Of a stretch of DNA of 64,000 nucleotides, positions 1-64,000 are shown in pieces; positions within the stretch are counted from its first letter, which is position 1, and each line of letters starts with the position of its first letter. A model generated the notes under the pieces. The model worked only from the letters and a program-made list of their open reading frames with translations. It was not told the origin of the DNA and did not search any database. The translations under genes and the position numbers were made by a program. Source of the DNA: Microbacterium ginsengisoli (lineage in GTDB: Bacteria > Actinomycetota > Actinomycetes > Actinomycetales > Microbacteriaceae); the NCBI RefSeq assembly GCF_000956535.1, contig NZ_JYIY01000076.1:62001-126000 (forward strand), written 5' to 3'.

Positions 1-1259
1 GGGATGACCCGTGTCACGCCGCCGACCATGATGAACACCTGCAGCGCGATCGTGATCGACAGGCCGGTCGCGAGGAGCTTTCCGAAGTCGTCCTGGCCGG
101 CGATGCCGACCCGCAGGCCGCGGCTGATGAAGACCATGTAGAGACAGAGGATCGCGAAGGCTCCGACGAGCCCGAGCTCCTCGGCGAGGCTCGGGAAGAT
201 GTAATCGCTCTGCGCGAGCGGCGTGATCTGGGGGCGCCCCTGACCGAGACCGGTGCCCAGCAGGCCGCCGTGGGCCATTCCGAAGATGCCCTGCGCGAGC
301 TGGTAGCTGCTGTTGTTGATGAGTGACGGGTCGAACGCGTGCAGCCAGTTCGTGAACCGGGCACCGACGTAGGGCAGTACCTGGGCGGCGGCCACGGCGA
401 CTCCGGCCGCCATCGCGACGCCGAGCAGCACCCAGCCGGTCTTGCCCGTCGCGACATAGAGCATGCCGACGAACATGCCGAAGATGAGCAGGCCGCTGCC
501 GAGGTCGTGCTGGGCGACGATGATGCCCACCGAGATCACCCAGACCACGAGGAGCGGGCCGAGATCGCGCGCGCGCGGCCACGTGATGCCGAGGAAGCGC
601 TTGCCCACCGACGACAGGCTCTCGCGTGTGCGCACGAGGTAGCCGGCGAAGAAGATCGCGAGGGCGATCTTCGCGAGCTCGCCCGGTTGGAAGGAGAAGA
701 TGCCGAGGTTCACCCAGACGGCGGCGTTCGCGTTGATGGCGAGGCCGGGGATCAGGGGGAGGACGAGCAGAAGCACACCGACGAAGCCGAACACGTACGT
801 GAAGCGGAACAGCACGCGGTAGTTGCGCAGGAACACCACGATGAGGATGGAGCCCGCGATGGCGATCGCCGCCCATGCCAGCTGGCGGGTGGAGTAGGCC
901 GCCCACCCGGTGTAGCGGAACGCGATGTCGATGCGGTAGATCTCGGCGATGCCGAGCCCGGTGAGGAGGGTCGCGATCGGCAGCACGAACGGGTCGGCGT
1001 TGGGTGCCCGGAACCGCAGCACGACGTGCAGACCGAGCGCGAGCAGGGTGAGCCCGCCGGAGTAGGTGAGGATCGTGACATCCACCTGACCGAGTGCGCC
1101 GAGCTGCACGAGCACGATCGCGGCCGCGGAGATGAGGCACGCGAAGATCAGCAGCCCCAGCTCCCGGTTGCGCAGGGTCTGCGGCGAGCGGATGCGGCGC
1201 AGGGCGCGCAGCACCGCGGTGTCGGCCTGGATCGGCGCGTCGGCCGGGGTGGTCGTCAT
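1..1259 (-). CDS. rodA: FtsW/RodA/SpoVE-family peptidoglycan polymerase (partial, C-terminus beyond left edge)
   Basis: This is a multi-pass membrane protein of the SEDS family, which polymerises glycan strands from lipid II during cell elongation. About 419 codons are visible from an ATG at 1259 and no stop occurs before the window edge. The translated strand shows typical SEDS segments: FQPGELAKIALAIFFAGYL, AQHDLGSGLLIFGMFVGML and FPSLAEELGLVGA, with around ten hydrophobic helices. The start overlaps the stop of the phosphatase gene by ATGA, so translation is probably coupled. The order fhaA-fhaB-pstP-rodA matches the conserved actinobacterial locus that continues with pbpA and Ser/Thr kinases, which supports RodA over FtsW. 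Confidence 0.9.
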   Translation of the reverse strand, partial: MTTTPADAPIQADTAVLRALRRIRSPQTLRNRELGLLIFACLISAAAIVLVQLGALGQVDVTILTYSGGLTLLALGLHVVLRFRAPNADPFVLPIATLLTGLGIAEIYRIDIAFRYTGWAAYSTRQLAWAAIAIAGSILIVVFLRNYRVLFRFTYVFGFVGVLLLVLPLIPGLAINANAAVWVNLGIFSFQPGELAKIALAIFFAGYLVRTRESLSSVGKRFLGITWPRARDLGPLLVVWVISVGIIVAQHDLGSGLLIFGMFVGMLYVATGKTGWVLLGVAMAAGVAVAAAQVLPYVGARFTNWLHAFDPSLINNSSYQLAQGIFGMAHGGLLGTGLGQGRPQITPLAQSDYIFPSLAEELGLVGAFAILCLYMVFISRGLRVGIAGQDDFGKLLATGLSITIALQVFIMVGGVTRVI

Positions 1260-2494
1260 CCGCCGGATCCCTTCTGGGGAGTGATGCGCTCCACGATGCT
1301 CTGCGCCTCGGCGAGGGAGCCGGCGGAGATCGTCGCCGTCACCGTGGCACGGTCGAACGGCGCGAGGGAGTCGAGCGTGATGCCGGTGTCCTGGTAGAGC
1401 TCGGACAGGTGGATAGGTCCGATATTCGCCTGGATGCCGCGGTAGATCACCACCGTGTCGTTGTCGGCGCCGACGTAGTAGCGCGTCTGCGTCCAGGCGT
1501 ACGCGCCCGCGAGCGCGGCCGCGATGAGCGCGATGACAATGACCAGACCCACGATCCAGGAGATCCGCCGGCGTCGCGCGCGCCGCCGGTCCTCTTCGAT
1601 GAGCTCTTCGAGGAACTGCGGCTGCGGCTCGAAGTGCGTCGGCTCGTTCGCGGCCTGCCGCACCGGGTGCAGCCAGGACGATCGGCCGGGACGGGCGGCG
1701 GTGACGACGACGCCCGTCGGGTTCGAGGCGGAGCCCACGATCGTCGGCGTGCCGGAGAAGACCGGATGCTGCCCCCCGACGTCGACGATGACGATGGTCA
1801 CGTTGTCGGGGGCACCCGCGTCGAGGGCCTGCTTGAGGAGCATGTCGGCGGTGCGGGCGGGTGCGTGGCCCGCCGCGAGCGCCTTCGCCGTGTGCGTGTC
1901 GTCGACGACGCCGGAGAGCCCGTCGGAGCACAGCAGCCACCGGTCGCCCGGGCGGGTGGGCATGATGAACGAGTCGACCTCGGGGTCGGGGTCCATGTCG
2001 CCGAGCACCCGCATCAGCACCGAGCGCCGCGGGTGGTAGCGCGCCTCCTCCGGCGTGATCCGCCCGGAGTCCACCAGACGCTGCACGAAGGTGTGGTCGG
2101 TCGTGATCTGGGTGAGCGCGCCGTCGCGGAAGAGATAGATGCGCGAGTCGCCGATGTGGGCGATCACGGCATAGTCGTCGACCATCACGATCGCACTGAC
2201 GGTGGTGCCCATGCCGGCGAGCTCCGGGCGGGTGGCGACCGTGTCGATCAGGTCGGTCGCCGTCTCATGGATCGTCTCCTGCAGCGCGCGCTCGGCGTCG
2301 AGCGACGAGCCGAACGGGCGGTCGAGCTCCTCGAGCCGGTCGACCGCGATGCTCGACGCGACATCCCCGCCGGCATGGCCGCCCATGCCGTCGGCGACGA
2401 CGAACAGGTTCGACCCGGCGTAGCCGGAGTCCTGGTTGTTCGATCGCACCTTGCCGGTGTGCGAGAGCGCTGTGCTCGATCCCTGGAAGACCAT
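1256..2494 (-). CDS. pstP: PP2C-type Ser/Thr protein phosphatase
   Basis: This is a metal-dependent phosphatase that reverses phosphorylation by the PknA/PknB-type kinases controlling growth and division. It has 412 residues. The N-terminal catalytic domain (about 8-238) carries RSNNQD (17-22), VADGMGGHAGG with metal ligands D35 and G36, MGTT, SDGLSGVVDD and DNVTIVIVD. A charged linker is followed by one transmembrane helix near 310-332 and an extracytoplasmic tail of about 80 residues. This is the layout of actinobacterial PstP. It lies 9 bases after fhaB and overlaps rodA by 4 bases, so it is inside the operon. Confidence 0.93.
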   Translation of the reverse strand: MVFQGSSTALSHTGKVRSNNQDSGYAGSNLFVVADGMGGHAGGDVASSIAVDRLEELDRPFGSSLDAERALQETIHETATDLIDTVATRPELAGMGTTVSAIVMVDDYAVIAHIGDSRIYLFRDGALTQITTDHTFVQRLVDSGRITPEEARYHPRRSVLMRVLGDMDPDPEVDSFIMPTRPGDRWLLCSDGLSGVVDDTHTAKALAAGHAPARTADMLLKQALDAGAPDNVTIVIVDVGGQHPVFSGTPTIVGSASNPTGVVVTAARPGRSSWLHPVRQAANEPTHFEPQPQFLEELIEEDRRRARRRRISWIVGLVIVIALIAAALAGAYAWTQTRYYVGADNDTVVIYRGIQANIGPIHLSELYQDTGITLDSLAPFDRATVTATISAGSLAEAQSIVERITPQKGSGG

Positions 2495-2503
2495 CGGGCG
2501 CGA

Positions 2504-3088
2504 TCAGTCCCGCAGCTCGAAGGTCGTGGCGCCCACCTTGATCGGCGCGCCGAGCAGAACCGGCACGGGTGAGCTGACGCGGTCGCCGTCGTGCCACGTG
2601 CCGTTGGTCGAGTCGAGGTCCTGGATCATCCACTGCTCGCCCCACAGCAGCAGGCGTGCGTGGTGGCTCGAGGTGTAGTCGTCGCGGATGACGAGACCGG
2701 ACTCGCTGGAGCGCCCGATCGTCAGTGGCTCGGTGCCGAGCGTCAGCTCGAGTCCGGCCTTGGGCCCGCTCGTGATCACGATGCGATGGGCGTTCTCGGA
2801 TGTCGCCTTCCCGCCCTTCTTCGCCGAGGCGCGGGCCGCGGAGGTGGGCGAGGTCGCGAGGGTCGGTCCGGTGCCGGCGACGAGGGGGGCTGCGGTCGCC
2901 GCGGTGGCGGCGGCGGGGGCGGCCGCACGCACCGGCCCGGATGCGGCCCCGGCGTCGGGGAGTTTGCGCACTCGTACGCCGAACAGGTCGGCGCGCAGCG
3001 AGTAGATGACGGCGAACACGAAGAACCACAGGATCAGCAGGAAGCCGATCCGCAGCAGCAGAAGTGTGAGCTCGCTCACATCGCTCAT
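2504..3088 (-). CDS. fhaB: FHA-domain membrane protein FhaB (FipA-like)
   Basis: This 194-residue protein has an N-terminal membrane helix (about 8-28), an Ala/Pro-rich linker and a C-terminal forkhead-associated domain (about 105-190). The phosphothreonine-binding signature is visible: LTIGRSSESGLVI, then SSHHARL and DLDSTNGTW. The ATG at 3088 was chosen because it overlaps the fhaA stop as ATGA; longer readings upstream run through fhaA in another frame. In this locus FHA proteins bind phosphorylated kinases and substrates and link signalling to cell-wall synthesis and division. Confidence 0.9.
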   Translation of the reverse strand: MSDVSELTLLLLRIGFLLILWFFVFAVIYSLRADLFGVRVRKLPDAGAASGPVRAAAPAAATAATAAPLVAGTGPTLATSPTSAARASAKKGGKATSENAHRIVITSGPKAGLELTLGTEPLTIGRSSESGLVIRDDYTSSHHARLLLWGEQWMIQDLDSTNGTWHDGDRVSSPVPVLLGAPIKVGATTFELRD

Positions 3089-3840
3089 GACAGCGGACTC
3101 CCCCAGTTGTCGCCGCGTACATCGAACGCGCGCGTCGTATCGTCGGCCGCCGCGGGTGCCGGGCGCCGGGGCGCCTCGGTCGATGCGATCACGCGGAAGA
3201 CGAGGTTGGTGTTGCCGATCGAGATGGTGGCGTCGCTCGGCAGTGCCGCCTCGGAGATCTTGCGGCCGGCGAGCTTCGTGCCGTTCGTCGACCCGAGGTC
3301 GCGCACCATGGCGCGTTCGCCGTCCCACAGGATCTCGGCGTGCGTGCGGCTGGCTCCCGCGTCGGAGATCGTGATGTCGGCATCCGATCCACGGCCGATG
3401 ACCGTGCGGGCACCGGCGATCGGGTATCGGCGACCCGCGACATCCACGACCGCCTGCCAGGAGACGCGACCCTCGGCGATCTGCGACTCGACCCGCAGTG
3501 TGCCGGTGGAGAGGCGGTCGTCGGAGACGAGCGAGATCGTCAGCGCGGACGGAAGCGTGTAGCCCTGCGTGCGGGCGTGGGTCGTGATGACCTCGCGCAG
3601 CTCCGCCTGCAGCGGGGTGCCGAGCGCACTCATGCGCTCCTCGTCGGACGGGGAGAGATGCACGACGAAGGCGTTCGGAGCCAGGATGCGCTCACGCGAG
3701 ACGATCGCGGCCTTCTTGTCCATGTCGCTGCGCAACGCCGACGCGATGTCGACGGGCTCGATACCGCTGCGAAAGGTCTTCGCGAAGGCGCCGTTGACGG
3801 CGCGCTCGAGACCTTTCTCGAAGCTGTCTAGTAGTCCCAC
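3085..3840 (-). CDS. fhaA: DUF3662/FHA-domain protein FhaA
   Basis: This 251-residue cytosolic protein has an N-terminal DUF3662 domain (about 1-115, beginning MGLLDSFEKGLERAVNGAF) and a C-terminal FHA domain (about 145-215: TVIGRGSDADITI, SRTHAEI, DLGSTNGT). Actinobacterial FhaA binds phosphorylated membrane partners such as the MurJ-like flippase complex and restrains peptidoglycan synthesis. It starts at a GTG preceded by GAGGAG and opens the fhaA-fhaB-pstP-rodA operon. The actinobacterial FhaA often has a long disordered linker between domains; this copy is short, as in other Microbacteriaceae. Confidence 0.9.
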   Translation of the reverse strand: MGLLDSFEKGLERAVNGAFAKTFRSGIEPVDIASALRSDMDKKAAIVSRERILAPNAFVVHLSPSDEERMSALGTPLQAELREVITTHARTQGYTLPSALTISLVSDDRLSTGTLRVESQIAEGRVSWQAVVDVAGRRYPIAGARTVIGRGSDADITISDAGASRTHAEILWDGERAMVRDLGSTNGTKLAGRKISEAALPSDATISIGNTNLVFRVIASTEAPRRPAPAAADDTTRAFDVRGDNWGSPLS

Positions 3841-3872
3841 GTGACTCCTCAGGCAGGCCGACGGGTTGCTTC

Positions 3873-3878
3873 ATCGTA
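3873..3878 (-). promoter_or_regulatory. Possible -10 element of the fhaA operon
   Basis: The minus strand reads TACGAT about 33 bases before the fhaA GTG start, followed by GAGGAG as ribosome binding site. No convincing -35 element is visible. This is a weak prediction. Confidence 0.3.
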
Positions 3879-3991
3879 GTTGCACACCCTGGAGGAGCCG
3901 TGAACAACGCGTCCCGACGTGCGTGCCGGCCGCGGCCCCGTGGTATCCTCGGGAGGTTGAGTGGGCGGATGCCTCGGCATCCTCTCCGAAC

Positions 3992-4075
3992 GCGCGAGTG
4001 GCGGAATAGGCAGACGCGCTGGCTTCAGGTGCCAGTGCCCGAAAGGGCGTGGGGGTTCAACTCCCCCCTCGCGCA
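3992..4075 (+). tRNA. tRNA-Leu (anticodon CAG)
   Basis: The 84-nt sequence folds as a class II tRNA. The acceptor stem is GCGCGAG (3992-3998) paired with CTCGCGC (4068-4074), with discriminator A4075. The anticodon stem CTGGC/GCCAG holds the loop TTCAGGT with anticodon CAG at 4026-4028. A long variable arm (TGCCCGAAAGGGCG) and a T arm GGGGGTTCAACTCCCCC follow, as expected for leucine tRNA. The CCA end is not encoded, since the genome reads CCG after the discriminator. Confidence 0.95.
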
Positions 4076-4084
4076 CCGCACAAT

Positions 4085-4119
4085 GACGAAGGCCCCCGGT
4101 CATCCCGGGGGCCTTCGTC
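4085..4119. terminator. Bidirectional terminator hairpin
   Basis: GACGAAGGCCCCCGG pairs perfectly with CCGGGGGCCTTCGTC across a 5-base loop. It lies between the tRNA (plus) and the SDR gene (minus), whose 3' ends face each other, so it probably stops both. There is no long U tract. Confidence 0.7.
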
Positions 4120-4126
4120 GTTGAGG

Positions 4127-4882
4127 TCACTGGGCGGCGTAGCCGCCGTCGACCAGGTGGTAGGAGCCGGTCACGAAGCTGGCGGCGTCGCTTGAGAGGA
4201 AGGCGACGATCGCGGCGACCTCCTCGGGGGTGCCGAGACGGCCGAGCGCGTGCTTGGCGGCGAGGGCGTCCTTGGTGGCCTGGTCGAGGTTCTTGTCGAG
4301 CAGCGGGGTGGCGATGAACCCCGGGCCGACCGCGTTGACGCGCACCTTCTGCGCGCCGTACTCGAGGGCGGCGTTCTTGGTGAGGCCGATGAGGCCGTGC
4401 TTCGCGGTCACGTAGGCCGACGAGAAGGGGATGCCGACGGAGCCGAGCACCGAGGCCATGTTGACGATCGAGCCGCCCCCGTTGGCTGCCATGGCGACGA
4501 CCTGCGCGCGCACGCCGTAGAACACGGCGTTGAGGTTGACCTCGATGACCTTCTGCCAGCTGTCGAGGGGGTACTCCCCTACGGGGGCCGCGGCGCCGCC
4601 GATCCCGGCGTTGTTGACGGCGATGCGCAGCGGCGCGAGGGCGTTGGCGCGCTGGATCGACTCGTCGATCCACGCGGTGTCGCTCACGTCGCCGACGAAG
4701 GCGCTCGCGGTGCCGCCAGCGGCGGTGATCTCGTCGACGACGGATGCCGCGGCATCCGCGTTGATGTCGGTGACGAGCACGCTCGCGCCGCTCGCCGCCA
4801 GGGTGTGCGCCACGGCGCGACCGATCCCCGACCCCGCTCCCGTCACGATCGCCGAACGTTCTGCGACGTCGTACACAGCCAT
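4127..4882 (-). CDS. SDR-family NAD(P)-dependent oxidoreductase
   Basis: This is a classical short-chain dehydrogenase of 251 residues. It shows the cofactor motif TGAGSGIG near residues 13-20, NNAGIGG, the catalytic Ser in the NMASVLGS region, and YxxxK in SAYVTAKHG. The C-terminus PGFIATP...GSYHLVDGGY is typical of family members acting on secondary alcohols or 3-ketoacyl substrates. The ATG at 4882 is chosen because AGGAAAGG precedes it at proper spacing; the frame is open further upstream but without a ribosome site. It carries one copy of the 16-bp palindrome (4742-4757), coding Asp-Ala-Ala-Ala-Ser. The substrate cannot be read from sequence. Confidence 0.9.
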   Translation of the reverse strand: MAVYDVAERSAIVTGAGSGIGRAVAHTLAASGASVLVTDINADAAASVVDEITAAGGTASAFVGDVSDTAWIDESIQRANALAPLRIAVNNAGIGGAAAPVGEYPLDSWQKVIEVNLNAVFYGVRAQVVAMAANGGGSIVNMASVLGSVGIPFSSAYVTAKHGLIGLTKNAALEYGAQKVRVNAVGPGFIATPLLDKNLDQATKDALAAKHALGRLGTPEEVAAIVAFLSSDAASFVTGSYHLVDGGYAAQ

Positions 4883-4985
4883 GTCGATTCCTTTCCTCAT
4901 CCGGCGTGACCGTGATGAGGCGGCGCCGGCCGATGGCGGCGGCGCGGGTGCGCCTGCCGTAGGGCAGCCTGAAAGGTTGTCCTTG

Positions 4986-5001
4986 TTCGACAACTGTCGA
5001 A
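4986..5001. promoter_or_regulatory. Palindromic operator candidate upstream of the SDR gene
   Basis: TTCGACAACTGTCGAA is an inverted repeat of TTCGACA around a 2-base centre, lying 104 bases upstream of the SDR start. Its size and symmetry fit a dimeric repressor site. No regulator gene sits next to it. Confidence 0.45.
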
Positions 5002-5141
5002 GACCATCGTGCATTCCCGGACAGTCAGACTGGGCGTTGCTTATGCGCTTGCCGCAAGATCGACGCGGGCACCCCCACGCGCCGCCGCCGCCGCGTAACG
5101 TAACGACTCGCATCCCTCGTGCCCCCAGCGGAGGGATCCAC

Positions 5142-5181
5142 AAGAGCCCCCTCCTGATCCCCCAGCCGGGAGGGGGCTCTT
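5142..5181. terminator. Strong hairpin, orphan terminator
   Basis: AAGAGCCCCCTCC pairs with GGAGGGGGCTCTT over a 14-base loop. On the plus strand the stem is followed by a pyrimidine-rich CTCTGCCTT. No annotated gene ends here on either strand, so it may end an unannotated small transcript or insulate the SDR and cspA units. Confidence 0.6.
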
Positions 5182-5360
5182 CTCTGCCTTGGCGCGAACT
5201 CGCAGCCCTCATCCGGTGGGGCGCACAGCCCCGGCGACGACGTCGAACCGACGTCGCGCAGCTCATCGATTTCTCACGGCTCACCCGCTATGCGCGGCAG
5301 TTTCGAGGTCATTAGAGTGAACGCTGTCACGCATGGCGTGGCATATCCGGGGGGATCCGT

Positions 5361-5398
5361 CGACGCCCGGGCCTTGAGTTCACTCGGCCCGGGCGTCG
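5361..5398 (+). terminator. 13-bp hairpin upstream of cspA (attenuator or small-RNA terminator)
   Basis: CGACGCCCGGGCC pairs perfectly with GGCCCGGGCGTCG around a 12-base loop. It lies about 36 bases downstream of the transcript start expected from TAGAGT at 5313-5318 and 157 bases before the cspA start codon. It could end a roughly 75-nt RNA or act as a structured leader of cspA mRNA. Confidence 0.5.
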
Positions 5399-5555
5399 TA
5401 TGGGTTAAGGGCCCGCTCGGGCGCTCAGGCGGGGTCCTCCCACGCAACGGTTGCGTTAACGATCTGCGATCGCCCTCGCCCCGAGCCGTGATGCCCGCTA
5501 GCGTGAAGCGAACACCGGTGCACTGGGCGCCGGTTGCAGTAGAGAACGGCAGTTC

Positions 5556-5762
5556 ATGAGCACGACGGGTACGGTCAAGTGGTTCAACTCGGAGAAGGGT
5601 TTCGGTTTCATCGCTCCTGATGAGGGCGGCGCCGACGTCTTCGCGCACTACTCGGCCATTCAGGGAAACGGATACCGCTCGCTCGAAGAGAACCAGCGGG
5701 TCGAGTTCGAGGTCGAACAGGGTCCCAAGGGACTGCAGGCGGCGAGCATTCGCGCGCTCTGA
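5556..5762 (+). CDS. cspA: Cold-shock domain protein
   Basis: This is a 68-residue single-domain RNA chaperone of the CspA family. The RNA-binding motifs are intact: KGFGFI (RNP1, 14-19) and DVFAHY (RNP2, 27-32). It opens with [18 protein letters not shown], the usual actinobacterial form. Such proteins bind single-stranded RNA and DNA and melt secondary structure in the cytoplasm. The leader is long and structured, as in many csp mRNAs. It is a single-gene unit followed by a perfect terminator. Confidence 0.96.
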
Positions 5763-5773
5763 CCGAAGCGTTC

Positions 5774-5809
5774 GAGGGGACGGGATGCCGCGGCATCCCG
5801 TCCCCTCGT
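5774..5809. terminator. Perfect palindromic terminator built on the 16-bp motif
   Basis: CGAGGGGACGGGATGCC pairs with GGCATCCCGTCCCCTCG with only the GC core between the arms. It contains GGATGCCGCGGCATCC at 5784-5799. It lies 11 bases after cspA and 11 bases before the 3' end of the convergent DUF2156 gene, so it probably works in both directions. No U tract follows. Confidence 0.75.
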
Positions 5810-5820
5810 CATGTTCGGGC

Positions 5821-7893
5821 TCAGCCGGCGCGCACGACGTCCACCCCCGCCGCCGCGAGCTGACGCAGCGTCGCGGTCGGCAGGAACGCGCGCACGAGGG
5901 CGAGACCGATGCGGGTGAGGTCGCTCTCGTCGCGGTAGAGCAGGTAGAGCGGCTCGTGGCGGGGATGGAACTTCTGCTTGAAGCGTTGCAGAGAGCGGAA
6001 TCCGTAGACGGGCTCGAGCGATTCGGCCAGCCGGTCGCCCAGCGCGGCGAGGCCGCCGGCCTCCTGCGGGAGATCGTGGGCCAGCGGCGCACCCGACAGT
6101 GACATGAACTCGGCGCCCTCCGCCTCGAACTGCTGGGCGGACGATCCGATGAGGAACTCCATCACCGAGGGGAAGCCGCCCTCGCGGCGACGCATGAGGT
6201 CGAGCGTCCACCCGCGGACCATACCCTGAGCGCCGTAGACCGGCAGCCAGGACAAGAAGCCATCGACATCGCCCGACGGTGTCACGGCCAGGGCGATCCG
6301 CACCTCCGGATCGGCGGCCTCGATGAGGCTGCCCAGGGTGAAGCCCATCTCGGGCAGGTCCTTGTCGCCGAGCCACTCCTCGGAGATCGCACGGATCTGC
6401 TGGCGCACGCCCCACGACTCGTGCACGAGGTGCGTCATGCGGAACTCCACCTGCTCGCGGTCGGCGCGGTTGAGGGACGTGCGCACCGAGTTCCACTTCT
6501 TGCCCGTGAACTGCAGCCCCGGAAGATCGACGATCGTGTCGGCGGCGACCACCAGGCTCCTCCACGTGGACGGGAGCAGCGCGCGCGTCGACTCGCTCGC
6601 GCTGAAGAAGCACGGCACGAGCCCGGCGTGCTCCGCACCGTCGACGAACGCGTCGACCACACCCGGGGCGTCGGACGGCGGGCCGAACGGATCGCCGAGC
6701 GCCAGGGCCACCCCGTTGCGCCGCTGGTAGGTGAGCATCCCGCCCGCCGCCGTCCGCACCGTCGAGTTGGCGTCCCACGTGGCCATCCATGACAGAGTGC
6801 CGCCGCCGTCACGATGAAGGGCGCGTCGCACCTCCGCCCGCGTGGGCGGAGGCAGGGCCGACAGGCGGGTGCCGCGCCCCGCGCGGAACGCGCGTCGCTC
6901 GATGAGCAGGTAGACGAGGAGCAACGCCCACAGCACCCCGCTCACGATCGTGAGGGCGGGATCGCCGGAGATCGCGTCCGTCACCTCGCTCCACCCGACC
7001 AGTTCGGCGCCGATGAGCACGAAGACCACGGCGAGGATGTTGCCGCCCGCGAAGACCGCGGCGACCCACCACGTCCAGCGCCGGCCGCGCAGCAGGCCGC
7101 GGGCGATCAGCACGATCACCACGACATCGACCGTCACATCGAGGATCGGACCGGGGTCCGGCGTCGTACTGCCGAACATGCCCGCTGTCGGCACCACGAG
7201 AACGATGATCTCGAGCGCCCCGAGCGCCAGGACGGCGACGAAGGCGATGAAGCGCTTCTCGCGCAGCGACGCCTTGCGCAGGCGCAGCGACCGGTCGACG
7301 ATCAGCACGCCGATGACCGACACGGCGTGCTCGAGATCGCCGAGGTTGCCCCAGAAGACCATCGTCACACCTACGAAGGCGAGCAGCACGAGCCAGGCGC
7401 GCACCCGCCAGGGCGGGCGGAAGAGCCCGACGGCTGCCGCGATGCACGCCATCGTGCCGCCCGAGGGGCCGACGTCGAGGTGATGCGACTGCGCCACGGC
7501 CCACGGCCACCCGGTCATCGCGAGCAGCCACACGATGAGAGCCGCGACCAGCACGGTGCCGATCTGGCCGATGACGAAGTATCGGGTCGCGACCTTCCAC
7601 CCGCGGTGGAACTCGAGGTACGCCATGCCGGCGAAGCTCACGATCACGACCGGGTAGAGGATCGGCGAGTGCACGAGCAGTGCACCGGTGACGGGCGTCC
7701 ACCAGTGCCCCTCGAGGAGCGAGGGCAGGCCGTAGGCCAGGTAGCGCCAGGCATGGTTCTCGCGCAGCGGGAACCAGAGCGCGGCGCTCACGAGTCCGGC
7801 CACGAGCACCAGACCGAGGGTGATGAGCGTCGCCGGGATGCGCGCGACGACGGTGATCACCGGATGCCTCGTCGGAGCCGCCGCATCCGTCAT
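5821..7893 (-). CDS. Rhomboid-like membrane domain fused to DUF2156 (MprF-type aminoacyltransferase-like) protein
   Basis: This is a 690-residue fusion. Residues about 20-210 form a six-helix membrane domain resembling rhomboid proteases: WWTPVTGALLVHSP, then VGPSGGTMA with a Ser in the GxSG position (S144), then GNLGDLEHAVSVIG with a His (H189) at the expected later helix. Three or more further helices follow up to about 345. Residues about 350-680 form a GNAT-like DUF2156 domain, the fold that transfers aminoacyl groups to phosphatidylglycerol in MprF. The start is an ATG seven bases after TAGGCT, so the mRNA is probably leaderless. Whether the Ser/His pair is catalytic, and which lipid or peptide is modified, is unknown. 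Confidence 0.75.
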   Translation of the reverse strand: MTDAAAPTRHPVITVVARIPATLITLGLVLVAGLVSAALWFPLRENHAWRYLAYGLPSLLEGHWWTPVTGALLVHSPILYPVVIVSFAGMAYLEFHRGWKVATRYFVIGQIGTVLVAALIVWLLAMTGWPWAVAQSHHLDVGPSGGTMACIAAAVGLFRPPWRVRAWLVLLAFVGVTMVFWGNLGDLEHAVSVIGVLIVDRSLRLRKASLREKRFIAFVAVLALGALEIIVLVVPTAGMFGSTTPDPGPILDVTVDVVVIVLIARGLLRGRRWTWWVAAVFAGGNILAVVFVLIGAELVGWSEVTDAISGDPALTIVSGVLWALLLVYLLIERRAFRAGRGTRLSALPPPTRAEVRRALHRDGGGTLSWMATWDANSTVRTAAGGMLTYQRRNGVALALGDPFGPPSDAPGVVDAFVDGAEHAGLVPCFFSASESTRALLPSTWRSLVVAADTIVDLPGLQFTGKKWNSVRTSLNRADREQVEFRMTHLVHESWGVRQQIRAISEEWLGDKDLPEMGFTLGSLIEAADPEVRIALAVTPSGDVDGFLSWLPVYGAQGMVRGWTLDLMRRREGGFPSVMEFLIGSSAQQFEAEGAEFMSLSGAPLAHDLPQEAGGLAALGDRLAESLEPVYGFRSLQRFKQKFHPRHEPLYLLYRDESDLTRIGLALVRAFLPTATLRQLAAAGVDVVRAG

Positions 7894-7900
7894 GTCGGCC

Positions 7901-7906
7901 AGCCTA
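7901..7906 (-). promoter_or_regulatory. -10 element of a leaderless promoter (DUF2156 gene)
   Basis: TAGGCT on the minus strand, then seven bases, then the ATG at 7893. The expected transcript start falls on the start codon, and no ribosome site is present. Confidence 0.5.
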
Positions 7907-7934
7907 CCGACCGGGTCGCCGGTCGACGAGGGGT

Positions 7935-8603
7935 TCAGGCGGCCGGCAGCACGAGTGCGCGCAGCGCCTCGATGTCAGCCGCCTCGGCGACCGCGCCCTC
8001 GGCCTCGCCCGGGCTGCTGAAGCCCCAGTCGACGAAGATCACGGGCACGCCGCGCTCGGTGCCGCCCTCGACGTCGTGGTGGCGGTCGCCGATGAGCACG
8101 GGACGCGAGACGTCGATACCCTGGGCCTCGAGGCGGCGGAGGGCCTCGGCGACGATGTCGGCCTTGCGGCCGAGCGTGCGCTCATCGGCGGTGGCACCGG
8201 TGATCGAGGCGAACAGCGGCGCGAGCCCGAAGTGCTCGAGGATCGCCTTCACCTGCACCTCGGGCTTGGAGCTCGCCGTGGCCTGCGGCACGCCGCGGTC
8301 GTGCAGCTCGTGGATGAGGTCGGCGACCCCCGGGTACAGCCGCACGTCGGTGGTGTACCCGTCGGCCTTGCCGAGCTCGCGGTAGTGCGCGACGGCCTTC
8401 TCTGCCTCCTCCGGGCTCAGGTGCGCCTGCGTCTGGAAGGACTCGAACATCGGCGGGCCGATCCAGTGGGTGAGCTCCGCCTCAGTGGGGGCGGGCAGCC
8501 CGAGACGCTCGAGCGAGATCGTCAGCCGACGGAGGATTCCGACCGAGGCGTCGACGATCGTGCCGTCGACGTCCCAGAGGACGCAGGTGTAGGGGAGGGA
8601 CAC
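7935..8603 (-). CDS. HAD-superfamily hydrolase (phosphoglycolate phosphatase-like)
   Basis: This 222-residue enzyme has the four HAD motifs: DVDGTIVDA near the N-terminus (nucleophile Asp and acid/base Asp), ASSKPEV (motif II Ser and the following Lys), Lys in GRKADIV, and GDRHHDVEGG (motif IV). An alpha-helical cap lies between motifs I and II, as in Gph and PpaX phosphatases. It starts at GTG 8603, six bases after TACCGT, which suggests a leaderless mRNA. It stands between DUF2156 and nucS on the same strand. The physiological phosphate ester is not predictable. Confidence 0.88.
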   Translation of the reverse strand: MSLPYTCVLWDVDGTIVDASVGILRRLTISLERLGLPAPTEAELTHWIGPPMFESFQTQAHLSPEEAEKAVAHYRELGKADGYTTDVRLYPGVADLIHELHDRGVPQATASSKPEVQVKAILEHFGLAPLFASITGATADERTLGRKADIVAEALRRLEAQGIDVSRPVLIGDRHHDVEGGTERGVPVIFVDWGFSSPGEAEGAVAEAADIEALRALVLPAA

Positions 8604-8609
8604 CCCTTA

Positions 8610-8615
8610 ACGGTA
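8610..8615 (-). promoter_or_regulatory. -10 element of a leaderless promoter (HAD gene)
   Basis: TACCGT followed by TAAGGG and the GTG start at 8603. The six-base gap places the transcript start on the start codon. Confidence 0.4.
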
Positions 8616-8633
8616 GTCGTCGCCGACGGCACG

Positions 8634-8649
8634 GGATGCCGCGGCATCC
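8634..8649. terminator. 16-bp palindrome after nucS
   Basis: GGATGCCGCGGCATCC lies five bases beyond the nucS stop codon, between nucS and the HAD gene. As RNA it forms an eight-pair hairpin with no free loop bases at the core, so it is a probable but weak terminator. Confidence 0.45.
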
Positions 8650-8654
8650 GGTCG

Positions 8655-9350
8655 TCAGAAGAGCCGGGGTGCGCCCGACTCGACGCCCTTCATGCCGTCG
8701 TAGTCGAGGGTCACGCAGCGGATCCCGCGGTCGCCGGCGAGCACCCGCGCCTGCGGCTTGATCTCCTGCGCGGCGAAGACGCCGGTGACCGGCGCGAGGT
8801 GGGGGTCGCGACCCAGGAGCTCCAGGTAGCGGGTGAGCTGCTCGACGCCGTCGATGTCGCCGCGGCGCTTCACCTCGACGGCGATCGTGCCGCCCTCGGG
8901 GTTGCGCAGCAGCAGGTCGACCGGGCCGATCGCAGTGGGGAACTCGCGCCGCACCAGGGTGAGTCCCTCGCCGATCACGTCGACCTGCTCGGCGAGCAGG
9001 CGCTGCAGGTCGGCCTCGACGCCGTCCTTCTGCAGGCCCGGGTCGATGCCGAGCTCGTGGGACGAGTCGTGCAGCACCTCGTAGAGCTTCACGACGAGCG
9101 CGTCGCCGGACTTCTGGTGGGTCACGCGCCACTGCTCGATGACACCGGATGCCGCGGCATCCTCATCGACCTCTTCGACCGCGAGCGTGCACGGCGGGCT
9201 CATCCAGTTGAGCGGCTTGTAGCTGCCGCCGTCGGAGTGCACGAGCAGCGAGCCGTCGCCCTTGTGTACGAGGAGCCGGGTGGCCAGCGGCAGATGGGCG
9301 TTGAGGCGCCCCGAGTAGTCCACGGAGCAGCGGGCGATGACGAGACGCAC
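8655..9350 (-). CDS. nucS: Mismatch-specific endonuclease NucS (EndoMS)
   Basis: This 231-residue nuclease makes a double-strand cut at mismatched bases and is the core of the MutS/MutL-independent mismatch repair of Actinobacteria and many Archaea. The N-terminal half begins [16 protein letters not shown] and contains [11 protein letters not shown]. The C-terminal nuclease core has [13 protein letters not shown] followed by AVEVKRRG, holding the catalytic Asp, Glu and Lys. The protein ends GAPRLF, which fits the C-terminal sliding-clamp-binding peptide of the family. GTG 9350 is preferred because it matches the conserved family N-terminus and lies six bases after TACCGT; a longer reading would add a low-complexity extension. 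Confidence 0.93.
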
Positions 9351-9356
9351 CCGACC

Positions 9357-9362
9357 ACGGTA
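9357..9362 (-). promoter_or_regulatory. -10 element of a leaderless promoter (nucS)
   Basis: TACCGT, then GGTCGG, then GTG at 9350. No Shine-Dalgarno sequence is present, which supports both the start choice and a leaderless mRNA. Confidence 0.45.
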
Positions 9363-9426
9363 CCGGCGCCCGCCCCGCCCCGGCGACGCCGTTGACGCGC
9401 TCGCCGCCGCGCGCGACGATCGGGCC

Positions 9427-9822
9427 ATGAGCATCTTCGTGAACTTCCCCGTCGCGGACGTCGCACGCTCCGCCGACTTCTACTCGACGCTCGGCTGGAG
9501 CGCCGTCGCCGAGTTCACCAACGAGAACGCCGCCTGCTTCCGCATCGACGGCGACACGCACATCATGGCCATCAGCCGCAGCTTCTACGAGAGCCTCGGC
9601 GGCACCGAGGAGCTCGTGGGCGGGCCGGGCACCCCGTCGCCGGTGACGGTCGCCTTCAGCGTGCCGACGCGCGACGCCGTCGATGCGCTCGCCGTCGCCG
9701 CCGAGTCCGCCGGGGGCCGCCTCGGCGACACCGACGAGTACGGCTTCATGTACCAGCGACAGTTCGACGACCCCGACGGCTACCACTTCTCGCCGTTCTG
9801 GGCCGACCCCGACGCCGGCTGA
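9427..9822 (+). CDS. VOC-superfamily (glyoxalase/bleomycin-resistance fold) protein
   Basis: This 131-residue protein has two beta-alpha-beta-beta-beta modules. It opens [18 protein letters not shown], the typical first module, and ends with [13 protein letters not shown], the C-terminal strand that often carries a metal-binding Glu; here that position lies within DGYHF, with His rather than Glu. Members include metal-dependent dioxygenases, isomerases and antibiotic-binding proteins, so the activity is open. It is divergent from nucS with 76 bases between starts, and GACGAT lies six bases before its ATG, so it may be leaderless. Confidence 0.8.
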
Positions 9823-9830
9823 GCGCCGCC

Positions 9831-11075
9831 TCAGGCGTCGGTGGATGCCGCGGCCCCCCGCGGTGCGGACGCCACCGGCGTGAGCGGCTTCGCGGCGCCC
9901 GATGCGAGACCCGAGGCGACGACCAGCACCACGAGCACGAGCAGCGTGGGGAGCAGCCCGATGTGCTCGGCGAGGAAGCCGAGCAGCGGCGGTCCGGCGA
10001 GGAACGCGACGTAGCCGATCGTCGCTGCGGCGCTCACCCGGGCGGCCGCGCGCGCGGGATCGTCGGCCGCGGCGGACATGCCGAGCGGGAAGCCCATCGA
10101 CACCCCCGCGCCCCACAGGAACGCGCCGACGAAGATGAGCGGCAGGTTCGGGGCGAAGACGAACAGGATCATGCCGACCGTCGCGGTCGTCGCGAGGATG
10201 CGCAGCGTCGCGACGCGGCCGATGCGGTCGACGAGCGGGCCACCGAGCACGCGCGCGGCGGTCATGCTCACCGAGAACACGGCGAGGCCGATCGCCCCGG
10301 CCGCCTCGCCTTGGCGATGCCCCTCGCTCACGCTGAGTGCGAGCCAGTCGTTCGCGCCGCCCTCGGCGAAGGCCATGCCGAGCATGACCACGCCGATCGC
10401 GTACGTGCGCGGCTCGCGCCAGGCCGAGAGCGAGATGCGGAGACGCTCCCGCCACGGGGTGCGCTGGGTCGCGGGTGCGGCGTCGGCGGGGATGTGTGCC
10501 GGAACCTGGCTCGCGGCGATCAGCCCGGCCACGACGAGGGTGACGGCGATCACGGCGGCGTGCGTGAACACGTCGAACCCGAGCGCGACAGCGAGGGCGC
10601 CGAGGCTCGCCCCGATGACGGTGCCGAAGCTGAAGAACGCGTGGAACAGCGGCAGGATCGTCGTGCCCTGCTGCTTCTCGATCGCGGCCCCTTCGACGTT
10701 CATCGTGACGTCGACGGCGCCGTTGCCGAGCCCGAACAGCACGAGCCCGGCGAGCACCACGGCGTAGCTGTGCACGAGGTCCGTGCCGACGCCGATCACG
10801 AGCACGCCCGCGGCGAACACGGCGATCGCCGCGATGATCGTGCGCCGCGCGCCGATCCGCGTGAACACGATCGGGGCGAGGGAGAGGCCCGCGACGGACG
10901 CGATTCCGGCGCCGAGCAGCAGCAGACCGATCTCGAGCTGCGAGATGCCGAGTGCCGCCTTGATCGCGGGCACGCGCGACGCCCAGGTGGCGATGCTGAG
11001 CCCGGAGAGCGCGAACACGACGAAGATCGCGGCGCGCCAGCGCACGAAGGCGCGGCGGTCGGTCGAGTGGAGCAT
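9831..11075 (-). CDS. Major facilitator superfamily transporter
   Basis: This is a 414-residue protein with about twelve membrane helices and the MFS loop motif VDRIGRVATLR between helices 8 and 9. It resembles the sugar and small-molecule MFS proteins often found next to LacI-type regulators. The ATG at 11075 was chosen over an upstream in-frame start because the upstream one would run into the operator palindrome at 11090-11103. It is divergent from the LacI gene, which suggests substrate-controlled expression. The substrate is unknown. Confidence 0.82.
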   Translation of the reverse strand: MLHSTDRRAFVRWRAAIFVVFALSGLSIATWASRVPAIKAALGISQLEIGLLLLGAGIASVAGLSLAPIVFTRIGARRTIIAAIAVFAAGVLVIGVGTDLVHSYAVVLAGLVLFGLGNGAVDVTMNVEGAAIEKQQGTTILPLFHAFFSFGTVIGASLGALAVALGFDVFTHAAVIAVTLVVAGLIAASQVPAHIPADAAPATQRTPWRERLRISLSAWREPRTYAIGVVMLGMAFAEGGANDWLALSVSEGHRQGEAAGAIGLAVFSVSMTAARVLGGPLVDRIGRVATLRILATTATVGMILFVFAPNLPLIFVGAFLWGAGVSMGFPLGMSAAADDPARAAARVSAAATIGYVAFLAGPPLLGFLAEHIGLLPTLLVLVVLVVASGLASGAAKPLTPVASAPRGAAASTDA

Positions 11076-11089
11076 GCAGCACACCCTAA

Positions 11090-11103
11090 TCGAATCGATT
11101 CGA
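11090..11103. promoter_or_regulatory. LacI-type operator
   Basis: TCGAATCGATTCGA is a perfect 14-bp palindrome with a central CG, the form preferred by LacI/GalR regulators. It lies 15 bases upstream of the MFS start and 37 bases upstream of the lacI-type start, so it can control both divergent genes. Confidence 0.75.
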
Positions 11104-11139
11104 CACACCAAGCCTCCGACGGGTTAGCATCGGTGCAAC

Positions 11140-12189
11140 ATGAGCGCACGCCGAGCCACCATCGCCGACGTCGCCCGCGAGGCGGGGGTGTCGCCGTCGA
11201 CCGCGTCGGTCGTGTTCAGCGGCAAGACCCAGGTGACGGATGCCACGCGCCAACGCGTGCTCGCCGCGGCATCCGCCCTCGGCTACACCGGCCCCGACCC
11301 CCGCGCCGCCTCGCTGCGTCGCGGGCGCAGCGGCATCATCGGCGTCGTGCTCGGCGGACGCCTGCGCTCGGCGTTCCTCGACCCCGTCACGACCGTCGTG
11401 CTCGACGGCATCTCCGAGGGCATCGCCCCACTCGACGCGGCGATCCTCTTGCTGCGCGACGACGCGACCGAGACCGGGCCGTCGCTCATGACCGCGCCCA
11501 TCGACGGAGCCGTGCTCCTCGGGTGCAGCGCGCACATGCGCTCGTCGCTGGACGATGTGCGTGGGCGTGGCATCCCGGTCGTCGTCATCGAGGGCGATGC
11601 GGGCGAGGGGGTGCCGCAGATCGGACTCGACAACGAGGCCGCGCAGCGGCACATCGCGGAGTACACGAAGGGTCTCGGACACGAACGGGTCGTGCACGTG
11701 ACGATGGCGTTCGACGCGTCGACCCGCGCCGGCTGGGCTCCGTCGGTCGACCTCGACGCGATCACTGTCGACGTCACCCGCGACCGACTGCGCGGCGCCC
11801 TCGAGGTGTATCCGGATGCCCCGATCTACCACGCCACCGGAAGTCTCATCGACGAGGGGTACGCCGCCGGCCAGGCCATCCTCGCGCTCGATCCGCGGCC
11901 CACGGCGGCCATCGCGCAGACCGACCTGCTCGCCGTCGGCATCGTGCGCGCGGCCCTCGACGCGGGCGTGCGGGTGCCCGAGGACTTCAGCGTCACCGGA
12001 TTCGACGGCATCCGCGCCGACGGCATCGCCCCCCACCGCCTGACGACCATGGCGCAGCCCGCCGCCGACAAGGGCAGGGCTGCCGGCGAGGTGCTCGCCG
12101 CCCTAATCCAGGGGACGCCCACGTCGGGGGTCGACTTCGCAAGCCGCTTCCGCGAGGGCAACACCACCGGTCCCGCGCCGCAGGCATAG
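11140..12189 (+). CDS. LacI-family transcriptional regulator
   Basis: This 349-residue repressor has the helix-turn-helix TIADVAREAGVSPSTASVVF (7-26), the hinge LGYTGPDPRAASLRRGRSG, and a periplasmic-binding-protein-like effector domain with IIGVVLGG, VVIEGD and a C-terminal FSVTGFDGI segment. The effector is likely a sugar or nucleoside. The -10-like TAGCAT at 11125-11130 lies nine bases before the ATG, so the 5' leader is very short or absent. It shares the operator at 11090-11103 with the divergent MFS gene and is probably autoregulated. Confidence 0.92.
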   Translation: MSARRATIADVAREAGVSPSTASVVFSGKTQVTDATRQRVLAAASALGYTGPDPRAASLRRGRSGIIGVVLGGRLRSAFLDPVTTVVLDGISEGIAPLDAAILLLRDDATETGPSLMTAPIDGAVLLGCSAHMRSSLDDVRGRGIPVVVIEGDAGEGVPQIGLDNEAAQRHIAEYTKGLGHERVVHVTMAFDASTRAGWAPSVDLDAITVDVTRDRLRGALEVYPDAPIYHATGSLIDEGYAAGQAILALDPRPTAAIAQTDLLAVGIVRAALDAGVRVPEDFSVTGFDGIRADGIAPHRLTTMAQPAADKGRAAGEVLAALIQGTPTSGVDFASRFREGNTTGPAPQA

Positions 12190-12236
12190 GCACGCCCGTC
12201 TGGGCGAACGCCGCACGCCTCCTATGGGCCGCCCGA

Positions 12237-12242
12237 TAGACT
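12237..12242 (+). promoter_or_regulatory. Possible -10 element of the mrp operon
   Basis: TAGACT matches the actinobacterial -10 consensus. The expected transcript start is near 12249, about 60 bases upstream of the mrpA GTG. No clear -35 is seen. Confidence 0.45.
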
Positions 12243-12311
12243 GAGGGCCCGAACCCCGATCGCCTGGGCGCTCCCTCGTTGAGCCCGGCCCGACGACCCC
12301 GAGGAGGCCTC

Positions 12312-15242
12312 GTGCTGGTCCTTCTCGCTGCGTTCGCCCTCCTGCCCCTGCTGCTCCCGTGGCTCGTCTCCCGCATCGGCTCGCGCGCGTTCTTCGTCGC
12401 CGCGGCCCTTCCCGTGCTGGCGTTCGTGCACACCGTGTCGCTGTTCCCCCTGGTCGGCACCGACACCCCGCCGACCGAGACACTCGAGTGGATTCCGAGT
12501 CTCGACATCTCGCTCACGATGCGCATGGACACCCTCGCCTGGGTGATGGCGCTCGTGGTCACCGGCGTCGGCGCGCTCGTGCTGCTCTACTGCCGCTGGT
12601 ACTTCGCGGGCAAGACACAGGGCGTCGGGCTCTTCGCCGCGGTGCTGCTCGCGTTCGCCGGGGCCATGTACGGACTGGTGCTGACCGACGACATCGTCGT
12701 GCTGGTGATGCTGTGGGAGATCACGAGCATCCTGTCGTACCTGCTCATCGGCTACTACCGCGCGCGCGGCGCGAGCCGTCGCGCGGCGTTGCAGGCACTG
12801 CTCGTCACGACCCTCGGCGGCCTCATCATGCTCATCGGCGTGGTGCTGCTCGTGGTGCACACGGGCACGACGAGGATCGCGGGGATCCTCGCGGCGGCGC
12901 CCACCGGCCCGGTCGTCGACGCGGCGCTCGTGCTGATCCTCGTGGGCGCGCTGTCGAAGTCGGCGATCTTCCCGTTCCACTTCTGGCTTCCGGGCGCGAT
13001 GGCCGCACCGACCCCCGTGAGCGCCTACCTGCACGCCGCCGCCATGGTGAAGGCGGGCATCTACCTCATCGCGCGCCTGGCCCCCGTGTTCGCCATCGAC
13101 CCGACCTGGCGGCCGATCGTCATCGGCCTCGGTGCGTTCACGATGCTGCTCGGCGGCATCCAGGCGCTGCGCGAGTACGACCTCAAGCGCATCCTCGCCT
13201 TCGGCACCGTCAGCCAGCTGGGATTCCTCGCGATCGTGCTCGGCTACGGCACCCGTGACGCCGCGCTCGCCGGCCTCGCGCTGCTCATCAGCCACGCCCT
13301 GTTCAAGTCGGCGCTGTTCCTCGTGGTCGGCATCGTCGACCGGCAGCTGTCGACCCGTGACATCCGCGAGCTCTCGGGCGTCGGCCGGCAGGCGCCGGTG
13401 CTCGCCGCCGCCGCCATCATCTCCGTGTGCTCGATGGCCGGTGTCATCCCCACGATCGGGTTCGTCGCGAAGGAGTCGGTGCTCGCCGCGTTCCTCGAGC
13501 AGGCCAGCGAAGGGGCCCCGTGGGCGAGCGTCGGGCTCGTCGCCATCGTGCTCGGGTCGGTGCTGACCGCCGCGTACGGCATCCGGTTCGTCTGGGGTGC
13601 GTTCTTCACGAAGAAGGATGCCGCGGGCTCCCCGCGTCCGCGCACCGAGTGGCCCTCTCCCCCGTTCGGGTTCTCGTTCGCACCGGTCGCCCTCGCGGTG
13701 CTCACGCTCGTGCTGGGGGCCGCGGCATCCGTTGTGGATGGCGCTCTCGCCCCCTACGCGGCGACCGTTCCCGCCGGTGCGGAGGGCGTCGGCGACCACA
13801 CCAAGGCCGCGCACCTGGCCCTCTGGCACGGGTTCGAGCCCGCGCTGTGGATCTCGCTCGGCTCCCTCGCGGTCGGCGCGCTCGTCTTCTGGCTCGCGCT
13901 GCGCGTCGGCTGGGCCGAGCGTCGTCGCGTGCTGCCGTTCACCGCGGTCGACGTCTACAACGCGGCGCTGCGCGGGGTCATCCGGCTCGCGGTCTCCTCG
14001 ACCACGCTCACCCAGCGCGGATCCCTGCCCCTGCACCTCGGCGTGATCTTCTCCGTGTTCGTCGTCGCCGAGGGCACCGCCCTCCTCGCGAGCCCCTCGT
14101 GGCAGGCTCAGCTGGATGCGTGGCACACGCCCGCGCAGCTCGCCGTGGCCCCCGTCATGATCGTCGCCGGCATCCTCGCCGTGCGTGCCCAGAAGCGCTA
14201 CACCGGCGTCGTGCTCGTCTCGGTCACCGGACTCGGCATGGTCGTGCTGTTCGCCACGAGCGGGGCGCCTGACCTCGCACTCACGCAGATCCTCGTCGAG
14301 ACCGTGACGCTCGTCGCGTTCGCCCTCGTGCTGCGCCGCATCCCCTCGCGGCTCGGCGACCACAACGCGTCGGTCGCGCCCATCGGTCGGGCGGTGCTCG
14401 CGATCGCGGTGGGTGCGACGATGGCCCTCGTCGCGATCGTCGCGACGGGAGCCCGCACCCTGCCGCCGATCTCGCTCGACTTCCCGGCGCTCGCCTACCA
14501 GATCGGGCACGGCAAGAACGTCGTGAACGTCGCCCTCGTCGACCTGCGCGGGTGGGACACGATGGGCGAGCTGTCGGTGCTCGTGCTCGCCGCGACCGGC
14601 GTCGCCTCGCTCGTGTTCGTCACGCACCGCGCCGACAACCTGTCGTCGTTCACCCGGCCCATCCCCCGCCAGACCGGACGCCGCGTGCTCGTCGAGACCG
14701 ACGAGGGACTGCGCCCCGCGGCATCCAGCGACTCGACCCGTCGCGCCTGGCTGTACGCCGGTCAGAGGGTGCGCGCCGAGAACCGCTCGATCATGCTCGA
14801 GGTGATCGTGCGGGTGCTGTTCCATTCGATCATCGTCGTGTCGATCTACCTGCTCTTCGCCGGCCACAACCTTCCCGGCGGCGGCTTCGCCGGCGGCCTC
14901 GTCGCGGGCATGGCCCTGGTCATGCGCTACATCGCGGGCGGCCGCTACGAGCTCGGCGCCGCCGCACCGACCGACGCCGGACGCCTGCTCGGCGTCGGCA
15001 TGACCCTCGCGGTCGCCTGCGCGATCGTGCCGCTGCTGTTCGGTGAGGCCCCGCTGACCAGCGGCATCCTCGAGGCCGATATCCCCGTCATCGGGCACAT
15101 CGAGTTCGTGACGTCGACCATCTTCGACATCGGGGTCTACCTCGTGGTCATCGGGCTCGTGCTCGACGTGCTGCGCAGCCTCGGCGCCGAGGTCGACCGT
15201 CAGACGCAGGAGCTTCGTGCCCGGGGGGTGAGCGTGCAATGA
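12312..15242 (+). CDS. mrpA: Na+(K+)/H+ antiporter subunit A, fused A+B form
   Basis: This is the largest Mrp subunit, about 976 residues and almost all membrane. The first 500 residues are the NuoL-like proton-translocating domain (LSKSAIFPFHFWLPGAM; AAAMVKAGIYLIARLAP; LAFGTVSQLGFL). A MrpA C-terminal domain follows, then a MrpB-like domain in the last 150 residues (HNLPGGGFAGGLVAGMALV), so subunits A and B are fused. GTG 12312 follows AGGAGG at four bases; a TTG 11 codons earlier is less likely. It overlaps mrpC by ATGA. The complex exchanges cytoplasmic Na+ or K+ for protons and supports pH and salt tolerance. Confidence 0.93.
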   Translation: MLVLLAAFALLPLLLPWLVSRIGSRAFFVAAALPVLAFVHTVSLFPLVGTDTPPTETLEWIPSLDISLTMRMDTLAWVMALVVTGVGALVLLYCRWYFAGKTQGVGLFAAVLLAFAGAMYGLVLTDDIVVLVMLWEITSILSYLLIGYYRARGASRRAALQALLVTTLGGLIMLIGVVLLVVHTGTTRIAGILAAAPTGPVVDAALVLILVGALSKSAIFPFHFWLPGAMAAPTPVSAYLHAAAMVKAGIYLIARLAPVFAIDPTWRPIVIGLGAFTMLLGGIQALREYDLKRILAFGTVSQLGFLAIVLGYGTRDAALAGLALLISHALFKSALFLVVGIVDRQLSTRDIRELSGVGRQAPVLAAAAIISVCSMAGVIPTIGFVAKESVLAAFLEQASEGAPWASVGLVAIVLGSVLTAAYGIRFVWGAFFTKKDAAGSPRPRTEWPSPPFGFSFAPVALAVLTLVLGAAASVVDGALAPYAATVPAGAEGVGDHTKAAHLALWHGFEPALWISLGSLAVGALVFWLALRVGWAERRRVLPFTAVDVYNAALRGVIRLAVSSTTLTQRGSLPLHLGVIFSVFVVAEGTALLASPSWQAQLDAWHTPAQLAVAPVMIVAGILAVRAQKRYTGVVLVSVTGLGMVVLFATSGAPDLALTQILVETVTLVAFALVLRRIPSRLGDHNASVAPIGRAVLAIAVGATMALVAIVATGARTLPPISLDFPALAYQIGHGKNVVNVALVDLRGWDTMGELSVLVLAATGVASLVFVTHRADNLSSFTRPIPRQTGRRVLVETDEGLRPAASSDSTRRAWLYAGQRVRAENRSIMLEVIVRVLFHSIIVVSIYLLFAGHNLPGGGFAGGLVAGMALVMRYIAGGRYELGAAAPTDAGRLLGVGMTLAVACAIVPLLFGEAPLTSGILEADIPVIGHIEFVTSTIFDIGVYLVVIGLVLDVLRSLGAEVDRQTQELRARGVSVQ

Positions 15243-15784
15243 GCGTCTCGGTCGTGCTCATCGTCGTGATGGCGGCGCTGTTCGCCTGCGGCGTCTACGC
15301 CATGCTCGAACGCTCGCTCACGCGCGTGCTGATCGGCTTCCTGCTGCTCGGCAACGGCGCGAACCTGCTGCTGCTGATCGTGCTCGGCAAGCCCGGCGTC
15401 GCCCCCTTCTTCGGGTCTGCCGAGGATGCCGCGTCCTTCTCGGATCCGCTGCCGCAGGCCCTCTCGCTCACCGCCATCGTCATCACGTTCGCGGTCTCGG
15501 CGTTCCTGCTGGCGCTGATCTACCGCTCGTGGCAGTTGGGCCAGGCCGACACCGTCGAGGACGACGAGGCCGATGTCGCGCTGCGCGAACGGGCCGCCGA
15601 GCCGGCCGACGCTCTCGAGACGGAGGACGAGATCACCGAGCAGGACGACGACGCCACGACCGACTTCGTCGACTCGGAGGTCGCCCCGATCACCGTGCTC
15701 TCGAGCCTCGACTTCGATGCACTCGCCGATGACGCGCCGACCGACCGGCCCACCGGTGACGGACGACGGGGGGATGACTCGTGA
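15239..15784 (+). CDS. mrpC: Mrp antiporter subunit C with acidic tail
   Basis: This 181-residue subunit has three NuoK-like helices in the first 105 residues (VYAMLERSLTRVLIGFLLLGNG; LPQALSLTAIVITFAVSAFL; the Leu-Pro-Gln and Thr/Ala motif are family hallmarks). The remaining 75 residues form an Asp/Glu-rich hydrophilic tail (for example VEDDEADVAL and ITEQDDDATTD) that standard MrpC proteins of about 110-120 residues lack. The gene overlaps mrpA and mrpD by 4 bases each, so the operon is translationally coupled. Confidence 0.92.
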   Translation: MSVSVVLIVVMAALFACGVYAMLERSLTRVLIGFLLLGNGANLLLLIVLGKPGVAPFFGSAEDAASFSDPLPQALSLTAIVITFAVSAFLLALIYRSWQLGQADTVEDDEADVALRERAAEPADALETEDEITEQDDDATTDFVDSEVAPITVLSSLDFDALADDAPTDRPTGDGRRGDDS

Positions 15785-17355
15785 GCTCCCTCGTCCCCCT
15801 GCTGACCACGCTGCCGCTGCTCGGCGCGGCCGTCGCGCTCATCTTCGGTCGTCGTCGGCGCGTGCAGGTGTGGGTGTCGATCGTCACGCTGACCGCGGTG
15901 CTCGTCATCGCGTCGGTGCTGCTGGTCTACGTCGACGCCCACGCCCCGCTCGCCGTCGCGGTCGCCGGGTGGCCGGTGCCGTTCGGCATCGTGCTGTACG
16001 TCGACACCCTCGCAGCGCTGCTCGTGGTGATCTCCAGCATCGTGCTGCTCGCGGTGCTGCTGTTTTCGGTCGGCCAGGGCGCTGCCGACGGCGACGAGGA
16101 CACCCCGGTCTCGATCTTCCACCCCTCGTATCTGATCCTCGCGGCGGGCATCTACACCGCGTTCATCGCGGGCGACCTCTTCAACCTCTACGTCGGATTC
16201 GAGATCCTGCTGGTCGCGTCGTACGTGCTCATCACGCTCGGCGGCACCGAGGCGCGCATCCGCTCGGGCGTCGTGTACATCGTCGTCTCGCTCGTCTCCT
16301 CGGTGCTGTTCCTCTCGGCGATCGCGGCCATCTACGCGGCGCTCGGCACGGTGAACATGGCGCAGATCGCCGAGCGCATGGCGCTGCAGCCGCCCTCCGT
16401 GCAGCTCGTGCTGCATCTCATGCTGCTGCTCGCCTTCGGCATCAAGGCGGCCGTGTTCCCACTCTCCTTCTGGCTGCCCGACTCGTACCCGACCGCCCCC
16501 GCCCCTGTCACGGCGGTGTTCGCGGGCCTGCTGACCAAGGTCGGCGTGTACGCGATCATCCGCACCGAGACGCAGCTGTTCCCCGACAGCAACATCAACA
16601 CGCTGCTGCTGATCGTCTCGCTTGCGACGATGATCGTCGGCATCCTCGGCGCCGTCGCCCAGGCCGAGCTCAAACGCATCCTGTCGTTCACACTCGTCAG
16701 CCATGTCGGCTACATGATCTTCGGGCTGGCGATCGCGACGCCGGCGGCCATCGGCGCGACCGTGTACTACATGGTGCATCACATCGTCGTGCAGACGACG
16801 CTGTTCCTCGCGGTCGGACTGATCGAGCGCCGGGCCGGCACGACGTCGATCCTGAAGCTCAAGGGCCTCATGACGGGGGCGCCGCTGATCGCGCTGCTCT
16901 ACTTCATCCCGGCGATCAACCTCGGCGGTCTGCCACCGTTCTCGGGCTTCATCGGCAAGTTCGCGCTCTTCGACGCCGCCGCGCAGGTCGGCACGCCTCT
17001 CATGATCGTGCTCATCGTGGGTGGGGTCATCACGTCGCTGCTCACCCTGTACACGCTCATGCGCGCGTGGAACCTCGGCTTCTGGCGGGAGAGCACCTCG
17101 GCCGAAGAGCCCGAGGTCGAAGACCGCATCCGCTTCCTCGGGTCGGCGCCGGCTGCAGCCGTCCAGACCGAGCGCCGCGTCATCCCCAAGGTCATGACCG
17201 CCTCGACCGCCGGGCTCGTGGTGGTCACGATCGCGCTCACCGTGTTCGCCGGACCCCTGTTCGACCTGTGCGCGCGCATCGGCGCTCAGCTGAGCGAGCC
17301 GGTGCACGTCGCCCAGGTGATCAGCGACACGACGACCGGCGAGGGGGGCCACTGA
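15781..17355 (+). CDS. mrpD: Mrp antiporter subunit D
   Basis: This is a 524-residue, fourteen-helix NuoN/NuoM-like subunit. It contains the proton-channel motifs GIKAAVFPLSFWLPDSYPTA and AVFAGLLTKVGVYAIIR, including the conserved Lys pairs in helices 7 and 8, and the LSFTLVSHVGYMIFGL segment. It starts at GTG 15781, overlapping mrpC by GTGA, and its stop overlaps the mrpE start. Confidence 0.93.
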   Translation: MSSLVPLLTTLPLLGAAVALIFGRRRRVQVWVSIVTLTAVLVIASVLLVYVDAHAPLAVAVAGWPVPFGIVLYVDTLAALLVVISSIVLLAVLLFSVGQGAADGDEDTPVSIFHPSYLILAAGIYTAFIAGDLFNLYVGFEILLVASYVLITLGGTEARIRSGVVYIVVSLVSSVLFLSAIAAIYAALGTVNMAQIAERMALQPPSVQLVLHLMLLLAFGIKAAVFPLSFWLPDSYPTAPAPVTAVFAGLLTKVGVYAIIRTETQLFPDSNINTLLLIVSLATMIVGILGAVAQAELKRILSFTLVSHVGYMIFGLAIATPAAIGATVYYMVHHIVVQTTLFLAVGLIERRAGTTSILKLKGLMTGAPLIALLYFIPAINLGGLPPFSGFIGKFALFDAAAQVGTPLMIVLIVGGVITSLLTLYTLMRAWNLGFWRESTSAEEPEVEDRIRFLGSAPAAAVQTERRVIPKVMTASTAGLVVVTIALTVFAGPLFDLCARIGAQLSEPVHVAQVISDTTTGEGGH

Positions 17356-17915
17356 TGGTGCGTCGCTCCGCCGCCGCGCGCGCGTGGCGCCAGCTGCCGT
17401 TCTTCATCTGGCTCGTGCTGCTGTGGATGCTGCTCTGGGGCCAGTTCACGGTGCTCGCTGCGCTCACCGGAATCGTGGTCGCCCTGATCGTCACGCGCGT
17501 GTTCCGGCTGCCGCCGGTCGAGCTGTCGGGCCGGCTGCATCCGTGGCACGCGCTCGTCTTCGTGGTCATGTTCGCGTTCGCGGTCGTGCGCGGCTCGCTG
17601 TCGGTCGCCTGGATCGTGCTCGACGTGCGCCGCCAGCCGCGCAACGCGGTCATCGCGGTGCCACTGCGGGTCGACGACGACCTCATCATGACCCACACCG
17701 CCGTCACGTCCTCGCTCATCCCGGGGTCGCTGCTGATCGACATCGATCGCGACCGGCGGGTGCTCTACCTGCACGTGATCGGCGTGCGCAGCGCGGAGGA
17801 CACCGAGCGCCAGCGACGCACGGTGCTCGCGTGGGAACGTCGCGTCGTGCAGGCGTTCGGATCGCGCGCCCAGGTGAAGACAGTGACGGATGCCGCGGCG
17901 GGAGGAGCCTCGTGA
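17355..17915 (+). CDS. mrpE: Mrp antiporter subunit E
   Basis: This 186-residue subunit has two N-terminal helices and a third near 65-85, followed by a cytoplasmic domain with TSSLIPGSLLIDIDRDRRVL, a recognisable MrpE segment (family proteins read TPGTLTVDV or similar). The ATG at 17355 shares its A with the mrpD stop TGA. It is the fourth gene of the operon and overlaps mrpF by GTGA. Confidence 0.9.
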   Translation: MVRRSAAARAWRQLPFFIWLVLLWMLLWGQFTVLAALTGIVVALIVTRVFRLPPVELSGRLHPWHALVFVVMFAFAVVRGSLSVAWIVLDVRRQPRNAVIAVPLRVDDDLIMTHTAVTSSLIPGSLLIDIDRDRRVLYLHVIGVRSAEDTERQRRTVLAWERRVVQAFGSRAQVKTVTDAAAGGAS

Positions 17916-18178
17916 ACCCCCTGCTCGTCGCGATCTACATCGTGTTCGCGCTCGCCGCGCTTCTCACGCTGTGGCGCATCGTGAAGGGCCCGTCGATCCT
18001 CGACCGGGCCGTGGCATCCGATGTGCTCCTCACCGAGGTGATGTGCGTGCTCGGCGCCGACATGGCGATAAACCACCACACCCGCACGCTGCCGGTGCTG
18101 CTGTGCCTCGCGGCGATCGGTGTGTTCGGGTCGGTCGCGATCGCGCGGTTCGTCGCGAGAAGAGAGGATCGGCGATGA
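17912..18178 (+). CDS. mrpF: Mrp antiporter subunit F
   Basis: This 88-residue protein has three helices. It shows the family sequence LWRIVKGPSILDRAVASDVL, with the conserved Gly-Pro and Asp-Arg pair after helix 1. It starts at GTG 17912 behind GGAGGAG and overlaps mrpE and mrpG by four bases. MrpF and MrpG are small subunits needed for assembly and cation transport. Confidence 0.9.
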   Translation: MNPLLVAIYIVFALAALLTLWRIVKGPSILDRAVASDVLLTEVMCVLGADMAINHHTRTLPVLLCLAAIGVFGSVAIARFVARREDRR

Positions 18179-18585
18179 CCATCGACAGCGTGCTCGACAC
18201 GGCCTCGCTCGTGCTGATCCTCATCGGCGCCCTGCTGTGCCTCACGGCAGCCATCGGCGTCGTGAGGCTGCGCGACGTCCCCGGGCGCCTGCACGCGGCG
18301 ACGAAGCCGCAGGTGCTCGGACTCGTGCTCATCTGCCTGGCGATCGCGCTGTCGCTGCGGTCGTGGCCGGTGGTGGCGTTCCTCGTGCCCGTCGTCATGT
18401 TCCAGCTCGCGACCGCCCCGCTGTCGGCCCACATGGTCGGTCGTCAGGCCTACCGCAACGGCTCGTTCGACGCCGACACCCTCGTGGTCGATGAGCTCGC
18501 CGGACGCGACGTCGACGAAGCCTCGACGATCGACCGCGAGGCCGCCGGCGGCGCCGGCCCCCAGGAGCCCGGCCCGTCGCGTTAG
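18175..18585 (+). CDS. mrpG: Mrp antiporter subunit G
   Basis: This 136-residue subunit has three helices in its first 90 residues with the hallmark VVRLRDVPGRLHAATKP. The last 45 residues are an acidic hydrophilic tail, longer than in most MrpG proteins. It is the last gene of the operon. Its TAG stop overlaps the TAA stop of the convergent MFS gene within the four bases TTAG (18582-18585), so no intergenic terminator is possible between them. Confidence 0.9.
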   Translation: MTIDSVLDTASLVLILIGALLCLTAAIGVVRLRDVPGRLHAATKPQVLGLVLICLAIALSLRSWPVVAFLVPVVMFQLATAPLSAHMVGRQAYRNGSFDADTLVVDELAGRDVDEASTIDREAAGGAGPQEPGPSR

Positions 18586-20237
18586 GCGCCGGGCTGCGGC
18601 ATCCGCTCGTCGTCGGCGCGGTAGCGCTCGTGCAGGCGCGCCTCGCCCCCGCGGTCCGGGATACCGAAGCGCACGACGAGTGCGCCGGCGACGAGCACGA
18701 TCGCGCCGACGAGGTAGGCGGCCCACGCTCCGGCCGCCAGCGACTCGCGCGCGGCCGCGAGGATCTGGCCCGCATCCGCCGGATAGGCCTGGGCGACATG
18801 GGCCGCGGAGGCGAACGACGCCTGCAGCGCCGCCGTCACCTCGGCGCCGATCTCCCCCGCGCGTCCCGAGTCGGCGATGTGGCGGGAGACGGCGCCCGCG
18901 AACCCCGCAGCGAGGATCGCACCGAGAAGCGCCTGCATGATCGACCCGCCGAGGTCGCCCTGCAGGTCGGATGCCGCGGAGGCCATGCCGACGCGTCGAA
19001 CGGGCGTCGATCCGGTCAGTGAGCGCGACGACGCGGTCATCACGAACGCGGCTCCCGCGCCGACGAAGAGGAAGCCGACGCCGACGAGCACGTAGGGCGT
19101 GCTCTCGCGCCAGCCGAGCATCGTCAGGAACGCGGCGAGGATGATCGCGTAGCCGAGAAGCATCGCCCACCGGGTGCCGCGCGTACCGACCAGCCGAGCG
19201 GCGAACGGCACCGCGATCAGCAGGCCGACGGCGGCGGGGATGACGGCGGCGCCGGCCTTCAAGGGGTCGTAGCCGAGCACGTTCTGCACGAATTGTTCAC
19301 CGACGAAGATCGCACCCAGCAGCGCACCGAACGCGATGGTGCCGGCGACGGCAGGCGCCCAGAACAGGCGTCGTCGGGCGATGTGCAGGTCGAACAGGGG
19401 GAAGCGGGTACGACGCTGCCGCCACCCGAACCCGCCGATCGCGACGACGGCGACGAGCACCAGCACGATGCCCGGCACCTGCTCGCCCGGATCGAAGACG
19501 ATCCCGATGCCGAGCACGAGCGCACCGACGCCGACCACGGACAACACGCCACCGATGTGATCGACGGGCTCCTCGGACTCCGCGACGCGGGAGGGCACGG
19601 CCCACGCGACCAGCACCGCGGCGACGAGCGCGAGGGGGATCGCCATGAGGAACGACGGGCGCCAGCCGGCATCCGTCAGCACGATACCGGCGAGCACAGA
19701 GCCGCCGACGCTCGCCATCGCGCTCACGCTCGACCACAGCGCGATCGCGCGGGTGCGCGCCGGTCCGTCGGCCCAGAGGGCGGTGATCAGCGACAGGGTC
19801 GTCGGGTAGGCGGCGCCGGCCGCGAGCCCCGTGAACACCCGCGCGAGCACGAGCGTCTCGACAGAGGATGCCGCAGCCGACGCGACGCTCGCGACCACGG
19901 TGAGCGAGAGACCGATGAGCAGGAGCCGCTTGCGGCCGTAGCGGTCGGCGACGGCGCCGAGGTAGAGCACCGACATCGCCAACCCCAGCCCGTTGCCGAT
20001 GCCGACGAGGTTCAGGGCCGTCTGGGACGCCCCGAACGCGTCGCCGATCGACGGCAGCGCCACCGTCGCCGCGGCGACATTGATGTTGCAGACGACGGCG
20101 GCGAGCACCAATGCCGTGAGCACGAGCCCCGCCCGGGCCGGTGTCGCAGGGCGGGGGGAGGCGGCATCCAACGTGGCGTCCCCTCTCGCGTCGGCATCGG
20201 CGTCGACCGAGCGGCCCGCGGACGGCGGGCGCGGCAA
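18582..20237 (-). CDS. MFS transporter, DHA2 (14-helix drug/H+ antiporter) type
   Basis: This 551-residue efflux-type protein has 13-14 helices. MFS motifs include LGAVADRYGRKRLLLIG (motif A between helices 2 and 3) and the motif C-like region with SVGGSVLAGIV. DHA2 members export lipophilic drugs and cationic compounds. The TTG at 20237 is the longest in-frame start and lies at the edge of a hairpin, so the true start could be a GTG further in. No regulator is adjacent. It ends in overlap with mrpG. Confidence 0.8.
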   Translation of the reverse strand: MPRPPSAGRSVDADADARGDATLDAASPRPATPARAGLVLTALVLAAVVCNINVAAATVALPSIGDAFGASQTALNLVGIGNGLGLAMSVLYLGAVADRYGRKRLLLIGLSLTVVASVASAAASSVETLVLARVFTGLAAGAAYPTTLSLITALWADGPARTRAIALWSSVSAMASVGGSVLAGIVLTDAGWRPSFLMAIPLALVAAVLVAWAVPSRVAESEEPVDHIGGVLSVVGVGALVLGIGIVFDPGEQVPGIVLVLVAVVAIGGFGWRQRRTRFPLFDLHIARRRLFWAPAVAGTIAFGALLGAIFVGEQFVQNVLGYDPLKAGAAVIPAAVGLLIAVPFAARLVGTRGTRWAMLLGYAIILAAFLTMLGWRESTPYVLVGVGFLFVGAGAAFVMTASSRSLTGSTPVRRVGMASAASDLQGDLGGSIMQALLGAILAAGFAGAVSRHIADSGRAGEIGAEVTAALQASFASAAHVAQAYPADAGQILAAARESLAAGAWAAYLVGAIVLVAGALVVRFGIPDRGGEARLHERYRADDERMPQPGA

Positions 20238-20277
20238 CGCGCTGGTGGTCAGCCTAGGGGCCGCACCACCAGCGCGT
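20237..20277 (-). terminator. Terminator hairpin after the SLT gene
   Basis: ACGCGCTGGTGGT pairs perfectly with ACCACCAGCGCGT across 15 bases. It lies 13 bases beyond the stop of the SLT-domain gene on the minus strand, just before the MFS gene. Confidence 0.65.
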
Positions 20278-20289
20278 CAGCGTGGCGGA

Positions 20290-21108
20290 TCAGTACCAGC
20301 CGGTCGACTGGGAGTGACCCCAGGCGCCGCACGGCGTGCCGTAGGCGCGGCTGATGTAGCCGAGACCCCACGCGATCTGCGTCGCGGGGTTCGTCTGCCA
20401 GTCGGCGCCGTTCGCGCCCATCTTCGAGCCGGGCAGGGCCTGGGGGATGCCGTAGGCACCGCTCGAGGCGTTGTAGGCGCGGTAGTTCCAGCCCGACTCC
20501 TTCTTCCAGAGGGAGTACAGGCAGGCGAACTGGTCGTCACCCCAGCCGTAGTTGGCGGCCGCCATCTGCTTGGCGATGGCCTGCGCACTGGCGGGGTCCG
20601 CGGCTGCCGCGTTCGCGGCGGCCGCCGACGCCTGCGAGGCGGCGGCGCGCTTGGCTGCGGCGGCCTTCTCGGCGGCGGCCTTCGCGGCAGCCTCCTGGGC
20701 GGCGGCCTGCGCGGCCTGCTCGGCGGCGATGCGCGCCTGCTCGGCGTCGTGGGCGGCGATCTGATCGGCGACGGTGGACGTCGTGCCGCGCAGATTCGCG
20801 GTGAGGGCGGCGACCGTCTCGGCGGGGAGCTCCTCCGAGTTGGTGAGCTGGTCGATCTGCGCACCGAGTGCGGAGGCGTCGACCTTGCCGGAGGCTCCCG
20901 TCACCGTGACTCGGGCGACGGCCGCGTACAGGCTGGCGTCTCGATCGACGTCGCGCGCGGCGGGGCCTGCGAGAGAGGGGGGAGCGGGGGTCTGGGCCGC
21001 GGCCGTGGAGACCAGGCCGACGGGGATGCCGACCGCGAGAGTGGTCGCGAGTGCGGCGAGGGGGATGAGCGTTCTCTTACGACGGGGGAGAGTGACGCGA
21101 AGGCGCAC
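20290..21108 (-). CDS. Secreted lytic transglycosylase (SLT-type) domain protein
   Basis: This 272-residue protein has a basic start and a signal peptide (about 1-40, ending STAAAQ), a helical Ala-rich segment of about 60 residues that could form a coiled coil, and a C-terminal SLT domain of about 80 residues. The catalytic Glu is in LWKKESGWNY, followed by SSGAYGIPQALPGSKM and GLGYISRAYGTPCGAW. Two Cys probably form a disulfide. Such proteins cleave peptidoglycan outside the cell. GTG 21108 was chosen because GGAG precedes it; upstream codons in frame lack a ribosome site. Confidence 0.88.
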   Translation of the reverse strand: MRLRVTLPRRKRTLIPLAALATTLAVGIPVGLVSTAAAQTPAPPSLAGPAARDVDRDASLYAAVARVTVTGASGKVDASALGAQIDQLTNSEELPAETVAALTANLRGTTSTVADQIAAHDAEQARIAAEQAAQAAAQEAAAKAAAEKAAAAKRAAASQASAAAANAAAADPASAQAIAKQMAAANYGWGDDQFACLYSLWKKESGWNYRAYNASSGAYGIPQALPGSKMGANGADWQTNPATQIAWGLGYISRAYGTPCGAWGHSQSTGWY

Positions 21109-21408
21109 GGAACTCCAATTCTCGAGCTTCCCTGCGGCTCCTCGCGTGCCCGCCAGGCGGACGACGTCGGGCGGCCGCGCGCGTGTCAGCGGGCGGCGGC
21201 CGAGCAGGCTGGCCGCCTCGGACGATGCGGCGGGCGACGGTCGCACGAGGCGGTTCCGGTGCCCTGACGCTGACGCATCACACCCGTCTGGACGGGTGAG
21301 TCCGAGGCATCCGCCCCGCTCCCTCGGGTGGGACCGCGGCGGACCCGGCCACGTTAGGGGGCATTTCTGGACGAGTCCTGTATGGATGCCACGGCTCTCC
21401 CGGGGGCG
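21109..21408 (-). other. 300-bp leader/intergenic region of the SLT gene
   Basis: This stretch lies between the HxlR gene and the SLT gene on the minus strand. It is GC-rich and carries a perfect inverted repeat CACCCGTC...GACGGGTG at 21281-21298. No gene is supported. I searched it by eye for the c-di-AMP (ydaO) riboswitch often found upstream of actinobacterial cell-wall hydrolases and did not find its core. Confidence 0.4.
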
Positions 21409-21789
21409 TCAGGTGCGGGCGATCGCCTTCTGACCCACGATCTCGTCGGCGTTGTCGGCCACCCAGGAGAGCAACGGGAGCATGCGCTCGACCAGTTCGA
21501 GCCCAAGCGGAGTGAGGCTGTACTCGACGTGCGGGGGCACCGCGGGAAGCGATCGCCGGGCCACGAGACCGTCGGCGACGAGGGTGCGCAGCGTCGAGCC
21601 GAGCATCTTTTCGCTGATGCCGTCGACGCCCCGGCGCAGCTCGCCCCAGCGCTGCGTGCCGTCGCTGAGAGCGGCGATCACGAGCACTCCCCACCGGCTC
21701 ATCACGTGGTCGAGCACGACCCGGGTCGGGCATGAATGGGTGAAAGTTCCGGGGCGGTCCTCCCGGATTTCCGCAAAACTCACCGCCAT
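21409..21789 (-). CDS. HxlR/DUF24-family redox-type regulator (QorR-like)
   Basis: This 126-residue winged-helix regulator has the family opening with a lone Cys, THSCPTRVVLDHV (Cys20), and the recognition region RWGELRRGVDGISEKMLGSTLR. In this family the N-terminal Cys senses quinones, diamide or electrophiles. The divergent neighbour is a QorB-like quinone reductase, the arrangement known for QorR/Qor2 in Corynebacterium, so this is probably its repressor. The ATG at 21789 lies six bases after TACGGT, so the mRNA is likely leaderless. Confidence 0.87.
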   Translation of the reverse strand: MAVSFAEIREDRPGTFTHSCPTRVVLDHVMSRWGVLVIAALSDGTQRWGELRRGVDGISEKMLGSTLRTLVADGLVARRSLPAVPPHVEYSLTPLGLELVERMLPLLSWVADNADEIVGQKAIART

Positions 21790-21795
21790 TCCAGT

Positions 21796-21801
21796 ACCGT
21801 A
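21796..21801 (-). promoter_or_regulatory. -10 element of a leaderless promoter (HxlR gene)
   Basis: TACGGT, then ACTGGA, then ATG at 21789. It overlaps the inverted repeat at 21799-21816, consistent with autorepression. Confidence 0.45.
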
Positions 21802-21816
21802 CCCGAAAGTGGGTAC
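21799..21816. promoter_or_regulatory. Operator candidate for the HxlR regulator
   Basis: GTACCCGAAAGTGGGTAC is an inverted repeat of GTACCC with a six-base centre. It lies 10 bases upstream of the regulator start and 68 bases upstream of the oxidoreductase start. Confidence 0.6.
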
Positions 21817-21883
21817 CCATCGGTGGGAATGTGCCGATGCCCGATGCCGCTGCATCCTCCGTTCGCACGTCGAAGGGAACCCC

Positions 21884-22729
21884 ATGACCATCCTCGTCAC
21901 CGGTGCCTCCGGGCACCTCGGCCGTCTCGTCGTCGAGCGTCTGCTCGCGCGTGGTGCCGCTGCATCCGACATCGTCGCCGGCGCTCGCACTCCCGCGAAG
22001 GCCGCCGACCTCGGCGTGCGCGTCGTCGAGCTCGACTACACGAAGCCCGAGACCGTCGCGGCAGCCCTCGAGGGCGTCGACCGCGTGCTGCTGATCTCGA
22101 GCTCCGAGGTCGGACAGCGTGCCGCCCAGCATCAGGTCGTCATCGACGCCGCCGTCGCAGCGGGCGTCGAGCTGCTGGCCTACACGAGCATCTACCGTGC
22201 GGGGGAGAGCACCCACATCCTCGCTCCCGAGCATGTCGAGACCGAAGCCGCGATCGCCGCGTCGGGCGTTCCGGCCGTGCTGCTGCGCAACAACTGGTAC
22301 ACCGAGAACCAGCTCGCCGACGTGCAGTACGCGGGCACGTCGGGTGTGCTCGCGGCCGCCGCGGGCGACGGTCGCATCGCGAGCGCCAGCCGCGTGGACT
22401 ACGCGGACGCTGCCGCCGCGGTGCTGCTGGCCGACGACCAGGCCGGTCGGGTCTATGAGCTCGCCGGTGACGTCGCCTGGAACTACGACGACCTCGCCGC
22501 GGCCGCGGCCGCGATCTTCGACCGTGAGGTGTCCTACGTGCGCCAGACGGTCGCCGAGCGCGCCGCCGCGCTCGAGGCCGCCGGGCTCGACGCTGGCACG
22601 GCCGGATTCGTCGCCGCGATGGACGCGAGCACGGCCGAGGGCCAGCTCGACGGCGGAGACGGCTCTCTCGCCGCGCTCATCGGACGCCCCACGACGCCTC
22701 TCGTCGAGGGACTGCGCGCCGCTCTCTGA
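21884..22729 (+). CDS. NmrA-like NAD(P)H:quinone reductase (QorB/Qor2-like)
   Basis: This 281-residue Rossmann-fold protein begins with ILVTGASGHLGRLVVERLL, the cofactor-binding motif. Further segments, LAYTSIYRA, LLRNNWYTEN and the Asp of ASRVDYADAA, match QorB (YtfG) proteins, which reduce quinones with NADPH. It is divergent from the HxlR-type regulator and ends in a perfect 16-bp-arm terminator, so it is a one-gene unit. GAAGGGAA precedes the ATG. Confidence 0.85.
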   Translation: MTILVTGASGHLGRLVVERLLARGAAASDIVAGARTPAKAADLGVRVVELDYTKPETVAAALEGVDRVLLISSSEVGQRAAQHQVVIDAAVAAGVELLAYTSIYRAGESTHILAPEHVETEAAIAASGVPAVLLRNNWYTENQLADVQYAGTSGVLAAAAGDGRIASASRVDYADAAAAVLLADDQAGRVYELAGDVAWNYDDLAAAAAAIFDREVSYVRQTVAERAAALEAAGLDAGTAGFVAAMDASTAEGQLDGGDGSLAALIGRPTTPLVEGLRAAL

Positions 22730-22739
22730 GCGCCACCCC

Positions 22740-22774
22740 ACGGAACGCCGCACCCCTCGGGTGCGGCGTTCCGT
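22740..22774 (+). terminator. Terminator after the QorB-like gene
   Basis: ACGGAACGCCGCACCC pairs perfectly with GGGTGCGGCGTTCCGT over a three-base loop. It lies 11 bases after the stop and just before the 3' end of the convergent TetR gene. Confidence 0.85.
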
Positions 22775-22797
22775 CATGTCGAGCGCGGAGCGTCGCG

Positions 22798-23352
22798 TCA
22801 GGCGGTGAGGCCGCGGAGAGCGGATGCCGCGTCGTCGATGCCCGAGACGAGGTCGGGGGCGGCGCCGGCCACCCAGCGCTGGAACCCCTGGTGGAACAGC
22901 GAGACGCCGGCGTCGGCGGCGAGGTCGGCCGACAGGTCGTCGACGCCTCGCGCGCGTAGCGCGTCGGCGGCGGCGGCGCGCATGGTGGCGAGCTTGAGCA
23001 GCTCGCGCTCCCGCAGGCTCGTGTTGCGGTCGATCGCGGCCTGACGGGCGGCCACGAAATCGTGGTCGGGGAAGTAGTCCTGCGTCTCCCGCATCACCGT
23101 GATCATGATCTGTAACGGCGTGAGTCGGTGGTCCGCGGCGGCGATCGCGTCGACGACCCGCTGCTGGAGCACGGCCGATCCCTGGAAGAGCACCTCGCGC
23201 TTGTCGGCGAAGTGTCGGAAGAAGGTGCGCTCAGTGACTCCTGCGCGCGCGGCGATGTCGCCGACGGATGTCTCGTCGAACCCGCGCTCGACATAGAGGT
23301 CGAGCGCGGCGCGCGCGAGTCGCTCGCGTGCTCCCGGTTCCCATCGACCCAT
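22798..23352 (-). CDS. TetR-family transcriptional regulator
   Basis: This 184-residue repressor has the N-terminal helix-turn-helix SVGDIAARAGVTERTFFRHF with the common KREVLF extension. The ligand domain is not recognisable in detail. The ATG at 23352 (MGRWEPGARER) was chosen because TATGAT ends six bases before it, giving a leaderless mRNA. It is divergent from an SDR gene with a strong palindrome in between. Confidence 0.9.
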   Translation of the reverse strand: MGRWEPGARERLARAALDLYVERGFDETSVGDIAARAGVTERTFFRHFADKREVLFQGSAVLQQRVVDAIAAADHRLTPLQIMITVMRETQDYFPDHDFVAARQAAIDRNTSLRERELLKLATMRAAAADALRARGVDDLSADLAADAGVSLFHQGFQRWVAGAAPDLVSGIDDAASALRGLTA

Positions 23353-23358
23353 ACGTCG

Positions 23359-23364
23359 ATCATA
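23359..23364 (-). promoter_or_regulatory. -10 element of a leaderless promoter (TetR gene)
   Basis: TATGAT, CGACGT, then ATG at 23352. This is a near-perfect -10 element with the start codon at the predicted transcript start. Confidence 0.55.
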
Positions 23365-23367
23365 GTG

Positions 23368-23418
23368 ATGACAGTGACTGACGTTGGGTGCTAGCCTGAT
23401 GTCACACACTGACATCAG
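23368..23418 (+). promoter_or_regulatory. Promoter and TetR operator of the SDR gene
   Basis: ATGACA (23368-23373) and TAGCCT (23392-23397), 18 bases apart, form a plausible promoter. CTGATGTCACACACTGACATCAG (23396-23418) is an inverted repeat with nine-base arms and a five-base centre that overlaps the transcript start, an ideal repressor position. AAGGGAG follows as the ribosome site. Confidence 0.7.
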
Positions 23419-23432
23419 GAAGGGAGCGCATC

Positions 23433-24323
23433 ATGCGCATCTTCGTCACCGGAGCCACCGGCTGGATCGGAACCGCCGTGTCGGCCGAACTGCTCTCGGC
23501 AGGACATGAGGTCGTCGGCCTCGCTCGCACCGCGGCCGCCGCCGACACCCTCGCCGCCCGCGGCATCGAGGTGCTGCGCGGCGAGCTGACCGACCTCGAC
23601 TCGCTGCGCGCCGGCGCCGCCGGCGCCGACGCCGTGGCCCACCTCGCCTTCGTGCACGACTTCGCACGGTTCGCCGAGTCAGGGGTGATCGAGCACCATG
23701 CCGTCGCCGCGCTCGCCGAGACGCTCGCGCCTCGTGGCGGTGCGCTCATCGTCGCCTCCGGCATGGCGGGCTACCCCGGGCAGACCCTCACCGAGGCGAC
23801 GCCGTCCACGCAGCACGGCATCGAATCGATGCGCGGCGGCAGCGAGAACCTCGCGCTCGGCTGGGCGGCGCAGGGTGTGCGCGCCATGGCGGCCCGCTTC
23901 GCCCCGACGGTGCACGGCATGGGCGACCACGGCTTCACCGCGGAGCTCGCCCGCATCGCCCGCACGCAGGGGTTCGCCGGATATGTCGGCGACGGCATGA
24001 ACCGCTGGCCCGCGGTACACCGCACCGACGCTGCCCGTCTCGTGCGGCTCGCGATCGAGGGCGGCGAGCCCGGGACGATCGTGCACGCTGTCGCTGAGGA
24101 CGGAATTCCGGCTCGCGACATCGCGGCGTGGCTCGGTGCCGCACTCGGCGTGCCGGTGCGTTCTGTCGCCCCCGCCGACGCCGATGCGCACTTCGGGTGG
24201 ATCGGGCGGTTCTTCGCCGCCGACATCGCCGCTTCCGCCACGCTCACCCGTGAGCGCTTCGCCTGGGAGCCGACCGGGCCGACCCTCGCCGAGGACATCG
24301 CCGCGGGCGCCTACAGCGGCTGA
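23433..24323 (+). CDS. NAD-dependent epimerase/dehydratase-type oxidoreductase
   Basis: This 296-residue extended SDR opens with MRIFVTGATGWIGTAVSAEL, the Rossmann motif. Unlike typical epimerases the active-site Tyr-Lys pair is not obvious: after LIVASGMAGYPGQ there is no clear YxxxK. It may therefore act as an atypical reductase or NADP-binding protein, as do many close relatives annotated only as SDR. It is controlled by the divergent TetR operator and ends before a structured intergenic stretch. Confidence 0.83.
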   Translation: MRIFVTGATGWIGTAVSAELLSAGHEVVGLARTAAAADTLAARGIEVLRGELTDLDSLRAGAAGADAVAHLAFVHDFARFAESGVIEHHAVAALAETLAPRGGALIVASGMAGYPGQTLTEATPSTQHGIESMRGGSENLALGWAAQGVRAMAARFAPTVHGMGDHGFTAELARIARTQGFAGYVGDGMNRWPAVHRTDAARLVRLAIEGGEPGTIVHAVAEDGIPARDIAAWLGAALGVPVRSVAPADADAHFGWIGRFFAADIAASATLTRERFAWEPTGPTLAEDIAAGAYSG

Positions 24324-24392
24324 GTGCAGGAGAATGCGCGAGAACAGGACGATTCGGGCGTGATCGCCCTGTTCCCGCGGGAGTTCCTGTGC
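24324..24392. repeat. Imperfect 69-bp inverted-repeat element
   Basis: The first half (GTGCAGGAGAATGCGCGAGA...) and the reverse complement of the second half (GCACAGGAACTCCCGCGGGA...) agree at most positions through CAGGA, CGCG, GAACAGG and CGAT. The element is entirely intergenic, starting right after the SDR stop codon, and would fold into one long imperfect hairpin. It does not contain the 16-bp palindrome. Confidence 0.55.
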
Positions 24393-24436
24393 GGGCGGGG
24401 CCCCGCCTGTGGTGCGACGCTCGCGGCCACGCAGGG

Positions 24437-24472
24437 TGAGGGGGGCGGATGCCGCGGCATCCGCCCCCCTCA
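24437..24472. terminator. Perfect palindromic terminator built on the 16-bp motif
   Basis: TGAGGGGGGCGGATGCC pairs with GGCATCCGCCCCCCTCA without mismatch. It contains GGATGCCGCGGCATCC at 24447-24462. It lies two bases beyond the stop of the YhgE gene (minus) and after the SDR unit (plus), so it probably works both ways. Confidence 0.75.
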
Positions 24473-24474
24473 TC

Positions 24475-26334
24475 TCACCCGATGAGGCTCGGCTGCAGAT
24501 CGCGCAGGGTGCGGCGGTGGGTCATCCGCGTCACGCCGATCGCGGCCAGGAGCAGCGCGCCGATCATCCAGGTGAACAGCACCGCGAGATCGCCGGGAAC
24601 GCGCGACAGGTCGCCGCCGTACATGAGCTGGCGCATGGCGTCGACGACATATCCCATCGGCAGTACATGATGCAGTGCGGCGAGCGGCCCGGGGAGCGTC
24701 TGCCACGGGAAGGTGCCGCCCGCGGTGACCAGCTGCAGCACCATGAGCACCAACCCGAGGAACTGCCCGACCGACCCGAGCCACACGTTCAGCGCCAGCA
24801 CGATCGCGGCGTAGGTCAGCGAGGCGACCAGCATGATGCCGAGCGTGGCGACGGGGTTCGCGAAGGTGAACCCGAGCGCGACCGCCAGCACGCCGAACAG
24901 TCCCAGCATCTGCACGCCGCCGAGCAGCCCCGGGGTCAGCCAACCGGCGACCGTCACCCGCAGGGGCGAGTGCAGCGCGGTCACGGCTCGCCGGGAGATC
25001 GGCTTCACGATCAGGAACAGGGCGTAGATGCCGATCCAGCCGGCGAGGGCCACGAAGAAGGGGGCGAGGCCCGCGCCGTAGTCCTCGGCGGAGGCGAGCT
25101 TGCCCGAGGTGACCGTCACCGGGTCCGAGATCGTCTCCGCCTGCTTCTCGCGAAGCTCGGCCGACGAGTCCGGGATCTGCGACAGCCCGCTCTCGAGTCC
25201 GTCGCGCAGCTTCGCGGCGCCCTGATCGAGCGTCGTCAGCCCGCTCGCCAGCTGGGCCGTGCCGTCCTTCAGCTGAGAGGCACCGGATGCCGCGGCATCC
25301 GCCCCGCTTGCCAGGCTCGACGCGCCATCGGCGACCTGGCTCGCCCCGCTCGAGACCTGCTGCGCGCCCGCGTTGAGCTGGTCGATCTTGCCGACAGCGG
25401 CCTGCAGCTGCGTGTTCGCCGCCGTCAGCTGGGTGCCGAGCGGATCGAGCTGCGCGAGCACCTGGTCGATCTGGGCCTGGGTGAGCCCCTGGTCCGCGAG
25501 CTGCTGCGCAATGGCCGACCGCACCTGCGGCAGCGCACCGGCGGCCTGGTTCGCGACCGCACCCACCTGATCGGCCGTCTGCGCGAGTTGCGCCGTGCCC
25601 GAGGCGACCTGGGCGGCGCCGCTCGCCACCCGGTCGGCGCCCGCGCTGAGCGTGCCCGCCCCGGCGGCGAGCTGGGACGTGCCGTCGGAGAGTTGCGCCG
25701 CTCCTGCGGCGGCCGTGTTCGCACCGGATGCCGCGGCATCCGCCCCGCTCGCGAGGCTCGTCGCGCCGTCCGCCGCCGTCACCAGGTTCGAGCGGATGTC
25801 GCTGATGCCGGTGAGCAGCCGCAGGGCCGCCTGTTTGCCGACGAGCTGCGTGACCGAGACCTGGATCTTCGCGACCGCCTGCGAGCCGATCGTGGACGCC
25901 AGGTAGTTGTTCGCGTCGTTGGTCTGCAGCGAGATCGTCGCCGCGTGCGGATCGGTGCCGGCAGCGGAGGTGAGAGCGGCCGAGAAGTCGGCCGGGATCG
26001 TCACCGTGAAGTCGACGCCGCCCTGCGCGAGCGAGGCCTGCGCCTCGGCAGGAGTCAGGCGTTGCCATGCGAACGTTCCGCTCGACATCAGCTGGTCGGC
26101 GACCTGCTCGCCGTAGTTCGACGCGGGCTGGTCGCCGGATGCCGCGACGCCGGTGTCCTCGACGACGAGGCCGACGGGAACGTCGGCCAGCTTGCCGTAC
26201 GGGTCCTGGTTGGCCCACAGGTACAGGCCGCCGTAGAGGATCGGCACGCACATGAGCGCGATGAGCGCGATGACGGCCATGCGGGTGGCGGTGAGGCGGC
26301 GCAGTTCCGCCGCGATCATGGCGGGGATCTTCAT
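24475..26334 (-). CDS. YhgE/Pip-family membrane protein
   Basis: This 619-residue protein has one N-terminal helix (about 18-40), a large extracytoplasmic region, and five or six C-terminal helices (from about 405). The extracytoplasmic part has many SGA-xx-LxxG repeats (for example LSDGTSQLAAGAGTLSAGAD), the helical-hairpin repeats known from YhgE/Pip and MMPL-related proteins. Family members include the phage infection protein Pip and ABC-2-like export proteins. It overlaps the upstream ABC-like gene by ATGA. Two copies of the 16-bp palindrome lie inside (25285 and 25726), both coding Ala-Asp-Ala-Ala-Ala-Ser in repeat units. Confidence 0.88.
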   Translation of the reverse strand: MKIPAMIAAELRRLTATRMAVIALIALMCVPILYGGLYLWANQDPYGKLADVPVGLVVEDTGVAASGDQPASNYGEQVADQLMSSGTFAWQRLTPAEAQASLAQGGVDFTVTIPADFSAALTSAAGTDPHAATISLQTNDANNYLASTIGSQAVAKIQVSVTQLVGKQAALRLLTGISDIRSNLVTAADGATSLASGADAAASGANTAAAGAAQLSDGTSQLAAGAGTLSAGADRVASGAAQVASGTAQLAQTADQVGAVANQAAGALPQVRSAIAQQLADQGLTQAQIDQVLAQLDPLGTQLTAANTQLQAAVGKIDQLNAGAQQVSSGASQVADGASSLASGADAAASGASQLKDGTAQLASGLTTLDQGAAKLRDGLESGLSQIPDSSAELREKQAETISDPVTVTSGKLASAEDYGAGLAPFFVALAGWIGIYALFLIVKPISRRAVTALHSPLRVTVAGWLTPGLLGGVQMLGLFGVLAVALGFTFANPVATLGIMLVASLTYAAIVLALNVWLGSVGQFLGLVLMVLQLVTAGGTFPWQTLPGPLAALHHVLPMGYVVDAMRQLMYGGDLSRVPGDLAVLFTWMIGALLLAAIGVTRMTHRRTLRDLQPSLIG

Positions 26335-27098
26335 CGGGGGTCCTCGGTGGGGTCGGGAGTGTGGGGGGAGTCGAGGGGCTCGCTCGTCGGGTCGCCCACG
26401 GGCGCGTACACCGAGGCGCCGTCGGCGCCCGGCTCGGGCTCGCTCGTCTGGTCGCCCGTCCCCTCGGGCTCGACGGGCAGGGGCGGGAGCGGGTCGGTCG
26501 CCCGCACCGCGGCGCCGGCCAGCACCATCGCCGACGCCTCGCCGGCGATCACCAGCACGGCCACGTCGCGGGCGGCGATCTCCTCGGCGATCGACCACCA
26601 CGCGACCGGGTCGCCGCCGTGGCGGTCGGGGGAGACCAGCACGACGCCGTCGACGCCGCGCCGTAGCAGGGCGAGCTCGAGCAGCATCCTCACCCGCGCG
26701 GCCGGCTCGAGGTCGGCGATCGGCGTGCGGGAATGGGCGTCGAGGTCGTGCGAACGCAGCCACGCGCGCACCGCGCGGGGGTGGGACGGAGCGCCGGCGA
26801 ACATCAGCTCCTCGGCGGCGACGCCGGCGACCGTGACATCGGGGGCCGGATCGCACACGTCGGGCGCGTCGACCAGGGCGATGCGTCGACGCAGGGCCGC
26901 GGCATCCGCTCGTCCGTCGATGCGCACCTCGCCGGTGCCGCTGCTCATGCGTCCGGCGGCCAGCAGGCCCAGCACTGTCGGCCGCTGCTCGGTCTCGGCG
27001 GTCGCGAGACGGGCGACCCCCGACTCGTAGGCGATCGTGGTCGACGGCAGCGCCTCGCCGCCGCGACCCTTCGACACGTCGGTCAGCTCGATGCGCAT
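26331..27098 (-). CDS. Degenerate ABC-ATPase-like protein, partner of YhgE
   Basis: This 255-residue protein aligns by eye with ABC ATPase domains (MRIELTDVSKG..., GEVRIDG, a Q-loop-like RRRIALVD) but the catalytic motifs are gone. The Walker A region reads LATAETEQRPT (31-41) in place of GxxGxGKST, the signature region reads LEPAARVRM, and the Walker B end reads VVLVSPD instead of DE. The last 50 residues are a Pro/Glu/Asp-rich tail. The ATG at 27098 follows GAGGAGG. It overlaps both neighbours by ATGA, which ties it tightly to TetR and YhgE. It is probably a non-hydrolysing structural or regulatory partner; an active ATPase may be supplied elsewhere. Confidence 0.65.
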   Translation of the reverse strand: MRIELTDVSKGRGGEALPSTTIAYESGVARLATAETEQRPTVLGLLAAGRMSSGTGEVRIDGRADAAALRRRIALVDAPDVCDPAPDVTVAGVAAEELMFAGAPSHPRAVRAWLRSHDLDAHSRTPIADLEPAARVRMLLELALLRRGVDGVVLVSPDRHGGDPVAWWSIAEEIAARDVAVLVIAGEASAMVLAGAAVRATDPLPPLPVEPEGTGDQTSEPEPGADGASVYAPVGDPTSEPLDSPHTPDPTEDPR

Positions 27099-27736
27099 CA
27101 GTCCTCCTCGAGAACGGCGGGGTGGGTGCTCAGCAGGTCGGATGCCTCGTGCCATGACAGTCCCGCGACGCTCAGCACGAGGCGCACGGCGACATCGCGG
27201 GCGTCGACGTCGTCGATATCTGTCAGCTCGCGGAGCGCTGCGCGCGCGGCCTCCTCGATGACGCGAGCGAGGAGGGCGGGCGGGAGGTCGCGGCGGAATG
27301 CGCCGCCGGCGACGCCGCGGTCGACGATCCCGCGCAGCCGCTCACGCAACGGCCCGAGGGAGCGGGCGGTCTCGTCGACGTGGTCGTCGTCGACGGCGAG
27401 GCTCGCGGAGGCCTGCACCTGTGCGGCCTCCGCCCACAGCCGCGCGGCGAGCGTGGCGAGGGCGATCGCGGGGTCGATGTCGAGCGTGCTCGTCGCGATC
27501 GCGTTGAACCGCTCGGCAGCGACCGCGATGACCGCGCGCACCAGGCTGTCGCGGTCGGGGAAGTGACCGTAGACGGCGCGACGACTGAGGCCGGCCTCGC
27601 GGGCGATCGTGTCGATCGAGGCGTGGGGGTCGCGGGCGAGCACGGTCTGCGCGGCCCGCACGAGCGCGACCCGATTGGTCGCGGCATCCGCTCGTCGCGC
27701 GCGTGCGGGCGCGGCAGGGGGCACACCGGGGGGCAT
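27098..27736 (-). CDS. TetR-family regulator of the YhgE operon
   Basis: This 212-residue regulator has the helix-turn-helix SIDTIAREAGLSRRAVYGHF followed by PDRDSLVRAV. It is the first gene of a three-gene operon (regulator, ABC-like protein, YhgE). A near-perfect operator lies 17 bases upstream of its ATG, so the operon is most likely autorepressed and induced by a ligand. TAGACT ends seven bases before the start codon, so it is probably leaderless. Confidence 0.9.
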   Translation of the reverse strand: MPPGVPPAAPARARRADAATNRVALVRAAQTVLARDPHASIDTIAREAGLSRRAVYGHFPDRDSLVRAVIAVAAERFNAIATSTLDIDPAIALATLAARLWAEAAQVQASASLAVDDDHVDETARSLGPLRERLRGIVDRGVAGGAFRRDLPPALLARVIEEAARAALRELTDIDDVDARDVAVRLVLSVAGLSWHEASDLLSTHPAVLEED

Positions 27737-27743
27737 GCCCGTC

Positions 27744-27778
27744 AGTCTACGCTAACTTGCACAGAGGTGTGCAAGTTA
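27744..27778 (-). promoter_or_regulatory. -10 element and TetR operator of the YhgE operon
   Basis: TAACTTGCACA (27753-27763) and TGTGCAAGTTA (27768-27778) form a perfect 11-base inverted repeat with a four-base centre. On the minus strand it is followed by TAGACT (27744-27749) and, seven bases later, the ATG at 27736. Repressor binding would block the promoter. Confidence 0.8.
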
Positions 27779-27795
27779 ATTCGGGGTGATGACTT

Positions 27796-29997
<2,202 letters not shown>

Positions 29998-29999
29998 TC

Positions 30000-30005
30000 A
30001 CTGTA
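30000..30005 (-). promoter_or_regulatory. -10 element of a leaderless promoter (Pr6Pr gene)
   Basis: TACAGT, GAGCAG, then ATG at 29993. Confidence 0.5.
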
Positions 30006-30060
30006 GGGGGATGCTGTACACCGGCGTCCGCGCCATCCCGCTCCCGAGCGGGCCTCTCGA

Positions 30061-30066
30061 TAGGAT
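30061..30066 (+). promoter_or_regulatory. Possible -10 element of purA
   Basis: TAGGAT lies 36 bases upstream of the purA ATG, giving a leader of about 28 bases with GAGGAG as ribosome site. A small stem GGGGTGTAACCCC sits at its start. Confidence 0.4.
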
Positions 30067-30101
30067 GGGGTGTAACCCCCTCTGCTAGGTGAGGAGCCAC
30101 C

Positions 30102-31388
30102 ATGCCCGGAATTGTCATCGTCGGCGTGCAGTGGGGTGACGAGGGGAAGGGCAAGGCCACCGACCTGCTCGGCGACCGCACCGACTGGGTCGTCAAGTTC
30201 AACGGAGGCAACAACGCCGGCCACACCGTCGTGATCGGCGACGAGAAGTACGCGCTGCACCTCCTTCCCTCCGGCATCCTGTCGCCCGGCGTGAACCCCG
30301 TCATCGGCAACGGCGTCGTCGTCGACCTCGAGGTGCTGTTCTACGAGCTCGAGGCGCTCGCCGCCCGCGGTCTCGACACGTCGCGCCTGCGCATCAGCGC
30401 GAACGCCCACATCATCACGCAGTACCACCGCACCCTCGACAAGGTGACCGAGCGCTTCCTCGGCAAGCGCCAGATCGGCACGACCGGGCGCGGCATCGGC
30501 CCCGCCTACGCCGACAAGATCAACCGTGTCGGCATCCGCGTGCAGGACCTCTTCGACGAGAACATCCTGCGTCAGAAGGTCGAGGGCGCCCTCGACCAGA
30601 AGAACCACCTGCTGGTGAAGGTCTTCAACCGTCGCGCGATCGCCGTCGACGAGATCGTCGACGACCTGCTCTCCTACGCCGAGCGCCTGCGCCCGATGGT
30701 CGCCGACACCGCCCTGCTGCTCAGCGAGGCGCTCGACGCGGGCGATGTCGTGGTGTTCGAGGGCGGACAGGCCACGATGCTCGACGTCGACCACGGCACG
30801 TACCCGTTCGTCACGAGCTCGTCGGCGACGGCCGGCGGCGCCGCGACCGGCTCCGGTGTCGGCCCGAACCGCCTCGACCGCATCGTCGGCATCGTGAAGG
30901 CCTACACGACGCGGGTCGGCTCGGGTCCCTTCCCGACCGAGCTGTTCGACGAACAGGGCGAATGGCTGCGATCGCGCGGCTTCGAGTTCGGCACGACCAC
31001 CGGCCGTCCGCGTCGGGTGGGCTGGTACGACGCGCCCATCACCCGATACGCGACGCGCATCAACGGCATCACCGACCTCGTGCTCACCAAGCTCGACATC
31101 CTCACCGGCCTCGACGAGATCCCGGTGTGCGTGGCCTACGACGTCGACGGTGAGAGGTTCGACGAGGTGCCGGTGAACCAGAGCGACTTCCACCATGCGA
31201 CCCCGATCCTGGAGTACTTCCCGGGCTGGAGCGAGGACATCTCGGGTGCCCGCACCTTCGACGAGCTTCCCCTCGAGGCGCAGGACTACGTGCTCGCGCT
31301 CGAGCAGATGAGCGGCACCCGCATCTCGGTGATCGGTGTCGGCCCCGCGCGCGACGCCGTCATCGTGCGCCACGATCTCGTCGACTGA
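30102..31388 (+). CDS. purA: Adenylosuccinate synthetase
   Basis: This 428-residue enzyme couples GTP hydrolysis to the joining of IMP and aspartate, the first committed step to AMP. The GTP-binding loop is QWGDEGKGK (10-18), followed by [34 protein letters not shown] and [13 protein letters not shown], all diagnostic. The length is the usual bacterial one. A good ribosome site (GAGGAG) precedes the ATG. The lactonase gene follows on the same strand after 8 bases and may be cotranscribed. Confidence 0.97.
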
Positions 31389-31396
31389 CCCGCGCC

Positions 31397-32611
31397 ATGC
31401 GGTTCTGGCTCGGCGGGTACGGTGCCGACATGGGCGGCGAGGCCGCCGGCATCGGCGAGCTGCGCGCCGGTGAGGTGATCGACCACCTCGCGGGCGGGCC
31501 GTTGGCCTTCGCCGGCACGGCGGCGGCGGCATCCTCGCCGTCGTGGCTCAGCGCCCACCCGAGGCTCGACGTCGTCTACGCGGCACTCGAGGGACAGGGG
31601 GCCGTGCAGGCCTTCCGTCGCACGAGCGAGCGCGGCTTCGCCCGCCTCGGCGATCCGGTTCCCGCCGGCGACCTGGTCTGCCACGTCGCCGTCGACCCCG
31701 ACGGCACGCGGCTCATCGCGAGCTGCTGGGGGGACGGTCGTGTCGTGGCGATGGGGCTGGATGCCGCGGGCCGCCCGCATACGCCGGAGATCGCGGCGTC
31801 AGCCGGGGATCCGTTCTCGTCCGGCGACCCCTTCGCGGTCGCGGGGGAGTCGGTGGGCCGGGCACCCGCGCACCCCACGGTGGACGCGATCGATCTCGCC
31901 GCTGCGGCGCGTGCCCTGCGTGAGGCGGCGGGGGCGGAGTTCGCGCATCTCGTTCCCGACTACGCCGAGCCCGAGGCATCCGTCGAACCCGCCGTCGTCG
32001 TCGAGGTCGACCCCGAAGTGCGCGTCTCGCGCGCCCACCATGCGACCTTCCTGCCGCGCGGACTCGTCGCCACCACCGACATGGGCTTCGACCTGGTGCG
32101 GTTCTGGCGACCGTCGGGGTCGCGGCTGCGTCCGGTCGGAGAGGTCGTGCTCCCGCGGGGCAGCGGGCCGCGGCACGCGGTCTGGCACCCGAGCGGTCAC
32201 CTGTACGTCGTCACCGAGCTGAGCGCCGAGCTCTTCGCGCTCGCGCCGGATGCGTCGGGTGCGTGGCGCATCGTGGCGGGTCTGTCGCTGGGTGCGCCCG
32301 CCGGCGACCTCGCGGCGGGCATCGTGCTCTCTCGTGATGCCGAGCGGGTCTACCTGGGGTTGCGGGGCAGCGACACGATCGCCACCGTGCGCGTGGCCGG
32401 CACCGGCACCGATCTCACCCCGCTCGCCCTCGTGGAGTCGGGGGTGAGCTGGCCGCGCGACCACACCGTGCAGCGCGACACCCTGCTTGTCGCAGGCGAG
32501 CGCAGCGGCAGCATCGCGTCGCTCGCACTCGACCTACGCACGGGCGTACCGGGACGCGTGCGGCACCGCACCGAGGCGCCGAACCCCACACGCATCCTCG
32601 TCGCGCGCTGA
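31397..32611 (+). CDS. Lactonase-family (seven-bladed propeller) protein
   Basis: This 404-residue protein matches the 6-phosphogluconolactonase (Pgl, YbhE-like) propeller family: it opens RFWLGGYGADMGG, has repeated HPRLDVVYA, VAVDPDGTRLIAS, HHATFLPRG and GPRHAVWHPSGHLYVVTEL blade motifs, and ends with SWPRDHTVQRDTLLVA. The GPRHxxxHP motif is typical. Family members hydrolyse 6-phosphogluconolactone or act on cell-wall sugars. It begins 8 bases after purA, so it probably shares its transcript; no direct metabolic link is known. Confidence 0.85.
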   Translation: MRFWLGGYGADMGGEAAGIGELRAGEVIDHLAGGPLAFAGTAAAASSPSWLSAHPRLDVVYAALEGQGAVQAFRRTSERGFARLGDPVPAGDLVCHVAVDPDGTRLIASCWGDGRVVAMGLDAAGRPHTPEIAASAGDPFSSGDPFAVAGESVGRAPAHPTVDAIDLAAAARALREAAGAEFAHLVPDYAEPEASVEPAVVVEVDPEVRVSRAHHATFLPRGLVATTDMGFDLVRFWRPSGSRLRPVGEVVLPRGSGPRHAVWHPSGHLYVVTELSAELFALAPDASGAWRIVAGLSLGAPAGDLAAGIVLSRDAERVYLGLRGSDTIATVRVAGTGTDLTPLALVESGVSWPRDHTVQRDTLLVAGERSGSIASLALDLRTGVPGRVRHRTEAPNPTRILVAR

Positions 32612-32659
32612 GCGCCACGGCAGGCGCCCACCGGCGGGGCAGCGTGCGCATGAGCGGTG

Positions 32660-33298
32660 TCAGATCGTCGACGCTCCGAGCGGCACGGCGGCCGCGAGGA
32701 ACACGGCGAGATCATCGAGCACCCGCTGATCGATCGTGTGGCCGAGCCCGGGATAGACCCGAGCGGTGAGGGTCGTGTGCGAGGGGAGCCAGGCCTCGGT
32801 GCGTTCGACGGCCGGGGTCGCGATGACGCGGTCGGCGTCACCCCGCGCCCAGAACGCCTCCGGCTTCATGCGGCGAAGCAGCGGGTCCGCCGGCTGTGCG
32901 GCGCCGAGCACGAAACCCCCCAGCACCGCGGTGGCGGCGACCCGTTCGGGGCGGGTGCGCAGCAGCTGGCTCGCCATGAGTCCTCCCTGCGAGAAGCCGA
33001 TCGGCACGATCCGGGCATCGGGCAGCAGGTTCTCCTGGACCCAGGTCCAGATCGCCTCGGTCGCCTCGACGACGGGCTGCGGGTCGGGGGAGCCGGGCAC
33101 CGTGACAGGGAACCACGCGGCTCCGCCCTGGGGTAGGGCCAGCGGCGCGCGCAGGGACACCCACGGGAGTCCCGCGGTGAGGCGGTCGCCGATGCCGGCG
33201 AGGTCGCGCTCGCTCGCTCCGTAGCCGTGCAGCAGCAGGGCGACGACGGGAGCGCTGGTGGCGAGAGGGTCGGATGCCGCGGTCTCACGGATCAGCAT
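32660..33298 (-). CDS. Alpha/beta-hydrolase (phospholipase/carboxylesterase type)
   Basis: This 212-residue serine hydrolase has the oxyanion region LLLHGYGASERDL, the nucleophile elbow GFSQGG near residue 101, a late Asp in RGDADRVI and the catalytic His in GLGHTID. This is the YpfH/acyl-protein thioesterase-like group that acts on small acyl esters. The ATG at 33298 is followed upstream by a terminator-like hairpin that separates it from the reductase gene. Confidence 0.87.
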   Translation of the reverse strand: MLIRETAASDPLATSAPVVALLLHGYGASERDLAGIGDRLTAGLPWVSLRAPLALPQGGAAWFPVTVPGSPDPQPVVEATEAIWTWVQENLLPDARIVPIGFSQGGLMASQLLRTRPERVAATAVLGGFVLGAAQPADPLLRRMKPEAFWARGDADRVIATPAVERTEAWLPSHTTLTARVYPGLGHTIDQRVLDDLAVFLAAAVPLGASTI

Positions 33299-33330
33299 GG
33301 GGGGAGCCTTTCGAGCGGAGCGAGGTCGAG

Positions 33331-33356
33331 CGGGCGGGGGCCTTGGCCCCCGCCCG
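33331..33356 (-). terminator. Terminator after the NADP-reductase gene
   Basis: CGGGCGGGGGCC pairs perfectly with GGCCCCCGCCCG across two bases. It lies six bases beyond the reductase stop on the minus strand and upstream of the hydrolase start. Confidence 0.75.
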
Positions 33357-33362
33357 GACGGG

Positions 33363-33941
33363 TCAGCGGACGACCGCGAAGCCGCCGGTCCACGAGATGG
33401 CCTCGCGGACGGCGAGGGTCAACTGGAGGAAGCCGAGGGCCTCCAGTTCGTGTGCACGGGAGAGTGCGCCGGCGTCGATCGCCTGCACGCCCCCGGCGGC
33501 GATGGCCGCGATGAGCGCGCTCTTGGCCTCGGCGGAGTCGCCGGCGACCTGCACGGTGGTGGGCGCTCCACCGACCGTCTTCGCGACGAGCGTTGCGGCG
33601 AAGGTGGTGTTGAACGCCTTCACCACCGAGCTCTGCGGAAGCGCGGCCTGGATCTCAGCGGCAGCGGAGGACCCGGCCGGCACGACGAGCGAGTCGAAGG
33701 TCTCGAAGTTGAGCGGGTTGGTGATGTCGACGACGGTCTTGCCCGCGAGCTGCTCGCCATACGCCGAGAGGATGCCCGCGACGGCCGGGTAAGGCACGGC
33801 GAGCACGACGATGTCGCCGACGATCGGGGCGGTGCCCGACTCCTCGGCGGAGATGTAGGTGACGCTGCTGCCGCCCTCGGCGAAGACTCCGCCGATCGCG
33901 TTCGCCATGTTGCCGGTGCCGAAGATCGTGACGTGGGCCAT
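33363..33941 (-). CDS. NADP-binding oxidoreductase (F420-dependent NADP reductase-like)
   Basis: This 192-residue Rossmann protein opens AHVTIFGTGNMANAIGGVF, with GxGxMA binding NADP, then VLAVPYPAV and VVDITNPLNF. It matches the NAD(P)-binding domain family that includes F420H2:NADP oxidoreductase and related pyrroline-carboxylate-reductase-like proteins. The ATG at 33941 follows GGAAGGAA; the longer open frame runs into the operator. It is divergent from MarR and probably repressed by it. Whether it uses F420 is not certain. Confidence 0.82.
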   Translation of the reverse strand: MAHVTIFGTGNMANAIGGVFAEGGSSVTYISAEESGTAPIVGDIVVLAVPYPAVAGILSAYGEQLAGKTVVDITNPLNFETFDSLVVPAGSSAAAEIQAALPQSSVVKAFNTTFAATLVAKTVGGAPTTVQVAGDSAEAKSALIAAIAAGGVQAIDAGALSRAHELEALGFLQLTLAVREAISWTGGFAVVR

Positions 33942-33980
33942 GGGGTTCCTTCCCTCGTGCCCCGCGACGACGGGGCATTG

Positions 33981-34027
33981 CTTGTAGATACAAGTGTTAC
34001 CGTACGCCCACTTACTTGTAATTGCAA
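33981..34027. promoter_or_regulatory. Two MarR operator candidates between divergent genes
   Basis: CTTGTAGATACAAG (33981-33994) is a perfect inverted repeat. TTGTAATTGCAA (34016-34027) is a near-palindrome of the classic MarR form and lies next to the MarR -10 element. Their centres are about 34 bases apart, roughly three helical turns. Confidence 0.7.
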
Positions 34028-34035
34028 CCAACTGC

Positions 34036-34041
34036 TAGGAT
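34036..34041 (+). promoter_or_regulatory. -10 element of a leaderless promoter (MarR gene)
   Basis: TAGGAT, GGCCGC, then ATG at 34048. A possible -35, TTACTT (34012-34017), lies 18 bases upstream and overlaps the operator. Confidence 0.55.
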
Positions 34042-34047
34042 GGCCGC

Positions 34048-34557
34048 ATGCCGGCCGAGGGACTGCGATATGAGGAGCGCGTTTCGGTGGCGCGCCTGCA
34101 CGCACTGCTCGAGCTGCTGCCGCGCACGCTCGACCAGCAGATGGCCGCGAGCGACCTCACTTCGTTCGAGTACACGCTGCTCGAGGCCCTCCACGAGGCG
34201 CCCGCCCGCCGGTTGCGACTGACCGCACTTGCGTCGCGCACGAACGCCACCCTGCCGCGACTGTCCCGCGTCGTGACCGGTCTCGAACGCAAGGGCCTCG
34301 TCGATCGGGCGCCCTGCGCCGAGGACGGCCGGGCGACCAACGCGGTGCTCACGAGCGCGGGCGAGCAGCGCTTCGCGGATGCGCGACCGCGCTACGAGGA
34401 GGCGGTGCGCTCGTTCGTCCTCGCCGACCTGGACGACGCGGACGTCGACGACCTCTCGCGCCTCGTACTCGCGATTCTCGGCCGGGTCGATCCCGACCGT
34501 CGGATGGCCGTCACCGCCGCGGGCGATCCCGCCTGCGCGGCCGACCCGGCACGCTGA
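34048..34557 (+). CDS. MarR-family transcriptional regulator
   Basis: This 169-residue winged-helix protein has the DNA-recognition segment LRLTALASRTNATLPRLSRVV and the wing LVDRAPCAEDGRATNAVLT. MarR proteins repress efflux, redox and catabolic genes and respond to phenolics or oxidants; a lone Cys in the wing (APCAEDG) could be redox-active, by analogy with OhrR-like members, though its position differs. It starts leaderless next to its own operators and is divergent from the NADP-reductase gene. Confidence 0.9.
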   Translation: MPAEGLRYEERVSVARLHALLELLPRTLDQQMAASDLTSFEYTLLEALHEAPARRLRLTALASRTNATLPRLSRVVTGLERKGLVDRAPCAEDGRATNAVLTSAGEQRFADARPRYEEAVRSFVLADLDDADVDDLSRLVLAILGRVDPDRRMAVTAAGDPACAADPAR

Positions 34558-34599
34558 GTCCGACCGCGCTCGTGGGCGCCGGGGGATCCCCGTGCCCGG

Positions 34600-35754
34600 T
34601 CAGACCTTCGCGTCCTGTCTCGGGATGATGACCTTCTTGATGATCAGCAGGATCGATGCGGTCACCGGGATCGCCACAAGCGCGCCGAGAAGACCCAGCA
34701 ATGTGCCGCCGACGAGGGCGCCGATGACGACGAGCGATCCGGGGATCGAGATCGCGCGGTTCATGATGCGCGGCGTCAGCACGTACGCCTCGACCTGCAT
34801 GTAGATGAGGTAGAGGGCCGCGAACACGAGCGCGCCCACCGGGCTCGCGAACAGCGCGAGCGACGAGCCGATCACCCAGAACGCCACCGTTCCGACCAAC
34901 GGGATGAGGGTGATGCAGAACGCGATCACCGCCATCAGCAGCGGGAAGGGGAGCCCGAGGAAAAAGTAGAGCAGCCCCGCGAACAGCGAGTTGAAGAACG
35001 CGAGGATGACCATCCCCATGAGGTACCCGCCGATCGACTGCGTGATCTGATCGGTCAGGTCGGCGACGCTCTCCCGGCCGTGGGCGGGAACGAGGCGGTA
35101 GAAGGCCTGCTTGATGACATCCAGGCTGGCGATGAAGTAGAGCGTCAGCACGAGCACGATGATGATGCCCGAGATGGTCGAGATGACCGACACCGTCACC
35201 TGCAGCACGCCGCCGCCGATCGCGGTGAGGTTCGCCGGGTTCGTCAGGAACCCCTGCACCTGGCTGACGATCTCGCCGACATTGCTGCCGAAGTTCGCCT
35301 GCAGCCAGGCGTAGAGGTCCGACGCCTGGAAGTCGCGGATGAGGCTCGGCACGTTGGCGACGAAGCCGGCGATCTGCGTCACCACGGTCGGGACGATCAG
35401 CAGCAGCACGCCGGCGAGCACGACGGCGAAGCCGGCGAAGACGATGACGATGCCCCACACCCGGGCCAGTCCCCGACGCTCGAGCGCGCGCACCACCGGG
35501 TCGAGTCCGAGGGCGGCGAACAGGGCGAACACGATGTAGATGAGCACCGTCGACAGGTTCGAGATCGCGAGCCCGAGCACGAGTGCGACCAGACCGCCGA
35601 GGGTGAGGAAGAAGCCGAACGCGAACGGATTGCCGATCGCGGCCATGGCGCGCCCGGCGGTCGTCTTCGGCCTTCGGGAGGCCGCGGCATCTCTCGATGC
35701 GGTCGTGGCGGACGAGGATGCCTCGGTGGACACCTCTGCGGGAGCGTCGCTCAT
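34600..35754 (-). CDS. AI-2E (TqsA/PerM) family membrane transporter
   Basis: This 384-residue protein has about eight helices: two N-terminal, one near 105-125, and a C-terminal cluster containing LVGTVAFWVIGSSLALF and the family hallmark VLTPRIMNRAISIPGSLVV followed by LLGALVAIPVTAS. The AI-2E family includes exporters of autoinducer-2 and Na+/H+ antiporters, so substrate is open. TAGAGT ends seven bases before the ATG at 35754, so it is likely leaderless. It is divergent from the chorismate mutase gene. Confidence 0.9.
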   Translation of the reverse strand: MSDAPAEVSTEASSSATTASRDAAASRRPKTTAGRAMAAIGNPFAFGFFLTLGGLVALVLGLAISNLSTVLIYIVFALFAALGLDPVVRALERRGLARVWGIVIVFAGFAVVLAGVLLLIVPTVVTQIAGFVANVPSLIRDFQASDLYAWLQANFGSNVGEIVSQVQGFLTNPANLTAIGGGVLQVTVSVISTISGIIIVLVLTLYFIASLDVIKQAFYRLVPAHGRESVADLTDQITQSIGGYLMGMVILAFFNSLFAGLLYFFLGLPFPLLMAVIAFCITLIPLVGTVAFWVIGSSLALFASPVGALVFAALYLIYMQVEAYVLTPRIMNRAISIPGSLVVIGALVGGTLLGLLGALVAIPVTASILLIIKKVIIPRQDAKV

Positions 35755-35761
35755 GGCTCAC

Positions 35762-35767
35762 ACTCTA
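35762..35767 (-). promoter_or_regulatory. -10 element of a leaderless promoter (AI-2E gene)
   Basis: TAGAGT, seven bases, then the ATG at 35754. Confidence 0.5.
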
Positions 35768-35811
35768 GGGCTGCGGCGCACCCCGCGCGGATCGCGCCGA
35801 GGCGGAGGCGC

Positions 35812-35817
35812 TAGGGT
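35812..35817 (+). promoter_or_regulatory. Possible -10 element of the chorismate mutase gene
   Basis: TAGGGT lies 20 bases before the TTG start, giving a short leader that carries GAGGAGG. Confidence 0.45.
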
Positions 35818-35836
35818 CGAGCGCGAGGAGGCCATC

Positions 35837-36136
35837 TTGTCCGACACCACCGACCCGCGCGTCGCGCTCAGCCGCCTGCGCGCCAGCATCGACAACATCG
35901 ACGCCGCCCTCATCTATCTGCTCGCCGAGCGGTTCCGCAGCACCACTCAGGTCGGCCATCTCAAGGCCGAGCACGGCATGCCTGCCTCCGACCCGGCACG
36001 TGAGGAGCAGCAGATCGCCCGACTGCGCGCGCTCGCCGCCGACGCCGACCTCGACCCCGCCTTCGCCGAGAAGTGGTTCAACTTCGTGGTGGCCGAGGTC
36101 ATCCGCCACCACACCGCCGCCGCCGACGCGCGCTGA
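35837..36136 (+). CDS. AroQ-class chorismate mutase
   Basis: This 99-residue all-helical enzyme converts chorismate to prephenate for Phe and Tyr synthesis. It shows LSRLRASIDNIDAALIYLLAERF (conserved Arg, Asp and the RF of helix 1), the active-site Lys in VGHLKAEHG, the PASDPAREEQQI loop and FVVAEVIRHH. TTG 35837 was chosen because GAGGAGG sits seven bases upstream; extending further would lead into the promoter. It stands alone. Confidence 0.92.
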   Translation: MSDTTDPRVALSRLRASIDNIDAALIYLLAERFRSTTQVGHLKAEHGMPASDPAREEQQIARLRALAADADLDPAFAEKWFNFVVAEVIRHHTAAADAR

Positions 36137-36295
36137 GCGTTCCTCTCGGAAGATCCATCGCCTGGGGGATGAATCCCCCAGGGCTCGCCCCCTACGATGG
36201 ACGCGAATCCTGCACGTCGCGCTCCGCACGCGCGCGCTCAGGAGCGCTTCGCCGGCGGAGCGCATGACCGATCTCGACGAGTAAGGCGCCGCATC

Positions 36296-37666
36296 ATGAG
36301 CGACACCCCCGCGCAGCAGGGCAGCAACGGATCCTTCGACCAGCTCATCCAGAGCGGCGGCGAACACACCTATTTCACCGTCGGGTTCCGCGGATACGAC
36401 CGACAAGAGGTCGACACCGCGCTCGCCGACCTGCAGGGCAAGCTGCAGCGCGCGACGGCTGATCTCGCCGCCGCCGCCGAGCGCCGTGACGCCGACGTCG
36501 AGGCGGCACGCGCGGAGGAGCGCGTAGAGGCCGACAAGGCGAAGGCGGAGGCCGAGAAGGCGAAGGCGGAGGCCGAGAAGGCGAAGGGTGCGAGCGCCAA
36601 GGCCGACGCCGACCGTGAGAAGGCCACCGCGAAGCTCAAGGCCGACCTCGCCGCTGCGGAGGCGCGCGCCGCCGATGCCGAGGCGCGGGTGACCGCGCTG
36701 ACCACCGAGTTCGCCGGGGGCGGTCTCGAGCGCGACGGCGACGAGCCGCAGAGCCGGCAGCAGTTCGAGGCGGTGCTGCACGTCGCGGAGGAGCAGGCGA
36801 ACCTGCTCATCCAGAACGCCGCGCAGCAGGCCGAGCGCCTCCTCGCCGCCGCCCGTGAGGAGATCACCGAGCGTCGTGCGACGCTCGACTCCGACACCGC
36901 CCGCATCCTCGCCCAGGCGCAGCACGACGCCGACCAGGTGCGCCTGAAGATCGACACCGAGTACACCGCCCACGAGGCCCGCATCGAGCGCGAGGCCGCG
37001 CACGCCGCGGAGAAGGTGACGCAGGCCGAGCAGGAGGCCGCGGCCATCCGCACCGAGGCCGAGAAGGGCGCTGCGGCGCTGCGCTCGATGGTCACCCGCG
37101 AGACCACCGAGCAGCGCGCCGACGCCGAGCGCGACGTGCGCGAGATGAACGCCCGCGTGCTCGAGTTCGAGGAGGCGCTCACCCGCCGTCAGGACGACGC
37201 CCAGCAGGAGTTCCTCGTGCTGCACAACCAGGCGGTCGCCCACGCCGAGCGCATCACCTCCGACGCCAACGAGCAGGTCGCCGCGTCGCTCGACCACGCG
37301 CAGCGCATCTCGGCGAAGGCCGATGACTACGAGAAGCTCATGCGCGCCCAAGCGTCGCAGATCGAGGCGGACAGCCAGCTCCGCGCCCGCGAGACCGTCG
37401 ACAAGGCGAAGCTCAAGGCGCAGAAGATCGTCGACAGCGTGATCGGACACACCACGACGGTGCTGCGCGACGCCGAGGACCGCACGCGGCAGCTGCGCTG
37501 GCAGCAGCAGCAGCTCACCAGCTTCATGGCCGAGGTGCGCGAGCTCATCCGCCCCGAGACCGGTGTGATCTCCGAGGAGCCGGAGTTCGCGGCCGAGACG
37601 GAGTCGGCGGCCGTGGAGGCCTCGACGACGGAGGAAGCCGTCGAGGGCGAGCACGTCGAGTCCTGA
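36296..37666 (+). CDS. DivIVA-domain long coiled-coil protein
   Basis: This 456-residue protein starts with a DivIVA-like membrane-binding region, YFTVGFRGYDRQEVDTAL (26-43), followed by almost continuous coiled coil rich in Ala, Glu, Lys and Arg to about 420, and an acidic tail. It is longer than Wag31/DivIVA (about 260-300). Such proteins bind curved polar membrane and organise polar growth or septation in Actinobacteria. A three-unit 21-bp repeat encodes EAEKAKA heptads near residues 78-98. The ATG at 36296 has only a weak upstream purine stretch, so the start is less certain. Confidence 0.82.
   Translation: MSDTPAQQGSNGSFDQLIQSGGEHTYFTVGFRGYDRQEVDTALADLQGKLQRATADLAAAAERRDADVEAARAEERVEADKAKAEAEKAKAEAEKAKGASAKADADREKATAKLKADLAAAEARAADAEARVTALTTEFAGGGLERDGDEPQSRQQFEAVLHVAEEQANLLIQNAAQQAERLLAAAREEITERRATLDSDTARILAQAQHDADQVRLKIDTEYTAHEARIEREAAHAAEKVTQAEQEAAAIRTEAEKGAAALRSMVTRETTEQRADAERDVREMNARVLEFEEALTRRQDDAQQEFLVLHNQAVAHAERITSDANEQVAASLDHAQRISAKADDYEKLMRAQASQIEADSQLRARETVDKAKLKAQKIVDSVIGHTTTVLRDAEDRTRQLRWQQQQLTSFMAEVRELIRPETGVISEEPEFAAETESAAVEASTTEEAVEGEHVES
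36527..36589 (+). repeat. 21-bp tandem repeat, three copies, in the DivIVA-like gene
   Basis: Units GAGGCCGAGAAGGCGAAGGCG at 36527, 36548 and 36569 differ by one or two bases. They encode one heptad each, Glu-Ala-(Asp/Glu)-Lys-Ala-Lys-Ala/Gly, so copy number changes would lengthen the coiled coil in phase. Confidence 0.85.
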
Positions 37667-37685
37667 CGGCGCGCCATCGCCCCTG

Positions 37686-37904
37686 TCAGTCGCGACGTCG
37701 GCGTCGCACCAGATCGGATGCCGCGGCCACCAGGCCGATCGCCACGCCGGAGATCGCGATCCACATCCCGATACGGTGCACTCTCGCGCTGTCGTCGGCG
37801 AGCAGGTCGAGTCGGCCGGCGGCGATCATCACCATGACGCCGACGGCACAGGTCGCGATCGACAGGACGATGAGCGTGCGGCGGGCGCCGTCGGGGAGGA
37901 TCAC
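37686..37904 (-). CDS. Small two-helix membrane protein, function unknown
   Basis: This 72-residue ORF begins at GTG 37904 (VILPDGARRTL) and has two helices, TLIVLSIATCAVGVMVMIAAG and IGMWIAISGVAIGLVAAASD, with a basic C-terminus RRRRRD. It lies 50 bases after the larger membrane-protein gene on the same strand. The ribosome site is weak (GAGAG directly before the start). I do not recognise the family. Confidence 0.6.
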   Translation of the reverse strand: MILPDGARRTLIVLSIATCAVGVMVMIAAGRLDLLADDSARVHRIGMWIAISGVAIGLVAAASDLVRRRRRD

Positions 37905-37954
37905 CTCTCGACGGTAATCGGCGACGCCGAGACGGTGCCGGGAGAATCCACAGC

Positions 37955-38983
37955 TCAGGCCGTGGACGTCCTCGTGGTCCGGGTGCGCACCTTCGCCCGG
38001 ATCGCGCGTGCCGGGCGCCAGGGGCCTGCGATCCACACCGCGACCGCACCGAGCACGCCGCCCGCGCACGTCCATGCCGCGACCGAGACCATGCCGTCGG
38101 TGACGACCGAGAACAGGGCCGCGGAGGCGGCATCCGAAATGCCCTGCGGAGCCAGTGCGGCGCTGACGATGGATGCCGCGACCGCGCGCCCGATGATGAG
38201 GATCAGCGTGCCGAGCGCGAGGGCGAGGCCGGCGACGACGGCCGCCCGGTGGCGGCGGCGGGCCAGCAGGATGCCCGCGACCAGGAGCACCGCGGCGGCG
38301 AACGGCAGCCACGCGCCGACGGCGACCGCGACCGCGTAGCCGGTCTGCGCGGTCGGCAGTGCATCGGCCTGGGCGATCGGGATGGTGCGCTGCACCGCCG
38401 GGATCTGCGCGGCGAACGGCACCTGCGAGTCGATGAGGTGCTGGCGGACCGCGGCGACGACGGGGCCGAGCTCGAGCCCGATGGTGCCGTCGGAGGCGAC
38501 CGAGACGAGCGCGTTCGGGTCGCCCTGCATCGTCTTCACCAGCTGGGCGTGGGTGGTGCGCAACGCGGTCGAGAAGACGGTCGCGAACGGGTCGGATGCC
38601 ACGAATCTCGCGACGTTCGTGCGCACGACCGACTCGAGGCCCTGCGCGGCGGGTCCCTTGAGGGCGTCGAGCGCCTGGGTTGCGAGAGGGCCGGTGCCGA
38701 GCGAGGTGATGCCGTCGATGACCTGGCCGGCGATCGCCGTATAGTCCACGTGCTGGGCGATGACCGTCATCGTCGCATCGGTGACGCTCTGCTGGACGGC
38801 GGGGTCGTGCGCGAGCGGGGCGTACGCGGCGACGAACGCGTCGGTGTCGACGAGCTGCACCCGGGCCCAGCCCGTGATGATCGACAGCGGCGCGAGCACG
38901 AGCGCGATCGTGAGCACCAGCCCCGACGCGAACGACCGCCCCCAGGCGCGGGCGCGCGACGGGGACGGTCGTTCGTCGGTCAT
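37955..38983 (-). CDS. Membrane protein of unknown function
   Basis: This 342-residue protein has one N-terminal helix (about 18-42), an extracytoplasmic domain of about 170 residues with DTDAFVAAYAPLAHDPAVQ and a long helical stretch, and three C-terminal helices near 215-330. This layout matches a group of actinobacterial proteins annotated only as membrane proteins. It starts 3 bases after the SHOCT gene stop and lies in the same orientation, so the two are likely cotranscribed. The C-terminus is basic and cytoplasmic. Confidence 0.75.
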   Translation of the reverse strand: MTDERPSPSRARAWGRSFASGLVLTIALVLAPLSIITGWARVQLVDTDAFVAAYAPLAHDPAVQQSVTDATMTVIAQHVDYTAIAGQVIDGITSLGTGPLATQALDALKGPAAQGLESVVRTNVARFVASDPFATVFSTALRTTHAQLVKTMQGDPNALVSVASDGTIGLELGPVVAAVRQHLIDSQVPFAAQIPAVQRTIPIAQADALPTAQTGYAVAVAVGAWLPFAAAVLLVAGILLARRRHRAAVVAGLALALGTLILIIGRAVAASIVSAALAPQGISDAASAALFSVVTDGMVSVAAWTCAGGVLGAVAVWIAGPWRPARAIRAKVRTRTTRTSTA

Positions 38984-38986
38984 CGG

Positions 38987-39376
38987 TCAGCCCGCGAGCG
39001 CGCGCGCCTTGAGCGACTCGTACTCGGCTGCCGTGATCGTTCCGGCGTCGAGCAGCGCCTTCGCCTTCGCGATCTCATCGGCCGCGCTCGTTCCCGACAC
39101 GGAGCGGATGTAGTCGTCGGCCGCCTCCTGCGCCTTCGTGGCCTGGGCGCGGCTGCGCTCGGCCATGCCCTGACCGCGCGCGATCAGGTAGACGAGGGCG
39201 GTCAGGAACGGCACGAAGATCAGGAAGAGGATCCACAGCGCCTTCCACCAGCCGTTGAGCGTGTGGTCGCGGAACAGGTCACCGATGATCGAGAACAGCG
39301 CCATCAGGTAGGCGACGAACACGAAGATCGACAGGAACCACCACAGGAGGCTCCCGAAGTTCGACAGGAAGTCCAT
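38987..39376 (-). CDS. SHOCT-domain membrane protein (PLDc_N type)
   Basis: This 129-residue protein has two N-terminal helices (about 8-32 and 42-66), with LNGWWKALWILFLIFVPFLTALVYLI matching the PLDc_N phospholipase-like membrane anchor, and a C-terminal SHOCT motif IAKAKALLDAGTITAAEYES. SHOCT is a short oligomerisation or targeting motif. AAAGGGG precedes the ATG. It is the first gene of a unit with the 342-residue membrane protein. Confidence 0.87.
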   Translation of the reverse strand: MDFLSNFGSLLWWFLSIFVFVAYLMALFSIIGDLFRDHTLNGWWKALWILFLIFVPFLTALVYLIARGQGMAERSRAQATKAQEAADDYIRSVSGTSAADEIAKAKALLDAGTITAAEYESLKARALAG

Positions 39377-39423
39377 GATTCTTACCCCTTTCGCCGGCGG
39401 GCACCGGCATCAACAGGTGCCCC

Positions 39424-39462
39424 CCGGCACCCGGTTTCAGTATGGCGGAAACCGGGTGCCGG
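39424..39462 (-). terminator. Terminator after the GNAT gene
   Basis: CCGGCACCCGGTTTC pairs perfectly with GAAACCGGGTGCCGG around nine bases. It lies 76 bases beyond the GNAT stop and 48 bases upstream of the SHOCT gene, both on the minus strand. Confidence 0.8.
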
Positions 39463-39538
39463 CGTGGGGTTCGATCTGCGGCCCCCGACTGCTGCGGCGA
39501 CGTCGAGCGGATCGCCCGCCTCGACGTCTTGCGAGCGA

Positions 39539-40297
39539 CTAGGACGGGTCGACCGCCGGTGTGCGCACTGCGGCGAACGTGGTGTGCCGGCGCAGGACGA
39601 AGCCGAGCCTCTCGTAGGCGGCGATCGCGCCCACGTTGGTCGCCGCCGCGTGCAGCAGCGCGCGGTCGCCGCGCTGCTGGATGTGGAACGCGACGTCGAG
39701 CACGAGCCGTGACGCGAGCCCCTGGCGACGATGGTCGGCATCGACCGACACCGCGCTGATCTCGGTCCAGCCGGACGGGTGCAGCCGCTCACCGGCCATG
39801 GCGATGAGGCGTCCGTCGCGGCGGATGCCGATGTAGCGTCCGAGCTCGTGGGTGCGGGGGAGGAAGGGTCCCGGCTGGTTGCGTTCGACGATCGCGAGCA
39901 TCTCGGGCACGTCGTCGGCACCGAGCAGCACCGCTTCGGGCTCCGGGCGGGGCGAGAGGACGTCGGTCTCGACCAGCTGCACGCCCGACCCTCCGCCGAG
40001 CACCTCCCATCCGTCCGGCAGCGCGTCGGGGGCGCCGTTGAGGCCGATCTCGGCCGACGGCCCGACCAGGCGGTGCAGTCGATCCCACACCCCGGGGTCG
40101 TTCCAGTCGCGCACCGCGACGAAGGGCGCGACGTCGCCGGGATAGCGTCGCGCGAGATCGTCGCCGAGGGCGAATCGCGCGTGCGGGCCTGTCAGGGAGA
40201 ACCATGCCGGGTTGTCGAGCACCTGCACGTCACGCGCGGACAGCCGCGGCGTCGGAGCCGCCGCGGCGGGGGAGGAGGTCGGGGGCAGGGAGCTCAC
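39539..40297 (-). CDS. GNAT-family N-acetyltransferase
   Basis: This 252-residue protein has a divergent N-terminal half and a C-terminal GNAT domain with the acetyl-CoA loop VSVDADHRRQGLASRLV (RxxGxA) and the NVGAIAAYERLGFV motif. It belongs to the FR47-like subgroup. The substrate is unknown. GTG 40297 (VSSLPPTS) was chosen because GAGAAT ends six bases upstream, which gives a leaderless transcript; a TTG twelve codons earlier is possible. Confidence 0.85.
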   Translation of the reverse strand: MSSLPPTSSPAAAAPTPRLSARDVQVLDNPAWFSLTGPHARFALGDDLARRYPGDVAPFVAVRDWNDPGVWDRLHRLVGPSAEIGLNGAPDALPDGWEVLGGGSGVQLVETDVLSPRPEPEAVLLGADDVPEMLAIVERNQPGPFLPRTHELGRYIGIRRDGRLIAMAGERLHPSGWTEISAVSVDADHRRQGLASRLVLDVAFHIQQRGDRALLHAAATNVGAIAAYERLGFVLRRHTTFAAVRTPAVDPS

Positions 40298-40361
40298 GCG
40301 CTCATTCTCGGAATCGCCCGCCCGCGCCCACAACCCGCGCTGTCACCCGCCGCAACCTGCC

Positions 40362-41120
40362 TCACGCGCGGTCGGGACCGGAGGTCGCCTCGTGCGCCGT
40401 CGGAGTCGCCTTCGGCGCGGTGATCTCGAGGGCGACCTTCTTCTCGAGCACGTCGAGCGCCTCGTCGGAGAGCGAGATGAGCCCGTCGAGCTCCTCGCGC
40501 ACCCGCTGGTAGGCGAGCTGGCGCTCGGCGGGCGTCGCCGCCTCGTCGACGGCGACCGTCAACAGCTGCTGCGCCGTGTGCAGGCGCTTGCGCTCTGCCT
40601 CGGTGAACCCGGAGTCGCGCAGGCGTCGTGCATCGCGCTCGGCGAGATCGAACGCGACCTCGTAGTCGGTGACGGCCTCGCGGTACTCGCGCAGCTCGTC
40701 CGCGGACACCTTGCGACCTTCGGCGGGCCGCAGCCGGTCGGCCTTCTTCCCGGCGCGCAGGAACGCGGCCGTGAGCGGCTGACGACCGTCGCTCATCGCG
40801 GGGTACGCGATCGCCTTCGAGACATCCAGCTCGTACTCGAGCCACCGCCGGCGCACCTCGTCGTGATCGGCGAACAGCTGGGCGAGCGGGGAGAGCGCGG
40901 CATCCTTCTGCGCGGGACGCGCCGAGCCGACGGCCTTCGGATCCTTCCGGGCGGCGATCTGCGCCGCACGGATCTCGCCTTTCGTGCGCAGCACCTCGAG
41001 GCGTCGTTCGTGGCGCCGTCGGGCATTGCGCTCCCAGCCGCGGCCGGCCGCCGCGACCACCCCGAACAGCGGGAACGCCAACCACCAGTAGTGCGCGGCG
41101 AAACCCCAGAACTGGTCCAC
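40362..41120 (-). CDS. Membrane-anchored coiled-coil protein, function unknown
   Basis: This 252-residue protein has one N-terminal helix (HYWWLAFPLFGVVAAAGRGW), then an entirely hydrophilic, helical cytoplasmic part rich in Arg, Glu and Ala. Recognisable local segments include LADHDE-like DHDEVRRRWLEYELD and FDLAERDARRLRDSGFTEAER. It is typical of a conserved actinobacterial hypothetical; I cannot name the family. It follows the 43-residue ORF and purL on the same strand. Confidence 0.7.
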   Translation of the reverse strand: MDQFWGFAAHYWWLAFPLFGVVAAAGRGWERNARRRHERRLEVLRTKGEIRAAQIAARKDPKAVGSARPAQKDAALSPLAQLFADHDEVRRRWLEYELDVSKAIAYPAMSDGRQPLTAAFLRAGKKADRLRPAEGRKVSADELREYREAVTDYEVAFDLAERDARRLRDSGFTEAERKRLHTAQQLLTVAVDEAATPAERQLAYQRVREELDGLISLSDEALDVLEKKVALEITAPKATPTAHEATSGPDRA

Positions 41121-41157
41121 GCCCTCATCGTAACCGCGCCCGCGCGCGGCCCGCGGG

Positions 41158-41289
41158 TCAGTGGATCAGCAGCGAAACGACGGTCGCGCCGCCGCCGACG
41201 AGCACGAGCGCGATGATCACGACCCACGCGACGATGCGCGTGCGGGTCGTGTAAGGGCGCTCCCCCAGGTCATCGGGTGAATCGCTCAT
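41158..41289 (-). CDS. 43-residue single-helix membrane protein
   Basis: This short ORF begins [19 protein letters not shown] and has one helix, [19 protein letters not shown], near its end. Its ATG overlaps the purL stop by ATGA, so translational coupling with purL is likely. Such a coupling argues that it is real despite its size. Function unknown. Confidence 0.65.
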
Positions 41290-43631
41290 CGCACGACCTC
41301 CGGCTCCGTCACGATCGCGCCGAACGCGGCCGGCAGCGTGCCGGTCGACAGTGCCCGCAGCTCGGGCACCGGCAGGGTGAACAGGCCCTGCACCTCGAGG
41401 GCGCTGGCCGAGCCGTCGGCGGGGGCGTCGGTCACCCCGATGCGCAGCACCGGGTAGCCGCGCCCCTCGCAGAGCCCGCGGAACTTGACGTCCTCCTCGC
41501 GGGGCACGGTCACGAGCACGCGGCCGGTCGACTCCGAGAACAGGGCGGATGCCGCATCCACCCCGTCGCGCTCGATGATCTCCGTCAGCCACACCCGCGC
41601 GCCGACGCCGAAGCGCAGCACGCCGTCGGTGAGGCTCTGCGCGAGCCCGCCCTCGGACAGGTCGTGGGCGCTGGAGACGAGACCCTGGTCGCCCGCTGCG
41701 CGCAGCAGCTCGGCGAGGCGCTTCTCGGCCGCGAGGTCCACCTTCGGCGGGCGGCCGCCGAGGTGTCCGTGCACCGTTTGCGCCCACTGCGAGCCGCTGA
41801 GCTCGGTGGAGGTGACCCCCAGCAGGTAGATGTTCTCGCCGGCGTCCTGCCAGCCCGACGGGATGCGCGCCGCGACGTCGTCGATGATGCCGAGCACGCC
41901 GACGACCGGGGTCGGGTGGATCGGGGTGTCGCCGGTCTGGTTGTAGAAGCTCACGTTGCCGCCGGTGACGGGGATGCCGAGCTCGAGGCAGCCGTCCGAC
42001 AGGCCCTCGACGGCCCGTGAGAACTGCCACATGACCTCGGGGTTCTCGGGGCTGCCGAAGTTGAGGCAGTCGGTGACAGCCGTGGGCACGGCGCCGGTGA
42101 CGGCGACGTTGCGGTAGGCCTCGGCGAGGGCGAGCTTCGCGCCCTCGTAGGGGTCGAGCTGGCAGAAGCGGCCGTTGCAGTCGGTCGCGATCGCGAACCC
42201 GAGACCCGACTGCTCGTCGACGCGAACCATGCCCGCGTCATCGGGGAACGAGAGGGCCGTGTTGCCGAGCACGTAGTAGTCGTACTGGTTCGTGACCCAC
42301 GAGGCATCCGCGAGGTTCGGGCTCGAGACCAGCGCGGTGAACTGCGCACGCAGGGTGTCGGCGTCGGCGCTGCGCTCGAGGGCGGCGGCGGAATCGTCCT
42401 GCAGGGCGTCGATCCACGTCGGGTAGGCCACCGGACGCTCGTAGACCGGGCCGTCGACCGCGACCGTCGAGGGGTCGACGTCGACGATCTTCTCGCCGTG
42501 CCAGAAGATCTCGAGACGACCGTCGCCGGTGACCTCGCCCAGCACGCTCGTCTCGACGTCCCACTTGCCGGTCACGGCCAGGAACTCGTCGAGCTTCTCG
42601 GGGCGCACGATCGCCATCATGCGCTCCTGGCTCTCGCTCATGAGGATCTCCTCGGGCGTGAGCGAGGGGTCGCGCAGCAGCACCTTCTCGAGGTCGACGC
42701 GCATGCCCGAGCCGCCGTTCGCGGCGAGCTCGCTCGTGGCGCACGAGATGCCGGCGGCGCCGAGGTCCTGGATCGCCTCGACCAGCTCGTCGCGGTAGAG
42801 CTCGAGGCAGCACTCGATGAGCACCTTCTCGGCGAACGGGTCGCCGACCTGCACGGCCGGGCGCTTGGTGGGGCCGCCGTCGGCGAACGTGTCGGACGCG
42901 AGGATGGATGCCCCGCCGATGCCGTCGCCGCCGGTGCGGGCGCCGAACAGCACCACCTTGTTGCCGGGGCCGACCGCGTTCGCGAGCTTCAGGTCGTCGT
43001 GGCGCAGCACGCCCACGGCGAGCGCGTTGACGAGCGGGTTGCCCTGGTAGACCGCGTCGAACACGGTCTCACCGCCGATGTTCGGCAGGCCCAGGCAGTT
43101 GCCGTAGAAGGAGATGCCGCTGACGACGCCGTGCACGACGCGGGCAGTGTCGGGGTGATCGATCGCACCGAAGCGCAGCTGGTCCATGACGGCCACCGGG
43201 CGCGCGCCCATCGAGATGATGTCGCGCACGATGCCGCCGACGCCGGTCGCGGCGCCCTGGAACGGCTCGATGTAGCTCGGGTGGTTGTGCGACTCGACCT
43301 TGAAGGTCACCGCCCAGCCCTCGCCGATGTCGACGACGCCCGCGTTCTGGCCCATGCCGACCATGAGGCGCTCGCGCATCTCGTCGCTGACCTTCTGGCC
43401 GAACTGGCGCAGGTAGATCTTGCTCGACTTGTAGGAGCAGTGCTCGCTCCACATGACCGAGTACATCGCCAGCTCGCCGCTGGTGGGACGGCGGCCGAGG
43501 ATCTCGCGGATCTGCGCATACTCGTCGGGCTTGAGACCGAGCGCCGCGTACGGCTGCTCCTTCTCGGGGGTGGCTTCGGCGTCGGCGACGGTGTCGGCGA
43601 TCTTGCCGAGGGGAGCGGCGGGGGTGCTCAC
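41286..43631 (-). CDS. purL: Phosphoribosylformylglycinamidine synthase subunit PurL
   Basis: This 781-residue synthetase subunit converts FGAR to FGAM with ATP and ammonia in purine synthesis. It is the small PurL type working with PurS and PurQ, neither of which is adjacent. Signature segments are [77 protein letters not shown] and, in the second half, [17 protein letters not shown] 43631 (VSTPAAPLG) is preferred because GGAG lies nine bases upstream; a TTG five codons earlier is possible. The last codons overlap a small membrane ORF. Confidence 0.95.
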
Positions 43632-43794
43632 GCGGCTGGTCTCCAAGAATCGAGGGCTGCCGGGGATGCGGCAAGTCTAGCCGGGGCGCGCGCCGGCGCA
43701 CCCGTGCCGGACGCGCGTGAGGATCGGGCGCGCGGGCGCATGGGATCCGTGAGCGGCGGGGGATGCGGCATCCCGTCGCCCATAGACCGGAGTC

Positions 43795-44256
43795 ATGACA
43801 CTCACCTCCCTGTTGCCCACCCCGCGCGACTCGCTGCCGGCGCCCCTCGCGTGCGACGCCTGGCCCGCCCGCACCCACGCGACCACGCGCGACGTGGTGA
43901 TCGCCGGCGTCTCGGTGCTGCGCTACGCGGACCTGTGCGGCACCCCGTGCGTGACGACGGCGCCCGCGATCGTGCCGCTGTCGGGCGGCGTCCCCTCGGC
44001 GACAGCGTCGACGAGCGTGCTCGTGGCGGCGGTCACCGGATGCGACGACGGGATGCTGCGCCTCGACGCCCGTCTCGACGAGCTCGCGCCGTGCTGGGCC
44101 GAGGCCCGACTGCTCGGGCGCATCTCGCACGCCGCGGAACGCCGGTGGCGGCTGGGTGCCTGCACCGTGGTGCTGCCCGCCGACCTCGGTGTCGGCGATG
44201 TCGTCGCGCTGCCGTGTCCGGGCGCCGTCGGGCTCGGCGAAATCCGTCCGCGGTGA
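43795..44256 (+). CDS. Conserved-type hypothetical protein, Cys-containing
   Basis: This 153-residue protein is soluble and of unknown family. It has several Cys, including a CGTPC motif near residue 48 and another pair near 95-120. The N-terminal half reads like a beta-rich fold (VVIAGVSVLRYADLCGTPC). The ATG at 43795 lies six bases after TAGACC, a possible leaderless start. It is transcribed divergently from purL and ends before a 16-bp palindrome. Confidence 0.6.
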   Translation: MTLTSLLPTPRDSLPAPLACDAWPARTHATTRDVVIAGVSVLRYADLCGTPCVTTAPAIVPLSGGVPSATASTSVLVAAVTGCDDGMLRLDARLDELAPCWAEARLLGRISHAAERRWRLGACTVVLPADLGVGDVVALPCPGAVGLGEIRPR

Positions 44257-44324
44257 GGCTGCTCATGACGGTGCTGCGGGCGCGGCGGTGCGAACAGCGG
44301 CGACAGGGTGCCGACAGACGAACG

Positions 44325-44340
44325 GGATGCCGCGGCATCC
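44325..44340. terminator. 16-bp palindrome after the secreted protein gene
   Basis: GGATGCCGCGGCATCC lies two bases beyond the stop of the crystallin-fold protein gene (minus strand) and 68 bases after the convergent hypothetical gene. It would form an eight-pair hairpin. Confidence 0.45.
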
Positions 44341-44342
44341 GC

Positions 44343-44879
44343 TCAGTAGACGACCTGCACCGAACGCGTCTGGTCGTTCATGACCGCGCCGACGTAGCTG
44401 CTCGATGACGCGAAACCGACGCTCGACCCGGTGAACGACGTGTTCTGCCACACCTTGACCCGGCAGCTCGAGAAGCCCTGGAACGAGCTCACCCTGCCGT
44501 ACCAGCCGACGCCGATGTCGGCGACGCCGCGCACGCCGACCGCCGACGAGCAGCCAGATGATCCCCACACCTCGTAGTACGCGCCGCCGTAGTCGGCGTT
44601 GTCGTAGAGCCGCGCGAGCAGGTAGCTGACCGTCGTGGCACGACCCGCGTCGGTCTCGTCGCCGTCGACGATCGTGTAGCCGGTCTGCGCGGTGACTGCG
44701 GCGTGGAGGTCATCGCCCGCGGGGGCGCAGATCGTGAGCCCGGACTCGAGGAAGACGCCGCAGTTCTCGCCGCCCCCGGCATCCGCCCGGGCCGGCGTCG
44801 CCGAACTGACCACGAGCGCGGCGCCGATCAGCACACCCACCAGCTCTGCGACATGACGCCGCGCGAAACGTTCCCCCAT
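44343..44879 (-). CDS. Secreted protein with beta/gamma-crystallin-like (peptidase inhibitor I36) domain
   Basis: This 178-residue protein has a signal peptide (about 1-32, ending SSATPARAD) and a C-terminal domain of about 85 residues with Greek-key-like motifs: LYDNADYGGAYYEVWG and WQNTSFTGSSVGFAS. Several Cys (GCSS, SSCRVKV, ENCGVF, TICAP) suggest disulfides. The family includes Streptomyces protease inhibitor I36 and other secreted crystallin-like proteins. ATG 44879 was preferred over the adjacent upstream ATG because AGGGGGAG then has better spacing. It is divergent from the sigma-factor gene. Confidence 0.8.
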   Translation of the reverse strand: MGERFARRHVAELVGVLIGAALVVSSATPARADAGGGENCGVFLESGLTICAPAGDDLHAAVTAQTGYTIVDGDETDAGRATTVSYLLARLYDNADYGGAYYEVWGSSGCSSAVGVRGVADIGVGWYGRVSSFQGFSSCRVKVWQNTSFTGSSVGFASSSSYVGAVMNDQTRSVQVVY

Positions 44880-45058
44880 CATCTCCCCCTGATGATCGGC
44901 CCTTGCGAGGGCTCCCCGAGCCGATCGTGGCGCACGGGCGCCTGCCGGGTCAAACCCGCGCGCAGCGGGCATCCTGGTGCGGAGGCCGTCGTGCGGGAGC
45001 CGCGAAAAAAAGTCCAGAAGAATCTGAGACGAATCCGAGGCGACGGGCATTACCAGGT

Positions 45059-45652
45059 ATGACGGCTGAGCTGAGCGCGACGGAGACCGATGTCTCCGAC
45101 GACCGCGCGCTGCTCGCGGCCGTCTCCACGGGCGACTCCCGCGCGTTCGGCGCGCTGTACGACCGTCATGTCGCCACCGTCTACCGGTTCGCCGCGAGCC
45201 TCGGCCTCGACCCCCACGCCGCGGAGGACGTCACCCAGGACGTCTTCGTGGTCGCGTTCGAGAAGGCCCACGCGATCCACCTGGTCGGCGGCTCCACGCT
45301 GCCGTGGCTGCTCGTCACGTGCCGCAACGTCTCCCGCTCGCACATCCGCAAGCGCGTGCGGGACCAGCAGCGATCGACCGATCTCGACGACACCGTGGCC
45401 ACCCGCGCCCCCGGACCCGCCGAAGAGATCGAGCGGCGCCTGCTCTCCGACGCCATCGCCTCCGCGATCTCGGCCCTCTCGTTCGACGACCAGTGCCTGT
45501 TCGACCTGTGCATCGAATACGGGTTCAGCTACGCGCAGGCCGCCGAGGCCTTCGACGTGTCCCACGGCGTCATCCGCAATCGGCTGTCCCGTATCCGTGC
45601 GCGCCTGCGGGCGGCGCTCACGCCCGGCGAAGAGGAGGGGTCGACATCATGA
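45059..45652 (+). CDS. ECF-type RNA polymerase sigma factor
   Basis: This 197-residue sigma factor has region 2 (ALYDRHVATVYRFAASLG...AAEDVTQDVFVVAFEKA) and region 4 (FSYAQAAEAFDVSHGVIRNRLSRIR), the helix-turn-helix that reads the -35 element. No extra C-terminal domain is present. The ATG at 45059 has no clear ribosome site. It overlaps the downstream membrane-protein gene by ATGA, the usual place for a sigma-factor partner. The upstream 178 bases, shared with the secreted crystallin-like protein, are relatively A-rich near 45004-45011. Confidence 0.9.
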   Translation: MTAELSATETDVSDDRALLAAVSTGDSRAFGALYDRHVATVYRFAASLGLDPHAAEDVTQDVFVVAFEKAHAIHLVGGSTLPWLLVTCRNVSRSHIRKRVRDQQRSTDLDDTVATRAPGPAEEIERRLLSDAIASAISALSFDDQCLFDLCIEYGFSYAQAAEAFDVSHGVIRNRLSRIRARLRAALTPGEEEGSTS

Positions 45653-46143
45653 CTCTTCAGCTTCCCCCGACCGACGAGCAGATCGCGCGCATGCGTCGCG
45701 AGGTGCTCACGACCATCGCCGTGCGTCGCACGCGTCGCCGCCGCCGATTCTGGTGGGTCGCGGGTGCGACGGCCCTCGTGCTCGCCGCCTCGACGGCGGG
45801 CGTCGCGGCCCTGTTCGCCTCGGTCGACGACCGCAACGTGACGTTCGACTGCTACACGAGCACCGATCTGACGTCGAACCACAGCACGTCCACGTCGGTC
45901 GAGACCGACCGTGACAAGAACACCGAACTGTCGATGGCCGACCGTGTCGCGACCGCTCTCGCCGTGTGCGAGGCGAGCTATACGGCCGTGCGCACGGGCG
46001 AGGACGCGCCGGCGGGGCCGTACGTGCCCAACCCGACGGCCTGCGTGCTGTCGGACCGACGGATCGCCGTACTTCCGAACGCGGCCGGCAAGGACGATGC
46101 GTCGTTCTGCGCCGCGCTCGGACTCACAGCCCCCGGGCGGTAG
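45649..46143 (+). CDS. Membrane partner of the ECF sigma factor (anti-sigma candidate)
   Basis: This 164-residue protein has a cytoplasmic start with [19 protein letters not shown], one helix (FWWVAGATALVLAASTAGVAALF) and an extracytoplasmic domain of about 110 residues with four Cys (DCYTST, AVCEAS, TACVLS, SFCAAL). The position right after the sigma gene with a 4-base overlap suggests an anti-sigma factor, but there is no HxxxCxxC zinc motif and the cytoplasmic part is only about 30 residues. A membrane-linked signalling partner is the alternative. Confidence 0.7.
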   Translation: MTLQLPPTDEQIARMRREVLTTIAVRRTRRRRRFWWVAGATALVLAASTAGVAALFASVDDRNVTFDCYTSTDLTSNHSTSTSVETDRDKNTELSMADRVATALAVCEASYTAVRTGEDAPAGPYVPNPTACVLSDRRIAVLPNAAGKDDASFCAALGLTAPGR

Positions 46144-46214
46144 CCCGGGGGTGGGGCGGAGTACCCGACGCGATGGTTCTTGGGGGCGCGTCGGGTGCTA
46201 CCGCCGTCGTGAGC

Positions 46215-46230
46215 GGATGCCGCGGCATCC
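46215..46230 (+). terminator. 16-bp palindrome after the sigma-factor operon
   Basis: GGATGCCGCGGCATCC lies 72 bases after the membrane-partner stop and 37 bases before the next gene on the same strand. It is a hairpin able to end the sigma operon, without a U tract. Confidence 0.45.
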
Positions 46231-46266
46231 GTTGTGCGCCGTCGGATCACGTGCTGTGATGTTGCT

Positions 46267-46866
46267 ATGAGGGAGTCGATGATGACCGCTCGATCGTGGG
46301 TCGTTGCCGGGGCGCTGCTCGTGATCGGCGCGCTCTGGACCTCGCAGACGGCGATTCCGCGTGGTGGCACCCCGCCGATCGCGCCCGCGCTCACCGCGGC
46401 GGCGTACGCGCTCTTCGCGGTGGGCTTCACCCGGGCGGCGAGCGTCACCGGCCGGCGCCCGCTCGGCACGGTCGCCCTGCTCGCACTCAGCGCGCTGGTG
46501 CTCGTGCAGGGGTACGTCGACCCGACTCCGGCGAACGAGGCACTGACCGTGGCCGGCGGCGCGGAGATCGCGCTCTACAGCCTCGCGCTGCTGGTGCTCA
46601 TGCTGGGTGCCGCGATCGTCGCCGCGGTCGAGATCGCCCGGGTCGATGTCGTCCCGCGCCCGTGGCGCTGGGTTCCGCTCGGGGGCGCCGTGGCGTTCGC
46701 CGTGATGCAGGCGGTGGTGTGGGTGATGCCCGCGCCGCTGACCGAGGCGTGGATGACCGTGGTCGGCGTCGTCTCGGGAGTCGTGTGGCTCGGTGTGCCG
46801 CTGCTCCTCGGCTTCGTGGCGATCTTCCTCGGTGTGGAGCGCGCCGCCGATCGCGCGCGGGCGTGA
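46267..46866 (+). CDS. Six-helix membrane protein, function unknown
   Basis: This 199-residue protein has about six hydrophobic helices with short loops and a basic C-terminus. No motif is recognisable. TGTGAT ends six bases before the ATG at 46267, so a leaderless start is plausible; an in-frame ATG at 46282 behind AGGGAG is an equally good alternative and would shorten it by five residues. It precedes the ArsR-type regulator and could be read through. Confidence 0.65.
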   Translation: MRESMMTARSWVVAGALLVIGALWTSQTAIPRGGTPPIAPALTAAAYALFAVGFTRAASVTGRRPLGTVALLALSALVLVQGYVDPTPANEALTVAGGAEIALYSLALLVLMLGAAIVAAVEIARVDVVPRPWRWVPLGGAVAFAVMQAVVWVMPAPLTEAWMTVVGVVSGVVWLGVPLLLGFVAIFLGVERAADRARA

Positions 46867-46874
46867 TCGGGGGC

Positions 46875-46920
46875 TTGACCCTGTCGGGAGCGCGTCGTAA
46901 CCTACAACCAAATGGTTGTA
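46875..46920 (+). promoter_or_regulatory. Promoter and autoregulatory operator of the ArsR-type gene
   Basis: TTGACC (46875-46880) and TAACCT (46898-46903) are spaced by 17 bases. TACAACCAAATGGTTGTA (46903-46920) is a perfect inverted repeat that contains the ATG start at 46912. The start codon lies nine bases after the -10, so the leader is very short, and repressor binding would cover the start of transcription and translation. Confidence 0.7.
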
Positions 46921-47259
46921 TTTACTGAACTCGCCGACGCCGACGTGGACCGCATCTTCCGGGCCCTCGCCGACGCCACGCGCCGCGACATCCTGCAGCG
47001 CACCCTCACGGGTGAGCAGACAGTCTCGGCGCTCGCCGCGGCCTACGACATGAGCTTCGCCGCCGTGCAGAAGCACGTCGCCGTGCTCGAGGCCGCCCAC
47101 CTCGTCGTCAAACGTGCGGAAGGGAGGGAGCGACTCGTGCGCGCCGATCCCGACACCATCGCGCGGGCACGGCGCCTGCTGGCCGAGTACGAGCGCGTCT
47201 GGCGCTCCCGCATCGACCGGCTCGACGCTCTGCTCGCCGAAGACGACACCCCCGCCTGA
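46912..47259 (+). CDS. ArsR-type winged-helix regulator
   Basis: This 115-residue regulator has IFRALADATRRDILQRTL, the recognition region TVSALAAAYDMSFAAVQKHVAVLE and a wing KRAEGRERLVRAD. It lacks metal-binding Cys clusters, so it belongs to the non-metal SdpR/SoxR-like ArsR subgroup that commonly pairs with AHSA1/SRPBCC proteins. The next gene encodes exactly such a protein, 53 bases downstream. The gene starts inside its own operator. Confidence 0.92.
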   Translation: MVVFTELADADVDRIFRALADATRRDILQRTLTGEQTVSALAAAYDMSFAAVQKHVAVLEAAHLVVKRAEGRERLVRADPDTIARARRLLAEYERVWRSRIDRLDALLAEDDTPA

Positions 47260-47312
47260 TCCCCCCGAAGGACGCCGCGCCGCGGCATCCGCCCCGAAAA
47301 GAGGAACTCGCC

Positions 47313-48290
47313 ATGCCCGTCACCTCCGTCACCGTCGACCCCGAGGCCCTCACCCTCACCCTCATCGCCGACGTCGCCGCCACCCCCGAGCGGCTCTGGC
47401 GCGCGTTCACCGAACCCGCCCAGCTCGAGCGCTTCTGGGGCCCGCCCGGATGGCCTGCCTCGTTCACCCGCTTCGACTTCACGGTCGGTGGCATCGCGAG
47501 CTACCACATGACCGGCCCGCGCGGAGAGCTCGCGCACGCCCGGTGGGAGTTCCTCGTCATCGACGCCCCGCACCGCTTCGAGGTGCTCGACACCTTCGCC
47601 GACGAGAACGGCGACAGCGTGCCCGACATGCCCGGCATGCGGGCGACGTTCGCCGTCGAGCCCACCCCGACCGGCGCACGCCTGGTCAGCGTCTCCCACT
47701 TCGTCTCGGTCGAGGCGCTCGAGCAGATGCTCGCGATGGGCATGCGCGAAGGCTTCACCATGGCGATCAGCCAGCTCGACGCGGTGCTGCGCGACCTGCG
47801 TGACTACGCCCTCGGCGCCGGCACCCAGGTCGAGGTTCTCGACGACACCCACGTGCGCATCACCCGACTCATCGAAGGCCCCCGTGAGCTGGTGTGGCGC
47901 GCGCACCACGAGCCCGAGCTGCTCAAGACCTGGCTGCTCGGCCCCGACGGGTGGGAGATGACGATCGCCGAACCCGGGCTCGCCGCAGGCGACACCTACC
48001 GCTACGCGTGGGCTCCCGTCGAGGGCGGGGAGGGCCAGGCGTTCGGGTTCGAGGGCGACACGCTCGTCGTCGACGCCCCGCGCCGCGTCGTGACCACCGA
48101 GCGCATGACCGGCATGCCCGGGCCGTCGACCCTCAACGACCTGACTCTCTACGAAGAGGACGGCGTCACCCTTCTCACGCTGCTGATCGAATACCCGGAT
48201 GCCGCGACCCGCGACATGATCCTCGCCACCGGCATGACCGAGGGCATGGAGCGCAGCTACCAGCGGCTCGACGCGCTCGCCGCCGTCTGA
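47313..48290 (+). CDS. Double AHSA1 (SRPBCC-fold) protein
   Basis: This 325-residue protein has two AHSA1-type domains in tandem, about 1-165 and 166-325. Each has the START-like strand order with the typical TPERLWRAFTEPAQLERFWGP (split here only in description) in the first and PRELVWRAHHEPELLKTWLL in the second, plus MREGFTMAISQLD and MTEGMERSYQRLD near each C-terminus. The fold binds hydrophobic ligands or client proteins. Pairing with an ArsR-type regulator is common, but most partners are single-domain proteins. GAAAAGAGG precedes the ATG. Confidence 0.85.
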   Translation: MPVTSVTVDPEALTLTLIADVAATPERLWRAFTEPAQLERFWGPPGWPASFTRFDFTVGGIASYHMTGPRGELAHARWEFLVIDAPHRFEVLDTFADENGDSVPDMPGMRATFAVEPTPTGARLVSVSHFVSVEALEQMLAMGMREGFTMAISQLDAVLRDLRDYALGAGTQVEVLDDTHVRITRLIEGPRELVWRAHHEPELLKTWLLGPDGWEMTIAEPGLAAGDTYRYAWAPVEGGEGQAFGFEGDTLVVDAPRRVVTTERMTGMPGPSTLNDLTLYEEDGVTLLTLLIEYPDAATRDMILATGMTEGMERSYQRLDALAAV

Positions 48291-48297
48291 CGGCGCG

Positions 48298-48336
48298 CCG
48301 CCCGGTGCCGGGCGCTAGTCGCCCGGCACCAGGCGG
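48298..48336. terminator. Convergent terminator overlapping the kdpE 3' end
   Basis: CCGCCCGGTGCCGGGCG pairs with CGCCCGGCACCAGGCGG with one mismatch over five bases. The right arm lies inside the last kdpE codons, so it serves both the AHSA1 gene and the kdp operon. Confidence 0.65.
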
Positions 48337-48992
48337 TAGCCCATGCCCTGCTCGGTGAGAAGGTGCACCGGGTGGGCGGGGTCGGCCTCGAGCTTCTTGC
48401 GCAGCTGCGACATGTAGAGGCGCAGATACCCGGTGTCGGCGATCTGCTCGCTCGCCCAGATCTCCTTCAAGAGCGTCTGCCGGGTGACCAGCGCGTCGGG
48501 GTTGCGGGCGAGGAACTCCAGCATCCGCCACTCGGTCGGCGTCAGATGCACGCGTGCGCCCGCCCGCATCACCGACTTGGCGGCCAGGTCGATCGTCACG
48601 TCGGCGAAACGCACCACCGGCTCGCCCGCGGCATCCGGTCGCCGACGCGCCAATGCGCGCAGCCGCGCCAGCAGCTCGTCGACCTGGAACGGCTTCGTGA
48701 CGTAGTCGTCGGCGCCGGCGTCGAGCGCCTCCACCTTGTCGGCCGAGCCCGTGCGCCCCGAGACCACGATGATCGGCGCGGTCGTCCAGCCGCGCAGCGC
48801 CTCGATGACCTGCACGCCGTCGAGCCGCGGCATCCCGAGATCGAGCAGCACGATGTCGGGATGCGCCTGCGCGGCGAGCGTCACCGCCGCCGCCCCGTCG
48901 GGCGCGGCGATCACCTCGTAGCCGTGCGCCGACAGCGTGATGCGCAGCGCCCGCACGAGCTGCGGGTCGTCATCGGCCACCAGAACCTTCAT
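48315..48992 (-). CDS. kdpE: Kdp response regulator
   Basis: This 225-residue OmpR-class regulator has a receiver domain (ADDD near 6-9; phosphoacceptor Asp in IVLLDLGMPRLDG; Thr/Ser in IIVVSGRTG; Lys in DDYVTKPF) and a winged-helix DNA-binding domain from about 125, with LTPTEWRMLEFLARNPD and YLRLYMSQLRKKLE. It overlaps kdpD by ATGA and is the last gene of the operon. It activates kdp transcription under K+ limitation or osmotic stress. Confidence 0.95.
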   Translation of the reverse strand: MKVLVADDDPQLVRALRITLSAHGYEVIAAPDGAAAVTLAAQAHPDIVLLDLGMPRLDGVQVIEALRGWTTAPIIVVSGRTGSADKVEALDAGADDYVTKPFQVDELLARLRALARRRPDAAGEPVVRFADVTIDLAAKSVMRAGARVHLTPTEWRMLEFLARNPDALVTRQTLLKEIWASEQIADTGYLRLYMSQLRKKLEADPAHPVHLLTEQGMGYRLVPGD

Positions 48993-51526
48993 CGCGCCCC
49001 CTGCGTCGTCGTCTCGGCGGCCGGCTGCACCGGCAGCTCCACGACCATCGTGAGCCCGCCGCCCGGGGTGTCCTCGGGGGTGAGCGTGCCGCCCATGCCC
49101 TCGGTGAACCCGCGGGAAATCGCGAGCCCGAGACCGAGGCCGGTCGTGTTGTCGGTGTCGCCCTGCCGCTGGAACGGCGCGAAGATGTCGTCGCGGCGGT
49201 CGGCCGGCACCCCGGGGCCGCGGTCGATCACCCGGATCTGCGCGAGCTCGCCCAGCCGGCTCGTCGTGACCACCACATGGGTTCCGGGTGCCGCGAAGCG
49301 GCGCGCGTTGGCGAGGAGGTTCACGAGCACCCGCTGCAGCAGCACCGGGTCGGCGACGAGCGGCGGCAGGTCGGGATCGAGCGCCACCTCGACCTCGTCG
49401 GGGCCGTAGCCGAGCTCGTCGAGCGCCGCCAGCAGGGCGCCGGCGGCATCGACCGGTGCGAGCGACACCGCCAGCACCCCCGCCTGCACACGGCTCACAT
49501 CGAGCAGGTCGGTCACGAGCATCGACAGGGTGCGCAGGCTCTCGTCCGCGGTCTCGAGCAGCTCGGCGCGGTCGGTCGGGCTCAGCCGCACATCGGCCGC
49601 CCGCAGCCCGCCGACGGCCGCGACCGCCGCCGCGAGAGGCCGGCGCAGGTCGTGGCTCACGGCCGACAGCAGCGCCGAGCGCACCTGGTCGGTCTCGGCG
49701 AGGGCGTCCGCCTCGCGTGCGGCCGCGGTCAGTTCGAGATGGTCGATCGCGGCGGCGAGCTGCGCGACGATCACATCGAGCAGCCGACGGGATGCCCCAT
49801 CCGGCTCGTCGCCGGTCAGCTCCAGCGTCGCCCGCGGCGCGCCGCCCACCCGCGCCCCGACCGGGAGCCGCGTGCACGCGGCGTTCGCGGGCGCCGGCCC
49901 GTCGGCGACATCCTCGGCCAGCACCGTGCCGCCCTCGCCGACCAGCCGCACTGCGTGCAGCCCGAACGCCTCACGGGCGCGGCTGACGAGCGCCTCGACG
50001 GCACTGTCGCCGCGCAGCACGCTGCCCGCGATGGTGGCGAGCAGACGCGCCTCCGCCGTCGCGCGCTCGGCGACCCGGGCACGCCGGGCCGCCTGGTCGA
50101 CGATGTAGCTCACCAGGATCGCGATGACGACGTAGAGGCCCAGGGCGAGCGCGTGCAGCGGATGGGCGATCGTGATCGTGAACAGCGGCTGCACGAACAG
50201 GTAGTCGAGCGTGAATCCCGACAGCACCGCGGCGAACAGTGCGGGCCAGATGCCGCCGACGAGCGCGACGATCACGACGAGCAGCTGGTAGGCGAGCACG
50301 TCGGAGGTGATCGAGTCGTCGCTGCGGAACGAGAACAGCAGCCACGACAGCAGCGGCCCGCCGACGAGCGCGACGGCGAACCCGAGCAGGCGCCGTCCGC
50401 GGCTGAGCGCCCCGCCCCGCACGCGGGGGAGGCGCAGCTTCCCGCCCGCCGCCGAGTGGGTGACGATGTGCACGTCGATGTCGCCCGAATCGCGGATGAC
50501 CGTCGCGCCGATGCCCGACCCGGTGAGTGCCGCGCTCATGCGGCTGCGGCGGCTGACGCCGATGACGAGCTGGCTCGCGTTCACGCTGCGCGCGAACTCC
50601 ACCAGGGTGTGCGCGACGTCGTCGCCGACGAGCTGGTGATAGGTGCCGCCGAGCTGCTCGACGAGTGCGCGCTGGGTGGCGAGCGCCCCCGGCGTCGCCC
50701 CCCGCAGGCCGTCCTGGCTGAGCACGTGCACCGCCAGCAGTTCGCCGCCCGCCGAGCGGGCTGCGATGCGGGCGCCGCGTCGGATGAGCGTCTCGCCCTC
50801 CGGCCCGCCGGTGAGCGCGACCACGACGCGCTCACGCGTCGTCCACGTGCCGTCGATGTCGTGCTCGGCGCGGTACTGCTTGAGCGCGGAGTCGACCTCG
50901 TCGGCGAGCCACAGCAGCGCGAGCTCGCGCAGCGCCGTGAGGTTTCCCAGCCGGAAGTAGTTCGACAGCGCGGCATCCACCCGCTCCGCCGGGTAGACGA
51001 GACCGGCGGAGAGCCGGTCGCGCAGCGACTGCGGGGCGAGGTCGACGACCTCGATCTGGTCGGCGCCCCGCACCACTGCATCGGGCACCGTCTCACGCTG
51101 CACGGTGCCGGTGATCTGCTCGATCACGTCGCTGAGAGAGGCGATGTGCTGCACGTTGACGGTCGTGATCACGTCGATGCCCGCGTCCCGCAGCTGCTCG
51201 ACGTCCTCCCACCGTTTCGCATGCGCCGACCCGGGCGCGTTCGTGTGGGCGAGCTCGTCGATGAGGGCGACCGACGGATGCCGCGTGATCACCGCCTCGA
51301 CGTCGAGCTCGTCGAGGCTCACCCCGCGGTGCCGGTCGCGTCGCAGCGGAACGACCTCGAGACCCCGGGTCAGCGCGGCGGTGGCCGCGCGCCCGTGCGT
51401 CTCGACGACGCCGACGACGACATCGGCGCCCTCGGCGGAGAGCCGGTGGCCCTCCTCGAGCATCGCGTAGGTCTTGCCGACGCCGGGGGCGGCCCCGAGC
51501 AGGACCCGCAGTCGCCCCCGTCGCAT
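48989..51526 (-). CDS. kdpD: Kdp sensor histidine kinase
   Basis: This 845-residue kinase has the KdpD N-terminal domain with Walker A GAAPGVGKT (11-19) and the conserved LAHTNAPGS, a universal-stress-protein-like domain (about 220-355), four membrane helices (about 375-475), a GAF-like domain and the kinase core. The phosphorylated His is in SAVSHDLRRPLA and the ATP lid has NLLANA, DRGPGVPADRRDDIFAPF and GLGLGLAISRG. The ATG at 51526 follows AAGGA. It senses low K+ and turgor. It overlaps kdpE and starts 25 bases after kdpC. Confidence 0.95.
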   Translation of the reverse strand: MRRGRLRVLLGAAPGVGKTYAMLEEGHRLSAEGADVVVGVVETHGRAATAALTRGLEVVPLRRDRHRGVSLDELDVEAVITRHPSVALIDELAHTNAPGSAHAKRWEDVEQLRDAGIDVITTVNVQHIASLSDVIEQITGTVQRETVPDAVVRGADQIEVVDLAPQSLRDRLSAGLVYPAERVDAALSNYFRLGNLTALRELALLWLADEVDSALKQYRAEHDIDGTWTTRERVVVALTGGPEGETLIRRGARIAARSAGGELLAVHVLSQDGLRGATPGALATQRALVEQLGGTYHQLVGDDVAHTLVEFARSVNASQLVIGVSRRSRMSAALTGSGIGATVIRDSGDIDVHIVTHSAAGGKLRLPRVRGGALSRGRRLLGFAVALVGGPLLSWLLFSFRSDDSITSDVLAYQLLVVIVALVGGIWPALFAAVLSGFTLDYLFVQPLFTITIAHPLHALALGLYVVIAILVSYIVDQAARRARVAERATAEARLLATIAGSVLRGDSAVEALVSRAREAFGLHAVRLVGEGGTVLAEDVADGPAPANAACTRLPVGARVGGAPRATLELTGDEPDGASRRLLDVIVAQLAAAIDHLELTAAAREADALAETDQVRSALLSAVSHDLRRPLAAAVAAVGGLRAADVRLSPTDRAELLETADESLRTLSMLVTDLLDVSRVQAGVLAVSLAPVDAAGALLAALDELGYGPDEVEVALDPDLPPLVADPVLLQRVLVNLLANARRFAAPGTHVVVTTSRLGELAQIRVIDRGPGVPADRRDDIFAPFQRQGDTDNTTGLGLGLAISRGFTEGMGGTLTPEDTPGGGLTMVVELPVQPAAETTTQGAR

Positions 51527-51551
51527 CGTCGTCCGTCCTTCGCCCGAGGTC

Positions 51552-52166
51552 TCAGTGCGAGAGCGCGTCGAGCGCCAGGTTGAGCTCGAGCACGTTGACC
51601 CGGGACTCGCCGAGGTACCCGAGGTCTCGCGGCTCGATCTTAGACGCGACCAGCTGCTGCACGACCTGTTCGCTGAGCCCCCGTTCGCGGGCGATGCGGG
51701 CCACCTGCAGGTCGGCGTAGGCCACCGAGATGTCGGAGTCGAGACCCGAGCCCGACGCGGTGATCGCGTCGGCGGGAACGAGCGACGGGTCGACACCCTC
51801 GAACGCGGCGACGGCCGCCCGGCGCCCGGTGATCGCGTCGACGAGCTTCTGGTTGGTGGGGCCGAGGTTGGAGCCGCCCGAGGCCGTCGGGTCGTAGCCC
51901 TCGCCCGCCGCCGACGGCCGCGGCTGGAAGTACCGCGGCGAGGGGTTCCCCTCGGTGTCGAGGAACTGCTGGCCGATCAGGGAGCTTCCGACCGTCTGTC
52001 CCGACGAGTCGGTGACGAGCGACCCGTTCGCCTGCCACGGGAACACCAGCTGGCCGACCGCGGTCACCACGGCGGTGTAGCCGATGCCGAGGATCAGCGT
52101 GAAGACGAGCATCGCACGGACGGCGACGCCGAAGGTGCGCAGCGAGGTGCGCGAGAGCGTGGACAT
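51552..52166 (-). CDS. kdpC: K+-transporting ATPase subunit C
   Basis: This 204-residue subunit has one N-terminal helix (about 13-38) and an extracytoplasmic domain with the family motifs GSSLIGQQF, YFQPRPSAAG and ASGSGLDSDISVAYADLQV plus ARERGLSEQVVQQLV. KdpC acts as a chaperone-like subunit that increases nucleotide affinity of KdpB. It follows kdpB by 19 bases on the same strand. Confidence 0.95.
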   Translation of the reverse strand: MSTLSRTSLRTFGVAVRAMLVFTLILGIGYTAVVTAVGQLVFPWQANGSLVTDSSGQTVGSSLIGQQFLDTEGNPSPRYFQPRPSAAGEGYDPTASGGSNLGPTNQKLVDAITGRRAAVAAFEGVDPSLVPADAITASGSGLDSDISVAYADLQVARIARERGLSEQVVQQLVASKIEPRDLGYLGESRVNVLELNLALDALSH

Positions 52167-52185
52167 GTCTGTCTCTTTTCTTCGG

Positions 52186-54312
52186 TCAGAAGCCGGGGAT
52201 GAGGCCGACGACCAGGTCGATCAGCTTGATGCCGATGAACGGGGCGATGACACCGCCGATGCCGTAGACGAGCAGGTTGCGGTTGAGGATGCGCGCGGCG
52301 CTCGCCGGCTTGTACGCCACCCCGCGCAGGGCGAGGGGCACGAGGGCGATGATGACCAGCGCGTTGAAGATGATGGCGCTGGTGACCGCCGAGGCGGGTG
52401 AGTGCAGCCCCATGATGTTCAGCGCCGCCAGGCCCGGGAACACCGTCATGAACATCGCCGGGATGATGGCGAAGTACTTGGCGACGTCGTTCGCGAGCGA
52501 GAAGGTGGTCAGTGCGCCGCGCGTGATGAGCAGCTGCTTGCCGATGCGCACGATGTCGATCAGCTTCGTCGGGTCGGAGTCGAGGTCGACCATGTTGCCG
52601 GCCTCCTTCGCCGCCGACGTGCCCGTGTTCATCGCCACGCCGACATCGGCCTGCGCGAGCGCGGGGGCGTCGTTCGTGCCGTCGCCGGTCATCGCGACGA
52701 GCCGCCCGCCCCCCTGCTCCTTCTTGATCAGCGCGAGCTTGTCCTCCGGGGTTGCCTCGGCGAGGAAGTCGTCGACCCCCGCCTCCGCGGCGATCGCCTT
52801 CGCCGTCAGCGGATTGTCGCCCGTGATCATGACGGTGCGGATGCCCATCGCCCGCAGCTCGGCGAACCGCTCCTTCAGGCCGTCCTTCACCACGTCCTTC
52901 AGGTGGATGACGCCGAGGATCGCGCCGATGCCCGCGGCGTCCAGGGTCGCGACGACGAGCGGGGTGCCGCCCGATCCGGCGATCTGGTCGGTGATGCGAG
53001 TGAGGGTCTGGCGGGTGTGGTCGGAGATCTCCACGCCCGCGCCGGTCAGCCACGCCGTGACGGCGGAGCCGGCGCCCTTGCGCACCGCGGTGCCGTCGTG
53101 GAGGTCGACGCCCGACATGCGCGTCTGCGCGGTGAACGGCACGAACACGGCGCCGGCCGGCAGCTCCGCACGGATGCCGCGGCTCGTCGCCAGCTCGACG
53201 ACCGAGGTGCCCTCGGGGGTGGGATCGGCGAGCGACGAGAGCGCCGCGGTCTGCGCGAGCACCTCGTCGCCGACGCCGGGCATGCGCACGAACTCGGACG
53301 CGCGACGGTTGCCGTACGTGATGGTGCCGGTCTTGTCGAGCAGCAGCGTCGACACGTCACCGGCAGCCTCGACCGCACGGCCCGACATCGCCAGCACGTT
53401 GCGCTGCACGAGACGATCCATGCCGGCGATGCCGATGGCGCTCAGCAGCGCGCCGATCGTCGTGGGGATGAGGCACACGAGCAGGGCGACGAGCACCGGG
53501 ATGCCCACCGGGGCGCCCACGGCGGCCGCGATCGGCTGCAGCGTCAGCACCACGATCACGAACACGATCGACAGGCTCGCCAGCAGGATCGACAGCGCGA
53601 TCTCGTTGGGCGTGCGCTGACGAGCCGCGCCCTCGACGAGCGCGATCATACGGTCGACGAAGGTCTCTCCCGGCTTTGCGGTGATGCGCACCACGATGCG
53701 GTCGCTGAGCACGCGGGTGCCGCCGGTGACCGCACTGCGGTCGCCGCCCGACTCGCGCACGACCGGTGCGGACTCGCCCGTGATCGCCGACTCGTCGACC
53801 GTCGCGATGCCGTCGACGATGTCGCCGTCGCCCGGGATGAGCTCGCCCGCGGTCACGACGACCACGTCGCCGAGCCGCAGCTCGGCCGACGCGATCTCGA
53901 CGGTCTCGGCCGCGGTGGCCGCGGCATCCGTCGCCGGATCGTAGGCGACCACCTTGCGGGCCGACGTCGTCGTGCGGGTCTTGCGCAGCGACGCGGCCTG
54001 CGCCTTGCCGCGACCCTCGGCGACCGACTCGGCCAGGTTCGCGAACACGACCGTCAGCCACAGCCAGATCGCGATGCCCCAGGTGAATCCTGCGGGAACG
54101 GCCGGTCCGTCCTGGTGCAGGAACGGCTCGGCGATCGCGATGAGCGTCGTGAGGGCGGCACCCACCCAGACCAGCAGCATGACGGGGCTGTGCCACTGGG
54201 TGGCGGGGTTGAGTTTGCGCAGGGCGCCGGGAAGTGCCTGCAGCACCTGTTCGCGGCTGAACGCGCGCGAACGGGGAGTCGCCTTCTCGGCGACCGGAGC
54301 GGTGGTGGTCAT
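52186..54312 (-). CDS. kdpB: K+-transporting P-type ATPase subunit B
   Basis: This 708-residue P-type ATPase energises K+ import. It carries the phosphorylation motif [13 protein letters not shown] in the actuator region ([20 protein letters not shown]), the TGDN-type hinge [14 protein letters not shown] and [12 protein letters not shown]. Seven helices are expected. The ATG at 54312 is the one that follows the kdpA stop closely, with GTCCTGATC upstream rather than a strong ribosome site, so coupling to kdpA is likely. Confidence 0.96.
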
Positions 54313-54314
54313 GA

Positions 54315-55997
54315 TCAGGACAGTCCTTCTGCCAGGGGCCCGAGCGCGAGCACGGGGAAGTAGGTGAGAGCGGTGAAGATGATCGACACGCCGATCAGCA
54401 GGCCCACGAACTGGGGGCGGTGCGTCGGCAGCGTGCCGGCCGTCGTCGGGAGCGTGCCCTGGGCGGCGAGGGATCCGGCGAGGGCGAGCACGAGCACGAT
54501 CGGCACGAACCGGCCGAGCAGCATTGCGACCGCGAGGGCAGCGTCCAGCCATCCGGTGTTCGCGGTCAGTCCGGCGAACGCGGAGCCGTTGTTGTTCGCG
54601 GCCGAGGTGAACGCGTAGAGCACCTCGCTGAAGCCGTGCACGCCGGGGTTCAGCATCGACACGTTCTCGATCTCGTCGCGGATCGGCGGGATCGCGAAGC
54701 TCGCGCCCACGCCCAGCAGCACGAGGGTCGGGGTGGCGAGCAGGTAGAGGCTCGCGAGCTTGATCTCGCGGGGGCCGATCTTCTTGCCGAGGTACTCGGG
54801 TGTGCGCCCGATGAGCAGACCGCCCACGAAGACGGCGATGATCGCGAGGATGAGCATGCCGTAGAGACCCGAGCCGGTGCCGCCGGGGGCGACCTCGCCG
54901 AGCATCATGTTGACCATCGGGATCATGCCGCCGAGTGGCGTGAACGAGTCGTGCATCGAGTTGACCGCGCCCGTCGAGGTGAGGGTGGTGGTCGAGGAGA
55001 ACAGGGCCGATCCGAGGATGCCGAACCGCTGCTCCTTGCCCTCCATCGCCCCGCCCGCGGCCTGTGCCGCCGCGCCGAGGCCCGACGCCTCCAGCCAGCT
55101 CACCGCGACGATCGACGCGAGGAACAGGGTGCCCATGACCGAGACGATCGCGTAGCCCTGGCGGTTGTCGCCGACCATGCGACCGAACGTGCGCGGCAGC
55201 GCGAACGGGATCGCGAGCATCAGCACCATCTCGAGGAGGTTGGTCCACGGCGTGGGATTCTCGAACGGGTGGGCGGAGTTCGCGTTGAAGAACCCGCCGC
55301 CGTTCGTGCCGAGCTCCTTGATGGCCTCCTGCGAGGCGACGGTGCCGCCCGGGATCGACTGCGTCTGCCCGGTGACGGTGGTGACATCGGTCCACGACGA
55401 CACGTTCTGGACGACGCCCGCGACGATCAGCGCGACCGCGGCGATGATCGAGACCGGCAGCAGCAGCCGCCAGATGACGCGCACGATGTCGACCCAGAAG
55501 TTGCCGATCGTGGTGGCCCGGCGGCGCGCGAACCCGCGCACCAGGGCCACGGCGATCGCGATGCCGACCGCGGCCGACACGAAGTTCTGCACCGCGAGGC
55601 CGGCGAACTGCACCGTGTAGCCCATCGTCTGCTCGGGCGAGTACGACTGCCAGTTGGTGTTGGTGACGAACGAGATCGCGGTGTTGAAGGCGAGACCCTC
55701 GGGAACCGCGGGAAGCCCCAGCGAGTACGGCAGCCACTGCTGCAGCCGCTCCAGGGCGTACACGAAGATCACGCCGACGAACGAGAACAGCAGCACCCCG
55801 CGCAGGTAGGCCTGCCAGGTCTGCTCGGATGCCGCATCCACCCCGATGACGCGGTAGATGCCGCGTTCCACGACGAGGTTCTTGCGGGCGGTGAAGATCC
55901 ACGCCATGTAGTCGCCGAGGGGGCGGTACAGCACGACGAGGACGAGGATGAGGGTCGCGGCCTGTGCGATGCCGGCCCAGATGGTCGCGGCATCCAT
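54315..55997 (-). CDS. kdpA: K+-transporting ATPase subunit A (channel-like)
   Basis: This 560-residue membrane subunit contains the four P-loop-like selectivity-filter regions of KdpA, such as [41 protein letters not shown] and [15 protein letters not shown]. The length and motif order are standard. It overlaps kdpF by ATGA and is followed by kdpB after 2 bases. One of the most certain calls in the window. Confidence 0.96.
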
Positions 55998-56086
55998 CAG
56001 AACTTCTCGGGGGCGACGAGGGCGACGACGAGGTAGGCGATCGCGGCGAGGGCGAGCACGGCCGCGACGATCGAGAAGACGATCAC
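55997..56086 (-). CDS. kdpF: K+-transporting ATPase small subunit F
   Basis: This 29-residue single-helix peptide ([20 protein letters not shown] and ALVAPEKF) stabilises the Kdp complex. The C-terminal PEKF is the KdpF hallmark. It starts at GTG 56086 behind GGAG, overlaps the preceding 27-residue ORF by GTGA, and overlaps kdpA by ATGA. Confidence 0.92.
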
Positions 56087-56166
56087 AGCTTCTCCACCCC
56101 CTTGGCGACGAGGGCGACGATCGCGAAGAGCGCGACGATGCCGAGGATGCAGATGAGATCGAGCAC
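56083..56166 (-). CDS. 27-residue membrane microprotein at the head of the kdp operon
   Basis: This ORF starts at GTG 56166 with GGAG six bases upstream and has one helix, [18 protein letters not shown], ending GVEKL. Its stop overlaps the kdpF start by GTGA, so it is coupled to kdpF. It is not KdpF (no PEKF ending) and not a shadow of another gene. It is a candidate extra small subunit or regulator of the Kdp pump. Confidence 0.7.
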
Positions 56167-56263
56167 GAGGACTCCAGAGGTGCGGATCCGCGAGGACGCG
56201 GGTGCCCGGTGGGGGCACGACACCCGATCGAACACCGCCCGGAGCACCCCGGACGGCGTCCTT

Positions 56264-56304
56264 ACGGAATCCATACGGCGCCCGCACGGGCACTCACGGA
56301 ATCC
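56264..56304 (-). promoter_or_regulatory. Direct-repeat regulatory site upstream of kdp
   Basis: ACGGAATCC occurs at 56264-56272 and again at 56296-56304, 32 bases apart, about three turns of the helix. They lie about 100-140 bases upstream of the first kdp ORF, in the position expected for a response-regulator site. KdpE is the natural candidate, but this is inference. Confidence 0.5.
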
Positions 56305-56352
56305 GTGCGCACGCGGCCCCACGTCCGCTGCGGCGGGCCCGACGCCCGGATC

Positions 56353-58082
<1,730 letters not shown>

Positions 58083-58114
58083 CGCCGCGTGAGGACGGCG
58101 GGCGCGGCGGCGTC

Positions 58115-60226
58115 TCAGTCGCGACCGCGGGCGCCGGGCAGCGACCCGACCGTCGGCTCGGTGCCGCGACCCGCGCGCTGCTGGCCCGGGAGCGGGCGGG
58201 AGCGACGACCGTAGATGAGTTCCGACGAGTCGAGCATCCACGGCACGAGGGTGATCGAGACGCCGTGCACGAGCATGAGCTGCTGCGCGATGCGCCGCGA
58301 GCGCCGGTTGTGCAGGAAGTTCTCCCACCAGTGACCGACGATGTACTGCGGCAGATAGACGGTGACGACGGCGGGGCCGTACTTCTCGCGGTACTTCTCG
58401 ATGTAGCCGACGATCGGTGCGACGTAGGCGCGATAGGGCGAGTCGAGGATGACCAGGGGCACCGGCATCCGGTGGTCGACCCATTCCTTCTGGATGTCGT
58501 CGCCGCTCTCCTTGGTGAGCGCGACGTGCAGCGCGATCGTCTTGTCGTGGCGTGCGGCGAGCGCGTAGTCGAGAGCCTTCGCGACCGGCTTCTGGAGCTT
58601 GCCGACCAGCACGATCGCCACGTCACCCGCGGAGCCGAAGTGCACATGGTCGTCGAAGCGGATCTCGTGCTCGACATCGCGGTAGTACCGGTTCACGCCG
58701 ATCATCAGCAGCGACAGGATCGGGATGGCGAGGAACACGAGCCAGGCGCCGTGCACGAACTTGGTGATCGTCACGACGATGAACACGACCGCCGTGAAGC
58801 CGGCGCCCGTCGCGTTGATGACCAGGCCGTTCCAGATCTCGCGGTGCGTGAAGCTCGCGGACTTCTGCGCCCGTGCTTCGGGCGTGAGGGACTTCAGCTT
58901 CTTCAACTCGCGCCGCCAGTGCACGACCATGCCGGCCTGTCCGAGCGAGAAGGACACGAAGACGCCGATGATGTACAGCTGGATCAGTGTCGTGAGGTTC
59001 GCTTGGGTGACGGCGAGCACGATGATCGCGGCCAGGCCCAGCGCGACCATGCCGTTCGAGAAGACGAGACGGTCGCCGCGGGTGTTGAGGGCCTTGGGTG
59101 CGTAGCCGTCGCGGGCGAGGGTCGCGCCCAGCAGCGGGAAGCCGTTGAAGGCGGTGTTCGCCGCGAGCAGCAGCACCGCCGCGGTCGCCGCCTGCACGAC
59201 GAAGAACAGGATCGAGTTGTTGCCGAAGGTGGCCGCGGCGACCTGTGCCATGAGGCTCGGCTGGGGCTGGTTGACGCAGTCGAAGCCCACGAGTGCACAC
59301 GGGTCCTCCGAATAGCGCACTCCCGCGACCAGGGCGAGCATCGTGAGGCCGGCGAACAGGATGATCGCGATGAGGCCCATCGCGGTCAGCGTGCGCTGCG
59401 CGTTCTTCACCTTCGGGCGGCGGAAGGCGGGCACGCCGTTCGACACCGCCTCGACGCCGGTGAGCGCCGAGCAGCCGCTGGAGAACGCGCGCAGGATGAG
59501 CAGGATGATGCCCGCCTGCGTGATGTCCTCGGCCTTGACCGCGAAGCCGGCGCTCGAGGCGATGGGGGTGTCGCCGACGGCCCAGCGCGCAAGACCCACC
59601 ACGATCATCAGCGCGATCGAGCCGATGAAGATGTAGGTCGGCAGAGCGAAGGCGCGGGATGCCTCGCGCACGCCGCGGAGGTTGACGAGCACGAGCAACA
59701 CGACGAAGCCGATCGAGAGCTCGACGCGCCACGTGTTGAGCACCGGCAGCGCGGAGATGATGTTGTCGACGCCGGAGGCGACCGACACCGCGACCGTCAG
59801 GATGTAGTCGACGAGCAGGGCCGAGGCGACCACGACGCCCGACTTCTCACCGAGGTTCACGCGGGCGACCTCGTAGTCGCCGCCGCCCGACGGGTAGGCC
59901 TTGATGAGCTGCCGGTACGACAGCACCACGACGATCAGCAGCACGACCACGGCGGTCGCGATCCAGGGGCTGAACGCGAGGAACGCGGTACCGCCGATCA
60001 GCAGGATCATGAGTAGTTCCTGCGGGGCGTACGCGACCGACGACAGCGCGTCCGACGCGAAGATCGGAAGGGCCATGCGCTTGCGCAGCAGATGGTCCTC
60101 GGCGTCGGTGGAGGCCAGCGGATCACCGATGAGGATGCGCTTGGCGATGGGTGTGTCCGGGACCGGGTCAGCCGCCGTGGCGTCCGTGCCGTGTTCGGAA
60201 CCGTCGTTTGTCACGACGCGCGACAT
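58115..60226 (-). CDS. KimA-like APC-superfamily transporter
   Basis: This 703-residue protein has twelve membrane helices in the first 500 residues, beginning KRMALPIFASDALSSVAYAP and YPSGGGDYEVARVNLGE, then a cytoplasmic C-terminal domain with GDVAIVLVGKLQKPVAKALD and LPQYIVGHWWENFLHNRRS. Both parts match KimA (YdaO), a K+/H+ symporter of Bacillus, and its actinobacterial homologues, which are often annotated only as amino-acid permeases. A K+ role is inferred. The c-di-AMP riboswitch that controls many homologues is not seen in the upstream 120 bases. Confidence 0.78.
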   Translation of the reverse strand: MSRVVTNDGSEHGTDATAADPVPDTPIAKRILIGDPLASTDAEDHLLRKRMALPIFASDALSSVAYAPQELLMILLIGGTAFLAFSPWIATAVVVLLIVVVLSYRQLIKAYPSGGGDYEVARVNLGEKSGVVVASALLVDYILTVAVSVASGVDNIISALPVLNTWRVELSIGFVVLLVLVNLRGVREASRAFALPTYIFIGSIALMIVVGLARWAVGDTPIASSAGFAVKAEDITQAGIILLILRAFSSGCSALTGVEAVSNGVPAFRRPKVKNAQRTLTAMGLIAIILFAGLTMLALVAGVRYSEDPCALVGFDCVNQPQPSLMAQVAAATFGNNSILFFVVQAATAAVLLLAANTAFNGFPLLGATLARDGYAPKALNTRGDRLVFSNGMVALGLAAIIVLAVTQANLTTLIQLYIIGVFVSFSLGQAGMVVHWRRELKKLKSLTPEARAQKSASFTHREIWNGLVINATGAGFTAVVFIVVTITKFVHGAWLVFLAIPILSLLMIGVNRYYRDVEHEIRFDDHVHFGSAGDVAIVLVGKLQKPVAKALDYALAARHDKTIALHVALTKESGDDIQKEWVDHRMPVPLVILDSPYRAYVAPIVGYIEKYREKYGPAVVTVYLPQYIVGHWWENFLHNRRSRRIAQQLMLVHGVSITLVPWMLDSSELIYGRRSRPLPGQQRAGRGTEPTVGSLPGARGRD

Positions 60227-60285
60227 TACGCGCTTGCCGACGGCGCCGCAACGCGGATTCCTGAGGGTTCACCCGATCGTTGTGA

Positions 60286-60319
60286 GGGATGCCGTCCGCA
60301 GGTGCGGATGCGGCATCCC
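60286..60319 (-). terminator. Terminator after the DUF1801 gene
   Basis: GGGATGCCG and CGGCATCCC (outer arms) plus TCCGCA and TGCGGA (inner arms) form a bulged hairpin in the 118 bases between the DUF1801 gene and the KimA-like gene. It uses the half-sites of the recurring palindrome. Confidence 0.65.
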
Positions 60320-60344
60320 CGACGCGATATCGAGAGCGGATGCC

Positions 60345-60788
60345 TCAGCTCACCGCGCGGCGCACGAGCTCGGCGATCTGGGCGGCGACGGCGTCGTCGA
60401 TGGCCGTGATCGCGAACTCCTTCGCCCAGAACGTGCCCTCGTCGAGGTGGGCCGTCGCCTGGAATCCGAGGGTCGCGTAGTGGTCCTTGAACTTCGCGGC
60501 GTCCTTGAAGAACAGCACCGACTTGCCCTCGGCGTTCGCGTACGACGGCATGCCGTACCAGAGCTTCGGCGCGAGCTGCGGGGCGACGGTCGTCACGATC
60601 TCGTGCACCTTCTCGGCGAGCGGCCGATCGAAGTCGGAGAAGGTCGCGATCTTGTCGATGACGTCCTGCAGCTCGGCGGCGGCCTTGTCCGCGTCCTTGG
60701 CGCGCTTGGCGGCGGTGCGCTTCTCGGCTGCCGCCTCTTTCATGGCGGCGCGCTCCTCGGCGCTGAACGTCTCGTCGCTCGGGGTCAT
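60345..60788 (-). CDS. DUF1801-domain (iron-chaperone-like fold) protein
   Basis: This 147-residue protein has a charged, Ala/Lys-rich helical N-terminus and a DUF1801 (YdhG-type) domain with PKLWYGMPSYANAEGKSVLFFK and an ATLGFQATAHLDEGTFWAKEF segment. The fold is related to frataxin-like iron chaperones, but no function is established for this type. The ATG at 60788 follows GGAGGAG; a longer frame upstream lacks a ribosome site. Confidence 0.85.
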   Translation of the reverse strand: MTPSDETFSAEERAAMKEAAAEKRTAAKRAKDADKAAAELQDVIDKIATFSDFDRPLAEKVHEIVTTVAPQLAPKLWYGMPSYANAEGKSVLFFKDAAKFKDHYATLGFQATAHLDEGTFWAKEFAITAIDDAVAAQIAELVRRAVS

Positions 60789-60917
60789 GGCGTCTCCTCC
60801 ACTCGGGCCGCACGCGGCGGCATCGAGCACACGGTACCCCGCGCGATTCTGTGCGTGCTTCTCCGATCGTGCTCGACGGGGCGCCGAACGGTCAGCCGCG
60901 CGCACGGTCTCGCGCGC

Positions 60918-62135
60918 TCAGCCGAGCCAGGCGCGGGCGGCGACGACGAGCGCGTCGACGCCCCGCTCGATCGTCGGGTGCATGACCGGCGCATAGAACG
61001 GCGAGTGGTTCGCCGGGATGTCGCGACCGAGCGTGCCGGCCGCGACCGCGGCGGCGTACGCCTCGGGGTCGACGCCGCCCCAGAACCAGTAGACGAGGGG
61101 AACCCCCGCGTCGCGCGCGAACCACGAGACATCCTCGCTGCCGGTGAACAGCCCGGGGTCGACGACGTCGTGCTCGCCGAACGCCGCGCGGAACGCGCCC
61201 ATGACGCGCTCGGTCGCCGCCTCGTCGTTGATGGTGGGCGGCAGGGTGAAGACGCCGTCGAACGTGGGCGGAACCTCGACCCCGGATGCCGCGGCCTCGG
61301 CGTTCACGATGCGGTGCACCTGGCTGAGCAGTCGCTCGCGCTGGTCGTCGGTCGTGTAGCGCAGGCTCAGCTCGAGGGTCGCCTCGGCGGGGATGATGTT
61401 GTGCTTCAGGCCGGCGTGGATGGAGCCGACGGTCACGACCGCGATGTCCTGCGCACTCGTCTCGCGGGCGACGATCGTCTGCAGCCGCATCACCGTCGCC
61501 GCCGCGAGCACGACCGGGTCGATCGTCTCGTGCGGGCGCGAGCCGTGGCCGCCGCGCCCGTGGAGCGTGACGGTGAGGCCCTCGGCGGCGGCCATCTGCG
61601 TGCCCGGCCGGGCACCCAGACGGCCCGCGGGGAGGGTGCTCGTCACGTGCTGGCCGAGCACCACCTCGGGCCGCGGGAACCGGTCGAGCAGGCCGTCGTC
61701 GAGCATCGCCCGAGCGCCCGCGCCGAACTCCTCCGCCGGCTGGAACAGCGCCACGATCGTGCCCGCCCAGCCGCCCCGCTCGGTCCACAGGCGCTCGAGC
61801 GCGCCGAGCAGCGCGGTGATGTGCATGTCGTGCCCGCACGCGTGCATGACGGGCACATCGACGCCCGCCGGGTCGACGCCGCGCGCGGTGCTCGCGTAGT
61901 CGAGGCCGGTCTGCTCGGGCACCGGGAGCCCGTCGGTGTCGGCGCGCAGCCAGATGACCGGGCCGTCGCCGTTCTCGAGCGTCGCGACGACGCCTGTGCG
62001 ACCGACGCCCGTCTCGTGCGGGATGCCGAGCGCGGTCAGGTGCTCGGAGATCACCCCGGCCGTGCGGTGCTCCTGGAAGGAGAGCTCGGGGTGGCGGTGC
62101 AGGTCGACATAGATCGCGTCGAGGTCGAGAGGCAT
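60918..62135 (-). CDS. M20-family amidohydrolase (hippurate hydrolase-like)
   Basis: This 405-residue metalloenzyme removes acyl groups from N-acyl amino acids or related amides. It has DLHRHPELSFQEHRT, LRADTDGLPVPEQTGL, the metal ligands in HACGHDMHITALLGAL and FQPAEEFGAGARAML, and HGRGGHGSRPHETIDP of the dimerisation lid. It ends before DUF1801. TAGGGT lies six bases before the ATG at 62135, a leaderless arrangement. The substrate is unknown. Confidence 0.9.
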   Translation of the reverse strand: MPLDLDAIYVDLHRHPELSFQEHRTAGVISEHLTALGIPHETGVGRTGVVATLENGDGPVIWLRADTDGLPVPEQTGLDYASTARGVDPAGVDVPVMHACGHDMHITALLGALERLWTERGGWAGTIVALFQPAEEFGAGARAMLDDGLLDRFPRPEVVLGQHVTSTLPAGRLGARPGTQMAAAEGLTVTLHGRGGHGSRPHETIDPVVLAAATVMRLQTIVARETSAQDIAVVTVGSIHAGLKHNIIPAEATLELSLRYTTDDQRERLLSQVHRIVNAEAAASGVEVPPTFDGVFTLPPTINDEAATERVMGAFRAAFGEHDVVDPGLFTGSEDVSWFARDAGVPLVYWFWGGVDPEAYAAAVAAGTLGRDIPANHSPFYAPVMHPTIERGVDALVVAARAWLG

Positions 62136-62141
62136 GCCCCG

Positions 62142-62147
62142 ACCCTA
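62142..62147 (-). promoter_or_regulatory. -10 element of a leaderless promoter (M20 gene)
   Basis: TAGGGT, CGGGGC, then ATG at 62135. It lies in the 34-base gap after the saccharopine dehydrogenase-like gene. Confidence 0.45.
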
Positions 62148-62169
62148 CGCGAGCGTCGCCCGGCGCGGC

Positions 62170-63399
62170 TCAGTCGATCGGCTTCTCCTCGATGCCCCAC
62201 GGCGATCCGTAGCCGGCCGGGGCGGCGGCGGCGAGCAGGTCGAGGAACGGGGTCGCCGAGAACGCCTCGGGGCCGAGTACGCCCGTGCCCGACCACACAC
62301 CGGTGGCGAGCAGTTCGAGGGCGACGACGGGGTTGATGGCTGTCTGCCAGACCACGGCCTGCGAGCCGTACTCGCGCATCGTCTCCTCGTTGTCGGCCAC
62401 GTGATAGAGGTACGTCGACCGGGGCTTGCCGTCCTTGCCGGTGCCGCGCACCCAGACGCCGGCGCAGGTCTTGCCGCTCATCTTGTCGCCGAGGGTGGCC
62501 GGGTCGGGCAGGCATGCGGCCACGACGTCACGGGGCGAGACATCCACGCCCTTCACGGTCACCTTGTCGGTCTTGTCGAGCCCGAGCTTGTGCAGGGTCT
62601 TGAGCACGCCGATGAACTCGTCGCCGAGACCGTACTTGAAGGTGACGCGCTTCGCCTTCGTCCAGCGGGGCATGAGCAGCACCTCCTCGTGCTCGACGTT
62701 CACGCACTCGACCGGGCCGATGCCGTCGGGGAAATCGAACACCTCGGGCTCGGAGAACGGCGGCGTCGTGAACCAGCCGGTGCCCTCTTCGTAGATGACC
62801 GGCGGGTTCAGGCACTCCTCGATGGTCGTCCAGATGGAGAAGGACGGGGCGAAGTCGTACCCGGCGACGACGAGGTTCGCGCCGTCGCGTACGCCGAGCT
62901 CGTCGATCTCGTCGAACAGCTCGTCTTCGGCGTAGCGGGCGAAGACGTCCGACAGGCCCGGCTCGACGCCGATGCCGACGAGCGCCAGGCGCCCGGCGGC
63001 CTCCCACTCGGCGGCCTTCGCGAACTGCTCGTCGCCGAGCTTGACACCGGGCAGAGCGTGCGGCTGGTCGGGATGCGGGTGCGACAGGCTCATCGCCATG
63101 TCGAGGTAGGTGGCGCCGGCTGCGAACGCCCCGTCGAAGATCGGCATCACGAACCGCGGGTCGACGGCGTTGAGCACGTGGGTGATGTCGTGCGCGCGGA
63201 TGAGGTCGGCGACCGAGTCCGCGTTCGAGGCGTCGACCTGTGCGGCGATCACTCGAGGGTCGCCGACGGCGTCGACGAGGGCCTGCGGACGCGCCGGGTC
63301 GTAGTCGGCGACGACCAATGCCTCGAAGAAGTCGCGACGTACGGCGATACGCACCGCCGCCGATCCGACCCCGCCCGCGCCGATGATGAGGATGCGCAT
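62170..63399 (-). CDS. Saccharopine dehydrogenase-like protein
   Basis: This 409-residue protein begins with MRILIIGAGGVGSAAVRIAV, an NAD(P)-binding Rossmann motif, and contains THVLNAVDPRFVMPIFDGAF and GVEPGLSDVFARYA, typical of the saccharopine dehydrogenase C-terminal-type family, which includes carboxynorspermidine synthase-like and lysine-metabolism enzymes. The ATG at 63399 follows GGGAG. Which reaction it runs cannot be told; no lysine gene is nearby. It is followed by the M20 amidohydrolase after 34 bases. Confidence 0.87.
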   Translation of the reverse strand: MRILIIGAGGVGSAAVRIAVRRDFFEALVVADYDPARPQALVDAVGDPRVIAAQVDASNADSVADLIRAHDITHVLNAVDPRFVMPIFDGAFAAGATYLDMAMSLSHPHPDQPHALPGVKLGDEQFAKAAEWEAAGRLALVGIGVEPGLSDVFARYAEDELFDEIDELGVRDGANLVVAGYDFAPSFSIWTTIEECLNPPVIYEEGTGWFTTPPFSEPEVFDFPDGIGPVECVNVEHEEVLLMPRWTKAKRVTFKYGLGDEFIGVLKTLHKLGLDKTDKVTVKGVDVSPRDVVAACLPDPATLGDKMSGKTCAGVWVRGTGKDGKPRSTYLYHVADNEETMREYGSQAVVWQTAINPVVALELLATGVWSGTGVLGPEAFSATPFLDLLAAAAPAGYGSPWGIEEKPID

Positions 63400-63552
63400 G
63401 AGAACTCCCGCTCGTGGATGGCTTTCGGCGAGGTTAGGTCGCCGGCGCCTCCGGGCAGATCGCCGTCGCGGCGAACATGCCTGTGCCCGAGCCGCCGCCG
63501 CGGCGAGTGCGTCCGCGCGTCATGCCGCTGCGCGACGCGCGGACACGGCGAG

Positions 63553-64000
63553 TCAGGCGCGCAGCCAGACCGTGGTGTCGGCGGGCAGGGTCTTCTCGAT
63601 GCCCGGTTCGCTCGCGACGAGAACGTCGCCGGCGGGCAGCGCCACCGGGGATGCCCCGACGTTCGCGACGACCGTCACGTCGCCGTTGCGGAACGCGATG
63701 ACGTCGTCGCCGAACCCGTCGAGCCACTCGACGGCGCCGGCGCCCAGACCGTAGGCGCGACGTGTCGCGAGCAGGTCGCGGTAGAGCGACAGGGTGGAGT
63801 CGGGGTCGCCGGTCTCGGCGTCGCGGGCGTGCTCCGCCCATTCCGCCGGCTGGGGCAGCCACGACGCGCCCGTCGAGTTGAAGCCGAACGAGGGGCCGGT
63901 CGACGTCCAGGGCAGGGGCACGCGGCATCCGTCACGGCCGTACTTCTCGTGGTTCGTGCGGAACCACGTCGGGTCCTGGCGCTTGTCGTCGGGGATGTCG
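63553..64000 (-). CDS. GH13-family alpha-glucosidase (C-terminal part, 5' end beyond right edge)
   Basis: Only the last 149 residues are visible. They include NHEKYGRDGCRVPLPW near the end of the TIM barrel, a motif of oligo-1,6-glucosidase/alpha-glucosidase subfamily enzymes, and the C-terminal beta domain with SLYRDLLATRRAYGLGAG and VTVVANVGASPVALP. The catalytic Asp and Glu residues lie upstream, outside the window. The enzyme would cleave alpha-linked glucosides, probably from starch, maltose or trehalose metabolism. Confidence 0.88.
   Translation of the reverse strand, partial: DIPDDKRQDPTWFRTNHEKYGRDGCRVPLPWTSTGPSFGFNSTGASWLPQPAEWAEHARDAETGDPDSTLSLYRDLLATRRAYGLGAGAVEWLDGFGDDVIAFRNGDVTVVANVGASPVALPAGDVLVASEPGIEKTLPADTTVWLRA

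Follow-up and report, generated by a model that had tools for sequence, protein, structure and literature searches.

The Kdp pump, KdpFABC, is a model for the cooperation of a channel with a P-type ATPase and is treated as a complex of four subunits. Its solved structures come from the Escherichia coli enzyme. KdpF (PF09604, TIGR02115) is a peptide of ∼30 amino acids with one helix, which is encoded in the kdp operon and overlaps the start of its neighbour. The microprotein described here resembles KdpF in these respects, but lacks the C-terminal P-E-[KR]-F, does not match the KdpF profile and is found beside a normal kdpF. One-helix small partners are known from several membrane pumps and complexes, such as sarcolipin, phospholamban, the FXYD proteins, AcrZ and CydX. 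Sarcolipin and phospholamban regulate the calcium P-type pump, and small pump regulators are of microprotein-like size with a single helix. The likeness of our microprotein to these partners is one of mechanistic analogy, and no sequence kinship is claimed.

We analyzed a 64,000-nucleotide stretch of Microbacterium ginsengisoli DNA (the window), in which an initial annotation had located a GTG-started frame of 27 residues at 56083–56166, preceded by a GGAG ribosome site and sharing a GTGA with kdpF, which in turn overlaps kdpA. All these elements can be read in the sequence, and the strand, which had not been given, is the minus strand: the ORF runs from 56166 to 56083, opens GTG-CTC-GAT and closes CTG-TGA, and the plus strand reading of the same interval is unrelated to the microprotein. 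The features of the locus are as follows:

56256..56288, minus strand: three 11-bp direct repeats (CGTGCGG/CGTATGG/CGTAAGG, by eye), a candidate KdpE site, from sequence upstream of the operon
56172..56175, minus strand: GGAG ribosome site, 5 nt 5′ of the microprotein GTG, from sequence
56083..56166, minus strand: microprotein ORF, predicted single helix, 27 aa, GTG start, TGA stop, from sequence and conservation
56083..56086, minus strand: GTGA stop-start overlap of microprotein and kdpF, from sequence
55997..56086, minus strand: kdpF, 29 aa (PF09604, E 1.5e-6)
54315..55997, minus strand: kdpA, 560 aa (PF03814, E 5e-232)
52186..54312, minus strand: kdpB, 708 aa at its assumed start (P-type ATPase domain PF00122, E 3e-30, and place)
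51552..52166, minus strand: kdpC, 204 aa (PF02669, E 1e-68)
48989..51526, minus strand: kdpD sensor kinase, 845 aa if the start is MRRGRLRV (PF02702 match at window positions 50894–51523, and place)
48315..48992, minus strand: kdpE-like response regulator, 225 aa (PF00072 and PF00486; the name kdpE from its place after kdpD)

The TGA of kdpF and the ATG of kdpA have one base in common (TGATG, 55997). The microprotein frame stays open further upstream, giving 79 aa from a GTG at 56322; its conservation starts at the GTG at 56166, with Asp at position 3 and Phe at position 14 in 99 of 99 distinct same-genus copies. Upstream of the ORF lies a 186-bp gap (56167–56352), and the frame ending beyond it is presumably SufU-like, by recognition only. 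The 27-mer returned no Pfam family at E up to 10, PF09604 included, while the neighbouring frame (56086..55997) does match PF09604. Searches of NCBIfam and of PDB chains gave no meaningful match to the microprotein, and Rfam gave no RNA family at E up to 1 in 55800–57000. Weak matches to BcsF, ComGG, PET117 and PDB entries were judged to be due to chance.

Conservation was assessed in a same-genus set of 149 genomes, 105 of which, the window's own among them, contain kdpA. The 500 nt 5′ of kdpA were examined in all 105 loci (shorter in one, L026); three loci without a kdpA match in the short stretch (L173, L194, and L196) were positioned by the kdpA coordinates from the genome search. Excluded from the upstream tests were the repeat copies L113, L221, and L235, as well as L244, where kdpA is cut at the contig end, and L245 (genome G057), which has no kdpA. 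With a profile built from 30 of the 105 sequences, a microprotein relative was found at every one of the 105 loci, the lowest scoring 14.9 bits, compared with maxima of 7.9 bits in 2,130 dinucleotide shuffles (10 for each of 213 regions) and 1.8 bits on reverse strands. The start codon is GTG in 102 copies and ATG in 3, and the stop is TGA in all. A GGAG, GAGG, or AGGA is found 4–16 nt upstream in 66 of them, and in 88 when GGAA or GAGT is added. The window's peptide carries [MV]-x-D at positions 1–3, F14, one helix and a [KR]-G-V-[ED]-[KR]-L end, and in 150 actinobacterial microprotein sequences D3 and F14 reach 88% and 96% (weighted). In Actinomycetota, some of the conservation of GVEK may be due to a ribosome site for kdpF (GGAG) lying within it. 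Conservation shows no significant helical periodicity (P 0.25–0.58 at 100 degrees, by position range), and no binding face is claimed. In L196, from a single-contig genome (G007) and counted among the 105, a frameshift follows about residue 21 of the microprotein, and KGVEKL continues in another frame.

Within the genus, pairwise pN/pS is 0.55 for the microprotein frame, against 1.06 and 1.37 when the frame is shifted; the proportions are uncorrected and the pairs non-independent, so that the evidence lies in the contrast among frames and not in the absolute value. The corresponding figure for kdpF is 0.49, from 102 of the same-genus loci. The microprotein ORF is thus shown, at the level of sequence comparison, to be no chance frame, its protein frame being under selection. 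Reading frame and helix, whose absence from relatives the initial annotation had said would count against its proposal, are both kept, as is the 4-base overlap.

The gene extends beyond the genus. We compiled a named actinobacterial set from the best 80 of 590 KdpA relatives, a choice that leans to near kin and includes eight named Microbacterium. Using the 30-sequence genus profile, 76 of these best 80 of 590 loci score at least 10 bits (controls reach 7.9 at most), and with a wider profile, made from these 76 together with the genus sequences, 78 do so. The two loci rescued, both outside the build set of the wider profile, are L082 (Bifidobacterium; 29.5 bits) and L097 (Glycomyces; 36.9 bits). 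L101 (Actinotalea) has a degenerate C-end and scores 9.2 bits, and the profile search found no microprotein at the kdp locus of L052 (Leucobacter). A draw across the phylum comprised 296 genomes, 51 with kdpA, of which 45 gave 46 tested regions; left out were the window's own genome, one genus genome already counted, and G292, G340, G367, and G439, which offered pieces or a cut gene. Of the 46 regions, 20 score above every one of 3,700 shuffles of the whole test set, and several more contain a plausible ORF by eye. L111 and L112, which coincide with L218 and L217, stand outside this count of 46 and that of 24 given below, their shuffles being within the 3,700. In some regions, among them L254 and L255 from the same order (genomes G233 and G287), a kdpF-like ORF is present and no microprotein was seen upstream of kdpA. 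The microprotein gene is not universal in the phylum.

Outside Actinomycetota we studied 24 loci, namely 23 plasmid-borne kdp loci and that of E. coli K-12; homology at this distance rests on a 27-column model. The actinobacterial profile recognizes ORFs in Deinococcus ficus (19.1 bits), Subdoligranulum (Clostridia; 16.4), Burkholderia stagnalis (16.9), and Thalassospira (20.2), the shuffle maximum being 7.1 bits (3,700 shuffles). A second-round model, in which these four sequences and two from the phylum draw were added to the first, further recognizes Azospirillum (10.1 bits), Acidiphilium (10.7), Rhizobium (12.2), Mycetohabitans (10.0), and D. radiodurans (10.3), the last being kin of one of its members, with a control maximum of 7.6. 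Nine of the 24 loci thus carry the microprotein by score. Seven more match by place and pattern only, below the shuffle control (Novosphingobium, Bacillus badius, Acetobacter, Paracoccus, Sinorhizobium, Listeria innocua, and Niallia), and neither score nor inspection revealed a microprotein at the other eight kdp loci (E. coli, Moraxella, Acinetobacter, Lactiplantibacillus, Enterococcus, Halobacterium, and two cyanobacteria). A scan of viral contigs for further phyla gave none.

The microprotein goes with the pump. A whole-genome profile search found it in all 105 same-genus genomes that have kdpA and in one of the 44 that do not (G057, E 5.4e-7), where it is a relic of a deleted operon: behind an intact microprotein ORF come first a truncated kdpF and next, on the opposite strand, two tRNA genes (L245, G057:C8:96000-99500, ∼920–1265), and no kdpA was found in the G057 genome. 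A weak match in G026 (E 0.006), inside a 466-aa frame in a genome without kdpA, was taken for chance. KdpD was matched in 103 of the 105 genomes with kdpA; the other two, G046 and G104, are broken assemblies and retain the microprotein. Conversely, G105, G122, and G131 have a strong KdpD match and neither kdpA nor microprotein, a small hint that the microprotein follows the pump, not the sensor, from a test that rests on these three genomes, G105 being 99% complete and the other two incomplete.

The ORF sits in the kdp operon adjoining kdpF or kdpA. Throughout the genus and the named set (best 80 of 590) it comes before kdpF at almost every locus, its stop usually overlapping the kdpF start. 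Elsewhere its place varies: the order is kdpB-orf-kdpF-kdpA-kdpC in Deinococcus ficus (L118) and kdpF-orf-kdpA, with the usual first two genes reversed, on plasmid plas1 of Burkholderia stagnalis (L136), and in both loci KdpF passes the PF09604 cut-off. In L259, from the same phylum (G269:C1:96700-97400), the microprotein relative overlaps kdpA itself by GTGA, and no kdpF was found within 500 nt 5′ of kdpA. This variable placement speaks for a small partner of KdpF/KdpA rather than a simple leader, and, like the KdpD comparison, it hints at a link of the microprotein to the pump, not to the sensor.

We therefore consider that the ORF probably is a true gene, whose product would be a small membrane protein of the Kdp pump with one helix, most likely an extra subunit or an assembly or stability partner near KdpF/KdpA, a view drawn from comparative data. 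Translational coupling would make the microprotein together with KdpF and in matched amounts. The positive-inside rule predicts that in the membrane the acidic N-end faces outward and the K/R-rich C-end inward, and the peptide would bind the pump near KdpF/KdpA, acting either structurally, as an extra subunit or assembly aid, or as a modulator. C-terminal tails, often rich in P/R/A/S, extend 40 of the 105 same-genus copies to a total of 42–74 aa (e.g. L015, L192, and L175), and as such variable tails are tolerated, the C-end is probably free in the cytoplasm. The suggestion of an extra Kdp component or a regulator, made from the window's sequence, remains the best reading in light of the conserved frame, helix and overlap and of the co-occurrence with kdpA; between subunit and regulator, sequence does not decide. 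If Kdp in actinobacteria, rhizobia, Deinococcus, and a clostridium does include a fifth conserved protein, what has to be purified or co-expressed for work on it would change.

The microprotein might instead be a regulatory peptide and not a building block, dampening or tuning the KdpB ATPase or the sensor KdpD, which we consider rather unlikely from the comparisons made. Its size and single helix fit the small pump regulators, it tolerates C-tails of varying length, and many Kdp systems do without it, as would be expected for a dispensable modulator. The existence of E. coli and other Kdp systems that lack the microprotein implies that it is dispensable for pumping as such and speaks against a strict structural requirement. 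Against a purely regulatory peptide, the microprotein stays with kdpF/kdpA despite the changed gene order in L118, L136, and L259, and is missing from the three same-genus genomes that have KdpD without kdpA, two of them incomplete.

A leader ORF, serving solely to hand ribosomes on to kdpF through translational coupling or to sense a signal during its own translation, is an improbable alternative to the small partner of KdpF/KdpA that we favor. It would account well for the GTGA or ATGA terminus, which is present in 98 of the 105 same-genus copies and in 75 of 78 from the named set (best 80 of 590). The terminus is retained in 40 out of 40 same-genus copies with C-tails, suggesting that coupling is useful in itself. 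However, the helix residues are themselves constrained (pN/pS for codons 2–21 alone is 0.57, compared with 0.90 and 1.59 in the shifted frames), the overlap is absent from some relatives (L118, L124, and L076), and in L136 the relative comes after kdpF, not before it.

Still less probable is a diverged KdpF duplicate that does the same job. The two peptides are of the same size, have one helix each and are encoded side by side, and each closes with charged residues and then leucine or an aromatic residue. Yet the microprotein has no PF09604 match, hhalign assigns its comparison with KdpF a probability of 0.1–1.8% (27 columns, low power), and microprotein and kdpF coexist in most loci examined. 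A chance open frame in GC-rich DNA can be dismissed, for although the frame stays open well past the proposed start, as is common in such DNA, conservation in this very frame is far above shuffles and extends over many genera.

In a quick KdpA tree (FastTree, 128 rows), the microprotein occurs on either side of the midpoint split, and its absence takes six changes; the 15 “absent” and 13 “eye” labels were assigned manually, and L082 is marked “eye” although it later scored 29.5 bits. This pattern fits an old microprotein gene that was lost several times, in a tree that is blind to gain versus loss and has some unsure long branches. We tentatively raise the possibility that Kdp was by origin a five-protein machine (the microprotein with KdpF, A, B, and C), of which the E. 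coli enzyme would be a reduced form with one subunit lost. If so, a textbook P-type ATPase would have a component that went unstudied because it is absent from the model organism and too short to annotate.

The description of the ORF as unannotated holds for 13 of the 15 annotated plasmid records in which it was recognized by score or eye, and these have no gene at this place; it fails for two, which do have one (the gene table is incomplete). At L125 (Mycetohabitans), a 34-aa gene that matches exactly, WP_191287747.1, is named “potassium ABC transporter ATPase.” Its position and its 10.0 bits with the second-round model place it in the microprotein family, its score with the first wider model being 6.5, below the control. 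The name is unsuited to a 34-aa peptide, and the record gives no function. At L114, a “hypothetical protein” is annotated in the microprotein frame, with an earlier start.

There are likely partial earlier sightings of what, from sequence comparison, would be a new family of proteins linked to a known pump. In the kdp region of Clostridium acetobutylicum, Treuner-Lange in 1997 reportedly described kdpA as preceded by orfZ and orfY, two small ORFs with hydrophobic products. The clostridial locus L133 parallels this layout, with a microprotein-family ORF and then a PF09604 KdpF ahead of kdpA. OrfZ/OrfY, compared by description only, may thus be earlier sightings of the microprotein family. The C. 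acetobutylicum transcript is given as kdpZYABCXDE in the excerpted text of PMC5401905. An unannotated kdpF with a ∼100-nt leader appears in the available part of a Caulobacter report (PMC8552747), and this leader may hold the microprotein too. The Streptomyces studies name only KdpFABC in the excerpts available, and kdp goes unmentioned in the main text, as excerpted, of ribosome-profiling and small-proteome studies of M. tuberculosis, mycobacteria, and S. meliloti. Among the matches listed from open-licence PMC full text, seen as extracts, we recognized no description of a second Kdp peptide.

The M. smegmatis transcript starts 120 nt 5′ of kdpF, in what the excerpted text of PMC5401905 calls a long 5′ UTR worth study. 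In eight of eight loci checked (seven Mycobacterium and one Antrihabitans), the microprotein starts 74–83 nt 5′ of kdpF, and we therefore predict that the M. smegmatis “UTR” contains the microprotein. Re-read in this way, the 120-nt region, as the excerpt has it, would be a transcript within which the ORF lies.

The three direct repeats upstream of the operon look like a site for KdpE, an OmpR-family regulator, an assignment we infer by their look. CGT-N8-CGTRAGGA or a near form recurs in 79 of the 105 same-genus upstream regions, 57–59 nt 5′ of the microprotein start in 37 of these; the pattern was picked after viewing the sequences, and its recurrence is controlled by letter shuffles only. 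A loose form of the pattern (two mismatches at most) has 2 matches in the window compared with 1.65 expected, about as often as expected, so that genus-wide recurrence is all that favors the repeat box. Finally, kdpA is divided into two overlapping matches, as if frame-shifted, in two of the same-genus genomes (G011:C1:781136-782811 and G001:C5:3420875-3422538).
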